Assembly: GCF_003572205.1 (NCBI RefSeq)
Contig: NZ_QXNY01000005.1
Span: 434,001 to 498,000, forward strand
Source of the DNA: Algihabitans albus
Lineage (GTDB): Bacteria; Pseudomonadota; Alphaproteobacteria; Kiloniellales; DSM-21159
Direction of reading: 5' to 3'
Length of the DNA stretch: 64,000 nt
In this document: piece by piece, positions 1-64,000 of the stretch
Layout: each line of letters opens with the position of its first letter
Position numbering within the stretch: position 1 is the first letter of the stretch
The notes under the pieces: generated by a model
The model's input: only the letters and a program-made list of their open reading frames with translations
Database searches by the model: none
Told to the model about the DNA's origin: nothing
Translations under genes and position numbers: made by a program

Positions 1-105
1 GCCGATATCCACACAGCCAGCCCGGCCCGCCTGACGACTGCGTGGTATGCTACTTCGTGTGCTGCTTGGCCGGCCGGTGCCGCTCTCCGGGCGATAAGCT
101 GCGGA

Positions 106-1758
106 TTGCTTGCAGTTCTTCTAGCTACGTCACCGCTGTGCGCCCAGGAAACAGTGGAGTGGTTTGAGGTCGGTCGACTGAACCCCGACTTGCCGGATGT
201 GCCCGACAGTCTGGACCGGTCCACGCCGCGCGGTGCGCTTGAAGGCTTCCTCGACGCGCATGACGTTTCGGACACGACGTTGGCTGCGCACTTCCTCGAT
301 GTCTCTAGTCTCGAAACGGATCAACAGAGGCTGCTGGCGCCTCTGCTGGCACGTAAACTGGGAGAAGTCATCGAACGTCGAGTGCTGATCGATTGGACGG
401 ATCTTCCGGATCGGCCCGATGCCATGCTCGAGAGTGTCACCGATAGCGATCCTGTGGCCGGTATGCCACGACGTAGTGTCAGCATCGGGATCCTCGATGT
501 GGCAGGCCGACCGGTCGACATCCGCCTGAACAGGCTGAAACCCGAAAACGCAGACGCGGTGTGGGTCTTCTCGCGGCAGACCGTGCGTAACATCGATCGT
601 CTGTACCTCCGCTATGGGCCCGGCTGGTTTGAAAGCAGCCTGCCGGACGCGTGGCTGGAGAAGTCCTATCTGTCGCTCCGGAAGTGGGAGTTCGTCGGGC
701 TGCCGGTCCTGATCGGCTTTGCCGTTGTAGTCATATTTGTTATTCGATGGATCGTCAGCGTCTTGGCCGACCGCGCGCCGTGGCACATGGCACGCAACGC
801 AGCGTGGGCGGCGCGAACGCCCTTGGGGCTCTTCGTTGCAGCCGCAACGCTGGATTTTGCGACGACGGATGTTATCGCTTTTTCTGCACTGATCACGACC
901 TTCCTCTCTCCTCTGTTGCTTGCTGGCATGGTCATCGCCGTCACGCTCGCGATACTGCGCGCGATCGACACACTCCTCGACGTGGTCACGCAGCGCTACG
1001 TCGGCGAAATCGACGATGAGCAGAGTGCCGAAGATCGCAGTTTCTACACGTCGATCTACGCGGTCCGCCGCATTGTCGTTCTCCTCGCCGTGACCCTGGG
1101 TGTCGGCGTCGTCATGGTGCAGTTACGCTTGTTCGAAACCTTGGGTATGTCGCTCTTGGCGTCTGCGGGTCTGGTCACGGTGCTTTTGGGCATCGCCGGT
1201 CAGACCGTACTTGGCAACATACTCGCGAGCCTTCAGATCGCGATCGCAAAACCGATACGTATCGGCGACAGCGTCTACTACGAAGGCGACTGGGCTTACG
1301 TGGAGGCGATATTTTATACCTTCATCAGGTTGCGGACCTGGGACGACCGCCGACTTATCGTCCCCGTAAAGTACTTCGTCTCGAATCCCTTCGAGAACTG
1401 GTCGATGGAGGATGCGCGGATGACTCGCACCTTCGTTTTGGTCGTGGACCATATGGCGGATGTGGATGCGCTTCGCGAGACCTTTCTCGAGTTGGCGAGT
1501 GCAGATGAAGACGTCATCGAGCACGAAGATGCCAAGGCGTTGGTCATCGATCACGATCACAACGGGATGCACGTTCGCTTCTATGCTGCCGCGAGCGATC
1601 CGACTGCGGCTTGGAACATGCATGCTCGCCTTCGCGAAAGCATGCTCTCTTGGATCCGGGATACTCATCCGGAATGGTGGCCGCGCGAGCGAGTCATCGA
1701 TGCATCGCACCAGGGAACGGCCGTTCGCGGCGGCTCTGTCGGCGATCCGGGCGGGTGA
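106..1758 (+). CDS. MscS-family mechanosensitive ion channel
   Basis: This is a small-conductance mechanosensitive channel that would open on membrane tension to release solutes after osmotic downshock. A hydrophobic export signal leads to about 180 residues of likely periplasmic domain. Several membrane segments follow (roughly residues 195-345). The pore helix and beta domain come next, with the family pattern LLGIAGQTVLGNIL and then KPIRIGD near residues 355-385. The start is uncertain. TTG at 106 gives a signal peptide with no positive charge, and the frame stays open to base 1 with an Arg just upstream, so the true start may lie outside the window. A gene for another membrane protein follows on the same strand 118 nt downstream. 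Confidence 0.88.
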   Translation: MLAVLLATSPLCAQETVEWFEVGRLNPDLPDVPDSLDRSTPRGALEGFLDAHDVSDTTLAAHFLDVSSLETDQQRLLAPLLARKLGEVIERRVLIDWTDLPDRPDAMLESVTDSDPVAGMPRRSVSIGILDVAGRPVDIRLNRLKPENADAVWVFSRQTVRNIDRLYLRYGPGWFESSLPDAWLEKSYLSLRKWEFVGLPVLIGFAVVVIFVIRWIVSVLADRAPWHMARNAAWAARTPLGLFVAAATLDFATTDVIAFSALITTFLSPLLLAGMVIAVTLAILRAIDTLLDVVTQRYVGEIDDEQSAEDRSFYTSIYAVRRIVVLLAVTLGVGVVMVQLRLFETLGMSLLASAGLVTVLLGIAGQTVLGNILASLQIAIAKPIRIGDSVYYEGDWAYVEAIFYTFIRLRTWDDRRLIVPVKYFVSNPFENWSMEDARMTRTFVLVVDHMADVDALRETFLELASADEDVIEHEDAKALVIDHDHNGMHVRFYAAASDPTAAWNMHARLRESMLSWIRDTHPEWWPRERVIDASHQGTAVRGGSVGDPGG

Positions 1759-1876
1759 GAGGTCGGTCTCACGAGGGGGTGGGTCCTCAGTGGGGCTGCA
1801 CTGTTGTACGACCGTCGACCGATAGCGACGCCTGTTTGGTGTCCTACCGTTACCTATGAAGGGAAGTTGATCTGCA

Positions 1877-3145
1877 ATGAAACTTGGGGCGAAGCTCATC
1901 AAGATTTCACAGGATGTACGAGCCAGCTACTGGTTCATTCCTTCGGTCATGCTTTTCGCAGGCACCGTTCTCAGTTTCGTGACGCAGACGCTCGATCGGA
2001 CGGTCGACGGCGGTTGGTTCCTGGAGCTGACTGGGTTTGCTCGGACGCGCCCCGACGGCAGCCAAGCCGTCCTCTCGACGATTGCCGGCTCCACGATCGG
2101 TGTGGCAGGCGTCGTATTCTCCATGACCATGGTCGCAGTCTCCTTCGCCAGCGGCACCTATGGTCCCCGCCTCATCGGGAACTTCATGCGGGACCGTGGA
2201 AATCAGCTTAGTCTAGGGATCTTCATCAGCACGTTCTTCTACACCCTCTTGATTCTTCGCTCTGTTCGCAGCAGCAACGAAAATCTCGGCGAGGGCGATT
2301 ATCTAGAAGTCTTCGTGCCGCACGTCTCTCTCATGACGGCGACTGGTCTTGCCCTGGTTTGTCTTTGTGCTTTGATATACTTCATTCACCATATTCCCGA
2401 GACGATAAACATTGAAAACATAGTCTCGAAACTCGGGCGACAGCTTCAAAAAGGCATCGACGACAGGGCGGGGGGTGTTTCAGGCATCGACGCAGAGACG
2501 TCTGCCGACGAATCCAATTGGTCCGACCAAACAGATCACCAAGCGGCTTGCGTCGTTACGAGCGATCAGACGGGCTATGTACAGGCACTGGACGTAAAGC
2601 AGCTCGATGAACTGTCGAGGCAGCACGACCTCCGCGTTCGTGTCACCGTGCGCGCAGGCACCTTTGTTGTCGCCGGGACGGAGGTGATGGTGGCGTGGGC
2701 TCCCAAACCTCTCGCCGATGCGGACCTGCGGACCCTCCAGGCGTCTATCGCTATAGGACAAGCGCGAACACCCTTTCAGAATGTGGAGTTCATCATTGAC
2801 CAACTGGGTGAGATCATCGCGCGCGCATTGTCGCCTGGCGTCAACGATCCCTTCACGGCAATTGCATGTCTTAACTGGCTGGAAGCCGGAACTGTGCATT
2901 GGTTGCGTCACGTTCCGGCCACGGAACGAAATCGCTACGGAGCACGTTTGTCGATATCCGATCTGACCTTCGAGGAGTTTCTGGACGCAGCCTATGGACG
3001 GCCATTCCCTTATATCGAAAGCGATCCCAATGTTCGGGCTCACGCCGTGGCGAGCCTGCAAAGAGTCCTCGATTTGGCGCATGAGGATACCAGGAGACCT
3101 CTGACTGAGGCGACGAAGGAGCGCTTTGCGACAGCAGGATCCTGA
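1877..3145 (+). CDS. DUF2254 domain-containing membrane protein
   Basis: A predicted inner-membrane protein of the DUF2254 family, whose function is unknown. Four hydrophobic segments lie in the N-terminal 170 residues (about 18-37, 70-92, 106-127, 140-167). A soluble C-terminal half follows, with the family-typical block around SPGVNDPFTAIACL (residue about 315). ATG at 1877 is preceded by AAGGGAAG, a usable ribosome site. It sits downstream of the MscS gene in the same orientation and could be co-transcribed. A GGAAC-N17-CGTT string inside this gene (2923-2948) is judged to be chance. Confidence 0.85.
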   Translation: MKLGAKLIKISQDVRASYWFIPSVMLFAGTVLSFVTQTLDRTVDGGWFLELTGFARTRPDGSQAVLSTIAGSTIGVAGVVFSMTMVAVSFASGTYGPRLIGNFMRDRGNQLSLGIFISTFFYTLLILRSVRSSNENLGEGDYLEVFVPHVSLMTATGLALVCLCALIYFIHHIPETINIENIVSKLGRQLQKGIDDRAGGVSGIDAETSADESNWSDQTDHQAACVVTSDQTGYVQALDVKQLDELSRQHDLRVRVTVRAGTFVVAGTEVMVAWAPKPLADADLRTLQASIAIGQARTPFQNVEFIIDQLGEIIARALSPGVNDPFTAIACLNWLEAGTVHWLRHVPATERNRYGARLSISDLTFEEFLDAAYGRPFPYIESDPNVRAHAVASLQRVLDLAHEDTRRPLTEATKERFATAGS

Positions 3146-3316
3146 AGAAACAGGGAGTCGGTTTGAGCCGAAAGCTCGTATGCTTGTTGTCACGGCGAGG
3201 GAAGGCTTGCATCTCTCGGGACCAGTACCGGAGTCAACGATCCGGAGGGTTGGCTTAGCGACTTGCAGAGCTCTTGGAACTGGCGTTCCGGTCACCGCGG
3301 AGCTGCGCGTTCCTGT

Positions 3317-4393
3317 CTAGGAAGCCAGACTATGGCTGCGGATGAGATCATGAACGAATTGCAGTTTTTCCAGAACCTTTGGGGCTAGAACGAAAGGGTA
3401 GAGATCTGGCTGACCCATACTCTGATTCAGACTGTTGACCGCAAAAGTGAGCGGCAGCCAAGCTTCGATGAGATCGGGGAAGATGACTTGATCGTAGGGA
3501 TCGAAGTCGATCTGTAGTCTCTGAGGAGTCTGCTTCCGCTGCGGTATGGCAAGGCTCAGACCGAAGGCTTCCGCCGTCTCCAATGTATCGAGAATGTGAA
3601 GGTAGTGTGACCAGGTCTCTGCGAAATCTTCCCAGGGATGGGCGCTCGCATAGCCGCTTATGAAGCTTGACTGCCAATCCTCGGGTGGGCCTGTGTCATA
3701 GTGGCCGTCGAGCGCTGCGCCGTAATCCTGGCGCTCGTCGCCGAAAAGACTTCGGAAGCTCCTGAGTTCGGGCGTATCTTGAACCAGTCGTTCCCAGTAG
3801 TGATGGCCGACTTCGTGGCGAAAATGGCCGAGCAGCGTCCGATAGGGTTCCGTCATGGCGGCGCGCGAGCGCTCGCGCTCGACCGGGTCCGCTTCGCCGA
3901 TATTGATGGTGATCAACCCCTGGGCATGGCCTGTAATAGCCTGAGGCCCTTCTCGGAACGTCGTGCCCGAGCCGGCAACGAAGTCGAAGGCGAGTCCGCG
4001 CGCTGAATCGTCCAGTTTGCTGATCAAGGGAAGTTTCAGGCGCAACAGCGCATAGACGAGGCGATGCTTGGCGGTTTCCAGGCGTTGCCAAAGCAGCAGG
4101 TTCTCGGAAACATCGAGATTGGGGGTCGTCCGGTTGAGTTTGCAGGCGCCGCAGAAGGAGTCTTCACTTCCCGCAGGCACCAGCCAGTTGCAAGCACCGA
4201 AGTCGGCGTTGATACAAAATCGGACCGCGTCTCCAGGGTCTGCCAGACTCCGCCAGCGACCCTCCGTCTCTTGTTCCAGGGCACTTAGCAGCGTCTTGTT
4301 CGACAGATAACCGAGCCGATAACCGCACTGCTCACAGTGGGTGTTCTCGAAGTAGAGAGTCTGGCCGCAGTTCTGGCACGCGAAGAGTTTCAT
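3317..4393 (-). CDS. Zinc-ribbon putative metallopeptidase (HEXXH)
   Basis: A 358-residue protein resembling the 'putative zinc-binding metallo-peptidase' family. An N-terminal zinc ribbon (C6, C9, C20, C23) is followed by a second cysteine group (C60, C68, C81, C84). The catalytic motif HEVGH has H193, E194 and H197, in the context RHEVGHHYWERL. No signal peptide is visible, so a cytoplasmic location is inferred. Its substrate is not evident. It stands alone on -, convergent with the DUF2254 gene. Confidence is high for the protein class and low for any physiological role. Confidence 0.82.
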   Translation of the reverse strand: MKLFACQNCGQTLYFENTHCEQCGYRLGYLSNKTLLSALEQETEGRWRSLADPGDAVRFCINADFGACNWLVPAGSEDSFCGACKLNRTTPNLDVSENLLLWQRLETAKHRLVYALLRLKLPLISKLDDSARGLAFDFVAGSGTTFREGPQAITGHAQGLITINIGEADPVERERSRAAMTEPYRTLLGHFRHEVGHHYWERLVQDTPELRSFRSLFGDERQDYGAALDGHYDTGPPEDWQSSFISGYASAHPWEDFAETWSHYLHILDTLETAEAFGLSLAIPQRKQTPQRLQIDFDPYDQVIFPDLIEAWLPLTFAVNSLNQSMGQPDLYPFVLAPKVLEKLQFVHDLIRSHSLAS

Positions 4394-4526
4394 TCTATCG
4401 TCTTACGAAATGAATGGAGCGCCTGGTCGAGCATAGCACCGGCCGTATCGCCGCTACGATGCCTTTCCAGGCGCTCCAAGAGTGCCAATCCTCAGGCTGG
4501 CGCAGATTCGCTAGCTGATCTCTTTT

Positions 4527-4958
4527 CTAAGACGTTAGGTCGTTCCAGGCTTCTGAGATGGCGTCGGAGAGGTCCGAATAGGCATCCGCGAAGGCATCGC
4601 GGATGTCATCCCAGGTATCGCCTGAATCTTCTCGCAGTTCCTCCAGCTTCGCTGCGACGTCGGCACGACGGGCCTCAAGCACCGCCTTCTGTTCGCGCCA
4701 CTCTGTGGCAGCTTCATCCCCGGCTTCTTCGATACGGAGATCCAGCTCGGTCAGTCGGTTATCGATCTGGTCGAGCAGGTTCTCACCGGCTTCGATCGCC
4801 TCCTCGCTCTGCTCGGCCGAATACTGCCTGAAATTGGCGATGCCCTCTCGCGTCTCTTCGGATATCGTGGTCTCATTGCTGGATGCTTGCACCGACGGTG
4901 CAGCGACTGCGATTGCAAGTGCTGTCGCGCCGGCATAGAAAAGATGTTTGATCTTCAT
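4527..4958 (-). CDS. Exported coiled-coil stress protein (sll1863-like)
   Basis: A small secreted or periplasmic protein of about 143 residues. It has a signal peptide (KIKHLFYAG...APSVQA) and then an almost wholly helical, Glu/Ala-rich sequence with heptad-like spacing. This resembles sll1863-family stress proteins. Two ATGs lie 6 nt apart (4964 and 4958); AGGAA sits about 7 nt before the second, which is why 4958 was chosen. An exact sigma-EcfG promoter motif (5171-5195) points at the gene with a leader of about 200 nt, so stress induction through PhyR/NepR/EcfG is likely. Confidence 0.7.
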   Translation of the reverse strand: MKIKHLFYAGATALAIAVAAPSVQASSNETTISEETREGIANFRQYSAEQSEEAIEAGENLLDQIDNRLTELDLRIEEAGDEAATEWREQKAVLEARRADVAAKLEELREDSGDTWDDIRDAFADAYSDLSDAISEAWNDLTS

Positions 4959-5170
4959 TTTCATTTCCTGTTCCGGTGATTGCTGCGATGCCCGACATCT
5001 GCAAAGGGATCGCCCGAGAAGCCGACACACTAAAAAGATGCTTCTAGTGTATTCCGAGTGTCAGCGGACTCCCGCAGATCTCTTGGCGTCTCGACGAGCT
5101 TATCGTTCGTCGAACCTGGTAAGTGCGAAACTGTCGCTTGCCGTTTCGTACAGTTTTGTGACCAAGAACG

Positions 5171-5195
5171 AACGCGTTCGAAGGAGTTTGGTTCC
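5171..5195 (-). promoter_or_regulatory. Candidate sigma-EcfG promoter
   Basis: On the minus strand this reads GGAAC, 16 nt, CGTT, an exact match to the alphaproteobacterial general stress response promoter. It points left toward the coiled-coil stress gene at 4958. No other gene lies between them. Confidence 0.65.
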
Positions 5196-5263
5196 AAGCG
5201 GCCGCTCACAATCCGAGCTGGGCGATACGATACGGCCAGATCGTTCGTTTGAAAGAGCTGTCT

Positions 5264-6934
5264 CTACAGCAGATTGGTGGGCACGAAGAAAACCCGCTTG
5301 GCGAAGCTTCGCGCTCGCTCCAGAGGGTAGGGGGCGATCAGCGGTTGCCGCGTGTGAGGTGACGGACCCTCCGATGCGGCCTTTTTCCACATTTGAAACG
5401 CAGCTTCGCCCGCAGGAGCAGCCTGCCCGTCGAAGCCGTCGCGAAGATGCGCCGACCACAGCCGTGCTTGAAAGGCCTCCACCGCCGTCGGATTGGTCCA
5501 AACCGCACCGCATTCGGTATCCCAACGCAAACTTCGGCCGTTCAGATTCGCTGAGCTGACGATGGCGGAGCTGGCGTCGCTGATGGCGATCTTGGAGTGT
5601 AAGTAGACAATTTCACGCCCGTCCACGGCGTTGCGTTCGCCGGTTTCCTCGCCGGAGGCATCGCGGACCAATGAGTAGGCAGCGAAGCGGTCCCCAAAAG
5701 CCTCGGCGACCAAATCAATCGCTTGAACTTGAAGCCATTCGCCGTGTCGGGCATCGATGCCGCCGTTCCCTTCGAACGCAACGTCCTCCGGTGCTGCCGG
5801 CACCACCAGGATCAGGCGCAGGTCGCGTTTTTGCCGGCCCGCCGCGGCAAGAGCTTCGGCAAGGTGCGACGACCGGAAGAACTGAGTCTCGATGTAGAGA
5901 AGGCGCTGACACTGCGCGATCTGCGCCAGGTGCGCCTGCTCTATTTCTTTCACGATCGTTCGAGGGCCGAACGCGAAGAAGGATGGCGATCGTCGCGAGA
6001 GAGTGCGCACAAGCTGGAGTGTGCCGGCAGTATCGAGATCGGATTGAGCGTCCGCGGTCTCGTCCGCCATGGCCTCTACCAGTTCAGGTAAGTCATGCCG
6101 CGGCGCACCGAGCGTCGTGAGGCGGGCGTTGAAACGCGGAACCTCGCGGTTCCAGCAATCAACGAAGTGCTGGCGTGCATCGCTGGCAATCGCACCGGCC
6201 GATATCAAGCTGACATCATGCCATGTCTGGTCTGCGGGCCTTTGGTGAGCGTGGTCGTCGTATCGACGTTCGTTGATGTCGAGACCACCAATTATCAGAG
6301 TCTTAGCATCGATCACAGCGAGTTTCTGGTGATAGGTAGCCGGATAGAGGCGCAGGGTTGAAGTTGTGCGCCGCTCCACCATATCGCCGCGTTGGTGCAG
6401 CAAGCCGCGCAGTCCGGGCGAGCGCTCTACCAGTTCGACATCGGGTCCCTTCTTTGCAGCCCGCCTGAGAAGACGGCGCAACTGGAGCCGAACGAGTGGC
6501 CAGAAAAGCCTGCGGGCAAACGGACCGAACTCGCCTTCGTGCAGCGCCGCGATGAGGCGGAGCGATCCTGCACCGTCGCTGGCTTCCGGTGATCGCGCAC
6601 GGAAGCCTTGCACCGACTTCCAGGTTTTCTGATGAAGATCGTTGGCAACCACGGGCTCGAAGTCCGTCAGTAGAATCCGTACAACAAGGCCACGTGCTAC
6701 GGCATCGGCGATCAGATCGGCCCAGGTGGCAAGCCCCCGTGCGGAAGAGGTCGCACTTCGCAGGCGCGTTTCAGGGTCGAGTACGCGAAAGCCGAGCAAG
6801 ACCTCGCGCTCTGCGGCAAGAACCGCATCTTCGAGTCGAGGATAGGCTTCGCTCGCAGAAATCAACGCATCCGTGCCTTCGTCGGCTCGAAGCGGCGCGG
6901 CGGTAAGGACAGGGGCACTCAGAGACGACTTCAT
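5264..6934 (-). CDS. Phospholipase D-like protein (two HKD motifs)
   Basis: A phospholipase D superfamily phosphodiesterase/transphosphatidylase of about 556 residues. Two HxKxxxxD motifs are visible: YHQKLAVID near residue 202 and YLHSKIAISD near residue 440. The second is followed by the usual SSANLNGRSL block. The layout (no transmembrane segment, two separated HKD halves) suits a cytosolic or membrane-associated phospholipase or cardiolipin synthase-like enzyme; the substrate cannot be read. ATG 6934 was chosen; a TTG four codons upstream (6946) is an alternative. The Crp/Fnr gene upstream ends only 30 nt away on the same strand, so the two may be co-transcribed. Confidence 0.85.
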   Translation of the reverse strand: MKSSLSAPVLTAAPLRADEGTDALISASEAYPRLEDAVLAAEREVLLGFRVLDPETRLRSATSSARGLATWADLIADAVARGLVVRILLTDFEPVVANDLHQKTWKSVQGFRARSPEASDGAGSLRLIAALHEGEFGPFARRLFWPLVRLQLRRLLRRAAKKGPDVELVERSPGLRGLLHQRGDMVERRTTSTLRLYPATYHQKLAVIDAKTLIIGGLDINERRYDDHAHQRPADQTWHDVSLISAGAIASDARQHFVDCWNREVPRFNARLTTLGAPRHDLPELVEAMADETADAQSDLDTAGTLQLVRTLSRRSPSFFAFGPRTIVKEIEQAHLAQIAQCQRLLYIETQFFRSSHLAEALAAAGRQKRDLRLILVVPAAPEDVAFEGNGGIDARHGEWLQVQAIDLVAEAFGDRFAAYSLVRDASGEETGERNAVDGREIVYLHSKIAISDASSAIVSSANLNGRSLRWDTECGAVWTNPTAVEAFQARLWSAHLRDGFDGQAAPAGEAAFQMWKKAASEGPSPHTRQPLIAPYPLERARSFAKRVFFVPTNLL

Positions 6935-6964
6935 TACAGCGGACAAGCGCCTCTGGATCTGCGG

Positions 6965-7705
6965 CTAGATAAGGGGGCGGACTATAGCAGGGCGCCTCTC
7001 GTAGCGGGAGGTTTCTTCTAGCTGTTTTCGATCAAGAATGACGATACCGTCCGGCGATTGTTCCACAAGACTGCTTTGCTGCAGTTTCACTAGAGCGCGT
7101 TCCGCGTGGTGATGCGCTACGCCTAGGGTGTCCGCCAAAAGCGAGCTGTCCAGAGGTATGTTCAGATTGCCGTTGCTCGTCGGGCTAACCTCATCTGCAG
7201 TGTCGTGCAGTGTCAGGATAAGAAAAGCAGCCCCCTCTAGAACCGAGCGACGCCTGAGGCTGGCGAGCATCTCCTGCTCCGCGGCCACCGATTCGGTCAG
7301 TTTTCGGGTCAAGGCGAGTGCGAGCGGAGGCTGTTGGCGAAACACTGCCTCCAGTCCGTCGCGGTCGAACACGCAGAGAGTCGCCGCGGTCAGCGCGGTA
7401 ACGCTGCAACGCATCCCTGGCGACAGCACGGCTTGAGTCCCCAAAAGATCGCCTGGAAATCCGAAGCCAAGTATCAGCCGAGTCTGGCGGCGGCGGTGTT
7501 TGTGCCAGAACACCCATCCGTCCAGCAGCGTAAAGAAGTACGGGCTGGTATCGTCCTCCAGCAGAATGGTCGCACCGGGATCGACTGTGAGCTCACCTGC
7601 TTTGAACTGCGACATGAAGCTAAGCTCGTCCGCAGAGAATTGCCGGAACGCCTTGTTGCGGCGAAGCGGACAACTATCGCATGTCGTGAAGGTCGAAGAT
7701 GCCAT
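6965..7705 (-). CDS. Crp/Fnr-family transcriptional regulator
   Basis: A cyclic-nucleotide-binding-fold regulator with a C-terminal winged helix (region SLLADTLGVAHHHAERAL). The N-terminus carries C9 and C12, and C111 aligns with the core cysteine of FNR-like proteins. The third N-terminal cysteine found in the paralogue at 18062-18799 is replaced here by Ala19, so a complete [4Fe-4S] site is doubtful. ATG 7705 was chosen because recognisable family sequence begins there; the frame extends to an upstream ATG at 7846. Neither start has a strong ribosome site. It precedes the phospholipase D-like gene on the same strand. Confidence 0.82.
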   Translation of the reverse strand: MASSTFTTCDSCPLRRNKAFRQFSADELSFMSQFKAGELTVDPGATILLEDDTSPYFFTLLDGWVFWHKHRRRQTRLILGFGFPGDLLGTQAVLSPGMRCSVTALTAATLCVFDRDGLEAVFRQQPPLALALTRKLTESVAAEQEMLASLRRRSVLEGAAFLILTLHDTADEVSPTSNGNLNIPLDSSLLADTLGVAHHHAERALVKLQQSSLVEQSPDGIVILDRKQLEETSRYERRPAIVRPLI

Positions 7706-7998
7706 AGGGGGTGCTGAGTCCCAACGGTTTGCAGGGCGACTACAGGCACTGAGGTGTTCCGTCTCTCCATTCCGGACTCCCCAGCTGATAGGGGCCCAGA
7801 AATGCTCCCGACTGACTCTGGTTGCTCTGGTCTCGGCCCCTGCCAACCGTCGGCCGCGGATCTAGGTGGCAAGTTCTTGTCCGGTGGACTTGCCACACCG
7901 TGATGTTGGTAACGGTTTGATCCGCTGTCGTTCCGGGTTCTCATTCATCTGTCGAGGACAGAGGCTTCATCAGCACGTAGTGGCTCGGGAAACCGTAG

Positions 7999-8169
7999 CT
8001 ACCGTCGAGCGCCGCGGACGAAATGCATCACCAAGGACACCACGAGCAGCACAAGGAAAATGAAGAAGAGAATCTGCGCAATTCCAGCAGATGCACTGGC
8101 GATGCCACCAAATCCGAAGACCGCTGCGATGATGGCAACCACCAAGAATAGCAAGGCCCAACCAAGCAT
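7999..8169 (-). CDS. DUF1328 small membrane protein
   Basis: A 56-residue, two-helix hydrophobic protein of the DUF1328 (YtjA-like) family. It begins [20 protein letters not shown] and ends VRGARR. The length is typical for the family, whose role is unknown but often stress-linked. AGGAAG lies about 8 nt before ATG 8169. An exact sigma-EcfG promoter motif at 8231-8255 lies about 60 nt upstream, so it is probably a direct general-stress target. The overlapping longer frame on the same strand (7970-8206) is a shadow. Confidence 0.9.
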
Positions 8170-8659
8170 AGGGTGCTTCCTTTACACTACTGATTCCGGG
8201 CAGCAAGGGCCGACCCGATCCTTCACGCCCAACGGCTCACAGGTCAAAGAGTTCCATGGCTCGAGGCGATCGGATGGGAATCCCAATGCTCCCTCGACTC
8301 AGACTGTTGGGATAAGCGGTGCCAATAGTCGGACCTGGACCAATCGGTGGCAGAACCGGTGTGAGAGGTAATCGAGCTTCGAAGCAGGGAACCGATTGAC
8401 CGGTTGTGGCATTGAATTAAATGCCACAACAAATGGGTTGATAAGCTGTCCTGCTCGCCTTGTCAGCGCTCCAAACTGGTTCTGGGCTATGGAGAATGCA
8501 CCGCTCCAGCGTCGAGCCGATGGCGGGTTCCCAATGCTTTTGTCATTAGCCCACGCCGTTATTCAACCGGCGTGGTGCCGGCTGCAGAGGGAGGCAGCTT
8601 AGCGGTGTCTCACTGGCGTCCGGAGACCGGAGGTTGCCGGGTAAGGGGAAGTTTTCCCG
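8170..8659. other. Intergenic region with two inverted repeats
   Basis: No convincing gene lies between the DUF1328 and MFS genes. Besides the sigma-EcfG motif, it holds a perfect 10-bp inverted repeat around an 8-nt AT-rich loop (8403-8430, arms GTTGTGGCAT) and an 8-bp inverted repeat (8551-8575, arms CCACGCCG). The second resembles a terminator stem but has no T-run on either side. The first could be an operator for the MFS gene; this is inference. Confidence 0.45.
8231..8255 (-). promoter_or_regulatory. Candidate sigma-EcfG promoter for DUF1328 gene
   Basis: On the minus strand it reads GGAAC, exactly 16 nt, CGTT. It sits about 60 nt upstream of the DUF1328 start, ideal placement for a promoter. 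Confidence 0.75.
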
Positions 8660-9907
8660 ATGGAAAACATCGAATCAGGTAAACGGGCAGCGTCGTTGAC
8701 CGTGTCGCGAGACGCGTTGATACACGTCGTCAGTCTTTCGGCCAGCAAAGTCGCTGACGGCTTTGTCGATCCCAAACTGGTCCTGTCATGGCTGTTGAAT
8801 GCCATGTGGGCTCCGGGCGCTGTCATCGGGGCTCTGGTTCCGATCCGTGAGGCGGGTGCGCTACTCCCACAGCTCGCGTTGGCTCCGCGCATCGGGGCCG
8901 CTCGCCTGCGCAAACTCTATTGGACAGCGGGATCTGTCGTGCAAGGTCTTGCTGCGATCGGCATAGCCGCAGCTGCTCTACTGTTGGAAGGCACAGCTGC
9001 CTGGGTGACCGTGCTCGTTTGCCTTGCAGCCCTATCGATCGCCCGTTCTGCCTGTTCCCTAAGTTACAAGGACGCCTTGGCCCGCACCGTGGAAGAAGGA
9101 CACCGCGGTCGTGTGATGGGGGCGGCGTCGAGCGTTGGCGCGCTCCTGGTCTTTGCCTTCGGTGCAGCTTTGGCCTCTCAGGTACTGCCTCTGACCGTTC
9201 CATCAATCGGCCTGATCGTCTGTGTTGCGGGCGCGCTCTGGCTTGGAGCTGCCGGCTTCTTCGTCCTTTTGCGAGAGCCGTCTCAAGGTGGAAACGCCGT
9301 TTCGGACGAGATCAAGGATCTGTTCGCTCCACTGTTCACCGACGGACAGTTGGCAAGGCTGGTCGTGGCGCGTGGGCTGCTGACCGCTACAGCACTGGCT
9401 CCTCCCTTCATCGTCATGCTTTCTGCGGCTGGAGACGAACAGAGGTTGGGTCAGCTTGGCCCCTTGGTGCTGGCATCGGCCGCCGCATCGATCGTTTCAG
9501 CCTATCTTTGGGGGCAGCTTTCGGATCGGTCGAGCCGCCGAACGCTCATGCTGTCGGGTGTCACCGGCGCCATCGTCCTGGGGATCTGTGCCACCACCGG
9601 CTACAGCCTTGGACATCTTGGTGGAGTCATCGGGTCGGTTTGCGCAATTTTCACTGCGCAGATTGCCTACGAGGGCGTCCGGTCCGGACGCAAGACGCAT
9701 ATGACGGATATGGCGTCCGACGACCTACGCGCCCGCTACACGGCTCTTTCGAACACCGCAATCGGGGTTTTGCTGCTGCTTGGTGGCGGTTTCGGCTTGC
9801 TTGCGGACGTGGCTGGCGTGCCGGCAGTCTTGGCAGTGTTCGCCCTGCTTTGTGCCTTCGCCGTACCGGTCGCGGCGTCCTTGAATGACGTGCAGCGTGG
9901 CGAATGA
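8660..9907 (+). CDS. MFS transporter
   Basis: A 415-residue major facilitator superfamily permease with about 12 hydrophobic segments. The loop containing YKDALARTVEEGHRGRVMG corresponds to the conserved cytoplasmic loop between helices 4 and 5 or so. The substrate cannot be assigned. ATG 8660 follows AAGGGGAAG, a good ribosome site. It lies on + among stress genes and is followed at 214 nt by a formate/nitrite-type channel gene. Confidence 0.8.
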   Translation: MENIESGKRAASLTVSRDALIHVVSLSASKVADGFVDPKLVLSWLLNAMWAPGAVIGALVPIREAGALLPQLALAPRIGAARLRKLYWTAGSVVQGLAAIGIAAAALLLEGTAAWVTVLVCLAALSIARSACSLSYKDALARTVEEGHRGRVMGAASSVGALLVFAFGAALASQVLPLTVPSIGLIVCVAGALWLGAAGFFVLLREPSQGGNAVSDEIKDLFAPLFTDGQLARLVVARGLLTATALAPPFIVMLSAAGDEQRLGQLGPLVLASAAASIVSAYLWGQLSDRSSRRTLMLSGVTGAIVLGICATTGYSLGHLGGVIGSVCAIFTAQIAYEGVRSGRKTHMTDMASDDLRARYTALSNTAIGVLLLLGGGFGLLADVAGVPAVLAVFALLCAFAVPVAASLNDVQRGE

Positions 9908-10121
9908 GACTCTCACGTGCAGGACAGTATAGACAACATCGTACTTGCTCAGCTTCGTGATCGCCGGCGCGATCCGATCGATCATGGTTCGCAGTTCCTG
10001 GGTGCGACACTCGTTTTGCTTCTTGTCTGGATCGCGGTTCAGGTTCCGCGTTTCGTCACAGTTTATCCGGGTCCGCGGTTGTCGCTTCGCAGCGCGTTGA
10101 TTTTGGGGAGGATCGCAACCT

Positions 10122-10943
10122 ATGAGCCGACCTGAGTTCGAGGAGCAGGAGCACGACAGGATCGAGGACCGCAGGCCTCTTTCAGGCAAAGAGACCTTCG
10201 AGGTCGTTCGGCGTGCCGGGGAGGAGGAGCTGACGCGGCCGTCGATCTCTCTTGCCTGGTCAGGGTTGGCCGCCGGTCTTGCGATCGGATTCTCGGTCAT
10301 TACAGAAGCCGCGTTCATGAAGTATCTGCCGGCTGAGGCTCTCTGGACTCCCTTGATCGCCAATATGGGATACACCGTCGGGTTCATTCTGGTGGTTCTG
10401 GCACGCTTTCAACTCTTCACCGAGAACACCATCACCCCAGTGATGCCAATCTGCTACGCCCCCACAAGTCAGAACCTCCTGGCATTACTGCGAAACTGGA
10501 CGGTTGTGTTTTCGGCGAACATGGTTGGTGCGATCCTGTTCGCCATATTCGTCATCCACACGGCCGCCGTCTCCGAGGAAATCAAGAACGGTGTGCTGGA
10601 GCTCGGTCGCCATGCGGCGGATGGCAGCTTCTTGAAAACTGTCGTTCAAGGGATCGGAGCGGGCTTTCTAATCGCAGCTCTGGTCTGGCTGCTGGCCAAC
10701 AGCAGAGGCGGTGAACTTTTGATCGTTTTTGTCGTCACCTATGTCATCGCGCTTGCCGGCTTCGCACATGTGATTGCTGGCGCAGTGGAGGTAGCTGCCT
10801 TGGTGCTGACGGAAGCGATGGGGGTGACACGGGCCTTCTTCGGTTTCGTGGTACCCGCGCTGCTTGGCAATGTAGTCGGCGGTACGGTGCTTTTTACGCT
10901 GATTGCCTATAGCCAAGTCCGCGAGGAGCTGGGGCAAGGGTGA
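10122..10943 (+). CDS. Formate/nitrite transporter (FNT) family protein, YfdC-like
   Basis: A 273-residue member of the FNT channel family, nearest in style to YfdC. A charged cytoplasmic N-terminus of about 40 residues is followed by six hydrophobic segments, with family blocks such as FTENTITPVMP and FAHVIAGAVEV. FNT proteins conduct small monovalent anions; YfdC-type members have no settled substrate. Its stop overlaps the next gene's GTG start (GTGA, 10940-10943), so the two are probably translationally coupled. Confidence 0.85.
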   Translation: MSRPEFEEQEHDRIEDRRPLSGKETFEVVRRAGEEELTRPSISLAWSGLAAGLAIGFSVITEAAFMKYLPAEALWTPLIANMGYTVGFILVVLARFQLFTENTITPVMPICYAPTSQNLLALLRNWTVVFSANMVGAILFAIFVIHTAAVSEEIKNGVLELGRHAADGSFLKTVVQGIGAGFLIAALVWLLANSRGGELLIVFVVTYVIALAGFAHVIAGAVEVAALVLTEAMGVTRAFFGFVVPALLGNVVGGTVLFTLIAYSQVREELGQG

Positions 10944-11929
10944 CTGTCGCCAGTCCCAATCGGATTCAGCGGACCGGCGATGACCGGCCCGTTTCCGGCC
11001 TCTATCAGTTTGTCTGGCGGATGAGCGGCTGGCGGCAAGCGACCGCCGTTCTGCTGTCTTTGATTGTCGCCGGCCTAAGTGTCGTTCCTCTTGAACTTCA
11101 GCGTAGAATTCTCGATCAAGCCGTCGCCGACAACGATTTGGAATTGCTCTGGATACTGGCCGCCAGCTATCTGGGCGTCGTTCTGGCGAACGGAGGTATC
11201 AAGCTGGGCTTGCGCCTCTACCAAAGCTGGATGTCGGAGAGCGCCATCCTCTATTGCCGGCGCCACCTAGCGGATCTCCATCGTGCGAAGCAGTCGCAGG
11301 CAACGGACAAAGGCACCGCGATTACCATCGTCAACAAGGAGATCGAGGCAGTTGGCGGCTTCGTCGGGCCAGCTCTCTCCGATCCCGCACGTCACGTTGG
11401 GTTGCTGGTCTCGATCCTGGGCTACATGGCTATCGTTGAACCCCTGATCGCTTTTGTAAGCTTGGCGTTCCTTGCGCCGCAAGTTGCCCTGGCGCCCATC
11501 ATTCAGCGTAAGCTCAATACCTTGATCGAGGATCGGATTGATCTGCTGCGCTCGATCAGCGAGCAACTGGCAGACACCACGAGTGACACATCGAAGAGCC
11601 CGGGGTTTCGACAAAAGACTTTGCGCGTCTACGGAAACCGCATGCGTTTCTTCTTCTGGAAGTTTTCGGGCAAGGCAGTGCTGAATCTGATGAACAGTCT
11701 GGCACCCCTGTCGGTCTTAGTCCTCGGTGGGTGGATGGTCGTAGAGGGGCGCACCGAGATCGGAGTTGTCGTCGCCTTTATGTCGGGCTTTCATCGATTG
11801 GCCGAGCCACTTCGAGAGCTGATCGCCTACTATCGCCTGTCTGCGCAGACCGCGGTTCAGCACGCCCTTATCGCACGCTGGATGATGAGGGACGGAGCTG
11901 TAGCCGGTGAGACAACCGGCAGCGCGTAA
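10940..11929 (+). CDS. ABC transporter membrane domain without ATPase
   Basis: A 329-residue protein that looks like the exporter-type ABC transmembrane domain (six hydrophobic segments, with the long cytoplasmic helices of an ABC_membrane fold). It stops after the last helix, where a half-transporter would begin its nucleotide-binding domain. No Walker A, signature or Walker B motif exists in it or in the following 400 nt. The GTG start overlaps the FNT stop. It may pair with an ATPase encoded elsewhere, be a truncated remnant, or act with the FNT channel. The intact reading frame and tight coupling argue against simple decay. Confidence 0.72.
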   Translation: MTVASPNRIQRTGDDRPVSGLYQFVWRMSGWRQATAVLLSLIVAGLSVVPLELQRRILDQAVADNDLELLWILAASYLGVVLANGGIKLGLRLYQSWMSESAILYCRRHLADLHRAKQSQATDKGTAITIVNKEIEAVGGFVGPALSDPARHVGLLVSILGYMAIVEPLIAFVSLAFLAPQVALAPIIQRKLNTLIEDRIDLLRSISEQLADTTSDTSKSPGFRQKTLRVYGNRMRFFFWKFSGKAVLNLMNSLAPLSVLVLGGWMVVEGRTEIGVVVAFMSGFHRLAEPLRELIAYYRLSAQTAVQHALIARWMMRDGAVAGETTGSA

Positions 11930-12086
11930 TAGGTTGTCGTCATGGCCTTGGTGTTGACTGCGCGGCCTGCTCTTGGGTGTCGTGGTCTTGGATTGCCAGT
12001 CGGGGTCGAGAGTCACGGCTAGGTCAAGCTCCGAGACAGTGCAATTCCAAGTCGGTCAGCAGCTTCGTGATCTTTCTTTTTCGGTG

Positions 12087-12112
12087 GGAACCGGATGCCA
12101 TGCTGCGGCGTT
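12087..12112 (+). promoter_or_regulatory. Candidate sigma-EcfG promoter
   Basis: GGAAC, 17 nt, CGTT on the plus strand, about 220 nt upstream of the membrane-protein start at 12331. The rest of the 11930-12330 gap shows no gene. The first spacer bases (CGGATG) match those of the phyR promoter at 22788. Confidence 0.6.
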
Positions 12113-12330
12113 GCGGCAACGAGGACCGTTTAGCCCGAGGAGCGGGGCCGGTTCAGAAACGATGCAGATCGCGTCGAGACGTCAAGGTCGCTTGTCCGGC
12201 GGTTGGCCTTAAGAGGACCGGTTGCGGGGACGCCGCCGTATCTTCGCTGGCCCCATGGCGCGATGACACTCTGTGATATGGCCGCCTCGCATCGGATTTT
12301 GACTAAGTGAAAGACAGGGAGTCCAGGCAG

Positions 12331-12948
12331 ATGACCTATGGTGATGACGTGGTTGATGAGCGCAGTCGGCGTGAGCGGGTAGCGGAAGCCGCCGGCCGCA
12401 TTGGCCGCACTGCCAGGGATCGCGGCGGCGAGGCCGCCAACCGTGCGGTCGGTTTTGCTCGGGAGAACCCCTTCCCGACGGCACTGGCCGGGCTCGGCCT
12501 AGGCTTGCTGGCGGTCGCGGTGCTGGGCGGAAGCGGCCTGCGGCGTCGCGTGCGAGAGAGAGGTGCCGCGGTCGGCAGCTCCGCACAGGACCGTCCCTGG
12601 ACGGTCGGAGCCGCGGCCTTCGGTCTGGGAGCTGCCGCTGGATACCTATTGCCCCGCGCCGCGGCCAGCCTGCAGGACCGCTGGGATCACGATGCGGACG
12701 GCGACAGCGCGACAGAGTTCGAGGACGAACTGCAGGGCGAGGGCGACTACCAGGCCGCGCGCCGCTACCGAGAGGCAACCGAAGCCTTCGTCGAAGACGA
12801 TAATCCCACTGCGCGTGCCCGCGCAGCGGCGGAAGAGTGGGCGAGAGAGCCGGCTGCCTTACGCCGGGCCGAGGCTGCAGGACGGCGCCCGGCGGAGGGC
12901 TCCGCTTCGAGAGGCCGGAAGCCGACTAAGCTCGGTAACGGTGTTTGA
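12331..12948 (+). CDS. Small membrane-anchored hypothetical protein
   Basis: A 205-residue protein of unknown function. A charged N-terminal helix (residues 1-45) precedes two hydrophobic Gly/Ala-rich segments (about 47-67 and 90-110). An acidic then Arg/Ala-rich tail follows. The plan resembles YqjD/DUF883- or DUF3618-type stress membrane proteins, like those encoded at 14552-16402. ATG 12331 was preferred to the upstream GTG at 12307 because GGGAG/AGGCAG precedes it. A sigma-EcfG motif upstream suggests stress control. Confidence 0.6.
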   Translation: MTYGDDVVDERSRRERVAEAAGRIGRTARDRGGEAANRAVGFARENPFPTALAGLGLGLLAVAVLGGSGLRRRVRERGAAVGSSAQDRPWTVGAAAFGLGAAAGYLLPRAAASLQDRWDHDADGDSATEFEDELQGEGDYQAARRYREATEAFVEDDNPTARARAAAEEWAREPAALRRAEAAGRRPAEGSASRGRKPTKLGNGV

Positions 12949-13056
12949 AGCCTCGAAACCAGACCGCCTTTAGGTTGCGTCGAATGAGCAGGCCAGGACG
13001 GGAATAGCGCTCCATGGCGATCCGGTTCTAACACGGCTCGACTGTGAAGGTCTGAA

Positions 13057-13094
13057 TCAGGAACCCCGTCCGCATTGGCGGACGGGGTTCCTGA
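13057..13094. terminator. 17-bp perfect inverted repeat, likely terminator
   Basis: Two 17-nt arms pair perfectly around the loop ATTG (arm TCAGGAACCCCGTCCGC). It lies about 110 nt after the stop at 12948 and before the AI-2E-type gene. No clear T-run follows on either strand, so it could be a Rho-aided terminator or a structural repeat. Confidence 0.5.
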
Positions 13095-13304
13095 AGGAGG
13101 GCATTCACTTCAATGCGATGCCACAGAGGACATCGGCTTAAAAACATCGCAACGCGAATAAAGTTCCCGCGCGCGGGTCTTTTCTTGATCGGTCGGTTCA
13201 CAACTGGCTCTCTGTCGGTTCGGAGTTGTACGAACACTCTCTCATCAACGGAAACAGGTTAGCAGCAAACCCCTTTCCTGCAGGGCTTTGCTCAGAAAGA
13301 GGCT

Positions 13305-14417
13305 ATGGTGCAAGAGCAGAGCGAGGGGAACGTCGGTCAGTCACCGCGCCCACTTGTCGAGCTGCCAAAGTCGGTCGGCGCTGCGATTATGGTGATCGCC
13401 GTAGTGGCTCTGTTCAGCGCTCTCTATCTGGCCCGGGCGCTATTCCTTCCGATTTTTCTTGCGATCATCCTCTCACTGACACTCCAGCCGATCGTGCGGA
13501 CGCTGTCTCGGCGCGGTCTGCCGGCAGGGTTTATCTCGATTTTGCTGATCCTGCTTCTGGCATCGGGGCTTCTCGTTGTCGCGACAGGTCTGTCGCAGCC
13601 CGTGCAGCAGTGGATCGACGACGCGCCACGGATCGCCTTCATCGCCAAACAGCGCCTTGGCGACCTCACCCAACCGATGGAGGCGATACGTCAGGCCGAA
13701 GAGCAGGTGCAGGCCATCGCCGACAGTCCAGACAGCACGGCTGCCGAGGTGGTCGTCAGGCAAGGCGGTTTCATGTCCCGCACCGCCGACGACGTTGTTT
13801 CCATCGCGGCCACCATTCTGATAACGCTTGCACTCTCACTCTTCATTCTGGCGCACAGCGACACTTTCTATGAGAAGCTTATCAAGTCGCTACCACGGCT
13901 GAGCGACAAGAAACGGGCTTTCCGGATCTTCATAGATACTGAGCGAACCGTTTCGCGCTACCTGCTCACTATCGCGGCGATTAACCTCACCCTCGGCTTG
14001 GCTGTCGGCGCGGTCATGGCGCTCCTGGGGCTCCCCGATCCCTTCCTCTGGGGGCTCTTGGCGGGCTTGCTCAACTTCATGCCTTATCTCGGCGCGTTGG
14101 TCGGCTTGAGTTTCGTATCGGTCGCTGCTCTCATTACCTTCGACAGCATCGGATATGCGGCTCTGATCCCTCTCTCCTACTTCGCCTTGACGACATTGGA
14201 GGGGCACTTTTTGACGCCGATCATTCTCGGACGTCAGCTCAAGCTGAATGCCGTTGCGATCCTTTTGTCGGTTCTGATCTGGGGCTTCGTTTGGGGGATC
14301 ATCGGGATGCTGATCGCGGTGCCCATCCTGATCATCGTCAAGGTTTTCTGCGATCACGTGGAGAGCCTGAAGCCCTTTGGCGAGTTTCTGTCGGCTGCGG
14401 ACCGCGATACGCGTTAG
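13305..14417 (+). CDS. AI-2E family transporter (PerM/TqsA-like)
   Basis: A 370-residue integral membrane protein with the AI-2E exporter family layout. An N-terminal helix pair (about 25-85) is followed by a long amphipathic cytoplasmic region (to about 160). The conserved C-terminal helices include TLEGHFLTPIILGRQLKLNA and the GILIAVP-type ending. The family includes TqsA and Na+/H+ antiporters, so the substrate is not assigned. GAAAGAGG precedes ATG 13305. It is separated from the next gene by a sigma-EcfG promoter. Confidence 0.85.
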   Translation: MVQEQSEGNVGQSPRPLVELPKSVGAAIMVIAVVALFSALYLARALFLPIFLAIILSLTLQPIVRTLSRRGLPAGFISILLILLLASGLLVVATGLSQPVQQWIDDAPRIAFIAKQRLGDLTQPMEAIRQAEEQVQAIADSPDSTAAEVVVRQGGFMSRTADDVVSIAATILITLALSLFILAHSDTFYEKLIKSLPRLSDKKRAFRIFIDTERTVSRYLLTIAAINLTLGLAVGAVMALLGLPDPFLWGLLAGLLNFMPYLGALVGLSFVSVAALITFDSIGYAALIPLSYFALTTLEGHFLTPIILGRQLKLNAVAILLSVLIWGFVWGIIGMLIAVPILIIVKVFCDHVESLKPFGEFLSAADRDTR

Positions 14418-14474
14418 CTCGGCAGGCTGTCCGGCCCGGCGACCTCGGTGCTCGATCGCTTGCATCGAAAAATC

Positions 14475-14499
14475 GGAACTCTAGGCGGATCGTTGCGTT
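14475..14499 (+). promoter_or_regulatory. Candidate sigma-EcfG promoter for four-gene operon
   Basis: GGAAC, exactly 16 nt, CGTT, ending 52 nt before the ATG of the operon's first gene (14552). Placement and exact consensus make this one of the strongest motif sites in the window. Confidence 0.8.
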
Positions 14500-14551
14500 G
14501 CTTCGGGAGATATCGATCCGACGTCTAGCGAAAACGGAATGGTCCTTCCTC

Positions 14552-15094
14552 ATGCAAAACAAGAGTGAAACATCTCAAGCCGCCGCGCCGACTGGGCGGA
14601 AAGCCCAACGCGGAGGCCGCGCCAACTCCGGGAACAGCAAGGCGGCCGCTGCTGATGGGAGCGACCCGGCGTCCGCTGTCGCCGAAGAGGCCAAGGGGTT
14701 GGGCTACACGGTCCGTGACTTCGGCTATTCTCTGGTCACGCGCCAGAAAGACAGCGTTGGAGAGGCGCTCGAGGACGTCGCCGCCGGCCTGCGGGAAAGC
14801 AGCCGCTCCATGGGTGAGCGGCGCAACATCGGTGCGGTTATGGATCAGGCCGCCACCAACCTGGACGGCCTGGCTCAGGACATCAAGGACCGCAGCATCG
14901 GTTCGATCTATCAGGACGCCGAAGACTTCACGAGGCGCTACCCCGTGGCGGTCGCGATCACGGCGGCTGCCCTCGGGTTCATGATGGCGCGTTTCGTCAA
15001 GAGCTCGAACGAAGAACGCCGGTTCGACGAGGACGGCAGGCTGGAGGGTAGTCAGAGGGGTTCGGGGCGAGAAACCTCAGGTGGTGTAACATGA
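14552..15094 (+). CDS. YqjD/DUF883-like membrane-anchored protein
   Basis: A 180-residue protein. A low-complexity Ala/Gly/Lys-rich N-terminus (1-50) leads to a helical stretch and a single C-terminal hydrophobic segment (about residues 135-155, VAVAITAAALGFMMARF). A charged tail follows. This is the architecture of the ElaB/YqjD group, tail-anchored stress proteins that bind ribosomes in enterobacteria; the homology is inferred from layout. ATG 14552 follows an exact sigma-EcfG promoter. It overlaps the next gene by 4 nt (ATGA). Confidence 0.6.
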   Translation: MQNKSETSQAAAPTGRKAQRGGRANSGNSKAAAADGSDPASAVAEEAKGLGYTVRDFGYSLVTRQKDSVGEALEDVAAGLRESSRSMGERRNIGAVMDQAATNLDGLAQDIKDRSIGSIYQDAEDFTRRYPVAVAITAAALGFMMARFVKSSNEERRFDEDGRLEGSQRGSGRETSGGVT

Positions 15095-15498
15095 GCAGCG
15101 CCGATCGACTCGATCAGCCGAGATCGCTTTCGGACGTCACGGCAGAGGTCCTGCGGAGTGTTTCCGACTTGATGCAGTCGGAGATTAAGCTGTTTCGGGT
15201 AGAGACGAAGGCTATCTTGGCGCAGGCCATCCGGGCCATGGTGGTTCTTGCCTTGGGCGCCGCCTTCGCGATCGTTGCGCTCATGGTAACGGCCGACGCG
15301 GCCGTAGCCTGGCTGACGGCAGTTCTGGGCTCCGCCGCTCTCGCCGCTGTTCTGGTCGCCCTTGCCGCCGGCGTGGTAGCGGCCGTGTTGCTTTTCATGG
15401 GGCAGCGACAGCTATCGCAGCTCGCTATGACTCCGGAAAAGTCGCTTGCCTCCATCGAGCGCGATGCAGATCTCGTGGCACGAAAGGTGGGCCAATGA
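15091..15498 (+). CDS. Phage-holin-superfamily III / YqjE-like membrane protein
   Basis: A 135-residue protein with an amphipathic N-terminal helix, then two hydrophobic helices (about 48-75 and 82-108). This matches the DUF1469 / Holin-X (YqjE-like) family. In such operons it is a membrane partner of YqjD-type proteins and not a phage lysis protein, and nothing phage-like surrounds it. It overlaps both neighbours by 4 nt, so the operon is translationally coupled. Confidence 0.78.
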   Translation: MSSADRLDQPRSLSDVTAEVLRSVSDLMQSEIKLFRVETKAILAQAIRAMVVLALGAAFAIVALMVTADAAVAWLTAVLGSAALAAVLVALAAGVVAAVLLFMGQRQLSQLAMTPEKSLASIERDADLVARKVGQ

Positions 15499-15860
15499 GC
15501 GACGATGTCTCTGAAGTGGAAGAGAGCGTTGCCCGATCACGCGCCAAGCTCGAGCAGTCGATTGACCGTCTGCAGAGCCGCCTGACACCCAGCAGCGTTA
15601 TCGACGACGCGCTGGGTGCGGTGCGCGACTCAGATTACGCTCCCTTGATCGACGACGCCTTCGCAGCCCTGCGCAGTAACCCAGTTCCTGTGGCTCTGGC
15701 AGCGGCAGCCATCGGCTGGTTTGCCTACGAGGTCAATCGGAAAACGCAGGAGCGCCGCGCCCTTGAACGGCAAGCGCTAGCCGCGTACGAGCCGGCGGCC
15801 GACAGTAAGCTGCATCAGGAGCCGATGAGCATTGAACCTGCAGCCCGGACATCGGGCTGA
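15495..15860 (+). CDS. DUF3618 domain-containing protein
   Basis: A 121-residue protein with the DUF3618 opening: an acidic start, then VARSRAKLEQSIDRLQSRLTP. One hydrophobic segment (about 61-76) follows and a soluble tail. The family is small, membrane-bound and of unknown role, commonly encoded beside YqjE-like holin-fold proteins. It starts inside the previous gene's stop (ATGA) and is third in the sigma-EcfG-preceded operon. Confidence 0.75.
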   Translation: MSDDVSEVEESVARSRAKLEQSIDRLQSRLTPSSVIDDALGAVRDSDYAPLIDDAFAALRSNPVPVALAAAAIGWFAYEVNRKTQERRALERQALAAYEPAADSKLHQEPMSIEPAARTSG

Positions 15861-15883
15861 CACGCTGAGAAGAGGAGAACGGC

Positions 15884-16402
15884 ATGACCGAAGTGAAGAA
15901 GAAGGCAGCCGGGACCGCTGGCGCGTCGGGAAAAGGCAGAGCAAAACGGAGGGCAACTCCTATGGCGTCGCAGACCGCAGGCGAGAAAACTGCCAGTGAC
16001 AAGGTGGCGGCGGAGCAAAGCTCTCTCGGCGAGAGGGGGCGCGAGGCGGCCGGTGCTGCACGTGATGCCGTGAAAGAACGAGTGGAAGCGACGGCGGAGT
16101 GGTCGCGCGATCAGACGGAAGGCGCGCGACGGACGGTGGACCGTTCGGCTCAGAAGCTTCGGCAAGGCGCCACAAAAGCCGGTCGACGCGCGAAGGGAGT
16201 TTTCGACGACTATCCTCTGGCGCTTGGTGTCCTGGCATTTGCCGGTGGATTCGTGCTGGGGACAGTCCTGCCGCGCACGGTGCCTGAGAACCGCTACATC
16301 GGACCGCTCCGCGACGATCTTAAGGAGCGGGGTTTACGCGAGAGCGAGCGCCTGGCGCGCCAAGCCCGCGAGTATGCCGAGGAGTCCTTGCGACAGGATT
16401 AG
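15884..16402 (+). CDS. Tail-anchored hypothetical stress protein
   Basis: A 172-residue protein with a Lys/Ala-rich disordered N-terminus and a long charged helix (about 40-105) in the style of LEA/CsbD-like repeats. One hydrophobic segment follows (ALGVLAFAGGFVLGTVLP, about 112-130) and then a charged tail. AGAGGAG lies 8 nt before ATG 15884. It is the fourth gene of the operon, 23 nt after the DUF3618 stop, and has the same single-anchor plan as the first gene. It is not a recognised family. Confidence 0.6.
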   Translation: MTEVKKKAAGTAGASGKGRAKRRATPMASQTAGEKTASDKVAAEQSSLGERGREAAGAARDAVKERVEATAEWSRDQTEGARRTVDRSAQKLRQGATKAGRRAKGVFDDYPLALGVLAFAGGFVLGTVLPRTVPENRYIGPLRDDLKERGLRESERLARQAREYAEESLRQD

Positions 16403-16778
16403 ACCCTCGTTCGTGACCGATCGCAGATAAGGCGTTTCGGTCTCGCCACAACGCAGAGTCTGCGAACATTTCGGTGCTGCGTCGCTTCAGGGTGGACCGG
16501 CAAGCGCGGGCTTCACGCTGGAACCGAGCAGCACGGCGTATATGTGTTTGTCTGCAGGGGTGGCCGACATGTTTGATCGCGCGTGCCGCGTCAGTTTCCC
16601 ATTTAGATAACAAGCAGCTTCGATATCCGGTTTGGGTTTGAGGTTCTTGGAGTTTCATTTTGGGCGTCGAGGCGTCTTTATGTTTATCTGCTTCTCTTTC
16701 AGCGAGCCATCTCTGGCGAGGCGAATGCATCATAAGTGCGAGATGCCGATAGGTCTGGTTTGAAGATAAGGTTGGGTA

Positions 16779-16810
16779 GGCAATATGAGACATATATGTC
16801 TCATATTGCC
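16779..16810. repeat. Perfect 32-bp palindrome
   Basis: The half-site GGCAATATGAGACATA is followed directly by its exact reverse complement with no spacer. It could be a dimeric regulator's operator or a cruciform/terminator. It lies about 170 nt upstream of csbD and about 40 nt upstream of a near-consensus sigma-EcfG site. Confidence 0.75.
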
Positions 16811-16851
16811 ATTCACCGAGGTTTAGAATTGATATAATCTCACTATGTTTT

Positions 16852-16876
16852 GGAACCAGTTTAAGTTTGAGACATT
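16852..16876 (+). promoter_or_regulatory. Near-consensus sigma-EcfG site upstream of csbD
   Basis: GGAAC, 16 nt, CATT: the -35 box is exact and one base of the -10 differs. It lies about 106 nt before the CsbD start. CsbD genes are frequent stress targets, but the mismatch keeps this tentative. Confidence 0.35.
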
Positions 16877-16982
16877 TGATAAGTGAAGCCTGTGGAAGTT
16901 GGTGACAGAAATCCAAGGTGGGTTACGCCCACTCACAGGACATCTTCCAGGTTCTCACTTTCTAACTCTGTAGGAGGCAGAA

Positions 16983-17180
16983 ATGAATTGGGATCAGGTC
17001 GAAGGTCAATGGAAACAGCTTTCCGGCAGCGTAAAGACGGAGTGGGGCAAGCTAACCGATGATGACCTCACCGTAGCGGAGGGAAATCGCGACAAGCTGG
17101 CCGGCAAAATTCAGGAGCGCTATGGCGTGGAGAAGGAAGAGGCCGATCGTCAGATCGATGCCTGGCTCGCTAAACGCTAG
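16983..17180 (+). CDS. CsbD family stress protein
   Basis: A 65-residue hydrophilic protein with the CsbD pattern: MNWDQVEGQWKQLSGSVK at the start, then KWGKLTDDDL-type and GKIQERYG blocks. CsbD proteins are small, abundant, stress-induced and of unknown mechanism. TAGGAGGCAGAA before ATG 16983 is a near-ideal ribosome site, suggesting high expression. A PRC-barrel gene follows 94 nt later on the same strand. Confidence 0.93.
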   Translation: MNWDQVEGQWKQLSGSVKTEWGKLTDDDLTVAEGNRDKLAGKIQERYGVEKEEADRQIDAWLAKR

Positions 17181-17274
17181 ATGCACCGCGTTTGAACCAG
17201 CCAGCCCAGGCGCTGGTCGTCTTCGATGGGCTTTATCGTTTCTAAATCATGATCATAAGGTAAGGAGTGAAGCA

Positions 17275-17973
17275 ATGAAGAAGTATCTGGCTTCGGCTGC
17301 GGTTATTGCGCTGATGAGCGGGGCCGCTGGAACCGCTGCGGCAGAAGAATGTCGCGTCACGAATGCCGAGTACGAGCAACAGGTGATGGAGAATCCCGAT
17401 CTGCGGGCCTCTTACACTGTGGATCTGTTGCGCGACATCCGCGAGCTGCGCGACGCCGCTCATACCCTCGCAGCCTACGGCAAGATCGATGCCTGCCAGA
17501 ACCTGGCTGAAACCATCAATACCATGGTGGAAAATCCCGAAGAGCTGCAGCGTGATATGCTGCAGGCCGAGGCAGTAGAACCTGCTGCCTACACCTTCGA
17601 TGAGGCCCAGGAGCTTGCACAGACGGAGTCACAGTTGCGTGTCGACCAGATGCTTGGCGCTGACGTCCGCGGCCAGAACAACGAAGTGATCGGCGAAATC
17701 AGCGATGTCGTCATCTCACCGACCGGAGAGTCGGCCTACGCAATCGTGGCCTACGGTGGTTTTCTCGGCATCGGTGAAGAAGAGTCGGCTGTGCCCTTCG
17801 ACGTCCTTAAGGCATCTCAGGACGGTGAAGTCTTTTTCCTGCCGATGACCGAAGAAAAGCTTGAGGGAGCCCCCCGTTTCGTCCGTGGCGACTTCGAGTG
17901 GTCCGCTGATCAGGAGTGGCTGCAGCAGAACGACGCCTTCTATCGGAATGTCGAGGCAGGCTCCTCTAACTAA
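17275..17973 (+). CDS. Exported PRC-barrel domain protein
   Basis: A 232-residue protein with a cleavable signal peptide (MKKYLASAAVIALMSGAAG, cut after TAAA). A helical region with one Cys pair (residues about 24 and 76) precedes a PRC-barrel domain (about residues 123-195: VRGQNNEVIGEISDVV...GFLGIGEEESAVPF). Periplasmic or surface PRC-barrel proteins are common stress and envelope proteins in this group. The start was fixed by AAGGAG 8 nt before ATG 17275, although the frame is open further upstream. A strong terminator follows. Confidence 0.85.
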   Translation: MKKYLASAAVIALMSGAAGTAAAEECRVTNAEYEQQVMENPDLRASYTVDLLRDIRELRDAAHTLAAYGKIDACQNLAETINTMVENPEELQRDMLQAEAVEPAAYTFDEAQELAQTESQLRVDQMLGADVRGQNNEVIGEISDVVISPTGESAYAIVAYGGFLGIGEEESAVPFDVLKASQDGEVFFLPMTEEKLEGAPRFVRGDFEWSADQEWLQQNDAFYRNVEAGSSN

Positions 17974-17997
17974 CATACGCCTTGATGTTCTTATCGG

Positions 17998-18035
17998 GAA
18001 AGGCTCGCGGTTCGGCGCGAGCCTTTCTCTTTTTC
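17998..18035 (+). terminator. Rho-independent terminator
   Basis: A perfect 12-bp stem (GAAAGGCTCGCG, loop GTTCGG) is followed by TCTTTTTCT. It ends the CsbD/PRC-barrel transcription unit and faces the converging Crp/Fnr gene. Confidence 0.9.
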
Positions 18036-18061
18036 TGAAAGCTCGGACCGTGCAGTGCCCT

Positions 18062-18799
18062 CTACAGAAACGGGCGTCGTTGGGTCGAAAGCTCGTTTGC
18101 TTGGGCGATTCGGCGAAGACCCTCAGCGTCGTGGATCTGCAGCAGTCGGCCTTCCCATGACAGGCATTGCTCGTCGCGCAGTCGTCGCAGTGTTTTGTTG
18201 GTGTGAACCAGCGAGAGCCCGAGTGTGTCGGCCAAATGCTGTTGGGTGAGCGGAAAGTCGAGTTTGTTACCTTCGGTCAGTCCCAGTTCCTCCGCTCGGT
18301 GGAAAAGATGCCAGAGGACGTGGGCAAGCCGCTCTTTCGCCGTCCGCTGACCCACTGACAGAAGATGTTCGTCGAGCAGGCGTTCCTCGCGCGCGGCCAG
18401 CCAGGTGACATCGAACGCCAGCGAGGGGAAGCCCTCGTAAAGGGTCCAGATCTGGTCGCGTGAGAAGACGCACAGCAGCATGGGTGTCAGAGCTTCAACA
18501 CCGTGACTCATTTCATTGAAAACGGATGCTTGCAGACCGATCAGGCCGCCCGGCAGCGCATAGTTCAGAATCTGACGTCGCCCGTCCGGCAGCGTCTTGT
18601 AGCGAAAGGCCCAACCCTTCAAGACCGTAAAGAGGTGGGGACTGTTCGCTTCCTCCAGAACGATCGGTGCGCCCGGCTCGACCGCCAACTCGCCCTGCTT
18701 GAAGCTCTCGATGAAAGACAGCTCGCTTTCCTCCATCTCACGAAAGCAGGAGCGCTTGTGATGAGGGCATTCCCTGCACTTGATCTGGCGAGGCGGCAC
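18062..18799 (-). CDS. Crp/Fnr-family regulator with four FNR-like cysteines
   Basis: A 245-residue Crp/Fnr regulator with an N-terminal sensor barrel and a C-terminal helix-turn-helix (LTQQHLADTLGLSLVHTNKT). Cys8, Cys11, Cys18 and Cys110 match the order and spacing of the [4Fe-4S] ligands of FNR (20, 23, 29, 122). Oxygen or redox sensing is therefore plausible, though not proven. ATG 18799 begins the cysteine-rich N-terminus directly. It converges with the PRC-barrel gene and is divergent from the receiver-like gene at 18974. Confidence 0.85.
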   Translation of the reverse strand: MPPRQIKCRECPHHKRSCFREMEESELSFIESFKQGELAVEPGAPIVLEEANSPHLFTVLKGWAFRYKTLPDGRRQILNYALPGGLIGLQASVFNEMSHGVEALTPMLLCVFSRDQIWTLYEGFPSLAFDVTWLAAREERLLDEHLLSVGQRTAKERLAHVLWHLFHRAEELGLTEGNKLDFPLTQQHLADTLGLSLVHTNKTLRRLRDEQCLSWEGRLLQIHDAEGLRRIAQANELSTQRRPFL

Positions 18800-18973
18800 G
18801 TTTCGACCCTCCGATACTTATTCGTCAGATTCCTACGGACGTTTGTCATTTGACAAAGACAGACCCTCTAGCAGGCACTAGCGTCCGTCTACCGCGAATT
18901 CGCTACTGGCCCTGCAATGCTGGCTTGCTGGCTGCGAAATCGACCCAAAAGCTAGCCAAAGGCACACCTGCGT

Positions 18974-19360
18974 ATGCGCACAACCTCCGATATGAAAGCC
19001 GTCGTTTTGCTGCATGACGATGATTGCGCCGCGTTTCAACTCGACGGTTGGCTGCAGGAGTGCGGAACAAAGACGGTTTACAGCGCCCGAAGCCTGGCCA
19101 ACGTAGAGGCTGCTCTGGTGGGCGGCAGTATCGATTTGGCGATCGTCCTGATGAACGAAAGCTGGGGCACTGCGGACGGCGTTCTTCAACAGTTGGGTAT
19201 GGCTCAGGTGCCCGTGCTCGTTCTTGACAGTTCTTCGAATTACGTTTCCGCGCAGCACGACTGCAAGCCGGCCGAAGCGCGAAAGGTCGCGATTGATCGT
19301 TTCCCGAGAGATCGCGATTCGCTCGAGACGGCGATCAAGCGGGCGATGACTGCGTCCTAG
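18974..19360 (+). CDS. Degenerate response-regulator receiver-like protein
   Basis: A 128-residue single-domain protein that looks like a receiver fold. An acidic cluster follows strand 1 (LLHDDD), and a hydrophobic strand 3 ends VLMNE where an active receiver has its phospho-acceptor Asp. That position is Asn here, and the usual conserved Lys after strand 5 is not evident. It may be a phosphorylation-independent adaptor. ATG 18974 and an in-frame ATG at 18992 are both possible. It precedes the HWE kinase gene by 87 nt on the same strand. Confidence 0.5.
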   Translation: MRTTSDMKAVVLLHDDDCAAFQLDGWLQECGTKTVYSARSLANVEAALVGGSIDLAIVLMNESWGTADGVLQQLGMAQVPVLVLDSSSNYVSAQHDCKPAEARKVAIDRFPRDRDSLETAIKRAMTAS

Positions 19361-19447
19361 TCACCGCTGCGCTCCCGTCTCTGACGTTCCTGACCTCCAA
19401 ACCTCTGCGTCTCCGTCAACGGAGGCCGTTCGCGTTCAAGGAGCACT

Positions 19448-21292
19448 ATGGCGTCGCCATTCGAAACGCCAAGCGCAATCGATGGTCTTATGCCCGTTGG
19501 TGCCGCGATGTCGTGGCGCGTCGATTACATATGGCTGCATACCGTCGCGGATACGGCAATTGCGATTGCCTGTGTCTGCGCCGGCCTTAGCGTCTTGCGC
19601 CTTGCCTTTTGGAATGGCCGTCGCACCATCGGGGACATTGGTCTTCTCGTCGTCACAGCCGCGTGCGCGCTGATGCTGGGACTGGTTCACATGGCGAGCG
19701 TCATTACGCTCTGGCAGCCTTGGCACCTTTCCTTCGGTGCACTCAAGACGGCAGCAGCTCTCGTTTCGATCTGCGCAGCCTGGATACTGGCCAGGCGTGC
19801 CTTTGGCGCAACTAGAAAGCCGGCGAACCTTGCGCCGACTGCACCGCTGGCATTGGTGGAGGGAAGAACGCCACAAGACAAGGATGCGGAGCAAGCATTT
19901 CGCGAGGTTTCAGACAGCCTGTCATTTGATGACGCCAAGAGTGCACAGCTCACCTCGCGACAAGCCTTTTTCGAGATCGCCACCGAGAATGCGCAGATCA
20001 CTTTGTTCTGCCAGGACCGAGATCTCCGCTATCTCTGGGTTCACAATCCGAGGTTAGGCTATTCAGTCGAGGAACTCGTGGGTCTTACCGATTTCGATGT
20101 TCTGCCGAAGCAGGGGCGCGACCGAATCATCGAGGTCAAGTACCGGGTCTTCGCGACGGGGGAACCGGAGACCTTCGAGGTCGAAGTCCCTGAGGGCGAC
20201 AGTACCTCGTGGTTCCAAGTGACCACCACTCCGCTGAAGAATGATTCGGAAGAGGTGGTGAGCATTGTCTCGACCGCCGTCGATATCACCCGGGCCAAGC
20301 GGCTTGAAACCATGCGTCGAGATCTGACCGGCAGATTGTCCGAAACCATCCAGCGCTTGTCTGTGGCGTTGCGGGCAACGGGTGTTTTCGTCTTCAGTCA
20401 AGACCAGGATCTGCGATATCTGTGGGTGAGTGCACCCAACGACACTTTAGGACTACGGGTAGGCGATCTGGAGACGGAGCGGCAGGCAGACACAGCCGGA
20501 TTACGCAGTATTTCCTTGAAGCGCCAAGTAATGGAAAGCGGTGGTGGCGCGATGGACGAGATCGCAGTGAACGACGCGGAGCAGTCACGGTGGTTCCAGC
20601 TGAACGTCGAGCCAACACGGGGAGGCGATGGGCAGATTGTCGGCGTGACAGGCGCTCTAACGGACATCACGACACTTAAGCGACACGAAGAGCAGATGCG
20701 TGTTGTCATGCGCGAACTCTCCCATCGTTCGAAAAACCTTCTGGCTGTTATTCAGGCTGTGGCGCGGCAGACAGCTCAGACCGCGCCGGATCTCGATGTC
20801 TTTGTTCGAGGTTTCGCCGACCGGCTTCGGTCCATCGCCCTGGCCCAAGACCTCCTCGTCGCCGTTGATTGGGAGTCGACCACGCTCAATGGCCTGATCG
20901 AGGGGCAACTCAATCCTTACCTCCCTCGGGAGGGGGGCCGGGTTCGTGTCGAGGGACCGCCGGTATCTCTTTCGGCGCAAGCGACCCAAACATTAGCGCT
21001 CGCCTTTCACGAGCTGACAACTAACGCCATCAAGTACGGTGCTTTGTCGAACGAGCGAGGAACGCTCGAGGTGGTATGGTGCCTGACCCAGCGTGATGGC
21101 GAGAGTTACCTGCAGCTATGCTGGCGAGAGCTCGGCGGACCATTGGTGAGTGAGCCTCTGACTCGCGGGTTCGGACGCACGGTGATCGAGGATAACGTAG
21201 CAACGGTTTTGTCTGCAGATATCACGCTGTCCTTTGCACCGGAAGGTTTGGAGGCCCGCTTCGAAATCCCAAGCAAGAATCTAGCCGTGTAG
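19448..21292 (+). CDS. HWE-type sensor histidine kinase with two PAS domains
   Basis: A 614-residue membrane kinase. Three transmembrane helices (about residues 33-55, 60-86, 95-118) resemble the ethylene-receptor-type sensor module. Two PAS domains (about 170-285 and 300-420) precede an HWE/HisKA_2 kinase core with the H-box RELSHRSKNLLAVIQ, the N-box HELTTNAIKYGALS and RGFGRTVIE. HWE-family kinases feed PhyR in the alphaproteobacterial stress response, and phyR lies 1.5 kb downstream, so it is a good candidate upstream kinase. AAGGAG precedes ATG 19448. Confidence 0.87.
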   Translation: MASPFETPSAIDGLMPVGAAMSWRVDYIWLHTVADTAIAIACVCAGLSVLRLAFWNGRRTIGDIGLLVVTAACALMLGLVHMASVITLWQPWHLSFGALKTAAALVSICAAWILARRAFGATRKPANLAPTAPLALVEGRTPQDKDAEQAFREVSDSLSFDDAKSAQLTSRQAFFEIATENAQITLFCQDRDLRYLWVHNPRLGYSVEELVGLTDFDVLPKQGRDRIIEVKYRVFATGEPETFEVEVPEGDSTSWFQVTTTPLKNDSEEVVSIVSTAVDITRAKRLETMRRDLTGRLSETIQRLSVALRATGVFVFSQDQDLRYLWVSAPNDTLGLRVGDLETERQADTAGLRSISLKRQVMESGGGAMDEIAVNDAEQSRWFQLNVEPTRGGDGQIVGVTGALTDITTLKRHEEQMRVVMRELSHRSKNLLAVIQAVARQTAQTAPDLDVFVRGFADRLRSIALAQDLLVAVDWESTTLNGLIEGQLNPYLPREGGRVRVEGPPVSLSAQATQTLALAFHELTTNAIKYGALSNERGTLEVVWCLTQRDGESYLQLCWRELGGPLVSEPLTRGFGRTVIEDNVATVLSADITLSFAPEGLEARFEIPSKNLAV

Positions 21293-21296
21293 TAGC

Positions 21297-21539
21297 TCAA
21301 TCACCGTGACTTCCGATCGACGCTCCCATCAGTTCGCTGTGCGACTTCAGGAGCGGTTCGCCATCGAACCGCTCGACAAGGTAAGCTGGATTTCCCGAGT
21401 TTGCCGATCTCTCGAGTGGTCCACAGGGGCCATCGCGACTGACGCGATGCCGATAGACTTCTCGAACGATTCCGCGCCGCACTGTACCGGCGGCATCTTT
21501 CCATCTGACCATCGATCCTATGCGATACGGATTGGACAT
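21297..21539 (-). CDS. DUF2945 / HVA1-like TUDOR-domain small protein
   Basis: An 80-residue protein with a strand-rich fold: GSMVRWKDAAGTVRRGIV near the start and NPAYLVERFDGE toward the end. This matches the small DUF2945 (hypervirulence-associated TUDOR domain) family, of unknown role and often found with stress genes. ATG 21539 was chosen because the domain begins there; the frame extends to an ATG at 21611. It is tail-to-tail with the HWE kinase, 4 nt apart. Confidence 0.7.
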   Translation of the reverse strand: MSNPYRIGSMVRWKDAAGTVRRGIVREVYRHRVSRDGPCGPLERSANSGNPAYLVERFDGEPLLKSHSELMGASIGSHGD

Positions 21540-21817
21540 AACTAAAGCCGTCACTTTGTTTGCTTTCCGCTGAATTCCATTCCCCTTACTCGAGAACACA
21601 ACTTGTCTCACGTACTCTGGGTTCCGAAGCTCAAGACGAATTGATGTCGATGGACTGGGGGAGACAGCAGTATCTGTCTACAAGCCGACTTGCGGTCGGT
21701 TGTTGTGGGGCTTGGTATAGGCGTCGCCGTGGCGGTAATTCCGGCCGGCGATCACGCGTCTTTGGCACAGCCGCAGAATCATGCGGTCGTACGGGTACCC
21801 TAGAGAACGGGACCGTC

Positions 21818-22372
21818 CTAAGCCGCGGGATCTACCTGCACGGCCCCGAGCGACCGCAGCGCTGAGGAATCGGCACTGCGGTCTTGTCGCTCGGAAGAGT
21901 CGACCTGCAGAAGTTCCGCCAACCGCAGTCGAGCCCTGTTTACCCGGCTCTTTACTGTCCCGGTTGCGACACCCGCTATCTCTGCCGCTTCCTCATAGGC
22001 AAAACCTGCAGCGCCGACCAGAAGTACAGCTTCACGTTGTTCGTCCGGCAGACGAAGGAGGGCGCGGTGCAGGTCCCGCATGGCAAGTTGGCCGGGCTGC
22101 TCCGGGACACTCGCCAGGTTTGCGGCGAACGTGCCCTCGACGTCCTCGACTTCGTGTCGCCTTTTCCGGAATTCGGAAAAATAGGCGTTGCGAAGGATGG
22201 TGAAAAGCCAGGCACGCAGGTTGGTGCCTTCCTGGAACTTGTCGAGGTTGGCGAGAGCCTTCATCAACGCTTCCTGGACAAGATCGTCGGCGCGGTGCGT
22301 GTCTCCACAGAGCGAGATAGCAAAAGCGCGGAGCGGAGACAGTTCGGCAACAAGTTGCTCGCGTATCGACAT
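21818..22372 (-). CDS. ecfG: General stress response ECF sigma factor EcfG
   Basis: A 184-residue ECF sigma factor of the EcfG type. Region 2 contains ADDLVQEALMKALANLDKF and LRAWLFTILRN; region 4 contains LPDEQREAVLLVGAAGFAYE and GTVKSRVNRARLRL. It directs RNA polymerase to GGAAC-N16/17-CGTT promoters. Its ATG is 1 nt after the nepR stop, so the two are co-translated. Under stress, phosphorylated PhyR should sequester NepR and release this factor. The divergent phyR and many promoters of the consensus nearby support the assignment. Confidence 0.93.
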   Translation of the reverse strand: MSIREQLVAELSPLRAFAISLCGDTHRADDLVQEALMKALANLDKFQEGTNLRAWLFTILRNAYFSEFRKRRHEVEDVEGTFAANLASVPEQPGQLAMRDLHRALLRLPDEQREAVLLVGAAGFAYEEAAEIAGVATGTVKSRVNRARLRLAELLQVDSSERQDRSADSSALRSLGAVQVDPAA

Positions 22373-22373
22373 T

Positions 22374-22667
22374 CTACGGCCTCTCTTGATCGTCTGATGA
22401 TCGTAGGCCGGAGCTCTTACTGCCGTCTGCTGTTTCGGAGGAATCTAGCTGTTTGAGTAGCTCGAGCAGTCGGTCTGGCACGGGTTCCTGGACCAGGCCG
22501 TCATACATCCTTCGCAGTTCCGTTCCGATGTGGGCGAGTTGGCTGTCCTCCAGTTGGCCGGATGTTGTCGTCTTAGCGCTGTCGTCGGGAGTTGCCTTGC
22601 CGCCGACTCGTGGCGATTGATTCCCGTCGGCTGGCACCGATGAAGGCTTTTTAGTGTCAGATCCCAT
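22374..22667 (-). CDS. nepR: Anti-sigma factor NepR
   Basis: A 97-residue protein: a disordered polar first half, then the NepR core HIGTELRRMYDGLVQEPVPD (residues 46-65), and LLELLKQLD. NepR binds EcfG in unstressed cells and is displaced by phosphorylated PhyR. ATG 22667 gives a normal NepR length; the frame continues upstream through the intergenic region without family sequence. A near-consensus sigma-EcfG site (22733-22757) lies upstream, consistent with autoregulation. Confidence 0.92.
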   Translation of the reverse strand: MGSDTKKPSSVPADGNQSPRVGGKATPDDSAKTTTSGQLEDSQLAHIGTELRRMYDGLVQEPVPDRLLELLKQLDSSETADGSKSSGLRSSDDQERP

Positions 22668-22732
22668 AGTCTGAACCCTATAATGGAACAGCGGCCGACC
22701 ATCCGCTTTGCCGCATGGCCCCAAAGTATTGA

Positions 22733-22757
22733 AACTTATGACGCCAAAATCGGTTCC
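22733..22757 (-). promoter_or_regulatory. Near-consensus sigma-EcfG promoter for nepR-ecfG
   Basis: The minus strand reads GGAAC, 16 nt, AGTT: the -35 is exact and one mismatch lies in the -10. It sits about 66 nt before the nepR start and 30 nt from the divergent phyR promoter. Confidence 0.55.
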
Positions 22758-22787
22758 CGACACGCGATCATTTTTTGCAGCGGCAAT

Positions 22788-22812
22788 GGAACCGGATGAG
22801 CCAGCGGGCGTT
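22788..22812 (+). promoter_or_regulatory. Candidate sigma-EcfG promoter for phyR
   Basis: GGAAC, exactly 16 nt, CGTT, ending 41 nt before the phyR ATG. Autoregulation of phyR by EcfG is the established arrangement in this system. Confidence 0.85.
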
Positions 22813-22853
22813 AAGTTGTGTAATTGTACACCAACCTGCACTGAAGGTGCGAC

Positions 22854-23678
22854 ATGACGCTCTCCCAGGCCGTCGCCGACAACCTGCCGTTTTTGCGGCG
22901 ATTCTCTCGCGCCTTGACAGGTAGTCAGGATCGTGGAGATCGCTACGTTGCGGCAGTACTGGAGGCGCTTGTCGAAGACCCGAATGTCCTCGAAGGTATG
23001 GACAACCGTCGTTTGGCATTGTATCGCCTGCTGCTGACGGTCTGGGGATCGGTCAATGGCGAGAACGAGGTCGCTGGACATCCCAAAGCCAGTGGAGACA
23101 AGCGTTTGGAGAGCATTGCTCCGCAATCACGCCAGGTTTTTCTGCTGGCGACAGTTGAACGCTTCTCCATGCCCGATATAGCGAGCATCTTGAATATTTC
23201 CGAGGCGGATGCTCAGGATCTGCTGGAGCAGGCCGGGCGAGAGATCGCTGCGCAGGTCGCAACGCAAGTCCTGATTATCGAAGATGAACCCTTGATCGCC
23301 CTCGATCTCAAGGGCCTCGTGGAGAGCTTGGGGCATACCGTTCAGGGTATCTCACGAACTCAAGCTGAGGCGGAGACGGCTGCGCTCGAGCAACCACCAG
23401 GGTTGATTCTGGCCGACGTCCAACTCGCAGACGACAGCTCGGGTGTGGATGCCGTCAAAAACATTCTGGAACACTTTGCGACGCCGGTGATTTTCATCAC
23501 GGCTCACCCGGAGCGACTGCTCACAGGCGAAAAGCCGGAGCCAGCGTTCCTGATCACAAAGCCGTTTGATACCGGAGCCGTCAAGGCAGTGATCAGTCAA
23601 GCGCTGTTCTTCAACGTGAAAAGCGGTGCCTCCAGTGCGACTGAAGTGAGTTCCAGCACGCAAGCTTCCATGGTTTAG
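22854..23678 (+). CDS. phyR: Stress response anti-anti-sigma regulator PhyR
   Basis: A 274-residue protein joining an N-terminal EcfG-like sigma-mimic domain (about 1-125) to a C-terminal receiver (about 138-258). The receiver shows the acidic pocket (LIIEDEP), the acceptor Asp in LILADVQL, the Thr in FITAHP and the Lys in LITKPF. On phosphorylation the sigma-like domain binds NepR and frees EcfG. A short Ser-rich C-terminal tail is extra. It is divergent from nepR-ecfG with a shared 186-nt regulatory region. Confidence 0.94.
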   Translation: MTLSQAVADNLPFLRRFSRALTGSQDRGDRYVAAVLEALVEDPNVLEGMDNRRLALYRLLLTVWGSVNGENEVAGHPKASGDKRLESIAPQSRQVFLLATVERFSMPDIASILNISEADAQDLLEQAGREIAAQVATQVLIIEDEPLIALDLKGLVESLGHTVQGISRTQAEAETAALEQPPGLILADVQLADDSSGVDAVKNILEHFATPVIFITAHPERLLTGEKPEPAFLITKPFDTGAVKAVISQALFFNVKSGASSATEVSSSTQASMV

Positions 23679-23844
23679 GGCGCTGCCGCTCAGACCAGCG
23701 CGGCTGAGCCGACCGGAGTCGCAGCTCCTTTCATCGAGGCAGCCAAGGGAACGACGCAGGGCCCAACAGTCAGCTTTGCAGTAAACCAGAGCGGTGCGCG
23801 AGGCTTTGCTTTGGAGGGGCTGGGCGTGCGGTGGGGAGTGGAAC

Positions 23845-24285
23845 ATGAGCATCTTTAAACGTTTGAAGGCGGACCACGAACTTCAACGGAGGCTCGCGGA
23901 GCGGATCATGCAAACGTCCGGCGATAGCCCGGATAGGCGTGACGCATTTGCCACGCTGAAGCGCGAAATCGAAGCTCACGCCAGCGCTGAAGAGCAATCG
24001 CTCTACGCTACGATGATGGCATTGCCCGCCGGCCAGCCGAAGGCGCGCCACTCGACGGCGGAGCACAAGGAAGCTGCCGATATACTGGAAGAGCTGACGC
24101 AGCTCGAGATGTCGAGCGGTGCTTGGCTACGTAGATTCGAGCACCTGAAGCAGCGTTTGGAGCATCATCTCGACGAAGAGGAGAGGGAGATTTTTCCGGC
24201 CGCCAACAAGCTGCTTTCGAGCTCAGACGTGACGGATCTGGCCGTGATCTTCGACGAGCGAAAGGCCCTGAAGCTGAAAGACTGA
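23845..24285 (+). CDS. Hemerythrin HHE domain protein
   Basis: A 146-residue four-helix protein with the hemerythrin ligand pattern: DHELQRRL near the start, HASAEEQSLY, HSTAEHKEAA and HHLDEEEREIFP, supplying His and Glu ligands for a di-iron site. Such proteins bind O2, NO or oxidants. GGGGAG precedes ATG 23845; the frame upstream is open but carries no family sequence. It follows phyR on the same strand by 166 nt. Confidence 0.88.
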   Translation: MSIFKRLKADHELQRRLAERIMQTSGDSPDRRDAFATLKREIEAHASAEEQSLYATMMALPAGQPKARHSTAEHKEAADILEELTQLEMSSGAWLRRFEHLKQRLEHHLDEEEREIFPAANKLLSSSDVTDLAVIFDERKALKLKD

Positions 24286-24389
24286 CGTCGCCCGCTCCCG
24301 CGCGCGAAGGCCACTTGGTTCTATGAATATGATTATGTGAAAGGCGAGAGAGTGCTTCAGCAGTCGATTCTGTATGAGACGAGCCGAGC

Positions 24390-24965
24390 ATGGAAGAAGA
24401 AGAGAACCTCACCGATCTGGTCAGACGACTGCGCGATGAGGCAGACGACGGCCAGGTAACGCTTGATGACGCGATGAAGGCAATTGGGTCCCGCGCAATC
24501 GGGCCGCTGCTATTCATTCCTTCGCTGTTGGCCATTTCGCCGATCGGCGAAATTCCTGGGATGTCGATCGTTTTAGCTTCGGTGATTATCCTGGTCGCAG
24601 CTCAGAGCATTGTATCCAGCGACCACATTTGGCTCCCAGAGGTTCTTAGAAAGAAGAAGCTGCCGCCCGATACTTGGAGTGCGGCGCTCGATAAGGCCGA
24701 GCGATGGACGAAGCCGCTCGACCGCTACTTCGGGCGACGGCTATCGACCTTAGTTCGGCCGCCTATTCCCAGCTTGATCGCCGCAGTGTGCATTGTCTTG
24801 GCTGCTGCCATCGTGCCCCTGGCGCTGATTCCTTTCGCTGTCGCCGCCCCGGCAGGGGCGGTTCTTCTATTCTCCATCGGTCTCGTGACCCGTGACGGCC
24901 TCGTCATCGTTTGTGGGGGTGCGGTGGCGGTTGCAGCCATCGTATGGGCAGCCTCAACACTATAG
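24390..24965 (+). CDS. ExoD-like exopolysaccharide synthesis protein
   Basis: A 191-residue membrane protein of the ExoD family. A soluble N-terminus (TLDDAMKAIGSRAIGPLLFI) is followed by hydrophobic segments, with the conserved block PSLLAISPIGEIPGMSI (about 44-60), and a C-terminal helix cluster. ExoD affects exopolysaccharide output in rhizobia; the biochemical role is unknown. No sigma-EcfG site was seen directly upstream. Confidence 0.85.
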   Translation: MEEEENLTDLVRRLRDEADDGQVTLDDAMKAIGSRAIGPLLFIPSLLAISPIGEIPGMSIVLASVIILVAAQSIVSSDHIWLPEVLRKKKLPPDTWSAALDKAERWTKPLDRYFGRRLSTLVRPPIPSLIAAVCIVLAAAIVPLALIPFAVAAPAGAVLLFSIGLVTRDGLVIVCGGAVAVAAIVWAASTL

Positions 24966-25046
24966 GAGTAAGGCAGCTTTTGCTGCGCCTTCGTTCGACA
25001 ACACGAGCGATCTGGATTGTAAGTGTATGACGAAAGGTCTGCCGCG

Positions 25047-25583
25047 ATGAGGAAGAGGTGGGTTTTCGCTTGGGCCGGTCTTCTGGCCCTTTTTTGGACA
25101 GTTTCGGTGTCGGCAAACGACTACGGGCTGCCGCGCTCAGTTCAAGTCGGTGAACGTGAACTCGACATCAACGGCTATGGTAAGCGAGAGATCTTGTTTT
25201 TCGATGCTTATGCCTGCGCTCTCTATCTTGCTCGGCCGAGCAGCGACGCCAGTTTCATCATGAGTGGTGATATATCGACGGCCATCGTAGTTAGAGTGCT
25301 CGCGAACGACCCCCCTGACGAGTTCCCGGACAAATGGGATGAAATTCTCAGGCAGGAGATATCCGGCAGAGCCTATCGTCGGCTAGAGAAGGCGTTCGAA
25401 AGACTGTCGACGGGAGATAAGATTCAGTTTCTGTATGGGCCCGGCCAAGGCACTCGCGTGCTGCTGAACGACAAGCAAGTCGTGAGCGATCCTGGTCATG
25501 GCTTGATGGTAGAGATTCTGGATCACTGGATTGGTAGTGATCCCGTCTCAATCGATCTGGCGAGTGCGTTGCTCGCGCGCTAG
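25047..25583 (+). CDS. Exported chalcone-isomerase-like protein
   Basis: A 178-residue protein with a signal peptide (RKRWVFAWAGLLALFWTVSV, cut near SAN) and a chalcone isomerase-like fold (GYGKREILFFDAYACALYL, then the GDISTAIVVRV region and PGQGTRVLLNDKQV). Bacterial exported members are not true chalcone isomerases and probably bind lipids or fatty acids. ATG 25047 directly precedes the signal; an upstream GTG at 25023 is in frame. GAAAGG is the likely ribosome site. Confidence 0.8.
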   Translation: MRKRWVFAWAGLLALFWTVSVSANDYGLPRSVQVGERELDINGYGKREILFFDAYACALYLARPSSDASFIMSGDISTAIVVRVLANDPPDEFPDKWDEILRQEISGRAYRRLEKAFERLSTGDKIQFLYGPGQGTRVLLNDKQVVSDPGHGLMVEILDHWIGSDPVSIDLASALLAR

Positions 25584-25710
25584 ATGAGCCGTGAACGCTC
25601 TGCTAGCCAGCCATCATTCTCGGTAGCAGTTAGGTTAAGAAAGGTAGCCGTTCCGTTGAAAGGATTTTCTGGACGTTAGGCGCGCCAACTCCATGGCTTC
25701 TATGGCAGAA

Positions 25711-25745
25711 GGGGATGCGTCGCCTTCTCGAGCTAACGCATCCCC
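25711..25745. terminator. Hairpin between convergent genes
   Basis: Perfect 10-bp arms (GGGGATGCGT and its complement) enclose a 15-nt loop. It lies between the converging chalcone-isomerase-like and entericidin-like genes and has no T-run. It is a plausible shared transcription end. Confidence 0.45.
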
Positions 25746-25845
25746 AAGAGACTAACTGTCATGACGAAACCGGCGACACTTCCTGTTTCACCGATCAGTA
25801 CACAGCTAATCTCCTGCATGGGGTCAGGCTACTTGCCAGACGGAC

Positions 25846-26010
25846 TTAGTCGATAGCGTCTTTGGTGTCCTGGGCGCCGTCCTGAATGGCCTCGCCGGCT
25901 GCTTCGACATCTTCGCCAGCGCCTTCGACAGTATTACAGGCGGCCGTAAGTGACAGGAGTGATGCAAAGAAGATTGAGACGAGAAATCGTGCGAAAATCT
26001 GTCTGCTCAT
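25846..26010 (-). CDS. Entericidin-like small lipoprotein
   Basis: A 54-residue lipoprotein precursor: a signal sequence, the lipobox LTAAC with lipidated Cys25, then an acidic, Ala/Gly-rich tail of about 29 residues (CNTVEGAGEDVEAAGEAI). This is the entericidin A/B pattern, tiny envelope lipoproteins linked to stress and programmed death in other bacteria. GGGGAA lies upstream of ATG 26010. The exact sigma-EcfG motif at 26083-26107 predicts stress induction. A longer frame to 26097 is not needed. Confidence 0.85.
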   Translation of the reverse strand: MSRQIFARFLVSIFFASLLSLTAACNTVEGAGEDVEAAGEAIQDGAQDTKDAID

Positions 26011-26082
26011 CACGGGATTATTCCCCTTTCCATCCATTTCTCGAGCACGCCGTACTTCGGCGCATAGAAGTTGTGACAACAA

Positions 26083-26107
26083 AACGGCAAGGCACAAGAA
26101 AAGTTCC
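26083..26107 (-). promoter_or_regulatory. Candidate sigma-EcfG promoter for entericidin-like gene
   Basis: The minus strand reads GGAAC, exactly 16 nt, CGTT. It lies about 73 nt before the lipoprotein ATG. Confidence 0.75.
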
Positions 26108-26333
26108 AGGTGCGGCCTGAAAAGAGACTATTACCATCATTTAGATGGTTGCACGTCGGCGGTTTGGGCCGTAAATGCCTCAGACCGCAGGAGGATGCAT
26201 AGAAGGGAGCAGGTGGCCGATCGTTGCTTCAATCGTGCTGAAGGCCCAGCCGGTCGTAGCGCAGCGAACCGTCTCATTCTACGCGACCTTCCGCCTCTAA
26301 CAGCCTGAACGCACGCCGTGAAAACTAGACGGT

Positions 26334-26358
26334 GGAACCGCCGTTCGTCTGTGACGTT
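26334..26358 (+). promoter_or_regulatory. Candidate sigma-EcfG promoter for second small lipoprotein
   Basis: GGAAC, exactly 16 nt, CGTT, ending 63 nt before the ATG at 26422. It is divergent from the entericidin promoter 227 nt away. Confidence 0.75.
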
Positions 26359-26421
26359 TCCTTGGATGAAGGTCGACTGCGATCTCTTCCGATCATGAAC
26401 CAGCTTGGAGTTGCGTGACAA

Positions 26422-26583
26422 ATGCCAAACTTTCGAATGCTATTGGCCGCGGGGATGCTCGCAGGTATAGCCGCTTTCGCGACCGGATGCGGCGAAGAAG
26501 ACGGGCCGGCAGAGGAGCTGGGCGAGTCCATCGACGAAACCGTCAATGACGCTGAACGGGCTGTTGAGGATGCGACAGACTAG
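26422..26583 (+). CDS. Small acidic lipoprotein
   Basis: A 53-residue lipoprotein precursor: Arg5, a hydrophobic stretch, a lipobox ending ATGC (Cys23), then a very acidic 30-residue tail (GEEDGPAEELGESIDETV) ending in TD. It resembles the entericidin-like gene divergent to it in size and tail chemistry, though with little direct identity. It has its own exact sigma-EcfG promoter. No family name is confidently recognised. Confidence 0.7.
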   Translation: MPNFRMLLAAGMLAGIAAFATGCGEEDGPAEELGESIDETVNDAERAVEDATD

Positions 26584-26943
26584 CCGACAGTTGCGCAGCG
26601 GTGGGTGTCTGCTCCAAGACAGGGTGACTGCCTCGGTCGTCCCGGGGTCCTTGGTGCAGCGCTCTCCACTCGCTTACCAGCTTGTTCGGCGATAGGGTAA
26701 TGTTAGCTTTTCCAAGTGGCACAGCTTCACGAAGTTCGGATCGACATAACGGACCTCCGCCCCTTGGGCCGGACAGCCTACATTCGTTAGGCTTCGATCT
26801 GCCATAATCGCTCTGGTGTGTGAGGTCGTTGTAAAAGCGTCAGATCTGCGTGTTCGTTCTTTCGCGTAGCAGAATTGGATAACACTGAGGACTATGCCGC
26901 TGCTTGGAAAAGGCCCTGCTGATATCGTTGGCTGCGGGCCGTC

Positions 26944-27006
26944 GCCACAGTCAAATCAGTGAAGAGATCGAATGTCGGTCTCGGTGGTTGCGAGTCCCCG
27001 CAACCA
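26944..27006 (+). repeat. 63-nt direct repeat, left copy (possible att site)
   Basis: It aligns without gaps to 52738-52800, with 54 of 63 positions identical. It begins GCCACAGTCAAATC and ends CCCCGCAACCA, the ending of initiator tRNA. An 8-bp inverted repeat (TGGTTGCG/CGCAACCA) closes the unit. The mismatches are mostly adjacent pairs in swapped order. Confidence 0.7.
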
Positions 27007-27053
27007 AGTCCAATTTGCACCAAGACAATCCAACTACATCAAAAACGAACCAC

Positions 27054-27072
27054 GGCGGGCCAAAAGCCCGCC
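27054..27072. terminator. Hairpin after left repeat
   Basis: A 7-bp GC stem (GGCGGGC, loop CAAAA). On the minus strand a T-rich stretch follows about 8 nt later. Its position about 50 nt after a tRNA-like 3' end resembles the native downstream flank of a tRNA gene. Confidence 0.5.
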
Positions 27073-27221
27073 TTCGTCGTTCGGCTAAACAGCAATGACT
27101 TAGTCCGTAGGTTCAAGTCACTTCATAGCCAGCCTGCGAAGGAAACCGTGATCGTATCAACTTGCGTTGATTGAATGCGGCTGACCCAATCTCGTTCGTT
27201 AGACCTTGACGCGCTCTTTTA

Positions 27222-27464
27222 TTAGGCCGCAGGCGTGGTTCGGCGCAGAAGATAGATGTCCATGATCCAGCCATGCCGGGCGCGGGTGGCCGCGCGGGCC
27301 GGGACGATCTCCGGCCCGATCTCGGCCAGCGGACCGCTGAGCAGGAGTTCTTCGGGCATGCCCAGGTAGGCACCCCACCAGATCGTCACATTCTCTTCGG
27401 GCAGGGTCCGGAAGCTGCAGTCGCCGTCGAGCGCGGAGTGGTCGGCTTCCTGATGGATTGGGGA
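27222..27464 (-). pseudogene. 3' fragment of a cobF-like gene (precorrin-6A synthase)
   Basis: The minus-strand frame ending at the TAA in 27222-27224 encodes about 78 residues. They include NVTIWWGAYLGMPEELL, GPLAEIGPEIV and RARHGWIMDIYLLRR, which I recognise as the C-terminus of precorrin-6A synthase. The match ends abruptly at an AT-rich junction (about 27465-27485). There is no start and no catalytic N-terminal domain, so it is a remnant. The family call rests on recall of the conserved ending. Confidence 0.6.
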
Positions 27465-27603
27465 AAAATAATAATTAAATCATAAACTTAAAGGAACGTG
27501 TGTGCACTCCGTGTGCAGGCATCGCTCTGACCTGGCGGGTACCGCCGGCCCTGTTCCTAATCATCGACACTGTGACTCCTGCATTAACCGAAGGCGCGTA
27601 TAG

Positions 27604-28293
27604 GGCGGCGGCACGCGGGCGCATGAGCTGACCCGGTGCGGCATGAAGGTCGTGCTGCTGGAAGCCGGACCGCACTTAACAGCAGATGACTTCATCAACA
27701 ACGACTGGGCGGCGTACGAGCAGCTCTCCTGGCTCGATCGGCGCTCCGCCTCAGGTAGCTGGCGGGTGGCGAAGGATCACCCGGACGAACCGGTCTGGCA
27801 CTGCGCAGTCGTCGGCGGGACGGCAACCCACTCGTCGGGCTGCTGCCTGCGTCTGCAGTCGTACGAATTCCGTGTGCGAACGGTCTACGGGGACGTGCGG
27901 TGCGCCAGCCTGATCGACTGGCCCGTCACCTACGAGCACCTGGAGCCCTGGTACGACCTGGCGGAGCAGAAGATGGGAGTTACCCGCACCGGCGAGCGTC
28001 CCGGCCTTCCGGCTAACAACAACTTCAAGGTCATGTACCGCGGCGCAAAGGCGGTCAGCTTCGACAGCGTGACCACCGGCCGCCACGTGATCAATTCCGA
28101 GCCCTACGACGACCACGCGGCGACCGATCAATCCGGCTTTACAGTGCAGGGCGATAAGTCCCGGGCGAAGTGGTCGACGCTCTATATGGAGACTCCGAAG
28201 GCGCTGGCGACCGGCAAGCTGGAGCTGCGCCCGCAAAGCCGCGCGCTAAGGATAGAGCACGATGCCGGGGGACGGGCGACGGGCATGCGGTTC
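27604..28293 (+). pseudogene. GMC oxidoreductase fragment
   Basis: The frame encodes an internal portion of a GMC-family FAD oxidoreductase (gluconate 2-dehydrogenase-like): GMKVVLLEAGP, SGSWRVAKD, VVGGTATHSSG, IDWPVTYEHLEPWY, GLPANNNFKVMYRGA, INSEPYD, AKWSTLYMETPKA. The N-terminal dinucleotide motif is lost behind an in-frame stop (27601-27603). The C-terminal catalytic half is absent, replaced by formamidase-derived sequence in another frame. It is non-functional. Confidence 0.75.
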
Positions 28294-28619
28294 AGGGTGA
28301 CGGGGAGGTCTGCCTGACCGCCATCGAAACCTGTCTGACCGGCACAGTCCGACTGACGGTGCGCAAGGACATGAGGCTTGCCATGCCGCGGGCCGAGAAC
28401 GCCTCGCACTGGATCGCTATGGGTATGCACGAGGACCTGGACGATGCCGCGCGCCAAGCGCTGCGCGAGATGATCGACCTGATCGTCGAAGTGGCCGGCC
28501 TGTCGCGCCAGGACGCATGTTCGCTATGCAGCCTCGCTGCCGACCTGCGCGTCACGCAGATAGTCGACGGCAACAAGGGCATCCACTGCATGTTGCCGAA
28601 GAGCGCGCTGCTGGCCTGA
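28284..28619 (+). pseudogene. C-terminal acetamidase/formamidase fragment
   Basis: In a different frame from the GMC fragment, about 111 codons encode the ending of an acetamidase/formamidase: HAVQGDGEVCLTAIET, GTVRLTVRKDMRL, WIAMGMHEDLDDAAR, SLAADLRVTQIVDGNKGIH, MLPKSALLA. The N-terminal two-thirds are missing. The joint with the GMC remnant falls within 28282-28296. A short upstream in-frame start exists (28170) but would yield a meaningless N-terminus. Confidence 0.75.
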
Positions 28620-28697
28620 GGCTACACTGCGAGCGGGTGACGCGTAGCGAAGGTCGCGCCCTTCAGCGCGCCTCCGACTGCGGCGCATCCCGGTCCC

Positions 28698-29963
28698 TCA
28701 GGCCGCTATCGCCGGCGGGACGAAGGGCGAATCGACATCGAATCGCCGGCCGCCGCGCAGGCAGAGGACCGGCCGCACCAGCCTCTCGGCGGTCTCCTCG
28801 ACGCCGCTGTTGTCGGACAACTTGAACCGGCCGCTCTCGATCTTCAGCACGCTGACGTCGGCCTCGCGGCCCGGCTGCAGCGTGCCGAGCGTGTCCTCCA
28901 TGCGGATCATCTTCGCCGGGTTCGCCGTCACCATGGCGACGACCCGCTCCAGCGGCACGCCCAGATGTAGCAGCTCGCTCATGGCGATGGTCAGGTTGAA
29001 GGGTGCGACGCCGGCGAAGGGGTTGCTGAGCCGCTCCTCCGCGTCTGCCGTTTCGGGGACGCGCACATTGTAGCCGTGCATGTCGGCGCCCAGCGTGAAG
29101 GGCTCTATCCCGGCCGCCAGCACCTTGCGCGCCACGTCGAAGCTGAAGTGCGAGCCGTGGCCGACATCCACCGTCACACCGCGGTCGTGCACCGCCTCAA
29201 GCAGAATCGGGTGGATCTCGCCGGTCGAGGAAACGAAGCCGCCGGGGTGCCGGGTGAAGGGATGGGCCAGGATGTCGCCCGCCTCCATGATCGGCACCAG
29301 CTCGCGGATCAGCTCGTCTGCGTCGGGAATCGGTGCCGAGTCGGCCGTCGGCCAGAGCTGGCCTAGGTGGATGTAGAGCGGCAGGTCGGTCTCGCGGCTT
29401 ATCGTCTTTCCCACCTTGATCACCTCGAGGCCCCAGCGCGACTGGCCGCCGATCTCGGCGTGCGCCTTGATGCCCTTGATCAGGTCCAGGTTCTGCTTGG
29501 CGACCCGGCCGGTGTGCTCCGGATTGACGCCGTTCGGGCCATAGAGATCGGGGTAAAGGTGCCCCTCGAGGCCGCCCACCAGATAGCAGGAGATGAAGCA
29601 GAGCACGCGGCTGTCGGCCGGGCCGGAGACGTAGTGGCGGAAGCCGCCGATGGTCATGCAGCTCGGGCCGCCCTGGTCGATCAGCGTGGTGACGCCGGAG
29701 CGGACGCCGACGAGGTCCGGGTTCAGCCCGAACTTGCCGGTGACGTGCTGGTAGACATGAGCGTGGGTGTCGATCATGCCCGGCAGGACGAGCAACCCCG
29801 TTGCGTCGATCCGCTCGGCAGTCTGGGCCGCCGACAGGTCGGGCTCAACGGCGGCTATTTTGCCGTCGCTGATGCCGACATCGAAACGCCCGTTGCGGCC
29901 GCCGGCCGGGTCGATCACCGTCCCGCCGGCGATCAGGATGTCGAACTGCTGCGTTTCGCCCAC
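28698..29963 (-). CDS. Metallo-dependent amidohydrolase/deacetylase
   Basis: A 421-residue member of the amidohydrolase superfamily, close in style to dihydroorotase-like 'amidohydrolase/deacetylase' enzymes. It starts with the beta-sandwich strand FDILIAGGTVIDP. The metal motif DTHAHVY has H67 and H69; later ligands lie in LPLYIHLG, AHPFTRH and ADMHGY, and the C-terminal block is NPAKMIRMEDTLGTLQPGR. It hydrolyses C-N bonds; the substrate is unknown. GTG 29963 was chosen (GAGGGAA upstream) because it keeps the gene clear of the divergent molybdenum-hydroxylase start. Confidence 0.85.
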   Translation of the reverse strand: MGETQQFDILIAGGTVIDPAGGRNGRFDVGISDGKIAAVEPDLSAAQTAERIDATGLLVLPGMIDTHAHVYQHVTGKFGLNPDLVGVRSGVTTLIDQGGPSCMTIGGFRHYVSGPADSRVLCFISCYLVGGLEGHLYPDLYGPNGVNPEHTGRVAKQNLDLIKGIKAHAEIGGQSRWGLEVIKVGKTISRETDLPLYIHLGQLWPTADSAPIPDADELIRELVPIMEAGDILAHPFTRHPGGFVSSTGEIHPILLEAVHDRGVTVDVGHGSHFSFDVARKVLAAGIEPFTLGADMHGYNVRVPETADAEERLSNPFAGVAPFNLTIAMSELLHLGVPLERVVAMVTANPAKMIRMEDTLGTLQPGREADVSVLKIESGRFKLSDNSGVEETAERLVRPVLCLRGGRRFDVDSPFVPPAIAA

Positions 29964-30150
29964 CTGCGTTCCCTCGCTCCCCAAGTCCAGGAAAATAGTT
30001 GTAATGCTGACTGTTGCATTTACACTCGCCTGGAAATGCTGTGCCGCAGCATAAAGACTGTCAAGCGCAAAGAGCGCCGCCTCCGGCGCTTTTGCGACAA
30101 TGCATAGCCATATGGTGGCGCCGTCACGACGGACCGGTCGGGGACAAGGC

Positions 30151-32526
30151 ATGGGGATCGATATCGAGGCGAATGGCGGCGCTACCGATGCGTCGGGCAA
30201 AGGCGTAGGCGCGCGGCTGCAGCGGCGCGAAGACGATCGCTACCTCGGCGGCCGCGGGCGCTACATCGGCGACATGCGCCTACCGGGCATGCTGGAAATG
30301 GCCTTCGTGCGCAGCCCGCTGGCGCATGCGCGTGTGCGTGGTGTGACGAAGCCGGCCGACGGGCGTGAGCGGGTGTTCGCCGCCGCCGACCTGGTGGGCG
30401 TTCAGGGCATTCGCGCGGACTCCGGCCTGCCGGGCTTCCGCAGCTCCGTGCAGCCGATCCTGGCAGGCGAGAAGGTGCGCTATGTCGGCGAGCCGGTCGC
30501 CGCCGTTTTGGCAGACACCCGCGCGCTGGCCGAGGATCTGGCCGAACTCATCGATGTCGATTTCGAGGAACTGCCGGCGGTCCACGACATGCTCCGCGCA
30601 CGCGAGGCACACGCACCGCTGCTGCACGAGCATTGGGACGAGAACACCTTTTTGGAGTCCGGTGTCGATACGAACTTCGAAGCGGCGATCCGCGATGCTG
30701 CGGTCGTCGTCAAGCGAACCTACCGTACGGCGCGCCAGTGCATGGCGCCGATCGAGGGCCGCGGCTGCATCGCCGTCTGGGACCGGCATCTGGAGCTGCT
30801 GGCCCTGCACTCGTCCACACAGATGCCGCACATCGTCCGCACGGGGCTGGCGGAGTGCCTGGGGCTCGACCATGGGCAGGTGCGCGTGGTCTCGCCTGAC
30901 GTGGGCGGTGGCTTCGGCTACAAGGGCGTGTTGCTGGCCGAGGAGGTCTGCGTCGGCTTCCTGGCGATGAAGCTGGACCGTCCGGTCCGCTGGCTGGAAG
31001 ATCGCCGCGAGCACTTGATCGCCGGTGCCAACTGCAGGGAGCACGCCTACGAGGTCACTGGCTATGCCGCCGCCGACGGCGAACTTCTAGCAGTCGATTG
31101 CGCGGCGGTCGTCGACAGTGGCGCCTACTCGATCTATCCGTTCTCCGCCTGCCTGGAGGCGGCCCAGGTGGCCAGCATCCTGCCCGGGCCCTACCGGATG
31201 CGCGGCTACCGTTGCAAGACTTGGTCGGTCGCCACCAACAAACCCCCGATCCTGCCGTTTCGCGGGGTCGCGCGCACTGGCGTTTGCTTCGCGATGGAGC
31301 TGACCATGGATACGCTGGCGCGCGAATTGGGCATGACGCCCGAGGCCATTCGCCAGCGAAACCTGGTTGCGCCCGATCAGATGCCGTTCGTCAACATCAC
31401 CAACAAGTACTTCGACAGCGGCGACTATCCAGAGGCTCTGCGACGCGCCGTCGAGGCCATCGACCTGCAGGGCGTGCGGGCGCGGCAGGCGAGCCGGACC
31501 GGCCGCATCCGTCTCGGCGTCGGCTTCGCCGTCTTTTGCGAGCAGGGCGCGCACGGCACTTCCGTCTATCACGGCTGGGGCATCCCGATGGTGCCGGGAT
31601 TCGAGCAGGCGACGGCGCGCCTGACGCCGGACGGCGGGCTGGAGCTGCGCGTCGGCGTGCACAGCCACGGCCAGAGCCTCGAGACGACGCTTGCCCAGAT
31701 CGCCTTCGAGGAGATCGGGGTGGACCCGGCGAAGGTTAAGCTGGTCCACGGGGACACGGCCTACACGCCGTACTCGACCGGCACCTGGGGCTCGCGCTGC
31801 ATCGTCATGGCCGGAGGCGCCGTGGCGGCGGCGAGCGCGGCGCTGGGCGAGCGCATCAAGCGGATTGCCGCCCACCTGATGCAGGCCGATACGGCCCAGG
31901 TCGTGCTGGCCGACGGCATGGCGCGCGCCGGCGGTAGCGAAATCTCCATCGCGGAGGTGGCGAAGACCTGGTACCGCAAACCGCATTTGCTGCCCGACGA
32001 CGTCGACCCGCGCGGGCTCGAGGCGACCGAGGGCTACAAGACGGTCAAGGACACCGGCACCTTTTCCTACGCCGCTCATGCCGTGGTCGTGGAGGTCGAC
32101 CTGGACCTTGGAGACATCCGCCTGGTCGACTACGTGATCGTCGAGGACGCCGGGACCATGATCAACCCGATGGTCGTGGACGGCCAAGTCTACGGCGGTG
32201 CGGTCCAGGGAATCGGCACGGCCCTGTTCGAGGAAGTGCCCTTCGACGCGGCTGGTCAGCCGCTCGCCTCGACGCTCGCCGACTATCACCTCCCGGTTGC
32301 CGCCGACATCCCGGCGATCCGCATCCTGCACATGGAGACGCCGTCACCGCTGAGCCGCTTCGGGCAGAAGGGCATCGGGGAAAGCGGGGCGATCGGCCCG
32401 CCTGCGGCGATTGCCAACGCGGTCAACGACGCCCTGGCGCCGCTCGGCGTCGAGATAGCCGAGGTGCCGATGACCCCGGAGCGGGTGCTGCGCGCGCTCG
32501 CTGGCGCCAGAGAGGCGGCGGAATGA
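30151..32526 (+). CDS. Molybdenum hydroxylase large subunit (xanthine dehydrogenase family)
   Basis: A 791-residue molybdopterin-binding subunit (CoxL/XdhB-like) that would hydroxylate a heterocycle or aldehyde. It shows the first domain RREDDRYLGGRGRYIGDM, the cofactor region (VSPDVGGGFGYKG), PFRGVARTGV where CO dehydrogenase has its Cys loop, GQSLETTLAQIAFEEIG, and the catalytic-Glu segment KGIGESGAIGPP. The loop differs from AYxCSFR, so it is not a true CO dehydrogenase. ATG 30151 (GGGGACAAGG upstream) is preferred to 30100. It overlaps the FAD subunit by 4 nt. Confidence 0.88.
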   Translation: MGIDIEANGGATDASGKGVGARLQRREDDRYLGGRGRYIGDMRLPGMLEMAFVRSPLAHARVRGVTKPADGRERVFAAADLVGVQGIRADSGLPGFRSSVQPILAGEKVRYVGEPVAAVLADTRALAEDLAELIDVDFEELPAVHDMLRAREAHAPLLHEHWDENTFLESGVDTNFEAAIRDAAVVVKRTYRTARQCMAPIEGRGCIAVWDRHLELLALHSSTQMPHIVRTGLAECLGLDHGQVRVVSPDVGGGFGYKGVLLAEEVCVGFLAMKLDRPVRWLEDRREHLIAGANCREHAYEVTGYAAADGELLAVDCAAVVDSGAYSIYPFSACLEAAQVASILPGPYRMRGYRCKTWSVATNKPPILPFRGVARTGVCFAMELTMDTLARELGMTPEAIRQRNLVAPDQMPFVNITNKYFDSGDYPEALRRAVEAIDLQGVRARQASRTGRIRLGVGFAVFCEQGAHGTSVYHGWGIPMVPGFEQATARLTPDGGLELRVGVHSHGQSLETTLAQIAFEEIGVDPAKVKLVHGDTAYTPYSTGTWGSRCIVMAGGAVAAASAALGERIKRIAAHLMQADTAQVVLADGMARAGGSEISIAEVAKTWYRKPHLLPDDVDPRGLEATEGYKTVKDTGTFSYAAHAVVVEVDLDLGDIRLVDYVIVEDAGTMINPMVVDGQVYGGAVQGIGTALFEEVPFDAAGQPLASTLADYHLPVAADIPAIRILHMETPSPLSRFGQKGIGESGAIGPPAAIANAVNDALAPLGVEIAEVPMTPERVLRALAGAREAAE

Positions 32527-33332
32527 AGCCGGCGCCGTTCGACTACTTCGGCGCCGGAGGGCTGGAGGACGCAATGGCGGCGCTGAGCGGCGGTGCGGCG
32601 AAGCCGATGGCCGGCAACCAGTCGCTGGGTCCTATGCTGAACCTGCGCCTGGCGCGTCCGGCGGCGCTGGTTGACGTCTCGCTGCTGCCCGAGTTGCGCG
32701 GGGTCGAGGAGGGGCCGGACTGGGTCCGCCTGGGTGCGGCCGTCACCCACGCAGAGATCGAGGACGGGGAGGTGCCGGATCCGACGCCCGGCTGGCTGCA
32801 GGCGGTGGCTGCCAACATCGCCTACCGGGCGGTGCGCAACCGCGGCACGCTCGGCGGCAGCTTGGCGCACGCTGACCCTGCGGCCGACTGGTGCGTCGTC
32901 ATGACTGGCCTGGGCGCCATGGCCCTGCTGGACGGGCCCGAGGGCCCACGCCGCGTGGCGGTCGAGAGGTTCCTGACTGGCCCCTTCGCGACGGACCTGC
33001 GGGGGGGAGAGATCCTGACCGCTGTCGAGGTGCCACTGCCGGGCGAGGGCGCGCGCTGGGGGTACTGGAAGTTCATGCGCCAGGTCGGCGAGTTCGCCAA
33101 GGCAAGCGCCGCCGTCCTGGTCGACCCCGGGACGGGTCGCGTGCGCTGCGTGCTCGGCGCCCTCGGCCGCCAGCCGCTGCTTCTGGGCGATCCGCAGGCC
33201 ATCGTCGACGGCCGGGTTGAGCCGGCCGAGGCCGTGCGGGCGGCCCTGCCGGAGCGCGCGGCTGCGGACCTAGCGCTGCACGTAACGGCACTCGCGCGCG
33301 CGCTGGCCGAGGCGTGTGGAGGCGCGGCGTGA
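32523..33332 (+). CDS. Molybdenum hydroxylase FAD subunit (CoxM-like)
   Basis: A 269-residue FAD-binding medium subunit. The first FAD loop is AKPMAGNQSLGPMLNLRL and the second is RNRGTLGGSLAHADPAAD. It carries electrons between the 2Fe-2S centres and the acceptor. The start overlaps the large-subunit stop (ATGA), and the gene ends in a GTGA overlap with the fused iron-sulfur gene, so all three are one operon. Confidence 0.9.
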   Translation: MKPAPFDYFGAGGLEDAMAALSGGAAKPMAGNQSLGPMLNLRLARPAALVDVSLLPELRGVEEGPDWVRLGAAVTHAEIEDGEVPDPTPGWLQAVAANIAYRAVRNRGTLGGSLAHADPAADWCVVMTGLGAMALLDGPEGPRRVAVERFLTGPFATDLRGGEILTAVEVPLPGEGARWGYWKFMRQVGEFAKASAAVLVDPGTGRVRCVLGALGRQPLLLGDPQAIVDGRVEPAEAVRAALPERAAADLALHVTALARALAEACGGAA

Positions 33333-34501
33333 GGGAGATCGCGCTGACCCTGAACGGCGCGTCCGTCGCAAAGCCGGCGGAGGCGCGTACGCATCTGGCC
33401 GACTTCCTGCGCGAGGAGCACCTGCTGACCGGCACGCATCTCGGCTGCGAGCAGGGGGTGTGCGGCGCCTGCACGCTCTTCGTCGACGGCCGGCCCGTGC
33501 GATCCTGCATCGCGCTGGCCGTCGCGTGCGACGGTGCGGAAGTGCGTACCATCGAGGGCTTCGCGGGCGACGCCCTGATGACGCGCCTCCGCGAGGCCTT
33601 CAAGCGACACCACGGTCTGCAGTGCGGCTACTGCACACCGGGCATGCTGGCCACGGCCTACGATATCGTCCGCCGCATCCCGCAGGCTGACGTCGGCCGC
33701 ATCCGGCGCGAGCTTTCTGGCAATCTGTGCCGCTGCACCGGCTACGCCGGAATCGTCGCAGCGATCCAGGACGTGCTTGCGAACGACCCGCCGCCGGCCG
33801 CCGTCCTGCCAAAGCGCCGCCAACGCCAGCGACCGGAGACCGGAGGCCGGCAAGCGGCGGCCGCTGGCTCAGGGGCCGCAGCGCAGACTGTGCCAGACAG
33901 CGGCCCGGATACCTTGCCGGGTTTCGGCGCCTATGCCGCGCCGGAGGCTTTGCAGGGTGCCACGCTGACCCGCAGCATCCGGGTGGATGCCCCGCTCGAC
34001 CGCGTCTGGACGGTGGTGCGCGACATCCCGGCGGTGGTTGCCTGCATCCCGGGCGCCAGCCTCGATGGACCCATGCAGGGTGAGGCGCTAAGCGGCAAGT
34101 GCGAGGTCTCGTTGGGCCCGATGACGGTGGCCTTCCGCGGCACGGCTGCGGTGCGGCTGGACGAGGCGACGAAGGCCGGCCAGGTGCGTGGCAGCGGCCG
34201 CGACGGACTTAGCCGTTCGAGTCTTGACGGGAGCCTAACGTTCTCGCTGCAGCGCGACGGCGAAGCGACATATCTCGATCTGTCGATGGTCTACCGCCTG
34301 AAGGGTCCGCTGGCGCAGTTCGGCCGTCCCACCTTGGTGGCCGAGGTCGCCGACCGTATACTGGCGCAGGCAGCTGCTGACCTGGCCGCACGCGCCACAG
34401 GCACCGCTCCGAGTGCGCCGGTACCGCGGAAACTGGGCGGCGTCGGCCTGATCGGCGGCGTCTTGTACCGCCTTTTCAGCCGACTCTTGTGGCGCAGGTG
34501 A
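33329..34501 (+). CDS. Fused 2Fe-2S subunit and CoxG (SRPBCC) protein
   Basis: A 390-residue fusion. Residues 1-150 are a CoxS-type iron-sulfur subunit: plant-ferredoxin cluster GCEQGVCGACTLFVDG and the second cluster QCGYCTPGM...NLCRCTGY. An Ala/Pro-rich linker follows (about 150-205). Residues 210-360 are a CoxG domain (DRVWTVVRDIPAVVACIPGA, LDGPMQGEAL). The tail GVLYRLFSRLLWRR looks membrane-seeking. CoxG normally is a separate membrane-recruiting or quinone-handling partner. GTG 33329 (GGAGG upstream, GTGA overlap) was preferred to GTG 33314. Confidence 0.87.
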   Translation: MREIALTLNGASVAKPAEARTHLADFLREEHLLTGTHLGCEQGVCGACTLFVDGRPVRSCIALAVACDGAEVRTIEGFAGDALMTRLREAFKRHHGLQCGYCTPGMLATAYDIVRRIPQADVGRIRRELSGNLCRCTGYAGIVAAIQDVLANDPPPAAVLPKRRQRQRPETGGRQAAAAGSGAAAQTVPDSGPDTLPGFGAYAAPEALQGATLTRSIRVDAPLDRVWTVVRDIPAVVACIPGASLDGPMQGEALSGKCEVSLGPMTVAFRGTAAVRLDEATKAGQVRGSGRDGLSRSSLDGSLTFSLQRDGEATYLDLSMVYRLKGPLAQFGRPTLVAEVADRILAQAAADLAARATGTAPSAPVPRKLGGVGLIGGVLYRLFSRLLWRR

Positions 34502-34552
34502 GGGTCACTCCATATGTTGCGCTCCTCTGGAGGTTTAGCGACAGGAAACGCC

Positions 34553-35074
34553 ATGCCACGCGCGAAGGCCGCGCTCGCCGAACAGTCGGCGATCACCCCC
34601 AACTGGCGGGAAGGACCACTGCAGGGCCGCCCTGGATTTCTGATCCGCCGCCTGCACCAGATCCACACGGCGATCTTCGCCGAGGAGTGTGGTGAAGAGA
34701 AGATCACGCCCATCATGTATTCTGTGCTCTCCGCCCTGGCGCAGAGCGGTCCGGTCGATCAGACGACCCTCGCCAGCGCCGTGGCAATCGACAAGACCAA
34801 CATGGCCGACATCCTGGAGCGCCTACGCAAGCGCGGCCTGATCCGGCGGCGCGTCGCGCCGAAGGACCGCCGGGTGCGCCTGGCCACGCTGACCGAGGAG
34901 GCCAAGTCTATGCTCGACCGCATCGACGACAAGGCCGAGCGTGCGCATCTGCGCACCGTGGAAAACCTGAGTCCGCGCGAGCAGGCGCTTTTCATCCACT
35001 ACATGATGCGCGTCGTGACGGCCAAGGGAGCTGCCGGTGACGCGCCCGCGTCCGACGACAGGGCCGAGGGCTGA
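34553..35074 (+). CDS. MarR-family transcriptional regulator
   Basis: A 173-residue winged-helix regulator. The recognition region is QTTLASAVAIDKTNMADILE, followed by LRKRGLIRRRVAPKDRRVRL, the classic MarR wing. MarR proteins usually repress a nearby operon until a ligand binds. It lies 51 nt after the molybdenum hydroxylase operon and may control it. ATG 34553 has AGGAAACGCC before it; an upstream ATG (34514) is possible. Confidence 0.87.
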   Translation: MPRAKAALAEQSAITPNWREGPLQGRPGFLIRRLHQIHTAIFAEECGEEKITPIMYSVLSALAQSGPVDQTTLASAVAIDKTNMADILERLRKRGLIRRRVAPKDRRVRLATLTEEAKSMLDRIDDKAERAHLRTVENLSPREQALFIHYMMRVVTAKGAAGDAPASDDRAEG

Positions 35075-35122
35075 CGTCCCCGAGGGCTGACGTCCTGGGG
35101 CGCATCGAACTAGGAGCCAGAC

Positions 35123-36262
35123 GTGACCTCTTCGCCTGCCACACTGCAGTCCCACACGCGGTTCGTCGCAGCCGTGCCGGCCTTGACCCGCATCGCGCCG
35201 CTGGTCGATCTGGTGCCCGGCCTGCCGCGGCGGACGCTGCTGCATGCGGGGCCGCCCTTCGCCGACCCTCTCGACCTGCCACCGCCGGTCTTCAACAGCG
35301 TTGCCGCCGCCTGCCGGCACGAGGGGTGGGCGGGATCGATGGACAGCGTGCGTTCGGCTCTGTCTGAAGGCTCCGTGCGGCTGGCGGCGGCGCAGGACCA
35401 CGGGGTCGTGACGCCGCTCACCTTTGTCGTCGGTCCGAGCATGTTCGCACTGGAGGTGGCCGATCGGGAGACGGAGCGCACGCGGGTGTCGCCGCTGAAC
35501 GATGGGCCGCTGCCGCACGCCTTGCGCCTGGGAACGGGGGCGGAGGAGGGGCTGGCGATTCTGCGCCGCCTGACCGACGGTATCGGCGCCGACCTGGCCG
35601 CGCATTTGCGGGGGCCAGTGCCGGTGCTGCCGGTGCTGGCGAAGGCGCTGCGCGAAGGCGACGAGCTGCACGGGCGGGTGAACGCGGCCCAGGCAGAGGT
35701 GCGCGGCTTTTTCGATGCGGAGCTGCCGGCACGCGCTGCCGTCTATCTGGCTCAGGCGAACCAATTCGTCCTCAACGTCATCATGGCGACCAGCGCAGTC
35801 ATGATGGCCGCCGGTAACGGCGTCGAAGGCAGCGAATTTGTCGTTGCGGCCGGCGGCAACGGGCGGGAGATGGGCTGGAAGCTGGCGAAGGCGCCCGACA
35901 CCTGGATCACCGCACCGGCCGCGCGCCCTGTGGGTGGCCGCCTGCCGGGCCACGAGGCCGCGCAGCCCTTGCCCGCCATCGGCGATAGCGCGGTCGTGGA
36001 CGCGGTCGGCTTCGGCGCCGCCTGCCTGCGCTTCGCTCCGGAGCTGGGGGAGACTCTGAAGCGGCATATCGACACGGACTTCTATTCGGAGGCAGCGCAT
36101 GCCCCCTTCGTCGGACCGCACCCGGCGCTTCCGGACGGTGTGCGGGTCGGCCTGGACCTGACGCGCCCGCGCAGCATCCTCGGCATCATGCTGGGCATGG
36201 TCGGAGAGCAGGGCACCGAAGGCCTGATCGGCCGTGGCGTCGCCCCCTGGCCCGCTTCCTAG
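35123..36262 (+). CDS. DUF1116 / AllG-like protein
   Basis: A 379-residue DUF1116 protein, the family of AllG (YlbE), a subunit of oxamate carbamoyltransferase in allantoin catabolism. Family landmarks are RRTLLHAGPPF, HGVVTPLTFVVGPSM, PLNDGPLPHALRLG and the late block FGAACLRFAPEL. AllF (FdrA) and AllH partners are not found in the window, so whether it acts alone is unknown. It follows the MarR gene on + and converges with the Rieske gene (4-nt tail overlap). Confidence 0.72.
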   Translation: MTSSPATLQSHTRFVAAVPALTRIAPLVDLVPGLPRRTLLHAGPPFADPLDLPPPVFNSVAAACRHEGWAGSMDSVRSALSEGSVRLAAAQDHGVVTPLTFVVGPSMFALEVADRETERTRVSPLNDGPLPHALRLGTGAEEGLAILRRLTDGIGADLAAHLRGPVPVLPVLAKALREGDELHGRVNAAQAEVRGFFDAELPARAAVYLAQANQFVLNVIMATSAVMMAAGNGVEGSEFVVAAGGNGREMGWKLAKAPDTWITAPAARPVGGRLPGHEAAQPLPAIGDSAVVDAVGFGAACLRFAPELGETLKRHIDTDFYSEAAHAPFVGPHPALPDGVRVGLDLTRPRSILGIMLGMVGEQGTEGLIGRGVAPWPAS

Positions 36263-36594
36263 TCCAACGGCGTCAGGGGATCGGGCAGCAGCACCATGCC
36301 ATCGGTCACGCGCACTTCATACTGCCGCAACGGCGGCAGCACCCAGCCGGACCCGCAGACGCCGTCGGCTACCCGGAAGCGCGCCTTGTGGCGCGGGCAG
36401 TGCAGCCAGCCCGCCGCATCGACCTGTCCCTCGGCGAGACGCGCGAGGGTGTGGGGGCAGAGGCCTTGCATGGCGAGGATCTCATCGCCGCGCCGGACCA
36501 AAAGCACGACCTCGTCGCCCAGGATCAGCTCGTGAAGCCCTTGCGATACCTCCGGCAGGGCCGCCGCTACCTGCCATCCGCTGACTGCGCTCAT
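36259..36594 (-). CDS. Rieske 2Fe-2S ferredoxin
   Basis: A 111-residue Rieske protein with cluster ligands in CPHTLARL and CPRHKARF, separated by about 17 residues. It is the small stand-alone ferredoxin type that feeds oxygenases or reductases. No terminal Rieske oxygenase subunit is nearby, so the partner is unknown. It is divergent from the phosphoribosyltransferase gene with only 26 nt between their starts. Confidence 0.88.
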   Translation of the reverse strand: MSAVSGWQVAAALPEVSQGLHELILGDEVVLLVRRGDEILAMQGLCPHTLARLAEGQVDAAGWLHCPRHKARFRVADGVCGSGWVLPPLRQYEVRVTDGMVLLPDPLTPLD

Positions 36595-36620
36595 TCCCTT
36601 GCGCTCCTCACCCGCATCCC

Positions 36621-37361
36621 ATGACCGCTATCGACCAGCCGCACGACGATTTCGTCAAGCCGACCACGGCCTTCTGGCAGGAGATCCTGCCGGCTGGCCA
36701 TCCGGCGGGCGACGCGGCACCGCCCTTCCGCTACGGCTATCCGGCGCGATTGCCGGACGGTCGCATTCTGGTGCTGCCGCTGCGCCGCCTGCCGGACGTA
36801 AGCCGCGCCGCCGCCTCCCTGATCGCCAATCAGGCGAGCTTCGCCGTCAACGACGCGCTGGCGGCTGTTATGGCCGAGCACGCGCGTGCACTTCAGGCGG
36901 AAGTGGTCATCGGTATGCCGACGCTGGGTTTGGTCTTTGCGCCAAAGGTCGCCAAGCTGCTCGGCCACCCCAACTACGTGCCGCTCGGCTATTCCCGGAA
37001 GTTCTGGTATCGCGAGGAGCTGTCGGAGCCGGTTCGCTCTATCACCACGCCGGAGGGTGGCAAGTCGGTCTTCATCGACCCCAACCTGCTCCCCCGCCTG
37101 GCAGGGCGCCGCGCCGTGGTCGTCGACGACGCCGTGTCCAGTGGCACGACGCTGCTGTCGGTGCTCAGCCTGCTCGGCCGTCTGGATTGCGAACTGGTTG
37201 GCGTCGTCGTCGCCATGCGCCAGAGCGTGGCCTGGCGAGAGCGGCTTGCCGCTCGCGATCAGGCGCTGCCGGCTCTGGTTCGCGGCGTCGTGGCCGGTCC
37301 GCTTTTCGAACGGGTCATCGACGGCTGGATGCCGATCCCGGGCACCCTGGACGAGGGCTGA
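36621..37361 (+). CDS. Phosphoribosyltransferase family protein
   Basis: A 246-residue type I phosphoribosyltransferase fold with the PRPP-binding loop AVVVDDAVSSGTTLLS (about residues 172-187) and an N-terminal flexible hood. It would transfer ribose-5-phosphate from PRPP to a nucleobase-like substrate; specificity cannot be told. The neighbouring molybdenum hydroxylase and amide-handling enzymes make a purine- or pyrimidine-like base plausible. It is tail-to-tail with the Liv ATPase gene, 5 nt apart. Confidence 0.8.
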   Translation: MTAIDQPHDDFVKPTTAFWQEILPAGHPAGDAAPPFRYGYPARLPDGRILVLPLRRLPDVSRAAASLIANQASFAVNDALAAVMAEHARALQAEVVIGMPTLGLVFAPKVAKLLGHPNYVPLGYSRKFWYREELSEPVRSITTPEGGKSVFIDPNLLPRLAGRRAVVVDDAVSSGTTLLSVLSLLGRLDCELVGVVVAMRQSVAWRERLAARDQALPALVRGVVAGPLFERVIDGWMPIPGTLDEG

Positions 37362-37366
37362 GCGGC

Positions 37367-38083
37367 TCACATGCCCATATAGGCTTCGCGGATCTTAGGG
37401 TCGCCGCCGAGTTTCTCTGTCGTCCCGGCCATGGAGACCTGCCCGGTTTCAATAACGAAGGCGTGGCGGGCGATCTCGAAGGCCGTCATCACATCCTGTT
37501 CGACCAAGAGGATCGTCAGGTCGGTGCGGTTGATCTCCAGCAGCGCCGCGCTCAAGCGCTCGACCAGGCGGGGCGCGAGGCCCAGGGACAGCTCGTCGAT
37601 CATTAGGAGTTCCGGCCGGGACATGATGCCCCGGCCGATCGCGCACATCTGCTGCTCGCCGCCGGACATGGTTGTGGCGTCCTGGCCTTGCCGCTCCTGG
37701 AGGATCGGGAAGAGATCATAGACGAAGCCCAGATCCTTCGCGATCTCCGCCTTGTCGCGGCGCAAGTAGGCGCCAAGCAGCAGGTTGTCCTGCACCGACA
37801 GTCCCTTGAACAGGCGCCGGCCCTCGGGAACATGGGCGACGCCGCGGCCCAGCACCTGGTCGGGATCGAGGCCGCCGATCTCAGCGCCCGCCAGCCTTAT
37901 GCTGCCGCCGCGTGGCGGCAGCAGACCGGAGATGGTACGCAGCAAGGTCGTCTTCCCGGCGCCGTTCGAGCCGACGATGCAGGCGATCTCGCCGCGCTGG
38001 ACGGCAATCGAGATGTCCCAGAGGACTTGGACGTCGCCATAGCCGGACTGCAGGCCCCGGATCTCGAGAAAGGGCTCAGGCAC
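37367..38083 (-). CDS. Branched-chain-type ABC transporter ATPase (LivF-like)
   Basis: A 238-residue ATPase with Walker A GSNGAGKTT, signature MSGGEQQM, Walker B LLMIDELSLGL and the LivF ending RHAFVIETG. It is last in a five-gene import operon. Its start overlaps the LivG-like stop by 8 nt. The Liv type serves amino acids, amides and urea-like substrates. Confidence 0.92.
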   Translation of the reverse strand: MPEPFLEIRGLQSGYGDVQVLWDISIAVQRGEIACIVGSNGAGKTTLLRTISGLLPPRGGSIRLAGAEIGGLDPDQVLGRGVAHVPEGRRLFKGLSVQDNLLLGAYLRRDKAEIAKDLGFVYDLFPILQERQGQDATTMSGGEQQMCAIGRGIMSRPELLMIDELSLGLAPRLVERLSAALLEINRTDLTILLVEQDVMTAFEIARHAFVIETGQVSMAGTTEKLGGDPKIREAYMGM

Positions 38084-38834
38084 TGGCTGTCTCCTGCTTG
38101 AAGCGAGCAGCGAACTTGGCGCCCAGGTAGGCTTCGATGACCCGTTCGTCCTCGACCACTGCGCGCGGCTCGCCCTCGGCGATCAACTCGCCGTGGTGCA
38201 GCACCAGAATGCGCTCCGATATGGAGAGGACCACCTTCATCAGGTGTTCGATGATAACGATGGTGATGCCCCGTGCGGCAATCTGCCGGATCAGGTCAAG
38301 CGCACCGTCGATCTCGGCAGAGTTGAGGCCTGCGTTGACCTCGTCGAGCAGCAGTACCTTCGGCCGCATCGCGAGGCTCTTGGCCAGCTCCAGCCGTTTG
38401 CGGTTGGGCAGGGTCAGGGAGGCAGCGGGTGTATCGGCCAGGTGGTCAAGTCCGACAAAAGCCAGCTCGCGCTGCGCCTCCGCCAATGCCTCTGCCATGG
38501 TGTCGGGCGCGCCGCCGAACAGGGCGCCGGCCGCGACGTTCTCCAACACCGTCATTTGCGGGAAGGGCTGGACGATCTGGAAGGTGCGGGCCAGGCCGCG
38601 GCGCGCCGCCTGGTAAGGTTTCTGGCGGGTCACGTCCTGGCCGGCGAAGACCACCTTCCCGGCGGTGAGGGGGTGCACGCCGGTGATCAAGTTGACCAGC
38701 GTTGTCTTCCCGGCGCCGTTGGGGCCGATGAGCCCGACGATCTCGCCTTCGCTGAGATCGAACGATACGTTGCTGACGGCGCGGATGCCTCCGAAGGCCT
38801 TGCTGACACGCTCCAGACGCAGGATCGCGCTCAT
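38076..38834 (-). CDS. Branched-chain-type ABC transporter ATPase (LivG-like)
   Basis: A 252-residue ATPase with Walker A GPNGAGKTT, the linker ITGVHPLTAGKVVFAG, the signature region SLTLPNRKRLELAKSLA (an L-T-L-P variant of the LSGGQ motif, as is usual in this subfamily) and Walker B VLLLDEVNAGLN. It overlaps the upstream permease by 4 nt and the downstream LivF gene by 8 nt. Confidence 0.92.
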   Translation of the reverse strand: MSAILRLERVSKAFGGIRAVSNVSFDLSEGEIVGLIGPNGAGKTTLVNLITGVHPLTAGKVVFAGQDVTRQKPYQAARRGLARTFQIVQPFPQMTVLENVAAGALFGGAPDTMAEALAEAQRELAFVGLDHLADTPAASLTLPNRKRLELAKSLAMRPKVLLLDEVNAGLNSAEIDGALDLIRQIAARGITIVIIEHLMKVVLSISERILVLHHGELIAEGEPRAVVEDERVIEAYLGAKFAARFKQETASA

Positions 38835-39811
38835 TCGGCGGCCTCCGGGCTCTTCTGCTTGGCTTCGCGCAGCTCAAGGGCGCGGCGCAGCAGACGCCGG
38901 TAGTCGAGGCGCAGGATGCCGCCCGGCAGGAAGAAGATCAGGAAAACGATGATCCCCCCGAGGATCGCACGGTTCCACTCTAGGAAGTTCGCCCAGAAGA
39001 ATTCCTCGAGCAGGACGAAGACGCCGGCGCCCACGACCGGTCCGAAGACGGTTCCGGCGCCGCCGAGCAGAGCCATCACCGGCACCTTGACTGTCAGCAG
39101 GATCGAGAAGCTGTCGGTCGGGTCGATATAGCCGACCCAGGAGGCGTAGACCGCGCCGACCGTGCCGCAGAACAGGGCGGAAAGCGCATAGGCGGCGATC
39201 TTGAAGCGGGTCGTGTCGACGCCGACCATGTCGGCCGCGTCCTCGTTCTGGTTGATGCAGCGCAGGCCGAAGCCCAATCGCCCGCGGTCGACCAGGACGG
39301 TGGCGGCAAAGGCGGCCAACATGATTGCCAGCATGACGTAGAGCACTTTGGCTGCCACCCAGTCCGGCGATCCCTGGAGCAGAGGTACGTTGAGACCGTC
39401 GCCGCCGCCGGTCACGCTGCCCCAGGAGGAGACGATCAGGCGGACGACCTCGACCACCGCGATCGAGCCAATCGCGAAGTAGTGGCCCTTGAGCCGCAGG
39501 ATGATGGTGCCGAGGGCGGCCGCGAAGAGCGCAACGCCGAAAGTTGCCAGCGTCCAGGCCAACACCAGCGGGACGCCGTTGCGCTGGGCGAGCGCCCCGA
39601 CATAGCAGCCGATGCCGAAAAAGGCGGCGGTGGAAAAGGAGGGGTAGCCGGTGAACCCACCGATTAAGTTCCACGACAGCGCCATGGCGCTGAACATCGC
39701 GATGGTGATGGCCACACGCACCGTGTAGTTGTCGGCGACCCAGGGCGTGGCGGCCAACAGGCCGATCCAGGCAGCCAGCCCGGTTAAGGCAAGCGCGCGG
39801 CGCGGCATCAC
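38831..39811 (-). CDS. Branched-chain-type ABC transporter permease (LivM-like)
   Basis: A 326-residue permease with 8-10 hydrophobic segments. The conserved cytoplasmic loop GRLGFGLRCINQNEDAADMV (EAA-like region) is where it contacts the ATPases. It overlaps livH-like and livG-like genes by 4 nt each, showing translational coupling. Confidence 0.92.
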   Translation of the reverse strand: MMPRRALALTGLAAWIGLLAATPWVADNYTVRVAITIAMFSAMALSWNLIGGFTGYPSFSTAAFFGIGCYVGALAQRNGVPLVLAWTLATFGVALFAAALGTIILRLKGHYFAIGSIAVVEVVRLIVSSWGSVTGGGDGLNVPLLQGSPDWVAAKVLYVMLAIMLAAFAATVLVDRGRLGFGLRCINQNEDAADMVGVDTTRFKIAAYALSALFCGTVGAVYASWVGYIDPTDSFSILLTVKVPVMALLGGAGTVFGPVVGAGVFVLLEEFFWANFLEWNRAILGGIIVFLIFFLPGGILRLDYRRLLRRALELREAKQKSPEAAE

Positions 39812-40668
39812 TCGTAACCCTTGACGCCGACCAGGCCGGTCGGTCGCACGACCAGCAGGATCAGCATCAGCAGGAAGCCCACGGTGATGGCGTGCTGCGG
39901 GCCGAGATAGAAGCCGGCGAAGCTCTCGATCACGCCAAGTGCGAGGCCTCCGACCAGCGCACCGGGTACGCTGCCCAGGCCACCGATGACACAGATCACG
40001 AAGGCCTTGCCAAGGAAGACGCCGGTCAAGTTGGTGGTGACCGGGAAGACCATGGCGAAGACGGCGCCGGCCGCTCCCGCCATAAGCGCACCGATACCGA
40101 AGGTAATGGCGTAGATACGGTTAACTCGGATGCCCATCAGCGCTGCGGCCTGGCGATCCATGCGCACGGCAACGATCGCCCGCCCGATGGTCGAGCCGCG
40201 CATCACGAGGTAGAGCACGCCGGTCAGCAACAGCGCCAGTCCCATGCCCAGCAGACGGTCGACGGGCATTACGATGCCCGCCAAGTCGATGCTCCCCAGG
40301 TCCAAGGTGACGCGTCGCGGCGTCGCCGTGAAGTAGACGGTCATCAGGTTGTAGAGGATCATGTCCAACCCGAAGGTCAGTGTCAGTGTCGTCAGCACCG
40401 GCGCCGTCACCACCTTGTTGATGAAGAGGTACTGCAGCGCGAAGCCGAGGATGTAGAGCAGCAGCGCGACGGCCGGCAGCACAAGGATCGGGTTGAGGCC
40501 CAGGTAGAACCAGGCGAAGAAAGTCAGGTAGCCGCCCAGAATGATGAAGGAGCCGTGGAGCATGTTGATCACGTTCAACACGCCCCACACCAGCGAGAAG
40601 CCAACGGCGATGCAGGCATAGAGCGCGCCTAGAACGATGCCGTTGACGAAGATCTGCAGGATGTCCAA
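39808..40668 (-). CDS. Branched-chain-type ABC transporter permease (LivH-like)
   Basis: A 286-residue permease with the family opening FVNGIVLGALYACIAVGFSL and the conserved cytoplasmic loop STIGRAIVAVRMDRQAAALM. It forms the channel with the LivM-like protein. The gap of 124 nt to the binding-protein gene upstream holds no gene. Confidence 0.92.
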   Translation of the reverse strand: MDILQIFVNGIVLGALYACIAVGFSLVWGVLNVINMLHGSFIILGGYLTFFAWFYLGLNPILVLPAVALLLYILGFALQYLFINKVVTAPVLTTLTLTFGLDMILYNLMTVYFTATPRRVTLDLGSIDLAGIVMPVDRLLGMGLALLLTGVLYLVMRGSTIGRAIVAVRMDRQAAALMGIRVNRIYAITFGIGALMAGAAGAVFAMVFPVTTNLTGVFLGKAFVICVIGGLGSVPGALVGGLALGVIESFAGFYLGPQHAITVGFLLMLILLVVRPTGLVGVKGYE

Positions 40669-40792
40669 GCCCGGTCTCCACTGTAGCCGCTGGTGTAGCC
40701 GCTGGCGGGATTGAGATGGTGAGCGCGGGGCGGCGCCTCGGGGTCGTGCGGATTGGGCGCCGCCCGCTTCGGTGAAGCAGTGGAATGACCGT

Positions 40793-42013
40793 CTACTCGA
40801 CGAGCTTCATCTCGGCGCCGGCGATGGCCGCCGGGTAGAGAACTTTGATCTCCTCGTCCTGCACCTGGATGATCGGCATCTCGCGGCCTTGGTTCATGCC
40901 GTTCTCGCCGAAGTCGATCGACCCGTAGAAGGTCAGGACCTCTGTCTCAGCCAGGGCGTCGCGCACCGCCTGATTGTCCGTTGAGCCCGCCTGCTGGACG
41001 GCATGCACCAGCACATCGGCCGCGGCGGCGCAGGAGCCGTGCACGTAGTCGGGATCGATTTCGAAGGTTTCGACGAAGTCCGCGTAAAAGGCCGCCGTGC
41101 TACTCCAGGGGCCGATCGCGCCAGTGTAGGCAGTAGCGTGGTGCCACCAAGTCGAACTGGTGACGCCCTCGGCCAAGGCGCCCAGACCCTCCGTGAACTC
41201 GCGGTAGGCTGGCCCGGTGACCATCGTGACGATCGGGGCGGTGACGCCCAGATCCTCCATTTGCTTACGGCCCAAGATCAGGTCCTGCGTGTAGCCGGTC
41301 ATGTAGACCCAGTCCGGCTCGGCCGCCTTGATTGCCGACACGGCGGCCGAGTGATCCATCGTGCCGACCGAGTAGAGTTGATCGTAAACCACCTCCAGGC
41401 CCGCGGCCGAGGCCGAGTTGGCCAGCGCCGTCGCCATGGCCTTGGGAAAGACGTCGTCGCGACCATAAACGGCGACCTTCTCCAACTCCGGCATCTGCTC
41501 CTTGAAGTAGACCGTCATCGACTCGGTCATGCCGGTGTTGGGGGCTAGGGTGCCGAAGAGGTATTGGAACCCCTGGTCGTAGACCGAGACCGAGGAGGCG
41601 ACGCAAGCCAGCAACGGCACCTGGTATCGCTCGGCCACGGCGGCCACGATCTTGGTATGTCCGGATCCGAACGGCGCCATCAGCACGTCCACCTCGTCGT
41701 CGGTGATCAGCTTTTCGGCTAGCTGGCCGGCGCGCTTGCCGTCAGTCTGATAGTCGTACTGGACGAACTCGACCTGCATTGTCGTTCCGCCGACCTCGAT
41801 GCCGCCGGCGTCATTAACCTTGTCGAGCCAGAGCTGCCAGACGGCTTCCTGCTTCTTGCCCTCGTCGGCCAATCCGCCGGTCAGCGCGAGCGGCGCGCCG
41901 ATACGCAGGACATCGTCGGCTGCCGCGGCCGAGCCGGGCGCGCCAGCGGCGACCAGCGCTACGGTCGATAGGCCGACGGCATTGGCAGTGTATTTCCAGG
42001 ATTTCCCAAGCAT
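40793..42013 (-). CDS. ABC transporter periplasmic binding protein (LivK/amide type)
   Basis: A 406-residue exported binding protein. A signal peptide of about 30 residues (ANAVGLSTVALVAAGAPGSA) is followed by the type I fold start LRIGAPLALTGGLADEG and FVQYDYQTDGKRAGQLAEKL. The lobes resemble amide/urea/branched-chain binding proteins; the exact ligand is unknown. ATG 42013 has AAGGGTGG upstream; the frame is open to 42127 without signal-like sequence. It leads the Liv operon. Confidence 0.88.
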   Translation of the reverse strand: MLGKSWKYTANAVGLSTVALVAAGAPGSAAAADDVLRIGAPLALTGGLADEGKKQEAVWQLWLDKVNDAGGIEVGGTTMQVEFVQYDYQTDGKRAGQLAEKLITDDEVDVLMAPFGSGHTKIVAAVAERYQVPLLACVASSVSVYDQGFQYLFGTLAPNTGMTESMTVYFKEQMPELEKVAVYGRDDVFPKAMATALANSASAAGLEVVYDQLYSVGTMDHSAAVSAIKAAEPDWVYMTGYTQDLILGRKQMEDLGVTAPIVTMVTGPAYREFTEGLGALAEGVTSSTWWHHATAYTGAIGPWSSTAAFYADFVETFEIDPDYVHGSCAAAADVLVHAVQQAGSTDNQAVRDALAETEVLTFYGSIDFGENGMNQGREMPIIQVQDEEIKVLYPAAIAGAEMKLVE

Positions 42014-42224
42014 GTGCGCCACCCTTGCTACTGTTGTGCTTTTCTCAGCGGCGCAGCGTCTCTGCGGACCCTCGCAGCCGCCGCGCCACTTTCTTTTGCA
42101 AGCGGCGTGCCAAGGGCGTAACTCCAACAGATGTATATACTACTAATCAGTTGGCTGAAGCATGACAACGAAAGTGTGCTTGTAAAGCAGGCAGAAAATC
42201 GAAGGACTGTATAAAAAATAGACG

Positions 42225-43415
42225 CTAGACAACGGAGCGGGGCGCCATCACGTAGTCCTCCAGTCGCACCGCAATCTCCATCAGTGCTAGGTCGGAACCG
42301 GCGGGACCGAGGAGCGACAGGCCCACTGGGGCACCGTCGGCGAGCGACATCGGCATCGTCACCTGAGGCAGCCCGCCGAGCCCGGCGGGACACAGCATCT
42401 GCAGGACCGCAGCGCGATAGGCGTTCATCTTCGTCTCGTCGGCCGTCTTCAACGGCGCCGGTGCGGCGCAGGTCGGCAGGACGGCCACGCCGTCGTCGCC
42501 CAGCAGATCGGCCAGGCGCGCCCGCGCCTTATCCCGGTGCCGTCGGGCGGTGGCGAGCTCTTCCGCAGCGATTCCGCCCGCCATCCGGAAGCGATCCGCG
42601 ATGCCGGGCCCGAAGTTCGGGGCATTGGCGCGCACCCAGGCGCCGTGGCATTGCCAGGCCTCGCCGGCCTGTACGATGCGGAAGGTCTCGCGCCAATCGG
42701 TCAGCGGTTCTTCCGCCAATCGGACGCTCGCCGCCGGCCCCAGTAGCTCCTGGAGACGCCGGGTGGCCGGACTCAGCGCCTCCCGGGTCGCCGGCTCGGC
42801 GAGCTCCCAAACATCCTGGGCAAGCAAGAGGCGCGAGCGTGCGATCGGAGGCTGTGAGCCGAGATCGAAAGCATCTGCTACCCTACGCAGCATATGCGCC
42901 GTCCGTCCGAACCAGCCGACCACGTCGAAGCTCGGCGCGAGCGGCACCATGCCGTCGCGCGGGATGCGGCCATGGGTCGTACGGATGCCGTAGAGGCCAC
43001 AGAAGGACGCGGGGGTGCGCACCGAGCCGCCCGTGTCCGTGCCCAGCGCGAAGTCGACCAGACCCGCCGCGGTGGCCGCGGCCGAACCGGAAGAGGAGCC
43101 GCCAGGCGCCCGCTCCGGTGCCGCCGGGTTCACCGGCGTACCGTAATGCGCGTTGAGACCCATCAGGCTGTAGGCCAACTCGTCCGTATGGGTCTTGCCG
43201 AGCAGCCGCGTTCCCGCGCCGAGGCAGGCGGCGACGGCCGGAGCGTGGGAAGCGGCCGCATCGTGGGTCGAGGCCCAGGTCGGGTTCCCGGCGCCCGTCG
43301 CGTATCCGGCGACGTCGAAGAGGTCTTTTGCGGCAAAGGTGAGGTCGGCCAGCGGTCCCGAAGGGGCTCCCTGCACCTCGAAAGTTGTGACAAAGGCGTC
43401 GACCCTGTCCTGCAT
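42225..43415 (-). CDS. Amidase signature enzyme (AtzE-like)
   Basis: A 396-residue amidase-signature hydrolase with the Ser-cisSer-Lys triad visible: Lys30 (TFAAKDLFDVAG), Ser107 in PGGSSSGS and the nucleophile Ser131 in GTDTGGSVRTPAS. The gene directly follows an AtzH/HpxZ-like gene (65 nt), the arrangement known for AtzE, which deaminates 1-carboxybiuret. AtzE needs the small partner AtzG, and no AtzG-like frame is seen. Other amides are possible substrates. AGGAG lies 7 nt before ATG 43415. Confidence 0.82.
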   Translation of the reverse strand: MQDRVDAFVTTFEVQGAPSGPLADLTFAAKDLFDVAGYATGAGNPTWASTHDAAASHAPAVAACLGAGTRLLGKTHTDELAYSLMGLNAHYGTPVNPAAPERAPGGSSSGSAAATAAGLVDFALGTDTGGSVRTPASFCGLYGIRTTHGRIPRDGMVPLAPSFDVVGWFGRTAHMLRRVADAFDLGSQPPIARSRLLLAQDVWELAEPATREALSPATRRLQELLGPAASVRLAEEPLTDWRETFRIVQAGEAWQCHGAWVRANAPNFGPGIADRFRMAGGIAAEELATARRHRDKARARLADLLGDDGVAVLPTCAAPAPLKTADETKMNAYRAAVLQMLCPAGLGGLPQVTMPMSLADGAPVGLSLLGPAGSDLALMEIAVRLEDYVMAPRSVV

Positions 43416-43480
43416 GTTCGTCTCCTGAAAGTGCTGGCGGTGTGCGAAGAGGGCGCGCAAGCGGTTCATCCGCTCGGTTC

Positions 43481-43864
43481 TCAGTCGGTGGTCATCGGCG
43501 CGCTGACATGGGCGGCGACGATGCGCCAGCCTTCGGGCATGCGTACCCACGCCTGGCTGACGCGGCCGAGCGCGCCGGACGCGTGGCGGCGGTACTCTGC
43601 GTTCGCCGTGCCGAAGTCGCGGCCGAAGGTGGTGACGATTGTGCGCAGGAGGCTGCGGCTCAGATCCCCTGTCGCACGCGCCGAGCGGAAGGCCCGGATC
43701 GCTGCGATTCCGTATAGCTGCTCGGCGACGCCGTAGCGCAGAACGAACTCGCTCTCCCAGAAGAAACCGTTGAGGGTCTCGACAGCGTTGCTGACCAGCG
43801 CCCGCTCGTAGGTCTCGAAGGCGGCGGTCAGCTCGGCCAGCGTCTCCGAATCGTTGATCTGCAA
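43481..43864 (-). CDS. AtzH/HpxZ-like DUF3225 protein (NTF2 fold)
   Basis: A 127-residue NTF2-fold protein of the DUF3225 family (oxalurate-pathway HpxZ, cyanuric-acid-pathway AtzH). Family blocks are FETYERALVSN, LRYGVAEQLYG, RTIVTTFGRDF and VRMPEGWRIVAAHVS. With the TTG start at 43864 (GGGAGAAAGG upstream), Tyr19 and Arg43 stand 24 residues apart, exactly as the catalytic Tyr22 and Arg46 reported for AtzH. AtzH converts 1,3-dicarboxyurea to allophanate. Here it lies between allophanate hydrolase and an amidase gene. Confidence 0.86.
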   Translation of the reverse strand: MQINDSETLAELTAAFETYERALVSNAVETLNGFFWESEFVLRYGVAEQLYGIAAIRAFRSARATGDLSRSLLRTIVTTFGRDFGTANAEYRRHASGALGRVSQAWVRMPEGWRIVAAHVSAPMTTD

Positions 43865-44014
43865 TGCCTTTCTCCCTGCTGAGTGTCTTTGTCTCAGCAA
43901 GCGCCGTGCCAACGTCGCGAATTCAATTAAGATCTTGATAAATCAAATATTTTTCCTGATCGGCGGTACTGCCGTTAGGTCTTTTAGTAGTAACCCAAAC
44001 CAATTGCCTAAACT

Positions 44015-45844
44015 TTAGCCAGCCGAGCGGACCGGCGAGGCGGCTCCCATCGTTTCAGCGGCAAGGAACGCGCGCCAACTGCCTGTGGCGGTGATATCCC
44101 TGGCGTCCGCAACTCCAGCTGATTCGCAAAGGAAGCCCTTCACCTCGCTGCCGTCTTCCAGCATGACCGTGCCCAGCCCCAGCGGCGCCGGGATGCCGGC
44201 CAGCAGCCCGCCCACCTGAGTCTCCGGTAGCGCCCAGAGCTCTAGCTCGATGGCTGCGCCCTCGGTAGTGCGAACCAGTCCGGGACGGTACGGCGGCCCG
44301 CCCGGCAGGGCGTAGAAGCGATAGCAGGGTGCGGTGAACGCGCGGCGCAGGAAACGCGCGCCGCAGCCTGTCAGCTCGCCGTTGAGGGGCAGGCCGCGCA
44401 TATGAGCGCCCACCACGGCCAGAGTTATCTCACCGTGACCCGCTTCGGCTGCCGCCGCCGGTGCGGGCGGTACCGGCCAGCCGGTCGCGCCACAGGTGAT
44501 CCCTGCGCTGGCATGGATCTCGGCTGCCAGGCCGGCGACCAGATGATCCTGGCCGACGGGAGCGAGCAGCGTCACGCTGCCGGGGCGCCCGTCGCGCCGC
44601 GGCGCCACGGGCACCGTGATGCCGCAGAGGTCCAGGAGGTTCACGAAGTTGGTGTAAGTGCCGAGACGGCTGTTCGGCCCAATCGGATCGGCAGTGAGTT
44701 CGGCGCAGCTATAGAAGCGCGGGATCGAGGGTAGGCAAAGACCGTCTAGCTCCGCGGTCAGTCGCTCGGTCTCGCGCTTCAGGTCCGCCAACCGATAGGC
44801 CGCCTCGAACGCATCGGCCGCGCTGAAGGTCTCCGCCTTTTCGATCACCGCGCGGGTCGTCGGGTACAGCGCCTCGGGGGCGCGGTTGAGCAGCTCGGCG
44901 ATCACCGTATAGCGCTCGGCGATCCAGGGGCCGTCGTAGAGCAGCGCGGCGACTGCGTGAAAGGGGGCAAAATCGACCTCCAGGAATTCGACCCCCAGCG
45001 CGGCGAGCCGGCCGAGCGCCGCCTCGAACGCCTCGGCTTGCAGGCTGTCGCCGTAGAACTCTCGTTGAGCGGCTCGCGGCACGCCGAGCCGCAGCGACCC
45101 GTCCGGCCGAGTCAGAGGCCGCAACGGCAGCCGGCGTGCAAAGGGATCCTGAGGATCGAAGTCGGCCGCTGCGGCGAAGGCGCGATAGGCGTCTTCCACG
45201 GCCAAAGCGAAGACGGAAACAGTGTCCAGCGTCCGACAGGCCGGCACGACACCGCTGTTTGAGACGCTGCCCAAACTCGGCTTCAGGCCGACGATGTTGT
45301 TCAGGGCGGCGGGCACCCGGCCCGAGCCGGCGGTGTCGGTGCCGAGCGCGAAGCTGGCCAGCCCTTGCGCCACCGCCACTGCCGAGCCTGAACTGGAACC
45401 ACCTGGCACGATCTCCGGATCGAGCGCATTGCGCGGCGCCTTGCCCAGCGTGCGGACGCCCACCAGCCCGGTGGCGAACTGGTCCAGGTTGGTCTTGCCG
45501 ATGGGGATCGCTCCTGCGGCACGCAGCCGGGCGACGCAGTGCGCGTCAACCTGCGGCCGATAGGCGAAGGCCGGGCAGCCGGCCGTGGTCGGCATGCCGG
45601 CCACGTCGATGTTGTCCTTCACCACAAAAGGCAGGCCCCAGAGCGGCAGGTCGGCCGCCGCCTCGATGGGCGGCAGGGCTGCCGCTGCGGCCAGGCTCTC
45701 AGACGCGGATGCCAGATGCAGAAAGATACCGGGGTCGCCGACAGCTTCGATCCGGCGGTAGAGGTTGTGCAGCAGCTCCGCCGGTGTAAGGCCCTCGGCA
45801 TAGGCGGCGCGCAAGGAGGTGAAGTCGAGCGGTTGATCCGACAT
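44015..45844 (-). CDS. atzF: Allophanate hydrolase
   Basis: A 609-residue two-domain enzyme. The amidase-signature domain has Lys76 (FVVKDNIDVAG), cis-Ser150 (PGGSSSGS) and nucleophile Ser174 (GTDTAGSGRVPAA). The C-terminal domain (about 465-590: VGAHMRGLPLNGELT, FYALPGGPPYRPGLV) is typical of allophanate hydrolase. It hydrolyses allophanate to ammonia and CO2, releasing usable nitrogen. It starts 23 nt after the ABC ATPase gene, so uptake and breakdown are linked. Confidence 0.92.
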   Translation of the reverse strand: MSDQPLDFTSLRAAYAEGLTPAELLHNLYRRIEAVGDPGIFLHLASASESLAAAAALPPIEAAADLPLWGLPFVVKDNIDVAGMPTTAGCPAFAYRPQVDAHCVARLRAAGAIPIGKTNLDQFATGLVGVRTLGKAPRNALDPEIVPGGSSSGSAVAVAQGLASFALGTDTAGSGRVPAALNNIVGLKPSLGSVSNSGVVPACRTLDTVSVFALAVEDAYRAFAAAADFDPQDPFARRLPLRPLTRPDGSLRLGVPRAAQREFYGDSLQAEAFEAALGRLAALGVEFLEVDFAPFHAVAALLYDGPWIAERYTVIAELLNRAPEALYPTTRAVIEKAETFSAADAFEAAYRLADLKRETERLTAELDGLCLPSIPRFYSCAELTADPIGPNSRLGTYTNFVNLLDLCGITVPVAPRRDGRPGSVTLLAPVGQDHLVAGLAAEIHASAGITCGATGWPVPPAPAAAAEAGHGEITLAVVGAHMRGLPLNGELTGCGARFLRRAFTAPCYRFYALPGGPPYRPGLVRTTEGAAIELELWALPETQVGGLLAGIPAPLGLGTVMLEDGSEVKGFLCESAGVADARDITATGSWRAFLAAETMGAASPVRSAG

Positions 45845-45867
45845 GGCTCGTTCTGTCTCGTGGAGGT

Positions 45868-47547
45868 TCAGAGTGCTGTGGCGCGCGGTGGAGATGCGAC
45901 CGCGGAGCCGTCGTAGGCGGGCGGGATCGGCACGGCGTCCAGCAGGCTGCGGGTGTAGTCCGAGGCCGGCGAGGTCATGACCTGCTCCGCCGTTCCCTGC
46001 TCGACGATCTCGCCGGCACGCATGACCAGGATCCGGTCGCAGAGCAGTCGCACGACCTGCAGGTCGTGACTGACGAAGAGATAGCTCATGCCGAGCTTCG
46101 CCTTGAGATCGAGCAGCAGGTTGAGCACGACGGCTTGGATCGATACGTCCAGCGCCGCCGTCGGCTCGTCCAGGATCAGCAGTTTCGGTTCCAGCGCGAT
46201 CGCGCGCGCGATGCCGACCCGTGCCTTCTGACCCCCAGAGAGCTGATGCGGAAAGCGGTCGAGTAGCTCCTGCGGTAGGCCGACCAGATCCGCCAGCTCC
46301 TCGACGCGCCGGCGCCTTGCCTGGCGGCCCAGGTCGGAGAGGCGGGCCAGCGGATCGGAGATGCAGTCGCGTGCCGTGAAGCGGGGATTCAAGCTGTCCG
46401 TGGCATCCTGGAAGACCATCTGCAGCGCTGCGCGCTGAGGGTTGCGGGCGAAGCGCTTGGCCGGGACAGCAGCGAGATCTTCGCCCCGGAACAGGATCTG
46501 GCCGGAGGTCGGGTCGAGCAGCCGCACGATCATGGAGGAGGTGGTTGACTTGCCACAGCCGGACTCGCCGACCAGACCGAGACTCTCTGACTCGCCGAGC
46601 GTAAAGGAGATGCCCTTGACGGCCTGCACGGCGCCGCTCTTGTCGGCGAAGGTCTTGGTGAGCGCACGAACCTCCAGCAGCGGCGTGCCTTCCGGCTGCT
46701 CGGAGGCGCTTGCTGGCAGATTGGGCGTGCGGCTCTCCGGCGGCAGCAGGTCGCGCAGTCCGACTCCCGGGCGCGGTGTTGCGGCAACCAGCCTGCGCGT
46801 GTAGGCGTGCTGCGGCGTCGTGAAGATCCGGCTGGCGGTGCCCTCTTCGACGATTTCGCCATGGCGCATAACCGCCACGCGGTCGCTATAGGCAGCGGCC
46901 AGACCCAGATCGTGGGTGATCAGAATGGCGCTGAGATGCCGTGCACGGATCAACTCGGCAATCAGCTCCATCACCGCCTTCTGAGTCGTCACGTCCAGGC
47001 CGGTGGTGGGCTCATCGGCGATCAGCAGCTTTGGGTCGCAGGCCAGCGCCAGCGCGATCACGACCCGCTGGCACATGCCGCCGGATAGCTCGAAGGGATA
47101 GGCATGGTAGCGCTGGGCCGCGTCGCGGATCTGCACCGCCTCAAGTGCTGCGATGGCTTCGGCCTTCGCGGTCTGGCGTGTGGCGCGGCCGTGGCGCTGC
47201 AACACGTCTTCGATCTGACGGCCGATCTTGCGGATCGGGTTCAGCGCGGCGCGCGGGTTCTGGAAGATCATGGAGATCTCGCGGCCGCGGATGTCACCCA
47301 TCTCGCGGTCGCTGGCCCGGCGCAGATCGACGCCACCATAGGTGACCTCCCCGGCCTCGATGCGTCCGCCGGCGTCCAGGATGCGCATCAGGGCGTAGGT
47401 GGTCACCGACTTGCCCGAGCCCGACTCACCGACCACCGCCAGCGTCTCGCCGCGCGCCACCGACAGGCTGACGCCGCGCACGGCCCGAACCTTGCCGCGG
47501 CGGGTGGCGAAGGCGACGGCGAGGTTGCGGATGTCCAGCAGAGCCAT
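45868..47547 (-). CDS. Oligopeptide-type ABC transporter fused ATPase (DppD-DppF)
   Basis: A 559-residue protein with two complete ATPase domains in tandem, like GsiA. Domain 1 has Walker A GESGSGKS, signature LSGGMCQR and Walker [13 protein letters not shown]. Domain 2 has Walker A GESGCGKS, signature LSGGQKAR and Walker [13 protein letters not shown]. It powers import through the DppB/DppC-like permeases upstream. ATG 47547 was chosen at the start of domain homology; the frame is open upstream over the DppC-like gene. Confidence 0.92.
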
Positions 47548-47552
47548 TCCAT

Positions 47553-48431
47553 TCAACTCCGCAGGCGCGGGTCGACCATGTCGCGCAGACCGTCGCCCAG
47601 CAGGTTGAAGGTGAAGACCGCCAACATCAGGGCCAAGCCGGGGAAGACCGCCAGCCACCACTCGCCGGAGACGATGTAGTTGGCGCCTTCGGCGACCATG
47701 ATGCCCCATTCCGGCGTCGGTGGTCGTACGCCCAGCCCGATGAAGGACAGGCCGGCGGCGTTGAGGATCGCCCAGCCCATGTTGAGCGAGAGCTGCACCA
47801 TCATCGGCGGCAGGGCGTTGGGGAAGATATGCAGCGCCAGCACGCGCAGGTCCGAGTTGCCGGACAGCTTGGCGGCCAAGGCGAAGCCGGCTTCGCGCCG
47901 GATATTGACTTCCGCGCGCACGACACGCGCGTAGAAGGGGATGTTGATGATGGCGGTGGCGTAGATCACGTTCTCAACCGTGTTGCCCAGGGCGGCGACG
48001 ATGCCCATGGCCAGCACGAAGAGCGGGAAGGCCATGATGGTGTCGAGTAGGCGGCTCAGCAGCTTGTCGATCCAGCCGCCCCAGTAGCCGGCGACCGCAC
48101 CCAGGATCGAGCCGATGACGAAGGACAGGGCGACGGCGGCGACCGAGATGGTCAGATCGAGGCGCGTGGCCACCAGCACCCGGCTGAAGACGTCGCGTCC
48201 GAGATTGTCGGTGCCGAACCAATTCTGCCAGGAGGGCGGCCGCAGGGCACGGGAGGCATCGGTGGCATAGGGGTCGTAGGGCGCGACCCAGGGGCCGAAG
48301 ATCCCCGCGAAGAGAATCACGCCCAGCATTGCGAAGGCAAGCAGGGTGACCGGGTTGGAGCGTAGCACGTAGAGGACGTGCTGCAATCGGCCCGACCGCT
48401 GCGGGGCTAGGGAGATCGGTGTATCGGTCAT
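47553..48431 (-). CDS. Oligopeptide-type ABC permease (DppC-like)
   Basis: A 292-residue permease. A cytoplasmic N-terminus is followed by TM1, then FGTDNLGRDVFSRVLVATR, the DppC landmark. The EAA loop is AAKLSGNSDLRVLALHIFPN. Its ATG shares one base with the TGA of the DppB-like gene. Confidence 0.92.
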   Translation of the reverse strand: MTDTPISLAPQRSGRLQHVLYVLRSNPVTLLAFAMLGVILFAGIFGPWVAPYDPYATDASRALRPPSWQNWFGTDNLGRDVFSRVLVATRLDLTISVAAVALSFVIGSILGAVAGYWGGWIDKLLSRLLDTIMAFPLFVLAMGIVAALGNTVENVIYATAIINIPFYARVVRAEVNIRREAGFALAAKLSGNSDLRVLALHIFPNALPPMMVQLSLNMGWAILNAAGLSFIGLGVRPPTPEWGIMVAEGANYIVSGEWWLAVFPGLALMLAVFTFNLLGDGLRDMVDPRLRS

Positions 48432-49456
48432 CAGCTCTCGAAGCCGATGCGCGGATCGATCAGTGTGTAGGCGATGTCGATCGTCAGGTTGAGCAGCACG
48501 AAGAGCAAGGCCATGGTCAGCACGAAGCCCTGCACGGCGGCGTAGTCGGAGGCGATCAGCGCGTCGACGGCATACGAGCCGATGCCTGGCCAGGCGAAGA
48601 CCTTCTCCACCAGTACATTGGCGCCGAGGGTGAAGGAGAAGACCATGCCCAGCGTGGTGACGACCGGTAGCAGAGCATTGTGCAGGGCATAGCGGTAGAG
48701 CAGGGTGGTGCGGGTCAGTCCGGCGGCCTTGGCCGTGCGGATGAAATCGGCCGAGAGCGCTTGCAGCATGGCCGCTCGGGTCATCCGCGCGAGTGGTGCC
48801 AGGGTGAAGAGCGCCAGGGTCACGGCGGGCAGCACCATCTGCCGAGCCGCGCCTCGCCAAGTTTCCCAATCGCCGATCACAGCAGCGTCGATGAGAAAGA
48901 ATCCGGTGACCCTGGGCGGCTCCAGATAGAGAAAGTCAAGCCGGCCCAAGGGCGCCGGCGACCAGCCCAGCAGGTAGTAGAAGATATAGATCAGGGCCAG
49001 TCCCGTGAAAAAGGTCGGCAACGAAACGCCGGCGGTCACCAGCACGCGACAGCCATGGTCGATCCAGGAGCCGGGCCGGGTAGCTGCCAGAATGCCCAAC
49101 GGCAAGGCCACCGCACAGGAGAGGAGCAGCGCCAAGAGCGTCAACTCGAGCGAGGCCGGCAGACGCCGGGCCAGCTCGACCGCCACTGGCTGGCCGGTCG
49201 AGAGCGACTGGCCCAGGTCGCCCTGCAGCAGGTCGCCGACATAGATGATGAACTGCTCCGGCAAAGACTTGTCGAGACCGAGCGCGGTACGGATTTCGGC
49301 GATGGAGGCCTCGTCCGCAGCCGCACCGGCGAAGTAGACGGCGGGGTCGCCCGGCAGGGCGCGGGTCAGCACGAAGGTGACAACCACCACGCCGAGCACC
49401 ACCGGGATCGCCTGTGCGATCCGCGAGGCGATGGTCTTCAGGCGTCCTGCCGGCAC
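48431..49456 (-). CDS. Oligopeptide-type ABC permease (DppB-like)
   Basis: A 341-residue permease with the opening TM and then LTRALPGDPAVYFAG, the EAA-like loop DFIRTAKAAGLTRTTLLYRY, and the ending of the DppB family. The GTG start lies 4 nt after the binding-protein stop, so it is coupled to it. Confidence 0.92.
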   Translation of the reverse strand: MPAGRLKTIASRIAQAIPVVLGVVVVTFVLTRALPGDPAVYFAGAAADEASIAEIRTALGLDKSLPEQFIIYVGDLLQGDLGQSLSTGQPVAVELARRLPASLELTLLALLLSCAVALPLGILAATRPGSWIDHGCRVLVTAGVSLPTFFTGLALIYIFYYLLGWSPAPLGRLDFLYLEPPRVTGFFLIDAAVIGDWETWRGAARQMVLPAVTLALFTLAPLARMTRAAMLQALSADFIRTAKAAGLTRTTLLYRYALHNALLPVVTTLGMVFSFTLGANVLVEKVFAWPGIGSYAVDALIASDYAAVQGFVLTMALLFVLLNLTIDIAYTLIDPRIGFES

Positions 49457-49460
49457 CGTC

Positions 49461-51092
49461 TCATGCCCGACTCAAGCCGCGGGCGTCGAGCTGGCGATGG
49501 AACCAGTATTCATAGCCCTCCGCAGCGTTGGTCCCGACGTTGAGTGCCGGTTGCCACAGCGGGATTCGCGGCAAATCCTCGATGGCGATCTGCATCAGCC
49601 GGGTGATCTTCGGCGCATAGTCGGGATCGTCCGGCTGCATGTGCAGGGTCTCGTCGACCAGCGCTTCGACCTCGGGGTTGGCGTAGTTCGAGGAGTTGAA
49701 GAGATGCCCCTCCTTGTAGGCCCAGAAGAAGTAGTAGCACGGGTAGTTCAACCAGCCGCCGAAGTTCTCCAGATGCATGGGCAGGCGCTTTTCGACCAGG
49801 GCCGCCGTTCGCCAGTTGGCACCGGGGATCTTCTCGACGGTCGCCGTGATGCCGATCTTCCCGAGGCTTTCCTGGATCAGCAGCGCGGTCGGTTCCATCC
49901 AGTCCACCAGGCCGAGACTGATCGACAGCGGTACCTCGAAGCCGCCGGCGAAGGCGCTCTTGTCCAGATGCGCGCGCGCCTTGTCCAGATCGGTGTCGTA
50001 GGGGAAAGGTTGCGGCCAGTCGAGGGTCTCGATCTCGCCCGAGCCGCCCCACATGGGCGCACCACGGCCGTAGGCGGCGGTCTGGAAGATATCCGCGTAG
50101 GGGATGGCGTAGGCCACCGCCTTGCGCACATCCGGGTCCTGGAAGGGCTCGAAGCTGTAGTTGAGACCGACGCAGTGGATGCAGTTCTCGATCGGCGTGC
50201 TGAAGACCGAGACGCCGTCCTGGCCGCTCAACTCCTGAGCGTCCTTGTTCGGCATGTTGAAGGATATTTGTACGTCGCCGCGTTCCAGCAGGGCCCGGCG
50301 ATTGGAGGCGTTCGGCACCTCGCGCACGATCACTCGGCGGGCGCCCGGCAGCAGCCCGCCAACCCAGGCGTCATTGCGTTCGTAGACCAGCTGCTGACCA
50401 GGGTCCCAGCGCTCCACCTTGTAGGCGCCGGAGCCTGCCGGTGTCTGATGCAGATACTCCGTCGCCCAAGGGTCGTCGTCGGTGGCGTTCGCCTTGGCCA
50501 CCTTGGAATTGATGATCATCGGCACCGGAACCGCCAGGTCGGGCAGAGTCAGCTTGGAGGGGCGCAGCAGGTGGATCTTGAAGGTCTTCTCGTCGAGCGC
50601 CTCGAACTGTTCCGGTTTCTCCAGTAGGCCGGCCTTCATCTGCACCGTCGGAAAACCGCCGACGCTGACCGCCCGTTCGAAGGACCAGCGCACATCCTCG
50701 GCCGTCACTGGCGAACCGTCCCAGAAGACGGCATGCGCCTTGAGCGTGAAAACGATGGAGTCCTCGGCGATCTCCCAGCTCTCGGCGAGTTCGGGCACGA
50801 TGGTCTGATAGTCGTAGGACAGGCCGCCGTCGGCCGTCTCCTTAGTGCCGAAAGAAACCAGCCGATCGTAGCAGTTGACCGCGACCTGGTAGCTGGCCCG
50901 GTTGGTGCCGGTGCGATGGATGTCCAGGCTGTTGATTGTCTGCCCGGTGACCACTACCACCGTTTCCGCGGCCTGTGCCTGGGCGGGCAGCACCTTGAGG
51001 AAGGGCAGCATGCCTGCACCGGCAAGCGCGGCGCCGGACATTTGTAGAAAGCTGCGGCGGGACGGCGCCGCGGAAAGCCTCGTCTTCGTCAT
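49461..51092 (-). CDS. Oligopeptide-type ABC substrate-binding protein (SBP_bac_5)
   Basis: A 543-residue periplasmic binding protein with a Tat-type signal (SRRSFLQMSGAALAGAG, cut near AQA). The family-5 core includes SLDIHRTGTNRASY, the LAESWEIAEDSIVFTLK block and the ALLERGDVQIS region. Ligands of this family range from peptides to glycosides; the neighbouring allophanate/amidase genes suggest a nitrogenous ureide or amide. It heads the operon, divergent from LysR. Confidence 0.9.
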   Translation of the reverse strand: MTKTRLSAAPSRRSFLQMSGAALAGAGMLPFLKVLPAQAQAAETVVVVTGQTINSLDIHRTGTNRASYQVAVNCYDRLVSFGTKETADGGLSYDYQTIVPELAESWEIAEDSIVFTLKAHAVFWDGSPVTAEDVRWSFERAVSVGGFPTVQMKAGLLEKPEQFEALDEKTFKIHLLRPSKLTLPDLAVPVPMIINSKVAKANATDDDPWATEYLHQTPAGSGAYKVERWDPGQQLVYERNDAWVGGLLPGARRVIVREVPNASNRRALLERGDVQISFNMPNKDAQELSGQDGVSVFSTPIENCIHCVGLNYSFEPFQDPDVRKAVAYAIPYADIFQTAAYGRGAPMWGGSGEIETLDWPQPFPYDTDLDKARAHLDKSAFAGGFEVPLSISLGLVDWMEPTALLIQESLGKIGITATVEKIPGANWRTAALVEKRLPMHLENFGGWLNYPCYYFFWAYKEGHLFNSSNYANPEVEALVDETLHMQPDDPDYAPKITRLMQIAIEDLPRIPLWQPALNVGTNAAEGYEYWFHRQLDARGLSRA

Positions 51093-51251
51093 TCCCGATA
51101 GCCTCTCTGTTGCGGCCGTCCTTACGGTTATCGACCCGCTGGCCGACCGGCCGTTCCCGAGAGCGCTATCAGGTGGCGGTGTGTCCGTCTTCTGCTAGTC
51201 TGGCACCGTTGCGGTGAAAAAAATGCACCGCTCGGATGAAAGCCATTCTTT

Positions 51252-52154
51252 ATGAGGCACTTGCAGACCTATCGCTACATCGACGTGGTGTCGAAGGCTG
51301 GTTCGATCCGCAAGGCGGCAGAGGCCCTCAACATCACACCCTCGGCGCTCAATCGGCGGATCCAGACCTTTGAGGAGGAACTGGGCACGCCGGTCTTCGA
51401 ACGCATGCCGCGCGGGGTCCGCCTGAATACTGTGGGCGAGCTGCTGATCCAGCACATCCGCAGCCAGATGTCGGACCTCGACCGTCTGAGGTCGAAGATC
51501 GCCGACCTGGAGGGGATTCGTCGCGGCCACGTCTCCATTGCCTGCAGCCAGGCTCTGCTGCCCTACTTTCTGCCGCGCCAGATTGCCTTCTATCGGCGAG
51601 CCCATCCGGCGGTCACCTTCTCCATATTGCCTCGGGACCGAACGGCGGCCGAGCAGGAACTGATCGACTACAGCTGCGATCTGCTGCTGGTGTTCGAGCC
51701 GTTGCCGCTGACCGAGGTGCAGACGCTGGCGGTGGTGCGGCAAGCGTTGCATGCGGTGATGGCGCCGCAGCATCCGCTTGCAGAGCGCCAACGGCTGCGT
51801 TTGCGCGACTGTCTGCGCTATCCCGTCAGCCTGCCGACGGCGCCCTATGGCGTGCGCCAGCTGTTGGAGCGGGCGGCGGCGCGCAAGGCGGAACCTCTAG
51901 AGCCGGTGGTGGAATCAGATTCCTTTGAGTTCTTACGCCACTACGCCGCGGCGGAGAATCTCCTTGCCTTCCAGATTCCGATCGGCCTGCCGCCGTCGCG
52001 GAGCGCCGGCGACCTGGTCAGCCGGCCGCTCGACGAACGCGACGTCCCCTGCGGCGTACTACTGCTGGGCCAGCTGCGCCACCGCGCCCTGCCGGTCGCC
52101 TCTGCCCGCTTCGCCGACCAGCTGGTGACGGCCCTGCAGACCGAGTTCGCTTGA
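51252..52154 (+). CDS. LysR-family transcriptional regulator
   Basis: A 300-residue LysR protein: an N-terminal helix-turn-helix (SIRKAAEALNITPSALNRRI) and a C-terminal ligand-binding domain (GHVSIACSQALLPYF). It is divergent from the binding-protein gene across a 159-nt gap, so it probably controls the transporter-allophanate-hydrolase operon. The inducer is unknown. Confidence 0.9.
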   Translation: MRHLQTYRYIDVVSKAGSIRKAAEALNITPSALNRRIQTFEEELGTPVFERMPRGVRLNTVGELLIQHIRSQMSDLDRLRSKIADLEGIRRGHVSIACSQALLPYFLPRQIAFYRRAHPAVTFSILPRDRTAAEQELIDYSCDLLLVFEPLPLTEVQTLAVVRQALHAVMAPQHPLAERQRLRLRDCLRYPVSLPTAPYGVRQLLERAAARKAEPLEPVVESDSFEFLRHYAAAENLLAFQIPIGLPPSRSAGDLVSRPLDERDVPCGVLLLGQLRHRALPVASARFADQLVTALQTEFA

Positions 52155-52234
52155 GCCTCAGGGCCTGCTGGCCGGCAAAGCCGAAAGTCGCACCTCTTCA
52201 GGCAAGCATGATCGGGTCGACCTCGAGCGGCCAC

Positions 52235-52441
52235 TGACGGCCAGGCCGGTAATGCCGCGGCCTGTTCCTTGGAAACGCCGATGCTGTGCACCGCTGCGGC
52301 ATGGGTGACGACAGCAGTGATGTAGGACAGCTTGGAACCCAGAGTCGCCGGGCCAGCGCCCTCCTTGGCGCGGAGGCGGCCATAGTCGATCAGCTGCTCG
52401 CGCCCGAGCTTGCCGAGGGCGGGTTCGGCCCAGCCGCCCAC
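52235..52441 (-). pseudogene. Tyrosine recombinase (integrase) fragment
   Basis: About 65 residues of the N-terminal SAM-like core-binding domain of a phage-type integrase: LGKLGREQLIDYGRLRAKEG, GPATLGSKLSYITAVVTHAA and VHSIGVSKEQ. The catalytic domain with its Arg/His/Tyr residues is gone and the frame degenerates after SVAARG. Its position about 300 nt from the right-hand 63-nt repeat is where an island integrase is expected. Confidence 0.72.
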
Positions 52442-52693
52442 TGCGGAAGCGGGGGCAGGCAGCCATCGGTCGCTCCCAGGCTAGGGTGGGGCATCGCTGG
52501 AAATTCCTGCCTGAAGTGCGCATATTTGGGGCGGTTTCGGCATCGGAAGACTGTTTTGGCTACATCTGACCGCCCTGACGACCGGCTCGGCATGCGCTTC
52601 TCCGTGGCACCGATGATAGACTGATTGCATAATTAAATCAGATAGACAGCACACACTCCGTACAGGTCTATGTATTAAGAAAGCCGTCCAACT

Positions 52694-52743
52694 CGGTAGG
52701 CTCATACTCGAAGGCCGCAAGCTCCAACCCTGCCCACGCCACA
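52694..52743 (+). pseudogene. Decayed initiator tRNA(fMet) remnant
   Basis: From CGGTAG onward, with a gap of about 8 nt, the sequence follows a bacterial initiator tRNA. GGCTCATA covers the CAT anticodon, then GAAGGCCGCA, then CTCCAACCCTGCCCACGC in place of the T arm and acceptor end. I estimate roughly 80% identity over about 45 nt against a remembered alphaproteobacterial initiator tRNA. The 5' half is missing. Confidence 0.5.
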
Positions 52744-52800
52744 GTCAAATCGATGCAGAGACTGAATGTCGGTCTCGGTGGTTGCAGGCTCCCGCAACCA
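52738..52800 (+). repeat. 63-nt direct repeat, right copy (possible att site)
   Basis: The partner of 26944-27006 (54/63 identical, no gaps), in the same orientation. It begins at the very end of the tRNA remnant and ends CCCGCAACCA. Confidence 0.7.
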
Positions 52801-52833
52801 TCTTTACTTGCTCGGGGCGCAAGTTGTGATCAG

Positions 52834-52851
52834 ATCCAGCCCCCGCAACCA
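52834..52851 (+). repeat. Initiator-tRNA-like 3' end
   Basis: ATCCAGCCCCCGCAACCA differs by one base or so from the 18-nt 3' end of initiator tRNA (the C1-A72 type ending CCCCGCAACCA). The rest of the tRNA is not present. It is a third copy of a tRNA end at this boundary. Confidence 0.5.
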
Positions 52852-53145
52852 ATGACAACAGCGATTCCACTGCATCCGACTAAGCAGTATATCACCGGTA
52901 TTGCTCTTGTCATTTTTGCCGCTAGTGACGCTTGTCCGTTTCCGCTATCAAGTTGATTTCAAACCTAGAATGGGTCGATGATCGAAGGAGATGGAATTCG
53001 AGGCCATTTCCTTACCGTGTAACCTGCAGAGGCCAAGCGCGATAAAATCGGCAGGCATCAGTCCGTTCTCCGAAGCTAAGCGCTGGTTCAGGGTGGGGCG
53101 ACGGGTGGCTCTTCAGTGGGTTCATGTGGGCCCCTGGGCGATGCC

Positions 53146-53336
53146 TGCCCCTGCGACCACGTCTGCGCCCTGCGCGCCGTTACCTCGAGCGACGGCATGG
53201 CGACCTTGAGCCGACCGTTCGAGCACGAGGTCCTGACCGGCACGGCCACCCGCATCGTCAACGAGGTGCGCGGCATCAACCGCGTCGTCTGCCGGCACAG
53301 GTACGTCGGGCTGATGTCTTCGGCAAACCGCCGGCT
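53146..53336 (+). pseudogene. 3' fragment of guaA (GMP synthase)
   Basis: The frame gives [32 protein letters not shown] and [10 protein letters not shown], matching the C-terminal domain of glutamine-hydrolysing GMP synthase. After RVV the frame shifts, and DVFGKPPA plus a stop appears in another frame, where intact guaA has the D-V-x-x-K-P-P ending. It is a degraded copy. Confidence 0.65.
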
Positions 53337-53481
53337 TAGGCTCTCCGAAGGCGTCTACCCCGGCGAAGCTGGTGCCGACCAAGCACCTAGGCACTGCAAG
53401 ATCGGTTCGTAGCTGCTGTCGAAGTCTGGGTCGAGACCGATCGTTGGCACGCATATCGCACGCACGGACCGTGAGTTCTCT

Positions 53482-53529
53482 CTACGCTCGGGGGCTTCTG
53501 CCTCGCTACGCTCGGGGGCTTCTGCCTCG
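53482..53529 (+). repeat. 24-bp tandem duplication
   Basis: Two adjacent identical 24-bp units (starting CTACGCTCGGGGGC). They lie in the gene-free stretch 53337-53618, where nothing else was seen. Confidence 0.85.
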
Positions 53530-53618
53530 GTGTCGTAAAACCCGCAGACGCCGCGTTTTCGTCACCCTTCTGCTGCCTTGACGAAAGAGGCGATTTGGTC
53601 GGTCAGCCGGTGAGGACG

Positions 53619-53804
53619 ATGTTTGAGGATACCGATTGGTTTGTTTTAGTGAGCGGCTTCCTTGGCGGTGCGCTTCTTGGCTCTTTCATTACCTATCGGG
53701 TTCAGAAGAAGCTGACGTGCTCAAAAGGAAGGCCCGGCAATGCCGTGGACCAAGGCACTGCCCGCCCAGGACGTGACGTTGTAAGTCGTGACAAGCGCGA
53801 TTGA
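53619..53804 (+). CDS. Hypothetical small membrane protein (doubtful)
   Basis: A 61-residue frame with one possible membrane segment (WFVLVSGFLGGALLGSFI, about residues 6-23) followed by a polar tail. An upstream GTG (53595) is in frame. There is no good ribosome site, no recognised family, and it lies in a region of gene remnants, so it may not be expressed. Confidence 0.3.
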   Translation: MFEDTDWFVLVSGFLGGALLGSFITYRVQKKLTCSKGRPGNAVDQGTARPGRDVVSRDKRD

Positions 53805-53902
53805 GATAGCTCCAAACGAATAGAGTGGTGCGGTTCGGATCGGCACAGCTTGACCGGGTTTTCGGTTGACCGACTTCGCGCTCGGCATCGCAGCAAGGCC
53901 CG

Positions 53903-55096
53903 TCAGGCTGCCAGTCCGGTCCTGAGCTGCCGGTAGAAACGCGTCTCCAGATCCAGGTAGCCACCGAAGGAGACGGGATCGCCGAAGGGCAGAATCTGGG
54001 TCGCCCAAAAGCCTCCATAGCCGTTCCTGCGGTCGATCCAATAGAAGAGGTTGGCCAGGCCCGCCCAGCCGAGCGCACCGGCCGGTCGGCCGGTCGGGGC
54101 CTCCTCGTCATTGACCATGAAGCTGAAGGCCCAGGACTTCGACAGGCCGGGAAAGAACTCCGCGTCGTTGGAGAGCGCGGGGACCACGCCGGGCAGCAGG
54201 GTGATCTTCTTATCGCCGAGCTGGTTCTTTTCCGCCATCCGCACCGTCTCGGCCTTCAGCACCCGGCCCTGTTCGCCCTCGCCGTCGTTGAGCCACATCC
54301 GAATGAACTTCATGTAGTCGCCCACCGTGCCGTAGAGCCCGTGGCCGCCCATGTGAACCTCGGGGTCGGCTGGCAGTTCGAAGTCCATCGGCGTCAAGGA
54401 TCCATCGTCGCCGCGCGCATGCATGCCGGCCAGTCGGGATCGCAGTCCGTCGTGGAGTTCGAAGGTCATGTCCTCGATACCCAGCGGCGCGAAGATCCGG
54501 TCCTGGAAGACCTCGCCCAGTCGCTTGCCGGCGATCCCCTCCACGACCTGGCCGCACCAGTCCATGTTGGTTCCATATTCCCATTTTTCGCCGGGATCGA
54601 ACAGCAGCGGCGTCATAAGCGCCTGCTTCGAACCGGTGATGACGCTCGGCTGTCCCTTTTCCTGCGCGAGACGATTGTAGGTCTCGTTGAAGAAGTCGTA
54701 GCCGAACCCGCCGGTGTGAAGCAGCAGCATGCGGGTGGTGACATCGCGCTTCGGCGCGCGAAGCTGCGGGTCTCCAGCTGCGTCGAAACCCTCGATCACC
54801 TGCAGCTTGCCGATATCCGGCGCATAGGTCTTGGCAGGCGCATCGAGGTCGAGTTTGCCGTCCTCGACGAGCTGCAAAACCGCGGTTCCGGTGATCGCCT
54901 TGGTGGTCGAGAAAATCGCGAAGGCCGTGTCGGTCGTCATGTCGGCATCTCCGCCGAGCACGCGCTTCCCGGCGGCACCCTCGTAGATGTTCCGGTCGCG
55001 GTCGGTGACCATGGCCACCACGCCGGCGACCGCAGGATCGCCGGTCACCGTGCCGTTCAAGATGGCATCCGCTGTCTCTGTGAAGCCACGTGTCAT
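53903..55096 (-). CDS. Serine hydrolase, class C beta-lactamase/esterase type
   Basis: A 397-residue hydrolase with the SxxK nucleophile motif in FSTTKAITG and the YxN motif in YGTNMDW. Other landmarks are [13 protein letters not shown] and the late GLGWAG-type block ([14 protein letters not shown]). Such family VIII enzymes are often esterases. GGGAGG precedes ATG 55096. It lies 80 nt downstream of a Baeyer-Villiger monooxygenase gene on the same strand, which suggests it cleaves the ester that enzyme makes. Confidence 0.88.
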
Positions 55097-55176
55097 GCCA
55101 CGCCTCCCTGTACCTTTTTTCGATTGCCTGTATCGCAGGATACCGCTCGCCGAACGATGTCCTGCCGACCCGGCGC

Positions 55177-56820
55177 CTATTGCATCGTGAAGCCTTCGTA
55201 ACCCTTCGCCGCAACCTCGTCGCAGATCTTGCGGTAGGCCCCGACGCCGCCGGTGTAGGACAGTACCCGCCGCGGTTTGCCCGGCACGTTCGAGCCAAGG
55301 TACCAGGAGGTCGTCTTGGAGATCAGGGTCGCCGCCGCCGTTTCGTCGTGGTGGGCGACCCAGCGGTCCTCCGTCTCCCGGGTGGGTTCGATCACCCCTA
55401 GTCCCTTCGCGCGCAGATGGGCGATGCAGGCGCTGATCCATTCCGTCTGCTGTTGCAGGCAGGTGGTCATATTGCAGAGGGCGGCGGAGGGTGCCAGCGG
55501 CACGGCCGTCGTGAAAAGATTCGGGTAGCCGTGCACCTGAAGCCCCATCGTGGTGCGGATGTCCTTACCCCAATCCTCCGTCAGCGAGCGGCCGTCCCGC
55601 CCGCGAATGTCCATCCGGGTCAATGCGCCGGTTCCCGCGTCGAACCCCGTGGCCAGGACGATGATGTCGAACGCGTGGAGCTTGCCGTCGGCTGTCTGGA
55701 TGCCCTCGGGCACGATCCGCTCGATCGGGTTGTCCCGGACACTGATCGCCTCTACGTCGGGGCGGAGATAGGCTTCCAGATAGTTGGTCTCGAGCGGAAC
55801 GCGATGCGTTCCGAAGCCGTAGTCCTTGGGGATCAGGAGGTCGCAGAGCTTCTCGTCTTTCAGCCGCGCGCGCATCTTCTCGCGCACGAAGTCGGAGACT
55901 TCTTCGCTTACAGCCTCGTCGAAGAACATTTCGCCGAAGGAGGCGAGCCAGAGCTTCAGCGACCCGTCCGCATAGACGTCTTCCAGAATCTCGCGGCGCC
56001 GTTCGGGCGACAGCTCCGCCCAGGTGTGCTGGAAGTCGTACTCGAAGCCGGTGAAGGTATGCGGCAGCGTACCTTTCAGCTCCTCGAAACGATCCTTGTA
56101 GGCCTCGACTTCCTTAGGCCCGTATTTGGGGTTCTTCATCGGCAGCACATACTGCGGTGTCCTGACGAAGACCTTCAGATCTCCGGCCTCGCCGGCAATG
56201 GTCTGGATGACCTGGATGCCGGTTGCGCCGATGCCGACCACGCCGACGCGCTTGCCTGCGAAGTCGACCGGTTCGTGCGGCCAGCGCGCCGTGTGGAAGA
56301 TCTGGCCTTTGAAGCTGTCCTGACCGGGAAAGAGGTCGCTCATGGGGGCCGAGAGCATGCCGCAGCAGGTGATCAGGAACTGCGTGTCGACGGTCTCGCC
56401 GCCGGCCGTTCGGACCGTCCAGCGTTTCTTATCCTCGTTCCATCGCGCCCCGGCGATGGTCGTGTCGAACTGGATGTCCTTTCTCAGTTCGAGGCTGTCC
56501 GCCACATAGTGCATCCAGCGCTCGATTTCCGGTTGCCCAGGGAAGCGCTCGCTCCAGCTCCATCCCTTGTAGAGGTCTTCCGAGAAGAGATACTGGTAGA
56601 TGTAGGCTTCGGAATCGAAACGGGCGCCGGGGTAGCGATTCCAGTACCAGGTTCCGCCGACGTTCGACGCGCTGTCGTACGCCCGCACCTTCAGTCCCTG
56701 GCTCCGGAGCATATGCAGTTGATAGAGCCCGGCGACGCCGGCGCCGATGATCATCGCGTCGAGTGTCTCGGTCGCGGACGCGCGGTTCTCCGAAGCGGCC
56801 TCCCTTGGATCCGTCGTCAT
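55177..56820 (-). CDS. Baeyer-Villiger flavin monooxygenase
   Basis: A 547-residue FAD/NADPH monooxygenase. The first Rossmann motif is IIGAGVAGL near residue 25; the Baeyer-Villiger fingerprint [14 protein letters not shown] is near 170; the second Rossmann motif is [11 protein letters not shown] near 195. ATGFDAGTG follows later. It inserts oxygen next to a ketone carbonyl to give an ester or lactone. The natural ketone is unknown. The gene is divergent from an AraC regulator and is followed by a probable esterase. Confidence 0.92.
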
Positions 56821-57163
56821 GTCAGTTCCTTCTCCTCCCTATGCCCGCCGGCCATGTCTGATCTGGCCGGTCCTGATCTGGCCGGTCCTGGGTGTGGGAA
56901 CACCCGGCTGTAGGAGGCTAGCTGCGTGCCCCGCGGGCGGTCTTGAAGGATCCCGGCAAATTCTTGAAAGATCTGCGCAGTCGTGGCGAACCGGAAGAAG
57001 TGTGGCGGACCGGAAGAGGGAACGCAGGCACGGAACCTCGGCCAGGACCTGTGTCGACTGGGGCCGGCACCTGCCATAATTGCAAGACGCCTCGGTCTCA
57101 TATACCATAATACTCAATGCCGGCGGAAACAGACCGGCAATCCCTACAGGGGGAGGAGGGCCG

Positions 57164-58081
57164 ATGGCGGAACTGGTCGCCCCGGAAGACCTGCCGAAAT
57201 GGGTGCCCGGGAAGATCCTGTCCAGGAGCGACGATCTCGACTGGAGAGGTGTCGCGCTTCGATCCTATCTTTACAAAGGCCAGGACGTCCAAATCCCGGC
57301 GATGCGTGATTTCATGCTCGTCTCCTACCGTACCGGTGTGACGCCGATGCAGCGTCGTTTCGACGGGCGGTGGAGCCGGACGACCTGCGGGCCCGGCGCC
57401 GTTTCGCTTCTGACTCGATCACAGAAGTCTCATTGGTACTGGACCGAGGACGTGGAGGTGACTCATGTCTACCTGTCCCACGATCTTGTCTCCGATGTCG
57501 CGAGCGAGGTGACGGGACGGCCGGTGGAAGATGTGTCTCTTGCCGATGTGCTCAGGACCGACGACCCAATTGTAACCGCCGCGATGACCGCCATTGCCAC
57601 CGAGGCTGCGGACAGCGGTGTGGGCGGGGCGCTCTACGTCGAATCCGTTGCACGCCAACTCGTGATCCATCTGCTCCGCAACTACGCGACCATCAAATTG
57701 CGGCCGCGGGAGCGGAGCGGAGAGCTGACGACGGCACAGCGGCGCTGCATCGTCGAGTTCATCGATGCCCATCTGCAAGACGGACTGGATCTCGAGGCGA
57801 TGGCCGCCGAGGTCAATCTGAGCGTTTCGAGTTTCGCACGGCATTTCAAGCGCAGCCTGGGCAGCGCGCCTTACGCCTACGTCATTGAGCGCCGGTTGGA
57901 GCGGGCTCGGCGCCTGCTTGCGGAGACCGGGAGGTCGGTGAAGGACGTCGCGGCCATCTGCGGTTTTGCGGATCAGGCGCACCTGACGCGATTGTTCGCA
58001 CGGCACTACGGAACGACACCGTCCGTTTTCCGGAAGATGGCGGGTCACCGCGGCGGCGTTGAAGCGTCTTTTACCGGGTGA
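57164..58081 (+). CDS. AraC-family transcriptional regulator
   Basis: A 305-residue regulator with an AraC-binding-domain-like N-terminus and a C-terminal double helix-turn-helix (LEAMAAEVNLSVSSFARHFK and VKDVAAICGFADQAHLTRLF). GGGGGAGGAGGG 5 nt before ATG 57164 fixes the start, though the frame opens earlier. It is divergent from the monooxygenase across a 343-nt region and probably activates that operon. Confidence 0.9.
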   Translation: MAELVAPEDLPKWVPGKILSRSDDLDWRGVALRSYLYKGQDVQIPAMRDFMLVSYRTGVTPMQRRFDGRWSRTTCGPGAVSLLTRSQKSHWYWTEDVEVTHVYLSHDLVSDVASEVTGRPVEDVSLADVLRTDDPIVTAAMTAIATEAADSGVGGALYVESVARQLVIHLLRNYATIKLRPRERSGELTTAQRRCIVEFIDAHLQDGLDLEAMAAEVNLSVSSFARHFKRSLGSAPYAYVIERRLERARRLLAETGRSVKDVAAICGFADQAHLTRLFARHYGTTPSVFRKMAGHRGGVEASFTG

Positions 58082-58111
58082 GAGCCGTAGCTCGCCGCCG
58101 GCTTGGATCGC

Positions 58112-58918
58112 TCAGGAGGAGGTCTTGCCGATCCGCTGGAACTCCGTCAGCCAGGCTAGGCTGCCCTCCGTCGTAGCGCCGCGCGGACGGTACTCGGCCC
58201 CGACCGGCAGCTCCCATCCCTGTTCGTGCAGCCAGCGGCAGAGCCAGAGAAGATCCACTTCTCCGGCGCCCGGTTCGCCCCGGTCGGGAACTGCGGCGAT
58301 CTGGACATGGCCGATCAGGTCGCGGTAGCGCGTGAAGCGGGCGGTCAGGTCGCCGCCCATGATCTGTGCGTGGTAGGCGTCGAACATGAGCCGCAGGTTG
58401 GGCGCGCCGACGGCGGCAATCAGCTCGGCCCCATGGCTGAAGTCGGTGAGGTGATAACCGGCCACGTCTTTCAGGTTCAGCGGCTCGATCAGAACGGTCA
58501 GCTCCGGTCCCACTTTGGCCGCCTTGTCGCAGGCATAGGCGAGATTGCTGCGAAACACGTCGTCGGCCGCACGCCGCTCTTCCGCGCTTTCGCCGGTCCG
58601 GCCCGCCATGACGTGAACGGCCTTTGCGCCGATCGCTTCGGCGTAGGCGATCGCCTGGTCGATGGCGGCGCGCGCCTCTTCGACGCGGTCGGGGAGGGCG
58701 CAGAGCCCGAAGTCGCCGGCGGCACGGTCGCCGGGCCAGGTGTTCAAGCCCAGCATTTCCAGGCCGCTTGCCGTCAGTGCCGCCCGTACATCGGCTTCGG
58801 CTTCGTCGTACGGGAAGTGGCACTCCACCGCATCGAAGCCCGCGCTTGCCGCTGCCTGGATCGCCTGCGCCAGCGGCCGGTCGGTGAAGAGGAACCCAAG
58901 GTTGGCGGAAAAGCGCAT
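58112..58918 (-). CDS. otnI: 2-oxo-tetronate isomerase (OtnI-like)
   Basis: A 268-residue TIM-barrel isomerase of the hydroxypyruvate isomerase family. It opens with RFSANLGFLFTDRPL and has the metal and catalytic region TVLIEPLNLKDVAGY, then RLMFDAYHAQIMGGDL and GHVQIAAVPDRGEPG. It would convert 2-oxo-tetronate to 3-oxo-tetronate. GAGGAGAG precedes ATG 58918. It is last in the operon, right after otnC. Confidence 0.87.
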   Translation of the reverse strand: MRFSANLGFLFTDRPLAQAIQAAASAGFDAVECHFPYDEAEADVRAALTASGLEMLGLNTWPGDRAAGDFGLCALPDRVEEARAAIDQAIAYAEAIGAKAVHVMAGRTGESAEERRAADDVFRSNLAYACDKAAKVGPELTVLIEPLNLKDVAGYHLTDFSHGAELIAAVGAPNLRLMFDAYHAQIMGGDLTARFTRYRDLIGHVQIAAVPDRGEPGAGEVDLLWLCRWLHEQGWELPVGAEYRPRGATTEGSLAWLTEFQRIGKTSS

Positions 58919-58932
58919 CGAACTCTCTCTCC

Positions 58933-59580
58933 TCACTCCCAGTCGACATCGAAGGCGGTCACGACCTCACGGATCTGCTGCTCCGTCAGGCCGCCTGTGC
59001 CCGCGCCACGCAGCAGGAGGGCGAGCTTGGCCGTCTCCTCCAGCTCTTCCATGGCGAAGACGGCGGCCTCCAGCTCCTTCGCCGCCACCACTGGGCCGTG
59101 GTTGGCCAGCACCACCGCGCTGCGCCGGCCGGCCAGGCTGCGCACGGCATCGCCCATCGCCGGATCGCCCGGACGGTAAAAGGGCAGGAGCTTGACCTTG
59201 CCCAATCGCATGATCGAGTAGGCGGTCAGCGGCGGCAGCAGGTTGTCGGGGTCGGTATCGGTCAAGAGCGAGAGAGCGGTTGCATGGGTCGAGTGCAGAT
59301 GCACGACGGCCCCGGTGGTCTCGCGCGTTTGATAGAAGGCGTCGTGCAGCGCCATCTCCTTGGTGGGCGGATCGCCTGCGACGTGGCGCCCGGTGGCATC
59401 GAAGCGCGACAGGCGCGCGGGATCCAGCCGTCCGAAGCTCGAGCCGGTGGGTGTGACGAACAGGCCACCGTCTTCGGTTCGGGCGGAGATGTTGCCGGAC
59501 GCGCCGCCGGTCAGACCCCGGTCGAACAGGGACTTGGCCCAGAAGCAGATGTCTTCGCGAAGGCGGTTGTCGCTCTTCAC
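58933..59580 (-). CDS. otnC: 3-oxo-tetronate 4-phosphate decarboxylase (OtnC-like)
   Basis: A 215-residue class II aldolase-fold enzyme with zinc ligands in VVHLHSTHATA and a third His in LANHGPVV, plus GGASGNISAR near residue 25. It would decarboxylate 3-oxo-tetronate 4-phosphate to dihydroxyacetone phosphate. The GTG start overlaps the kinase stop (GTGA), so it is translationally coupled. Confidence 0.88.
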   Translation of the reverse strand: MKSDNRLREDICFWAKSLFDRGLTGGASGNISARTEDGGLFVTPTGSSFGRLDPARLSRFDATGRHVAGDPPTKEMALHDAFYQTRETTGAVVHLHSTHATALSLLTDTDPDNLLPPLTAYSIMRLGKVKLLPFYRPGDPAMGDAVRSLAGRRSAVVLANHGPVVAAKELEAAVFAMEELEETAKLALLLRGAGTGGLTEQQIREVVTAFDVDWE

Positions 59581-60827
59581 GACGTGCCGTCCAGGACGGC
59601 GGCGGCGCGGGCGAAGAAATCGGGCGCCCCGAAGTTGCCGGATTTCAGCGCAAGGGTCAGGCTCTCGCCCGCCCGGATCGCCGGCACGCCGGGCGCGATC
59701 TCCGGCCCGATCTCGAGTTCGGTCAAGGCGAGTCCCTCGACGACGGCTCCGGAGGTTTCGCCGCCGGCGGTGATCAGCCGGGTTATTCCTCCCGTCACCA
59801 GCCGCCTGGCAACCTCGGCAAACAGCGACTCGAACGCGGCGGCGACCGCCGTGCCGCCGTGACGCTCCTGTGCGGTGCGCACCTCGTCGGGATCGGCCGA
59901 GGAGTAGGCCAGCGGCAAACCCTCCTGCGCCAGCACCCAGTCCGCTACCTCTTCCGCGCTTGTCCGCCCGGCCATGACCGCGTCGGGATCGAGCTTCAGA
60001 GCAGGGTTCGCGCGCGCATGTTCCGCGACCTGTGCTCTCGTCGCCTGCGAGCAGGAGCCGGACAGGGCGGCGGCGCGTCCGGCCTGGCCCTGCCACGGGT
60101 CGGTGCTCGCCGAGAGTTCACCGCGGGCACGGAAGTTCTCGGGAAGGCCGAGCGCGATCCCGGAGCCGCCGGTGATCAGCTTCAGGTCGGCCGTGGCGCG
60201 GCCCAGGATCCGGAGGTCGTCGTCGCGGATGGCGTCCGCAACAATCAGTCGGTGGCCCTTTGTCCGCTCGGCGTCGAGTCTCGCGCGGACTGCGTCCGGC
60301 CCTTCGGCGACGACGGTGAAGGGGACATGGCCGACGCTGCCCTTGCTTTGCCGGGCGAGCACACGGCGAAGGTCGGGGTCGGTCATCGGGGTCAGCGGGT
60401 GGTTCTGCATGCCGGACTCCGACAGCAGTCTGTCGCCGACAAAAAGATGGCCTTGATAGACCGACCGGCCGGTGGCGGGGAAGGCGGGGCAGACGATCAC
60501 GCTCGAGGCGTCGAGCGCGTCGGCCAAGGCTTCGGCGACCGGTCCGATGTTACCGGCGTCGGTGCTGTCGAAGGTGGAGCAGTACTTGAAGAGAAACTGG
60601 GTGCAGCCCTGGGCGCGCAGCCAGTCGAGTGCCTGCAGCGAGAGATCGACGGCTTCCCCGGCCGGCACGGAGCGCGACTTGAGAGCGACGATTCCGGCCT
60701 CGACGCCGCTGTCCGCCGGACTCCTTGGCACGCCGACGTACTGGACGCAGCGCATGCCTTCACGCGTCAGCGTGTTGGCCAGGTCGCTGGAGCCCGTGAA
60801 GTCGTCTCCGATACATCCCAGCCGCAT
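59577..60827 (-). CDS. otnK: 3-oxo-tetronate kinase (OtnK-like)
   Basis: A 416-residue four-carbon sugar acid kinase (DUF1537 type). The N-terminal domain starts LGCIGDDFTGSSDLANTL; FKYCSTFDSTDAGNIGP follows; the C-terminal nucleotide-binding domain has TAGGETSGAVVEGL and PGVPAIRAGESLTLALKSGN. It phosphorylates 3-oxo-tetronate at C4. Its ATG follows the dehydrogenase stop directly. Confidence 0.9.
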   Translation of the reverse strand: MRLGCIGDDFTGSSDLANTLTREGMRCVQYVGVPRSPADSGVEAGIVALKSRSVPAGEAVDLSLQALDWLRAQGCTQFLFKYCSTFDSTDAGNIGPVAEALADALDASSVIVCPAFPATGRSVYQGHLFVGDRLLSESGMQNHPLTPMTDPDLRRVLARQSKGSVGHVPFTVVAEGPDAVRARLDAERTKGHRLIVADAIRDDDLRILGRATADLKLITGGSGIALGLPENFRARGELSASTDPWQGQAGRAAALSGSCSQATRAQVAEHARANPALKLDPDAVMAGRTSAEEVADWVLAQEGLPLAYSSADPDEVRTAQERHGGTAVAAAFESLFAEVARRLVTGGITRLITAGGETSGAVVEGLALTELEIGPEIAPGVPAIRAGESLTLALKSGNFGAPDFFARAAAVLDGTS

Positions 60828-61736
60828 TTAGCTTCTCCCTGGCAGCGGCAGGCCAGCCTCGGCCGCATAGAGCCGTGTAATGGCGGCATCGTCGAGCGCG
60901 CCCAAGCCCTTGCTGGATGCCTCTCGGAAGCGGGCGAGGGCGGCCCCGGCGACTGGCGTGGAAAGTGCCGCGCTCTCGGCGATCTCCGTCACGATGCCCA
61001 GATCCTTCGGCCAGATGTCGATAGCCGAGCGCGCTTCGTAGTCTCCTTCGACCACTCGCGGCGCCCGATTCTCGAACATCCAGCTCGTCCCTGCCGAAAC
61101 GGAAATGACCTGCAGAATTCGCTCCGGCTCCAGCCCCTGGCTGATGCCGAGAGCCAAGGCTTCACCCATGGCGGCGATGTGCACGCCGGCCAGAAGCTGG
61201 TTTACGGCCTTCATCGCCGAACCCGCGCCCGCCTCGCGTCCGAGGTCATGGACGGACTGCGCCATGGCTGAGAGGGCGGGAGCGGCCGCCTCGAAGGTCT
61301 CTTGACTGCCCGATGCCATGATCGAGAGATCGCCTTGCGCCGCCCGCGCCGCGCCGCCGGAGATCGGGGCGTCGAGATAGAGCAGGCCCAACTGCGCGGC
61401 CTGTTGCGCATTTCCGCGAGCATCGTCGGGGGAGACGGTCGCCGAACTGACGATCACTGCGCCCCTTGGCAGATGTCGAGCGAAGCCGGACTCTCCGTAG
61501 AGGATCTCCCGGGTCTGGGCGGCGTTCAGCACCACGCTCACGAAGATGGAGGCGTCGCGCGCGCCCTCGGGAGTCAGCTTCTCGCCGCCGGCTTCCACCA
61601 GCCGGTCCACGGCGGCTGGGTTCAGATCGATCCCGAGAACGCGATGACCGGCGCGCAGGCAGGACTGCGCCATGCCCAGGCCCATCGCGCCCAGTCCGAC
61701 GAAGGCGATTGTCTTTGAGTCCGTCGTCTGCGGCAT
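60828..61736 (-). CDS. ltnD: L-threonate dehydrogenase (LtnD-like)
   Basis: A 302-residue beta-hydroxyacid dehydrogenase. The NAD motif is FVGLGAMGLGMA near residue 12; the substrate motif is LDAPISGGAARAAQGDL; the catalytic Lys is in GAGSAMKAVNQLLAG. In this operon it would oxidise L-threonate to 2-oxo-tetronate. It lies 3 nt upstream of the DctM-like gene's stop and directly before otnK. Confidence 0.9.
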   Translation of the reverse strand: MPQTTDSKTIAFVGLGAMGLGMAQSCLRAGHRVLGIDLNPAAVDRLVEAGGEKLTPEGARDASIFVSVVLNAAQTREILYGESGFARHLPRGAVIVSSATVSPDDARGNAQQAAQLGLLYLDAPISGGAARAAQGDLSIMASGSQETFEAAAPALSAMAQSVHDLGREAGAGSAMKAVNQLLAGVHIAAMGEALALGISQGLEPERILQVISVSAGTSWMFENRAPRVVEGDYEARSAIDIWPKDLGIVTEIAESAALSTPVAGAALARFREASSKGLGALDDAAITRLYAAEAGLPLPGRS

Positions 61737-61739
61737 CGC

Positions 61740-63023
61740 TCAGCCTCTCCCAAGGAATAGATCGACCGGCGCCAGTGTGATGGCCGGTACATAGGTGATG
61801 ATCATCAGGCAACAGAAGACCACCGCCACGAACCAGATCAGCTGCGGAATGATTCGTTCGACGGGGATTCGGGCGACGGCGCAGGCGGCGAAGAGATTGA
61901 CGCCCAGCGGCGGCGTGATCATCCCGAGTGCCAGGTTCACCACCACGATCAGGCCGAAATGCACCGGGTCGACCCCGTAGCTGATCGCGATCGGCGCGAG
62001 AATCGGGGCCAGTACGAGAATGGCCGCCGAGGTCTCGATGAACATGCCGACCACCAGAAGCATGAGATTGACGGCCAGCAGAAAGGCGAAACGGGATTCG
62101 AAGAAGGTGTTGAACCAGCCGGCGATTTCGTTGGGCAGGCCCGAGCGGGCGATCAGGAAGGAGAAGAGGGCAGCTGCCGAGATGATCAGCATGATCGCGG
62201 TGGTCGAGATCACCGTGCGCTTCAGGATCATGGGAATGTCGCGCCAGGAGAGTTCGCGATAGAAGCCGAAGCCGACCAGCAGCGCGGCGGCGACGGCGGC
62301 GGCGCTCGCTTCCGTCGGCGTGAAGACACCCAGATAGATCCCGCCGATGATGATGATGGGCACCATGAGGGCGGGCAGCGCGGCCAAGGTCGCGGCGCGC
62401 AGGCTCGGCCGGTCCTCGCGATCCTGAAAGCCGAGGCCGCGAATCCGGCAGATCACGATCACGGTCAGCATCAGGGCACTGGCGATCAGTATTCCTGGGC
62501 CGATCCCCGCCACGAAAAGCTGGCCGATCGAGGTGTCCGTCGCGACGCCATAGAGAATCAAAGGGATCGAAGGGGGAATCAGAACGCCGAGTTCGGCCGA
62601 GCTGGCTTGAACGGAGGCGGCGAAGGGTTTGGGGTAGGCGTGGCGCACCATCGCCGGGATCAGGATCGCGCCGATGGCGAAGGTGGTGGCGACGGAGGAT
62701 CCCGAGACGCTGGCGAACATGAGGCAGGTCAGCACGCAGGAACAGGCCAGGCCGCCCTGAATGCCGCCGACCATCGCCTTGGCAAGATCGACCAGCCGTT
62801 GGGAAATCCCGCCGGCGGACATGAGATTGCCGGCCAGGATGAACAGCGGGATCGCCATCAGCGGGAAGCTGTCGATGCCTGCGAACATGCGTTGCGCCAC
62901 CAGCAGCATCGGCAAGCGGTCGTGCAGTTGAATGCCGACGACCGATGCCAGGCCGATGGCGATGGCGATGGGAACGCCGACGAAGATCAGGATGATCAGC
63001 GAGAGACCGATTGCGACGTTCAC
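61740..63023 (-). CDS. dctM: TRAP transporter large permease (DctM-like)
   Basis: A 427-residue permease with about 12 hydrophobic helices. Landmarks are FPLMAIPLFILAGNLM, the SGSSVATTFAIG motif and PTEASAAAV. It is the ion-driven channel of the TRAP system. The GTG start overlaps the small permease stop (GTGA). Confidence 0.92.
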   Translation of the reverse strand: MNVAIGLSLIILIFVGVPIAIAIGLASVVGIQLHDRLPMLLVAQRMFAGIDSFPLMAIPLFILAGNLMSAGGISQRLVDLAKAMVGGIQGGLACSCVLTCLMFASVSGSSVATTFAIGAILIPAMVRHAYPKPFAASVQASSAELGVLIPPSIPLILYGVATDTSIGQLFVAGIGPGILIASALMLTVIVICRIRGLGFQDREDRPSLRAATLAALPALMVPIIIIGGIYLGVFTPTEASAAAVAAALLVGFGFYRELSWRDIPMILKRTVISTTAIMLIISAAALFSFLIARSGLPNEIAGWFNTFFESRFAFLLAVNLMLLVVGMFIETSAAILVLAPILAPIAISYGVDPVHFGLIVVVNLALGMITPPLGVNLFAACAVARIPVERIIPQLIWFVAVVFCCLMIITYVPAITLAPVDLFLGRG

Positions 63024-63553
63024 AGGCTGTCTCCCGAAGAGCTGAGCGGCGTCTCGAGAGGAATGACGGCCGCCACGGCGTCGCGGCTTGACCAGGCGCG
63101 TGCTATGCAGCCGGCGATGGCGATCAGGGCGAAGACCGATCCCACCGGCAGCGCGGCATAGACCCAGGCGATGGAGACTTCGAGCGCTGCGAGCTTCTGG
63201 GCCGCCACCCGCTCGGTCATGCCCCAGCCCTGCCAAAAGAGGATTGCGAAAAACACGGCCGACAGGACGTTGGCGGCCAGGAACAGAGCCAGGCCGAGCC
63301 GGCGCGGCAGGGAGCGCTGGACGATCTCCATCGCGATCATCGAGCCGTGCCGGTAGGTTCCGGCGATTCCCATGAAGATCGCCCAAATCATCGCCGAACG
63401 CGTGATGACTTCGGACCAGGTCGAGGGTTGGCCCAGAACGAAGCGGGTGGTCACTTGCCACATGGCCAGCGAGGCGGCGATCACCAGGAAGATCATGGAG
63501 AAGGCCAGGGCGATCCTGGTCATCTGCCGTTCGAAGCTATGGAAGACGTTCAT
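63020..63553 (-). CDS. dctQ: TRAP transporter small permease (DctQ-like)
   Basis: A 177-residue protein with four hydrophobic helices in DctQ order and the loop GQPSTWSEVITRSAMIWAIF. It bridges the binding protein and the large permease. It starts 121 nt after the dctP stop, beyond a hairpin. Confidence 0.88.
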   Translation of the reverse strand: MNVFHSFERQMTRIALAFSMIFLVIAASLAMWQVTTRFVLGQPSTWSEVITRSAMIWAIFMGIAGTYRHGSMIAMEIVQRSLPRRLGLALFLAANVLSAVFFAILFWQGWGMTERVAAQKLAALEVSIAWVYAALPVGSVFALIAIAGCIARAWSSRDAVAAVIPLETPLSSSGDSL

Positions 63554-63611
63554 GTCACCCCATCAGCGATGTCGCCTCGTCGGCGCCTCGTTTCGCGCGC
63601 CGCGAAGAGAA

Positions 63612-63639
63612 CGCCAGGGCACAACAGGGTGCCCTGGCG
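63612..63639. terminator. Hairpin between dctP and dctQ
   Basis: Perfect 11-bp arms (CGCCAGGGCAC) around a 6-nt loop. It lies in the operon gap after dctP on - with only a weak T-rich run, as expected for a stabilising or attenuating hairpin that keeps binding-protein levels above permease levels. Confidence 0.6.
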
Positions 63640-63674
63640 ATGAAGGCGAACTGAAAGACCTTACACGGCCGACC

Positions 63675-64000
63675 TTACTCGACAGCCTTGATGCGCTCGA
63701 CCATCTCGCTGCCGTACTGGTCGGTGTAAACGCTGTAGGAGGCCTCTGCGAGGTCGCGGAAGGGCGCCTTGTCGATCTCGGTGATGACCTCCATGCCGTT
63801 CTCCTGCAGCAGGGCGACGCCGGCTTCCTCGAGCCGGTTGACCTCGGCGCGGGTGGCTGCGACCGAGGCGGCAGCGGCTTCCTGGAACCAGCCCTTCTCC
63901 TCGTCGCTCAGGCCGTCCCACAGAAGTGGGGACACTAGAAGTACCGCCGGCGAATAGACGTGGCCGGTCAGGGAGACGTAGTTCTGTACTTCCCAGAAGT
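63675..64000 (-). CDS. dctP: TRAP transporter binding protein (DctP-like), C-terminal part
   Basis: At least 107 residues of the C-terminus of a periplasmic TRAP binding protein. It contains the family-typical WEVQNYVSLTGH stretch and LLWDGLSDEEKGWFQEAA, and ends in ERIKAVE. The gene continues past the right edge of the window. It presumably binds L-threonate or a similar sugar acid, given the downstream pathway. Confidence 0.87.
   Translation of the reverse strand, partial: FWEVQNYVSLTGHVYSPAVLLVSPLLWDGLSDEEKGWFQEAAAASVAATRAEVNRLEEAGVALLQENGMEVITEIDKAPFRDLAEASYSVYTDQYGSEMVERIKAVE

Follow-up and report, generated by a model that had tools for sequence, protein, structure and literature searches.

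An ATPase-less family of ABC exporter membrane domains with eroded coupling loops, encoded next to an FNT channel gene in Algihabitans albus

Organization of the locus

We analyzed a stretch of 64,000 nucleotides from Algihabitans albus (contig NZ_QXNY01000005.1, positions 434,001 to 498,000; hereafter the window), in which a gene for a YfdC-like channel of the FNT family (10122..10943, forward strand) is followed by a gene for an ABC exporter membrane domain that lacks an ATPase (10940..11929, forward strand). The FNT gene starts with ATG, encodes 273 amino acids matching Pfam PF01226 with 164.1 bits (cut-off 34.6), and has GGGGAGGA upstream at 10105-10112. The second gene starts with GTG, with GAGGAG 11 nt before it, and encodes a protein of 329 amino acids with six transmembrane (TM) helices, which we call T and whose relatives form family T. 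In the sequence, the stop of the former and the start of the latter overlap by the four nucleotides GTGA (10940..10943, forward strand). A reading of the window made from its sequence only had described two intact genes overlapping by 4 nt, with an ATPase-less ABC fold translated after an FNT channel and ending where its nucleotide-binding domain should begin; all of this held in our analysis. Farther upstream lies an MFS transporter gene (8660..9907, forward strand; Pfam MFS_1, 51.2 bits). Most of the gap before the FNT gene is occupied by an open reading frame of 72 amino acids (9917-10135) with a possible TM segment and no Pfam match.

The FNT protein resembles E. coli YfdC and FocA in its PF01226 domain and in one His residue common to all three, which we take to be the pore His, and differs from them in its low identity (33% to YfdC and 26% to FocA over 148 residues). 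Among the literature matches listed, none reported an ABC-fold partner of YfdC/FocA FNT channels. The window T protein matched ABC_membrane of Pfam weakly (24.5 bits, cut-off 28) and gave no other Pfam match at an E-value of 0.1, the ATPase domain included. Its C-terminus falls just past TM6, as delimited by the model helices, which is where the ATPase domain would be expected to start. With the ATPase portions of MsbA, MdlB, and full-length relatives as queries, tblastn detected no ATPase remnant in 11926-14500 (best E-value 0.087).

Fold and coupling loops of T

The AlphaFold model of the window T protein (pLDDT 92.1, built with 70 sequences) has six TM helices in the type IV exporter fold, and structure comparison aligned 306 residues with TmrAB (Z 24.2, rmsd 4.0). 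SbmA was absent among the 50 structure matches listed, which is uninformative either way. At the tips of intracellular loops 1 (residues 108-124; 11261..11311, forward strand) and 2 (residues 205-230; 11552..11629, forward strand), the expected sites of coupling helices 1 and 2, the model has plain loops at residues 118-124 and 213-220, respectively, and no coupling helix at either. By model, loop length, and conservation, the first tip is eroded and the second both eroded and shortened. The corresponding control, an AlphaFold model of a full-length relative, reached a pLDDT of 63 and was too poor to confirm coupling helices in the same way.

Loop lengths were counted between conserved residues, from R107 to E134 for loop 1 and from R204 to K241 for loop 2. 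The two loops measure 29 and 46 residues in MsbA, MdlA, and MdlB (3/3) as well as in every one of the 22 full-length relatives, and the same lengths recurred in seven of nine further exporters, the other two having 27/46 and 29/49. Eight of these nine are stretches from the window's genome, including two that together make up a single protein, and the ninth is from locus L079; they remained from 12 rows after L163 and L144 (already counted) and a T-protein row of L079 had been set aside, while L165 was dropped for its low score and L156, L159, and L166 yielded no row. Among the 70 T proteins, loop 1 ranges from 22 to 47 residues (29 in 10/70) and loop 2 from 30 to 51, with the length of 46 found in none. 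The mean frequency of the most common residue in T is 0.27 and 0.28 at the two loop tips versus 0.52-0.62 in the TM helices; in the full-length set it is 0.73 and 0.78 versus 0.76-0.88, values inflated because the relatives compared are close kin. Judged by sequences and model alike, T has evidently lost the docking points for an ATPase and would not dock one in the usual way.

These loops bear on the idea that T relies on an ATPase provided in trans, or pairs, itself lacking an ATPase, with a full-length relative of the same genome in a heterodimer. Such relatives occur frequently across the order and class, one (L002) being encoded in the window's genome, and there is a precedent in YddA-type membrane domains, which sit on separate genes from their ATPases according to PMC13316013. 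However, loop 2 departs from 46 residues in 70/70 T proteins, and both tips have lost conservation. The orphan ATPase for which the sequence-only reading had advised a search did not appear either: in the window's genome, one exporter ATPase used as query revealed no standalone ATPase of the exporter type, its 11 best matches (at least 138 bits) lying in frames of 593-1305 amino acids that also carry ABC_membrane and the next, in shorter frames, reaching at most 110.9 bits. All 13 ABC_membrane matches in this genome fall in frames of at least 593 amino acids. A gene resembling the MsbA/MdlB ATPase occurs within 1 kb of T in just 5 of 90 T loci (L069-L071, L079, and L134), and among these it is on the same strand only in L069-L071, which are near relatives. 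We therefore regard a trans ATPase or heterodimer as improbable.

Extent and conservation of family T

Relatives were collected with an alignment of 14 members, including the window protein; a single-sequence query retrieved none from genome contigs. Of the 252 relative-encoding stretches found by the alignment search, the best 80 were kept, four of which were already in the set. The same architecture, in which the matched membrane domain is followed by 0-21 residues, was present in 94 loci (the window included; four contigs counted twice), and this recurrence makes the ATPase-less architecture more than chance. Family T was found in 36 of 387 alphaproteobacterial genomes sampled, at 37 places that score 269.6 bits or more and have intact reading frames of 305-527 amino acids; the remaining matches in that sample (at most 248.3 bits) were mostly full-length transporters of 884-1386 amino acids, besides a small number of shorter or cut frames. 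Among 397 genomes sampled across the phylum, the 18 with a match at 1e-60, to T or full-length proteins, all belonged to the class of the window. Named rhizobia are among the carriers of family T. Three of the 80 loci kept bear record titles of Betaproteobacteria. The titles of L066 and L114 name Oceanobacillus and Mycobacterium, labels that may be wrong since family T is otherwise alphaproteobacterial.

Across 36 pairs of T members with 70-98% identity, dN/dS was 0.036-0.314, and thus the T genes are maintained by purifying selection. The proposal that T is a recent truncation or a pseudogene can point to L106, where the gene is split into two frames, and to L145, where it is as well. Against it stand the family-wide absence of the ATPase, the purifying selection, and the lack of a downstream remnant, on the strength of which we rejected it for family T and give it next to no credence. 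A full-length ABC gene at this locus in relatives, named beforehand as the observation that would point to recent truncation, was not found; T lacked the ATPase in the loci examined. The comparisons instead indicate that the ATPase-less state belongs to a conserved alphaproteobacterial family and is no recent loss. Among the literature matches listed, no title concerned family T. We consider that T represents an ATPase-less ABC-fold family without an existing name, its docking loops erased, and that this is a stronger finding than a complex with the FNT channel.

Ancestry and comparison with known systems

The known example, in the source cited here (PMC13316013, 2026), of an ABC membrane domain turned secondary transporter is SbmA/BacA; SbmA is proton-driven and evolved from such a domain by losing the ATPase and the coupling helices. 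T is like the SbmA/BacA group (SLiPT, PF05992) in having the TM1-6 fold of type IV exporters, no ATPase, and no coupling helices. Unlike SbmA/BacA, T lacks the TM0 pair, its model showing six TM helices, and PF05992 matched 0/70 T members, whereas ABC_membrane matched 70/70, one of which also matched MadM at an E-value of 0.01. The T profile gave an hhalign probability of 0.1% to E. coli SbmA and 90% to MsbA, and no match to YddA, the targets being single sequences in each case. On these near-zero values, set against that for MsbA, we rejected descent of T from SbmA/YddA; T would belong to another ABC lineage than SbmA/BacA.

The closest full-length relatives found for T are alphaproteobacterial ABC exporters of about 900 amino acids (L002, L146, and others), which share with it K88, E100, R107, E134, F141, R204, K241, and N249. 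They differ from T by their ATPase domain (detected as ABC_tran in L146) and by coupling loops that measure 29/46 residues. In L002, L013-L032, and L146 the ATPase domain is apparently split by a long insertion, the matches in L146 lying around residues 387-485 and 748-903; no NCBIfam model exceeded its cut-off among the 25 matches listed for L146. A further set from copper operons (group R; L046-L048 and L141-L143) resembles T in lacking the ATPase and in its short coupling loops (25 and 39-41 residues), but its members are 24-29% identical to T, are 389-465 amino acids long, and branch with the full-length family. Genes for a multicopper oxidase, CopB, and azurin-like proteins or cytochrome c, typical of copper resistance, neighbor group R, and L141 and L142 lie on plasmids typed as conjugative.

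A tree of 24 of the 70 T proteins, 11 of the 22 full-length relatives, six group R proteins, and nine outgroup proteins, with loop tips left out and a warning of long outgroup branches, placed T, the full-length relatives, and group R in one group apart from other exporters (100/99). Group R fell with the full-length family (99/94; FastTree 0.995), and therefore a second loss of the ATPase is suggested. A clade of T and R was not rejected (p-AU 0.061), and the unity of T itself received weak support (42/93). On this sequence phylogeny, two losses, in T and in R, are favored over one.

Genes next to T

The sequence-only reading had supposed that the FNT-T pair could form a new kind of membrane complex and had advised looking for the pair in other genomes. 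In fetched flanks, mostly of up to 8 kb, BLAST detected FNT genes at 4 of 99 loci, 90 of which are T loci: the window, L067, L062, and L040. In Thalassobaculum litoreum (L067) the FNT gene adjoins T, with mfd on the side of T; in Nisaea (L062) one DUF2177 gene separates the two; and in L040, at a contig edge, they are divergent with one gene between them. Genome G438 (L169), 99.8-100% identical to L067, was not counted again. L170, close to Thalassobaculum, has both genes at this mfd locus, separated by 2.2 kb, and in G037 and G038 roughly 10 kb lie between FNT and T, which places FNT beyond the flanks of T first fetched. In two related metagenome-assembled genomes (L061 and L078), T stands beside the same mfd gene and FNT is absent there. 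The closest FNT protein found, 63% identical, comes from G182, whose genome has no match to T at 1e-60 and whose FNT gene has no T within the surrounding 13 kb.

Co-occurrence of FNT and T exceeded chance, with kinship uncorrected, both in the order (61 genomes: 7 with both, 1 with T only, 4 with FNT only, and 49 with neither; p = 5.7e-6) and in the class (387 genomes: 9, 27, 13, and 338, respectively; p = 4e-5). The pairing recurs in a few lineages and was not general; it is real but narrow, with FNT an occasional and not a fixed partner. A dedicated FNT-T complex is unlikely. The 4-nt overlap in the window, the adjacent or nearby genes in L067, L062, L170, G037, and G038, the co-occurrence, and the arginines specific to T would all suit a two-part complex cooperating in anion transport; L061 and L078, which have T but no FNT at that locus, FNT without T in G182, and a pairing confined to 4 of 99 loci speak against it, and we hold such a complex to be highly improbable.

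Other genes take the upstream position elsewhere. An MgtA-type P-ATPase gene overlaps T by 8 nt in Azospirillum (L033), an MFS gene whose product is 49% identical to that encoded at 8660..9907 of the window lies directly upstream in L039, and CBS-domain and small genes precede T on Rhizobium plasmids. At six Mesorhizobium loci the upstream frame overlaps T by 4 nt and clusters with P-type ATPases, and the two products scanned with Pfam (L103 and L112) matched Cation_ATPase_N only. These frames (L100, L102, L103, L104, L108, and L112) are N-terminal stubs of P-type ATPases, of 141-210 amino acids. In Mesorhizobium the P-ATPase partner has decayed and T has been retained. Judging by these stubs, and by L061 and L078, where T has no FNT gene next to it, partner genes of T are disposable.

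SUR, which modulates a K+ channel, offers a model for a different role, in which T would be no transporter but a regulatory or structural membrane subunit attached to the FNT channel, MgtA-type P-ATPase, or MFS protein encoded upstream. Transporter genes do lie immediately upstream on the same strand (FNT in the window and L067, MFS in L039, MgtA in L033), and conserved residues are retained toward either end of the TM bundle, as placed by the model helix limits. However, the upstream genes vary widely between loci, so that no partner is constant, and in Mesorhizobium T is under selection beside a truncated P-ATPase. We judge a subunit role rather unlikely, if a more serious contender than the complex with FNT.

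In loci of Sulfitobacter, Thalassospira, and Kordiimonadales/Minwuia (L065, L068, L073, L074, L081-L085, L088, L106, and L123), T is repeatedly found close to genes for acyl-CoA carboxylase (biotin carboxylase and carboxyltransferase) or to catabolic genes linked with them, reflecting either inherited synteny or a functional hint.

Proposed mechanism

Because T has shed both the ATPase and the coupling loops, it probably works without ATP. The reading that we prefer, by a small measure over doubt and by analogy as well as sequence, is that T is an ATP-independent, gradient-driven transporter and that FNT and T are co-regulated modules without an obligatory complex. As its fold family suggests, T would form a homodimer and undergo alternating access without ATP in the manner of SbmA/BacA, its substrate moving down its own gradient or driven by that of an ion. 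Within the lineage of the window, T and the YfdC-like FNT channel would be translationally coupled and belong to one stress island, acting as co-regulated modules and not as subunits of an obligatory complex. Residues typical of T are P50, Q54, R56, R/K286, and R299, among which R56, R/K286, and R299 are basic gains, so that T may possibly carry anionic substrates. T has gained no acidic residue; E100, E134, and E/D136, the candidate counterparts of the SLiPT glutamate ladder, are conserved in sequence but common to ATP-driven relatives, so that a proton ladder of the SbmA type does not follow from them.

With its clear full-length sisters, T offers a natural experiment on which losses and gains allow an ABC domain to work without ATP. 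It would be a compact second lineage beside SbmA/BacA, and is an uncharacterized membrane protein present in 36 of the 387 alphaproteobacterial genomes sampled. A wider generalization, toward which we are somewhat more hesitant than inclined, would be that ABC exporters have repeatedly yielded ATP-independent transporters (SbmA/BacA, family T, and separately group R), gradient-driven or facilitating and employed under stress and low oxygen.

Regulatory context

The neighbors of T and the sites upstream of it suggest that T may serve stress or low-oxygen programs. As the EcfG-like general-stress site we assumed GGAAC-N15-18-CGTT, and the consensus of the FNR/FixK-like box was likewise assumed. 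The whole window contains 11 EcfG-like sites versus 1.8 expected, all within 2888-26358. CsbD, PLD, AI-2E, Crp-type, and holin-like genes lie nearby, and this EcfG-rich region looks like a general stress island. For the FNT-T pair itself we found no link to a stress promoter, just EcfG-like sites with one mismatch at 8388 and 10029.

In the following counts related loci are included repeatedly. EcfG-like sites lie within 250 nt upstream of T in 6/90 cases, of other genes in 26/1187, and of random places in 25/4500, and within 150 nt of T in 3/90 versus 22/1187 for other genes, a slight excess. FNR/FixK-like boxes occur within 1.5 kb upstream of T in 21/90 cases, mainly in Rhizobium and Mesorhizobium, of other genes in 67/1059, and of random places in 262/4500; within 300 nt the counts are 7/90 for T versus 33/1059 for other genes. 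Such upstream sites weakly tie T to stress and low-oxygen programs. At the Mesorhizobium loci with P-ATPase stubs (L100, L102-L104, L108, and L112), the FNR/FixK-like box lies 455-659 nt upstream of T.
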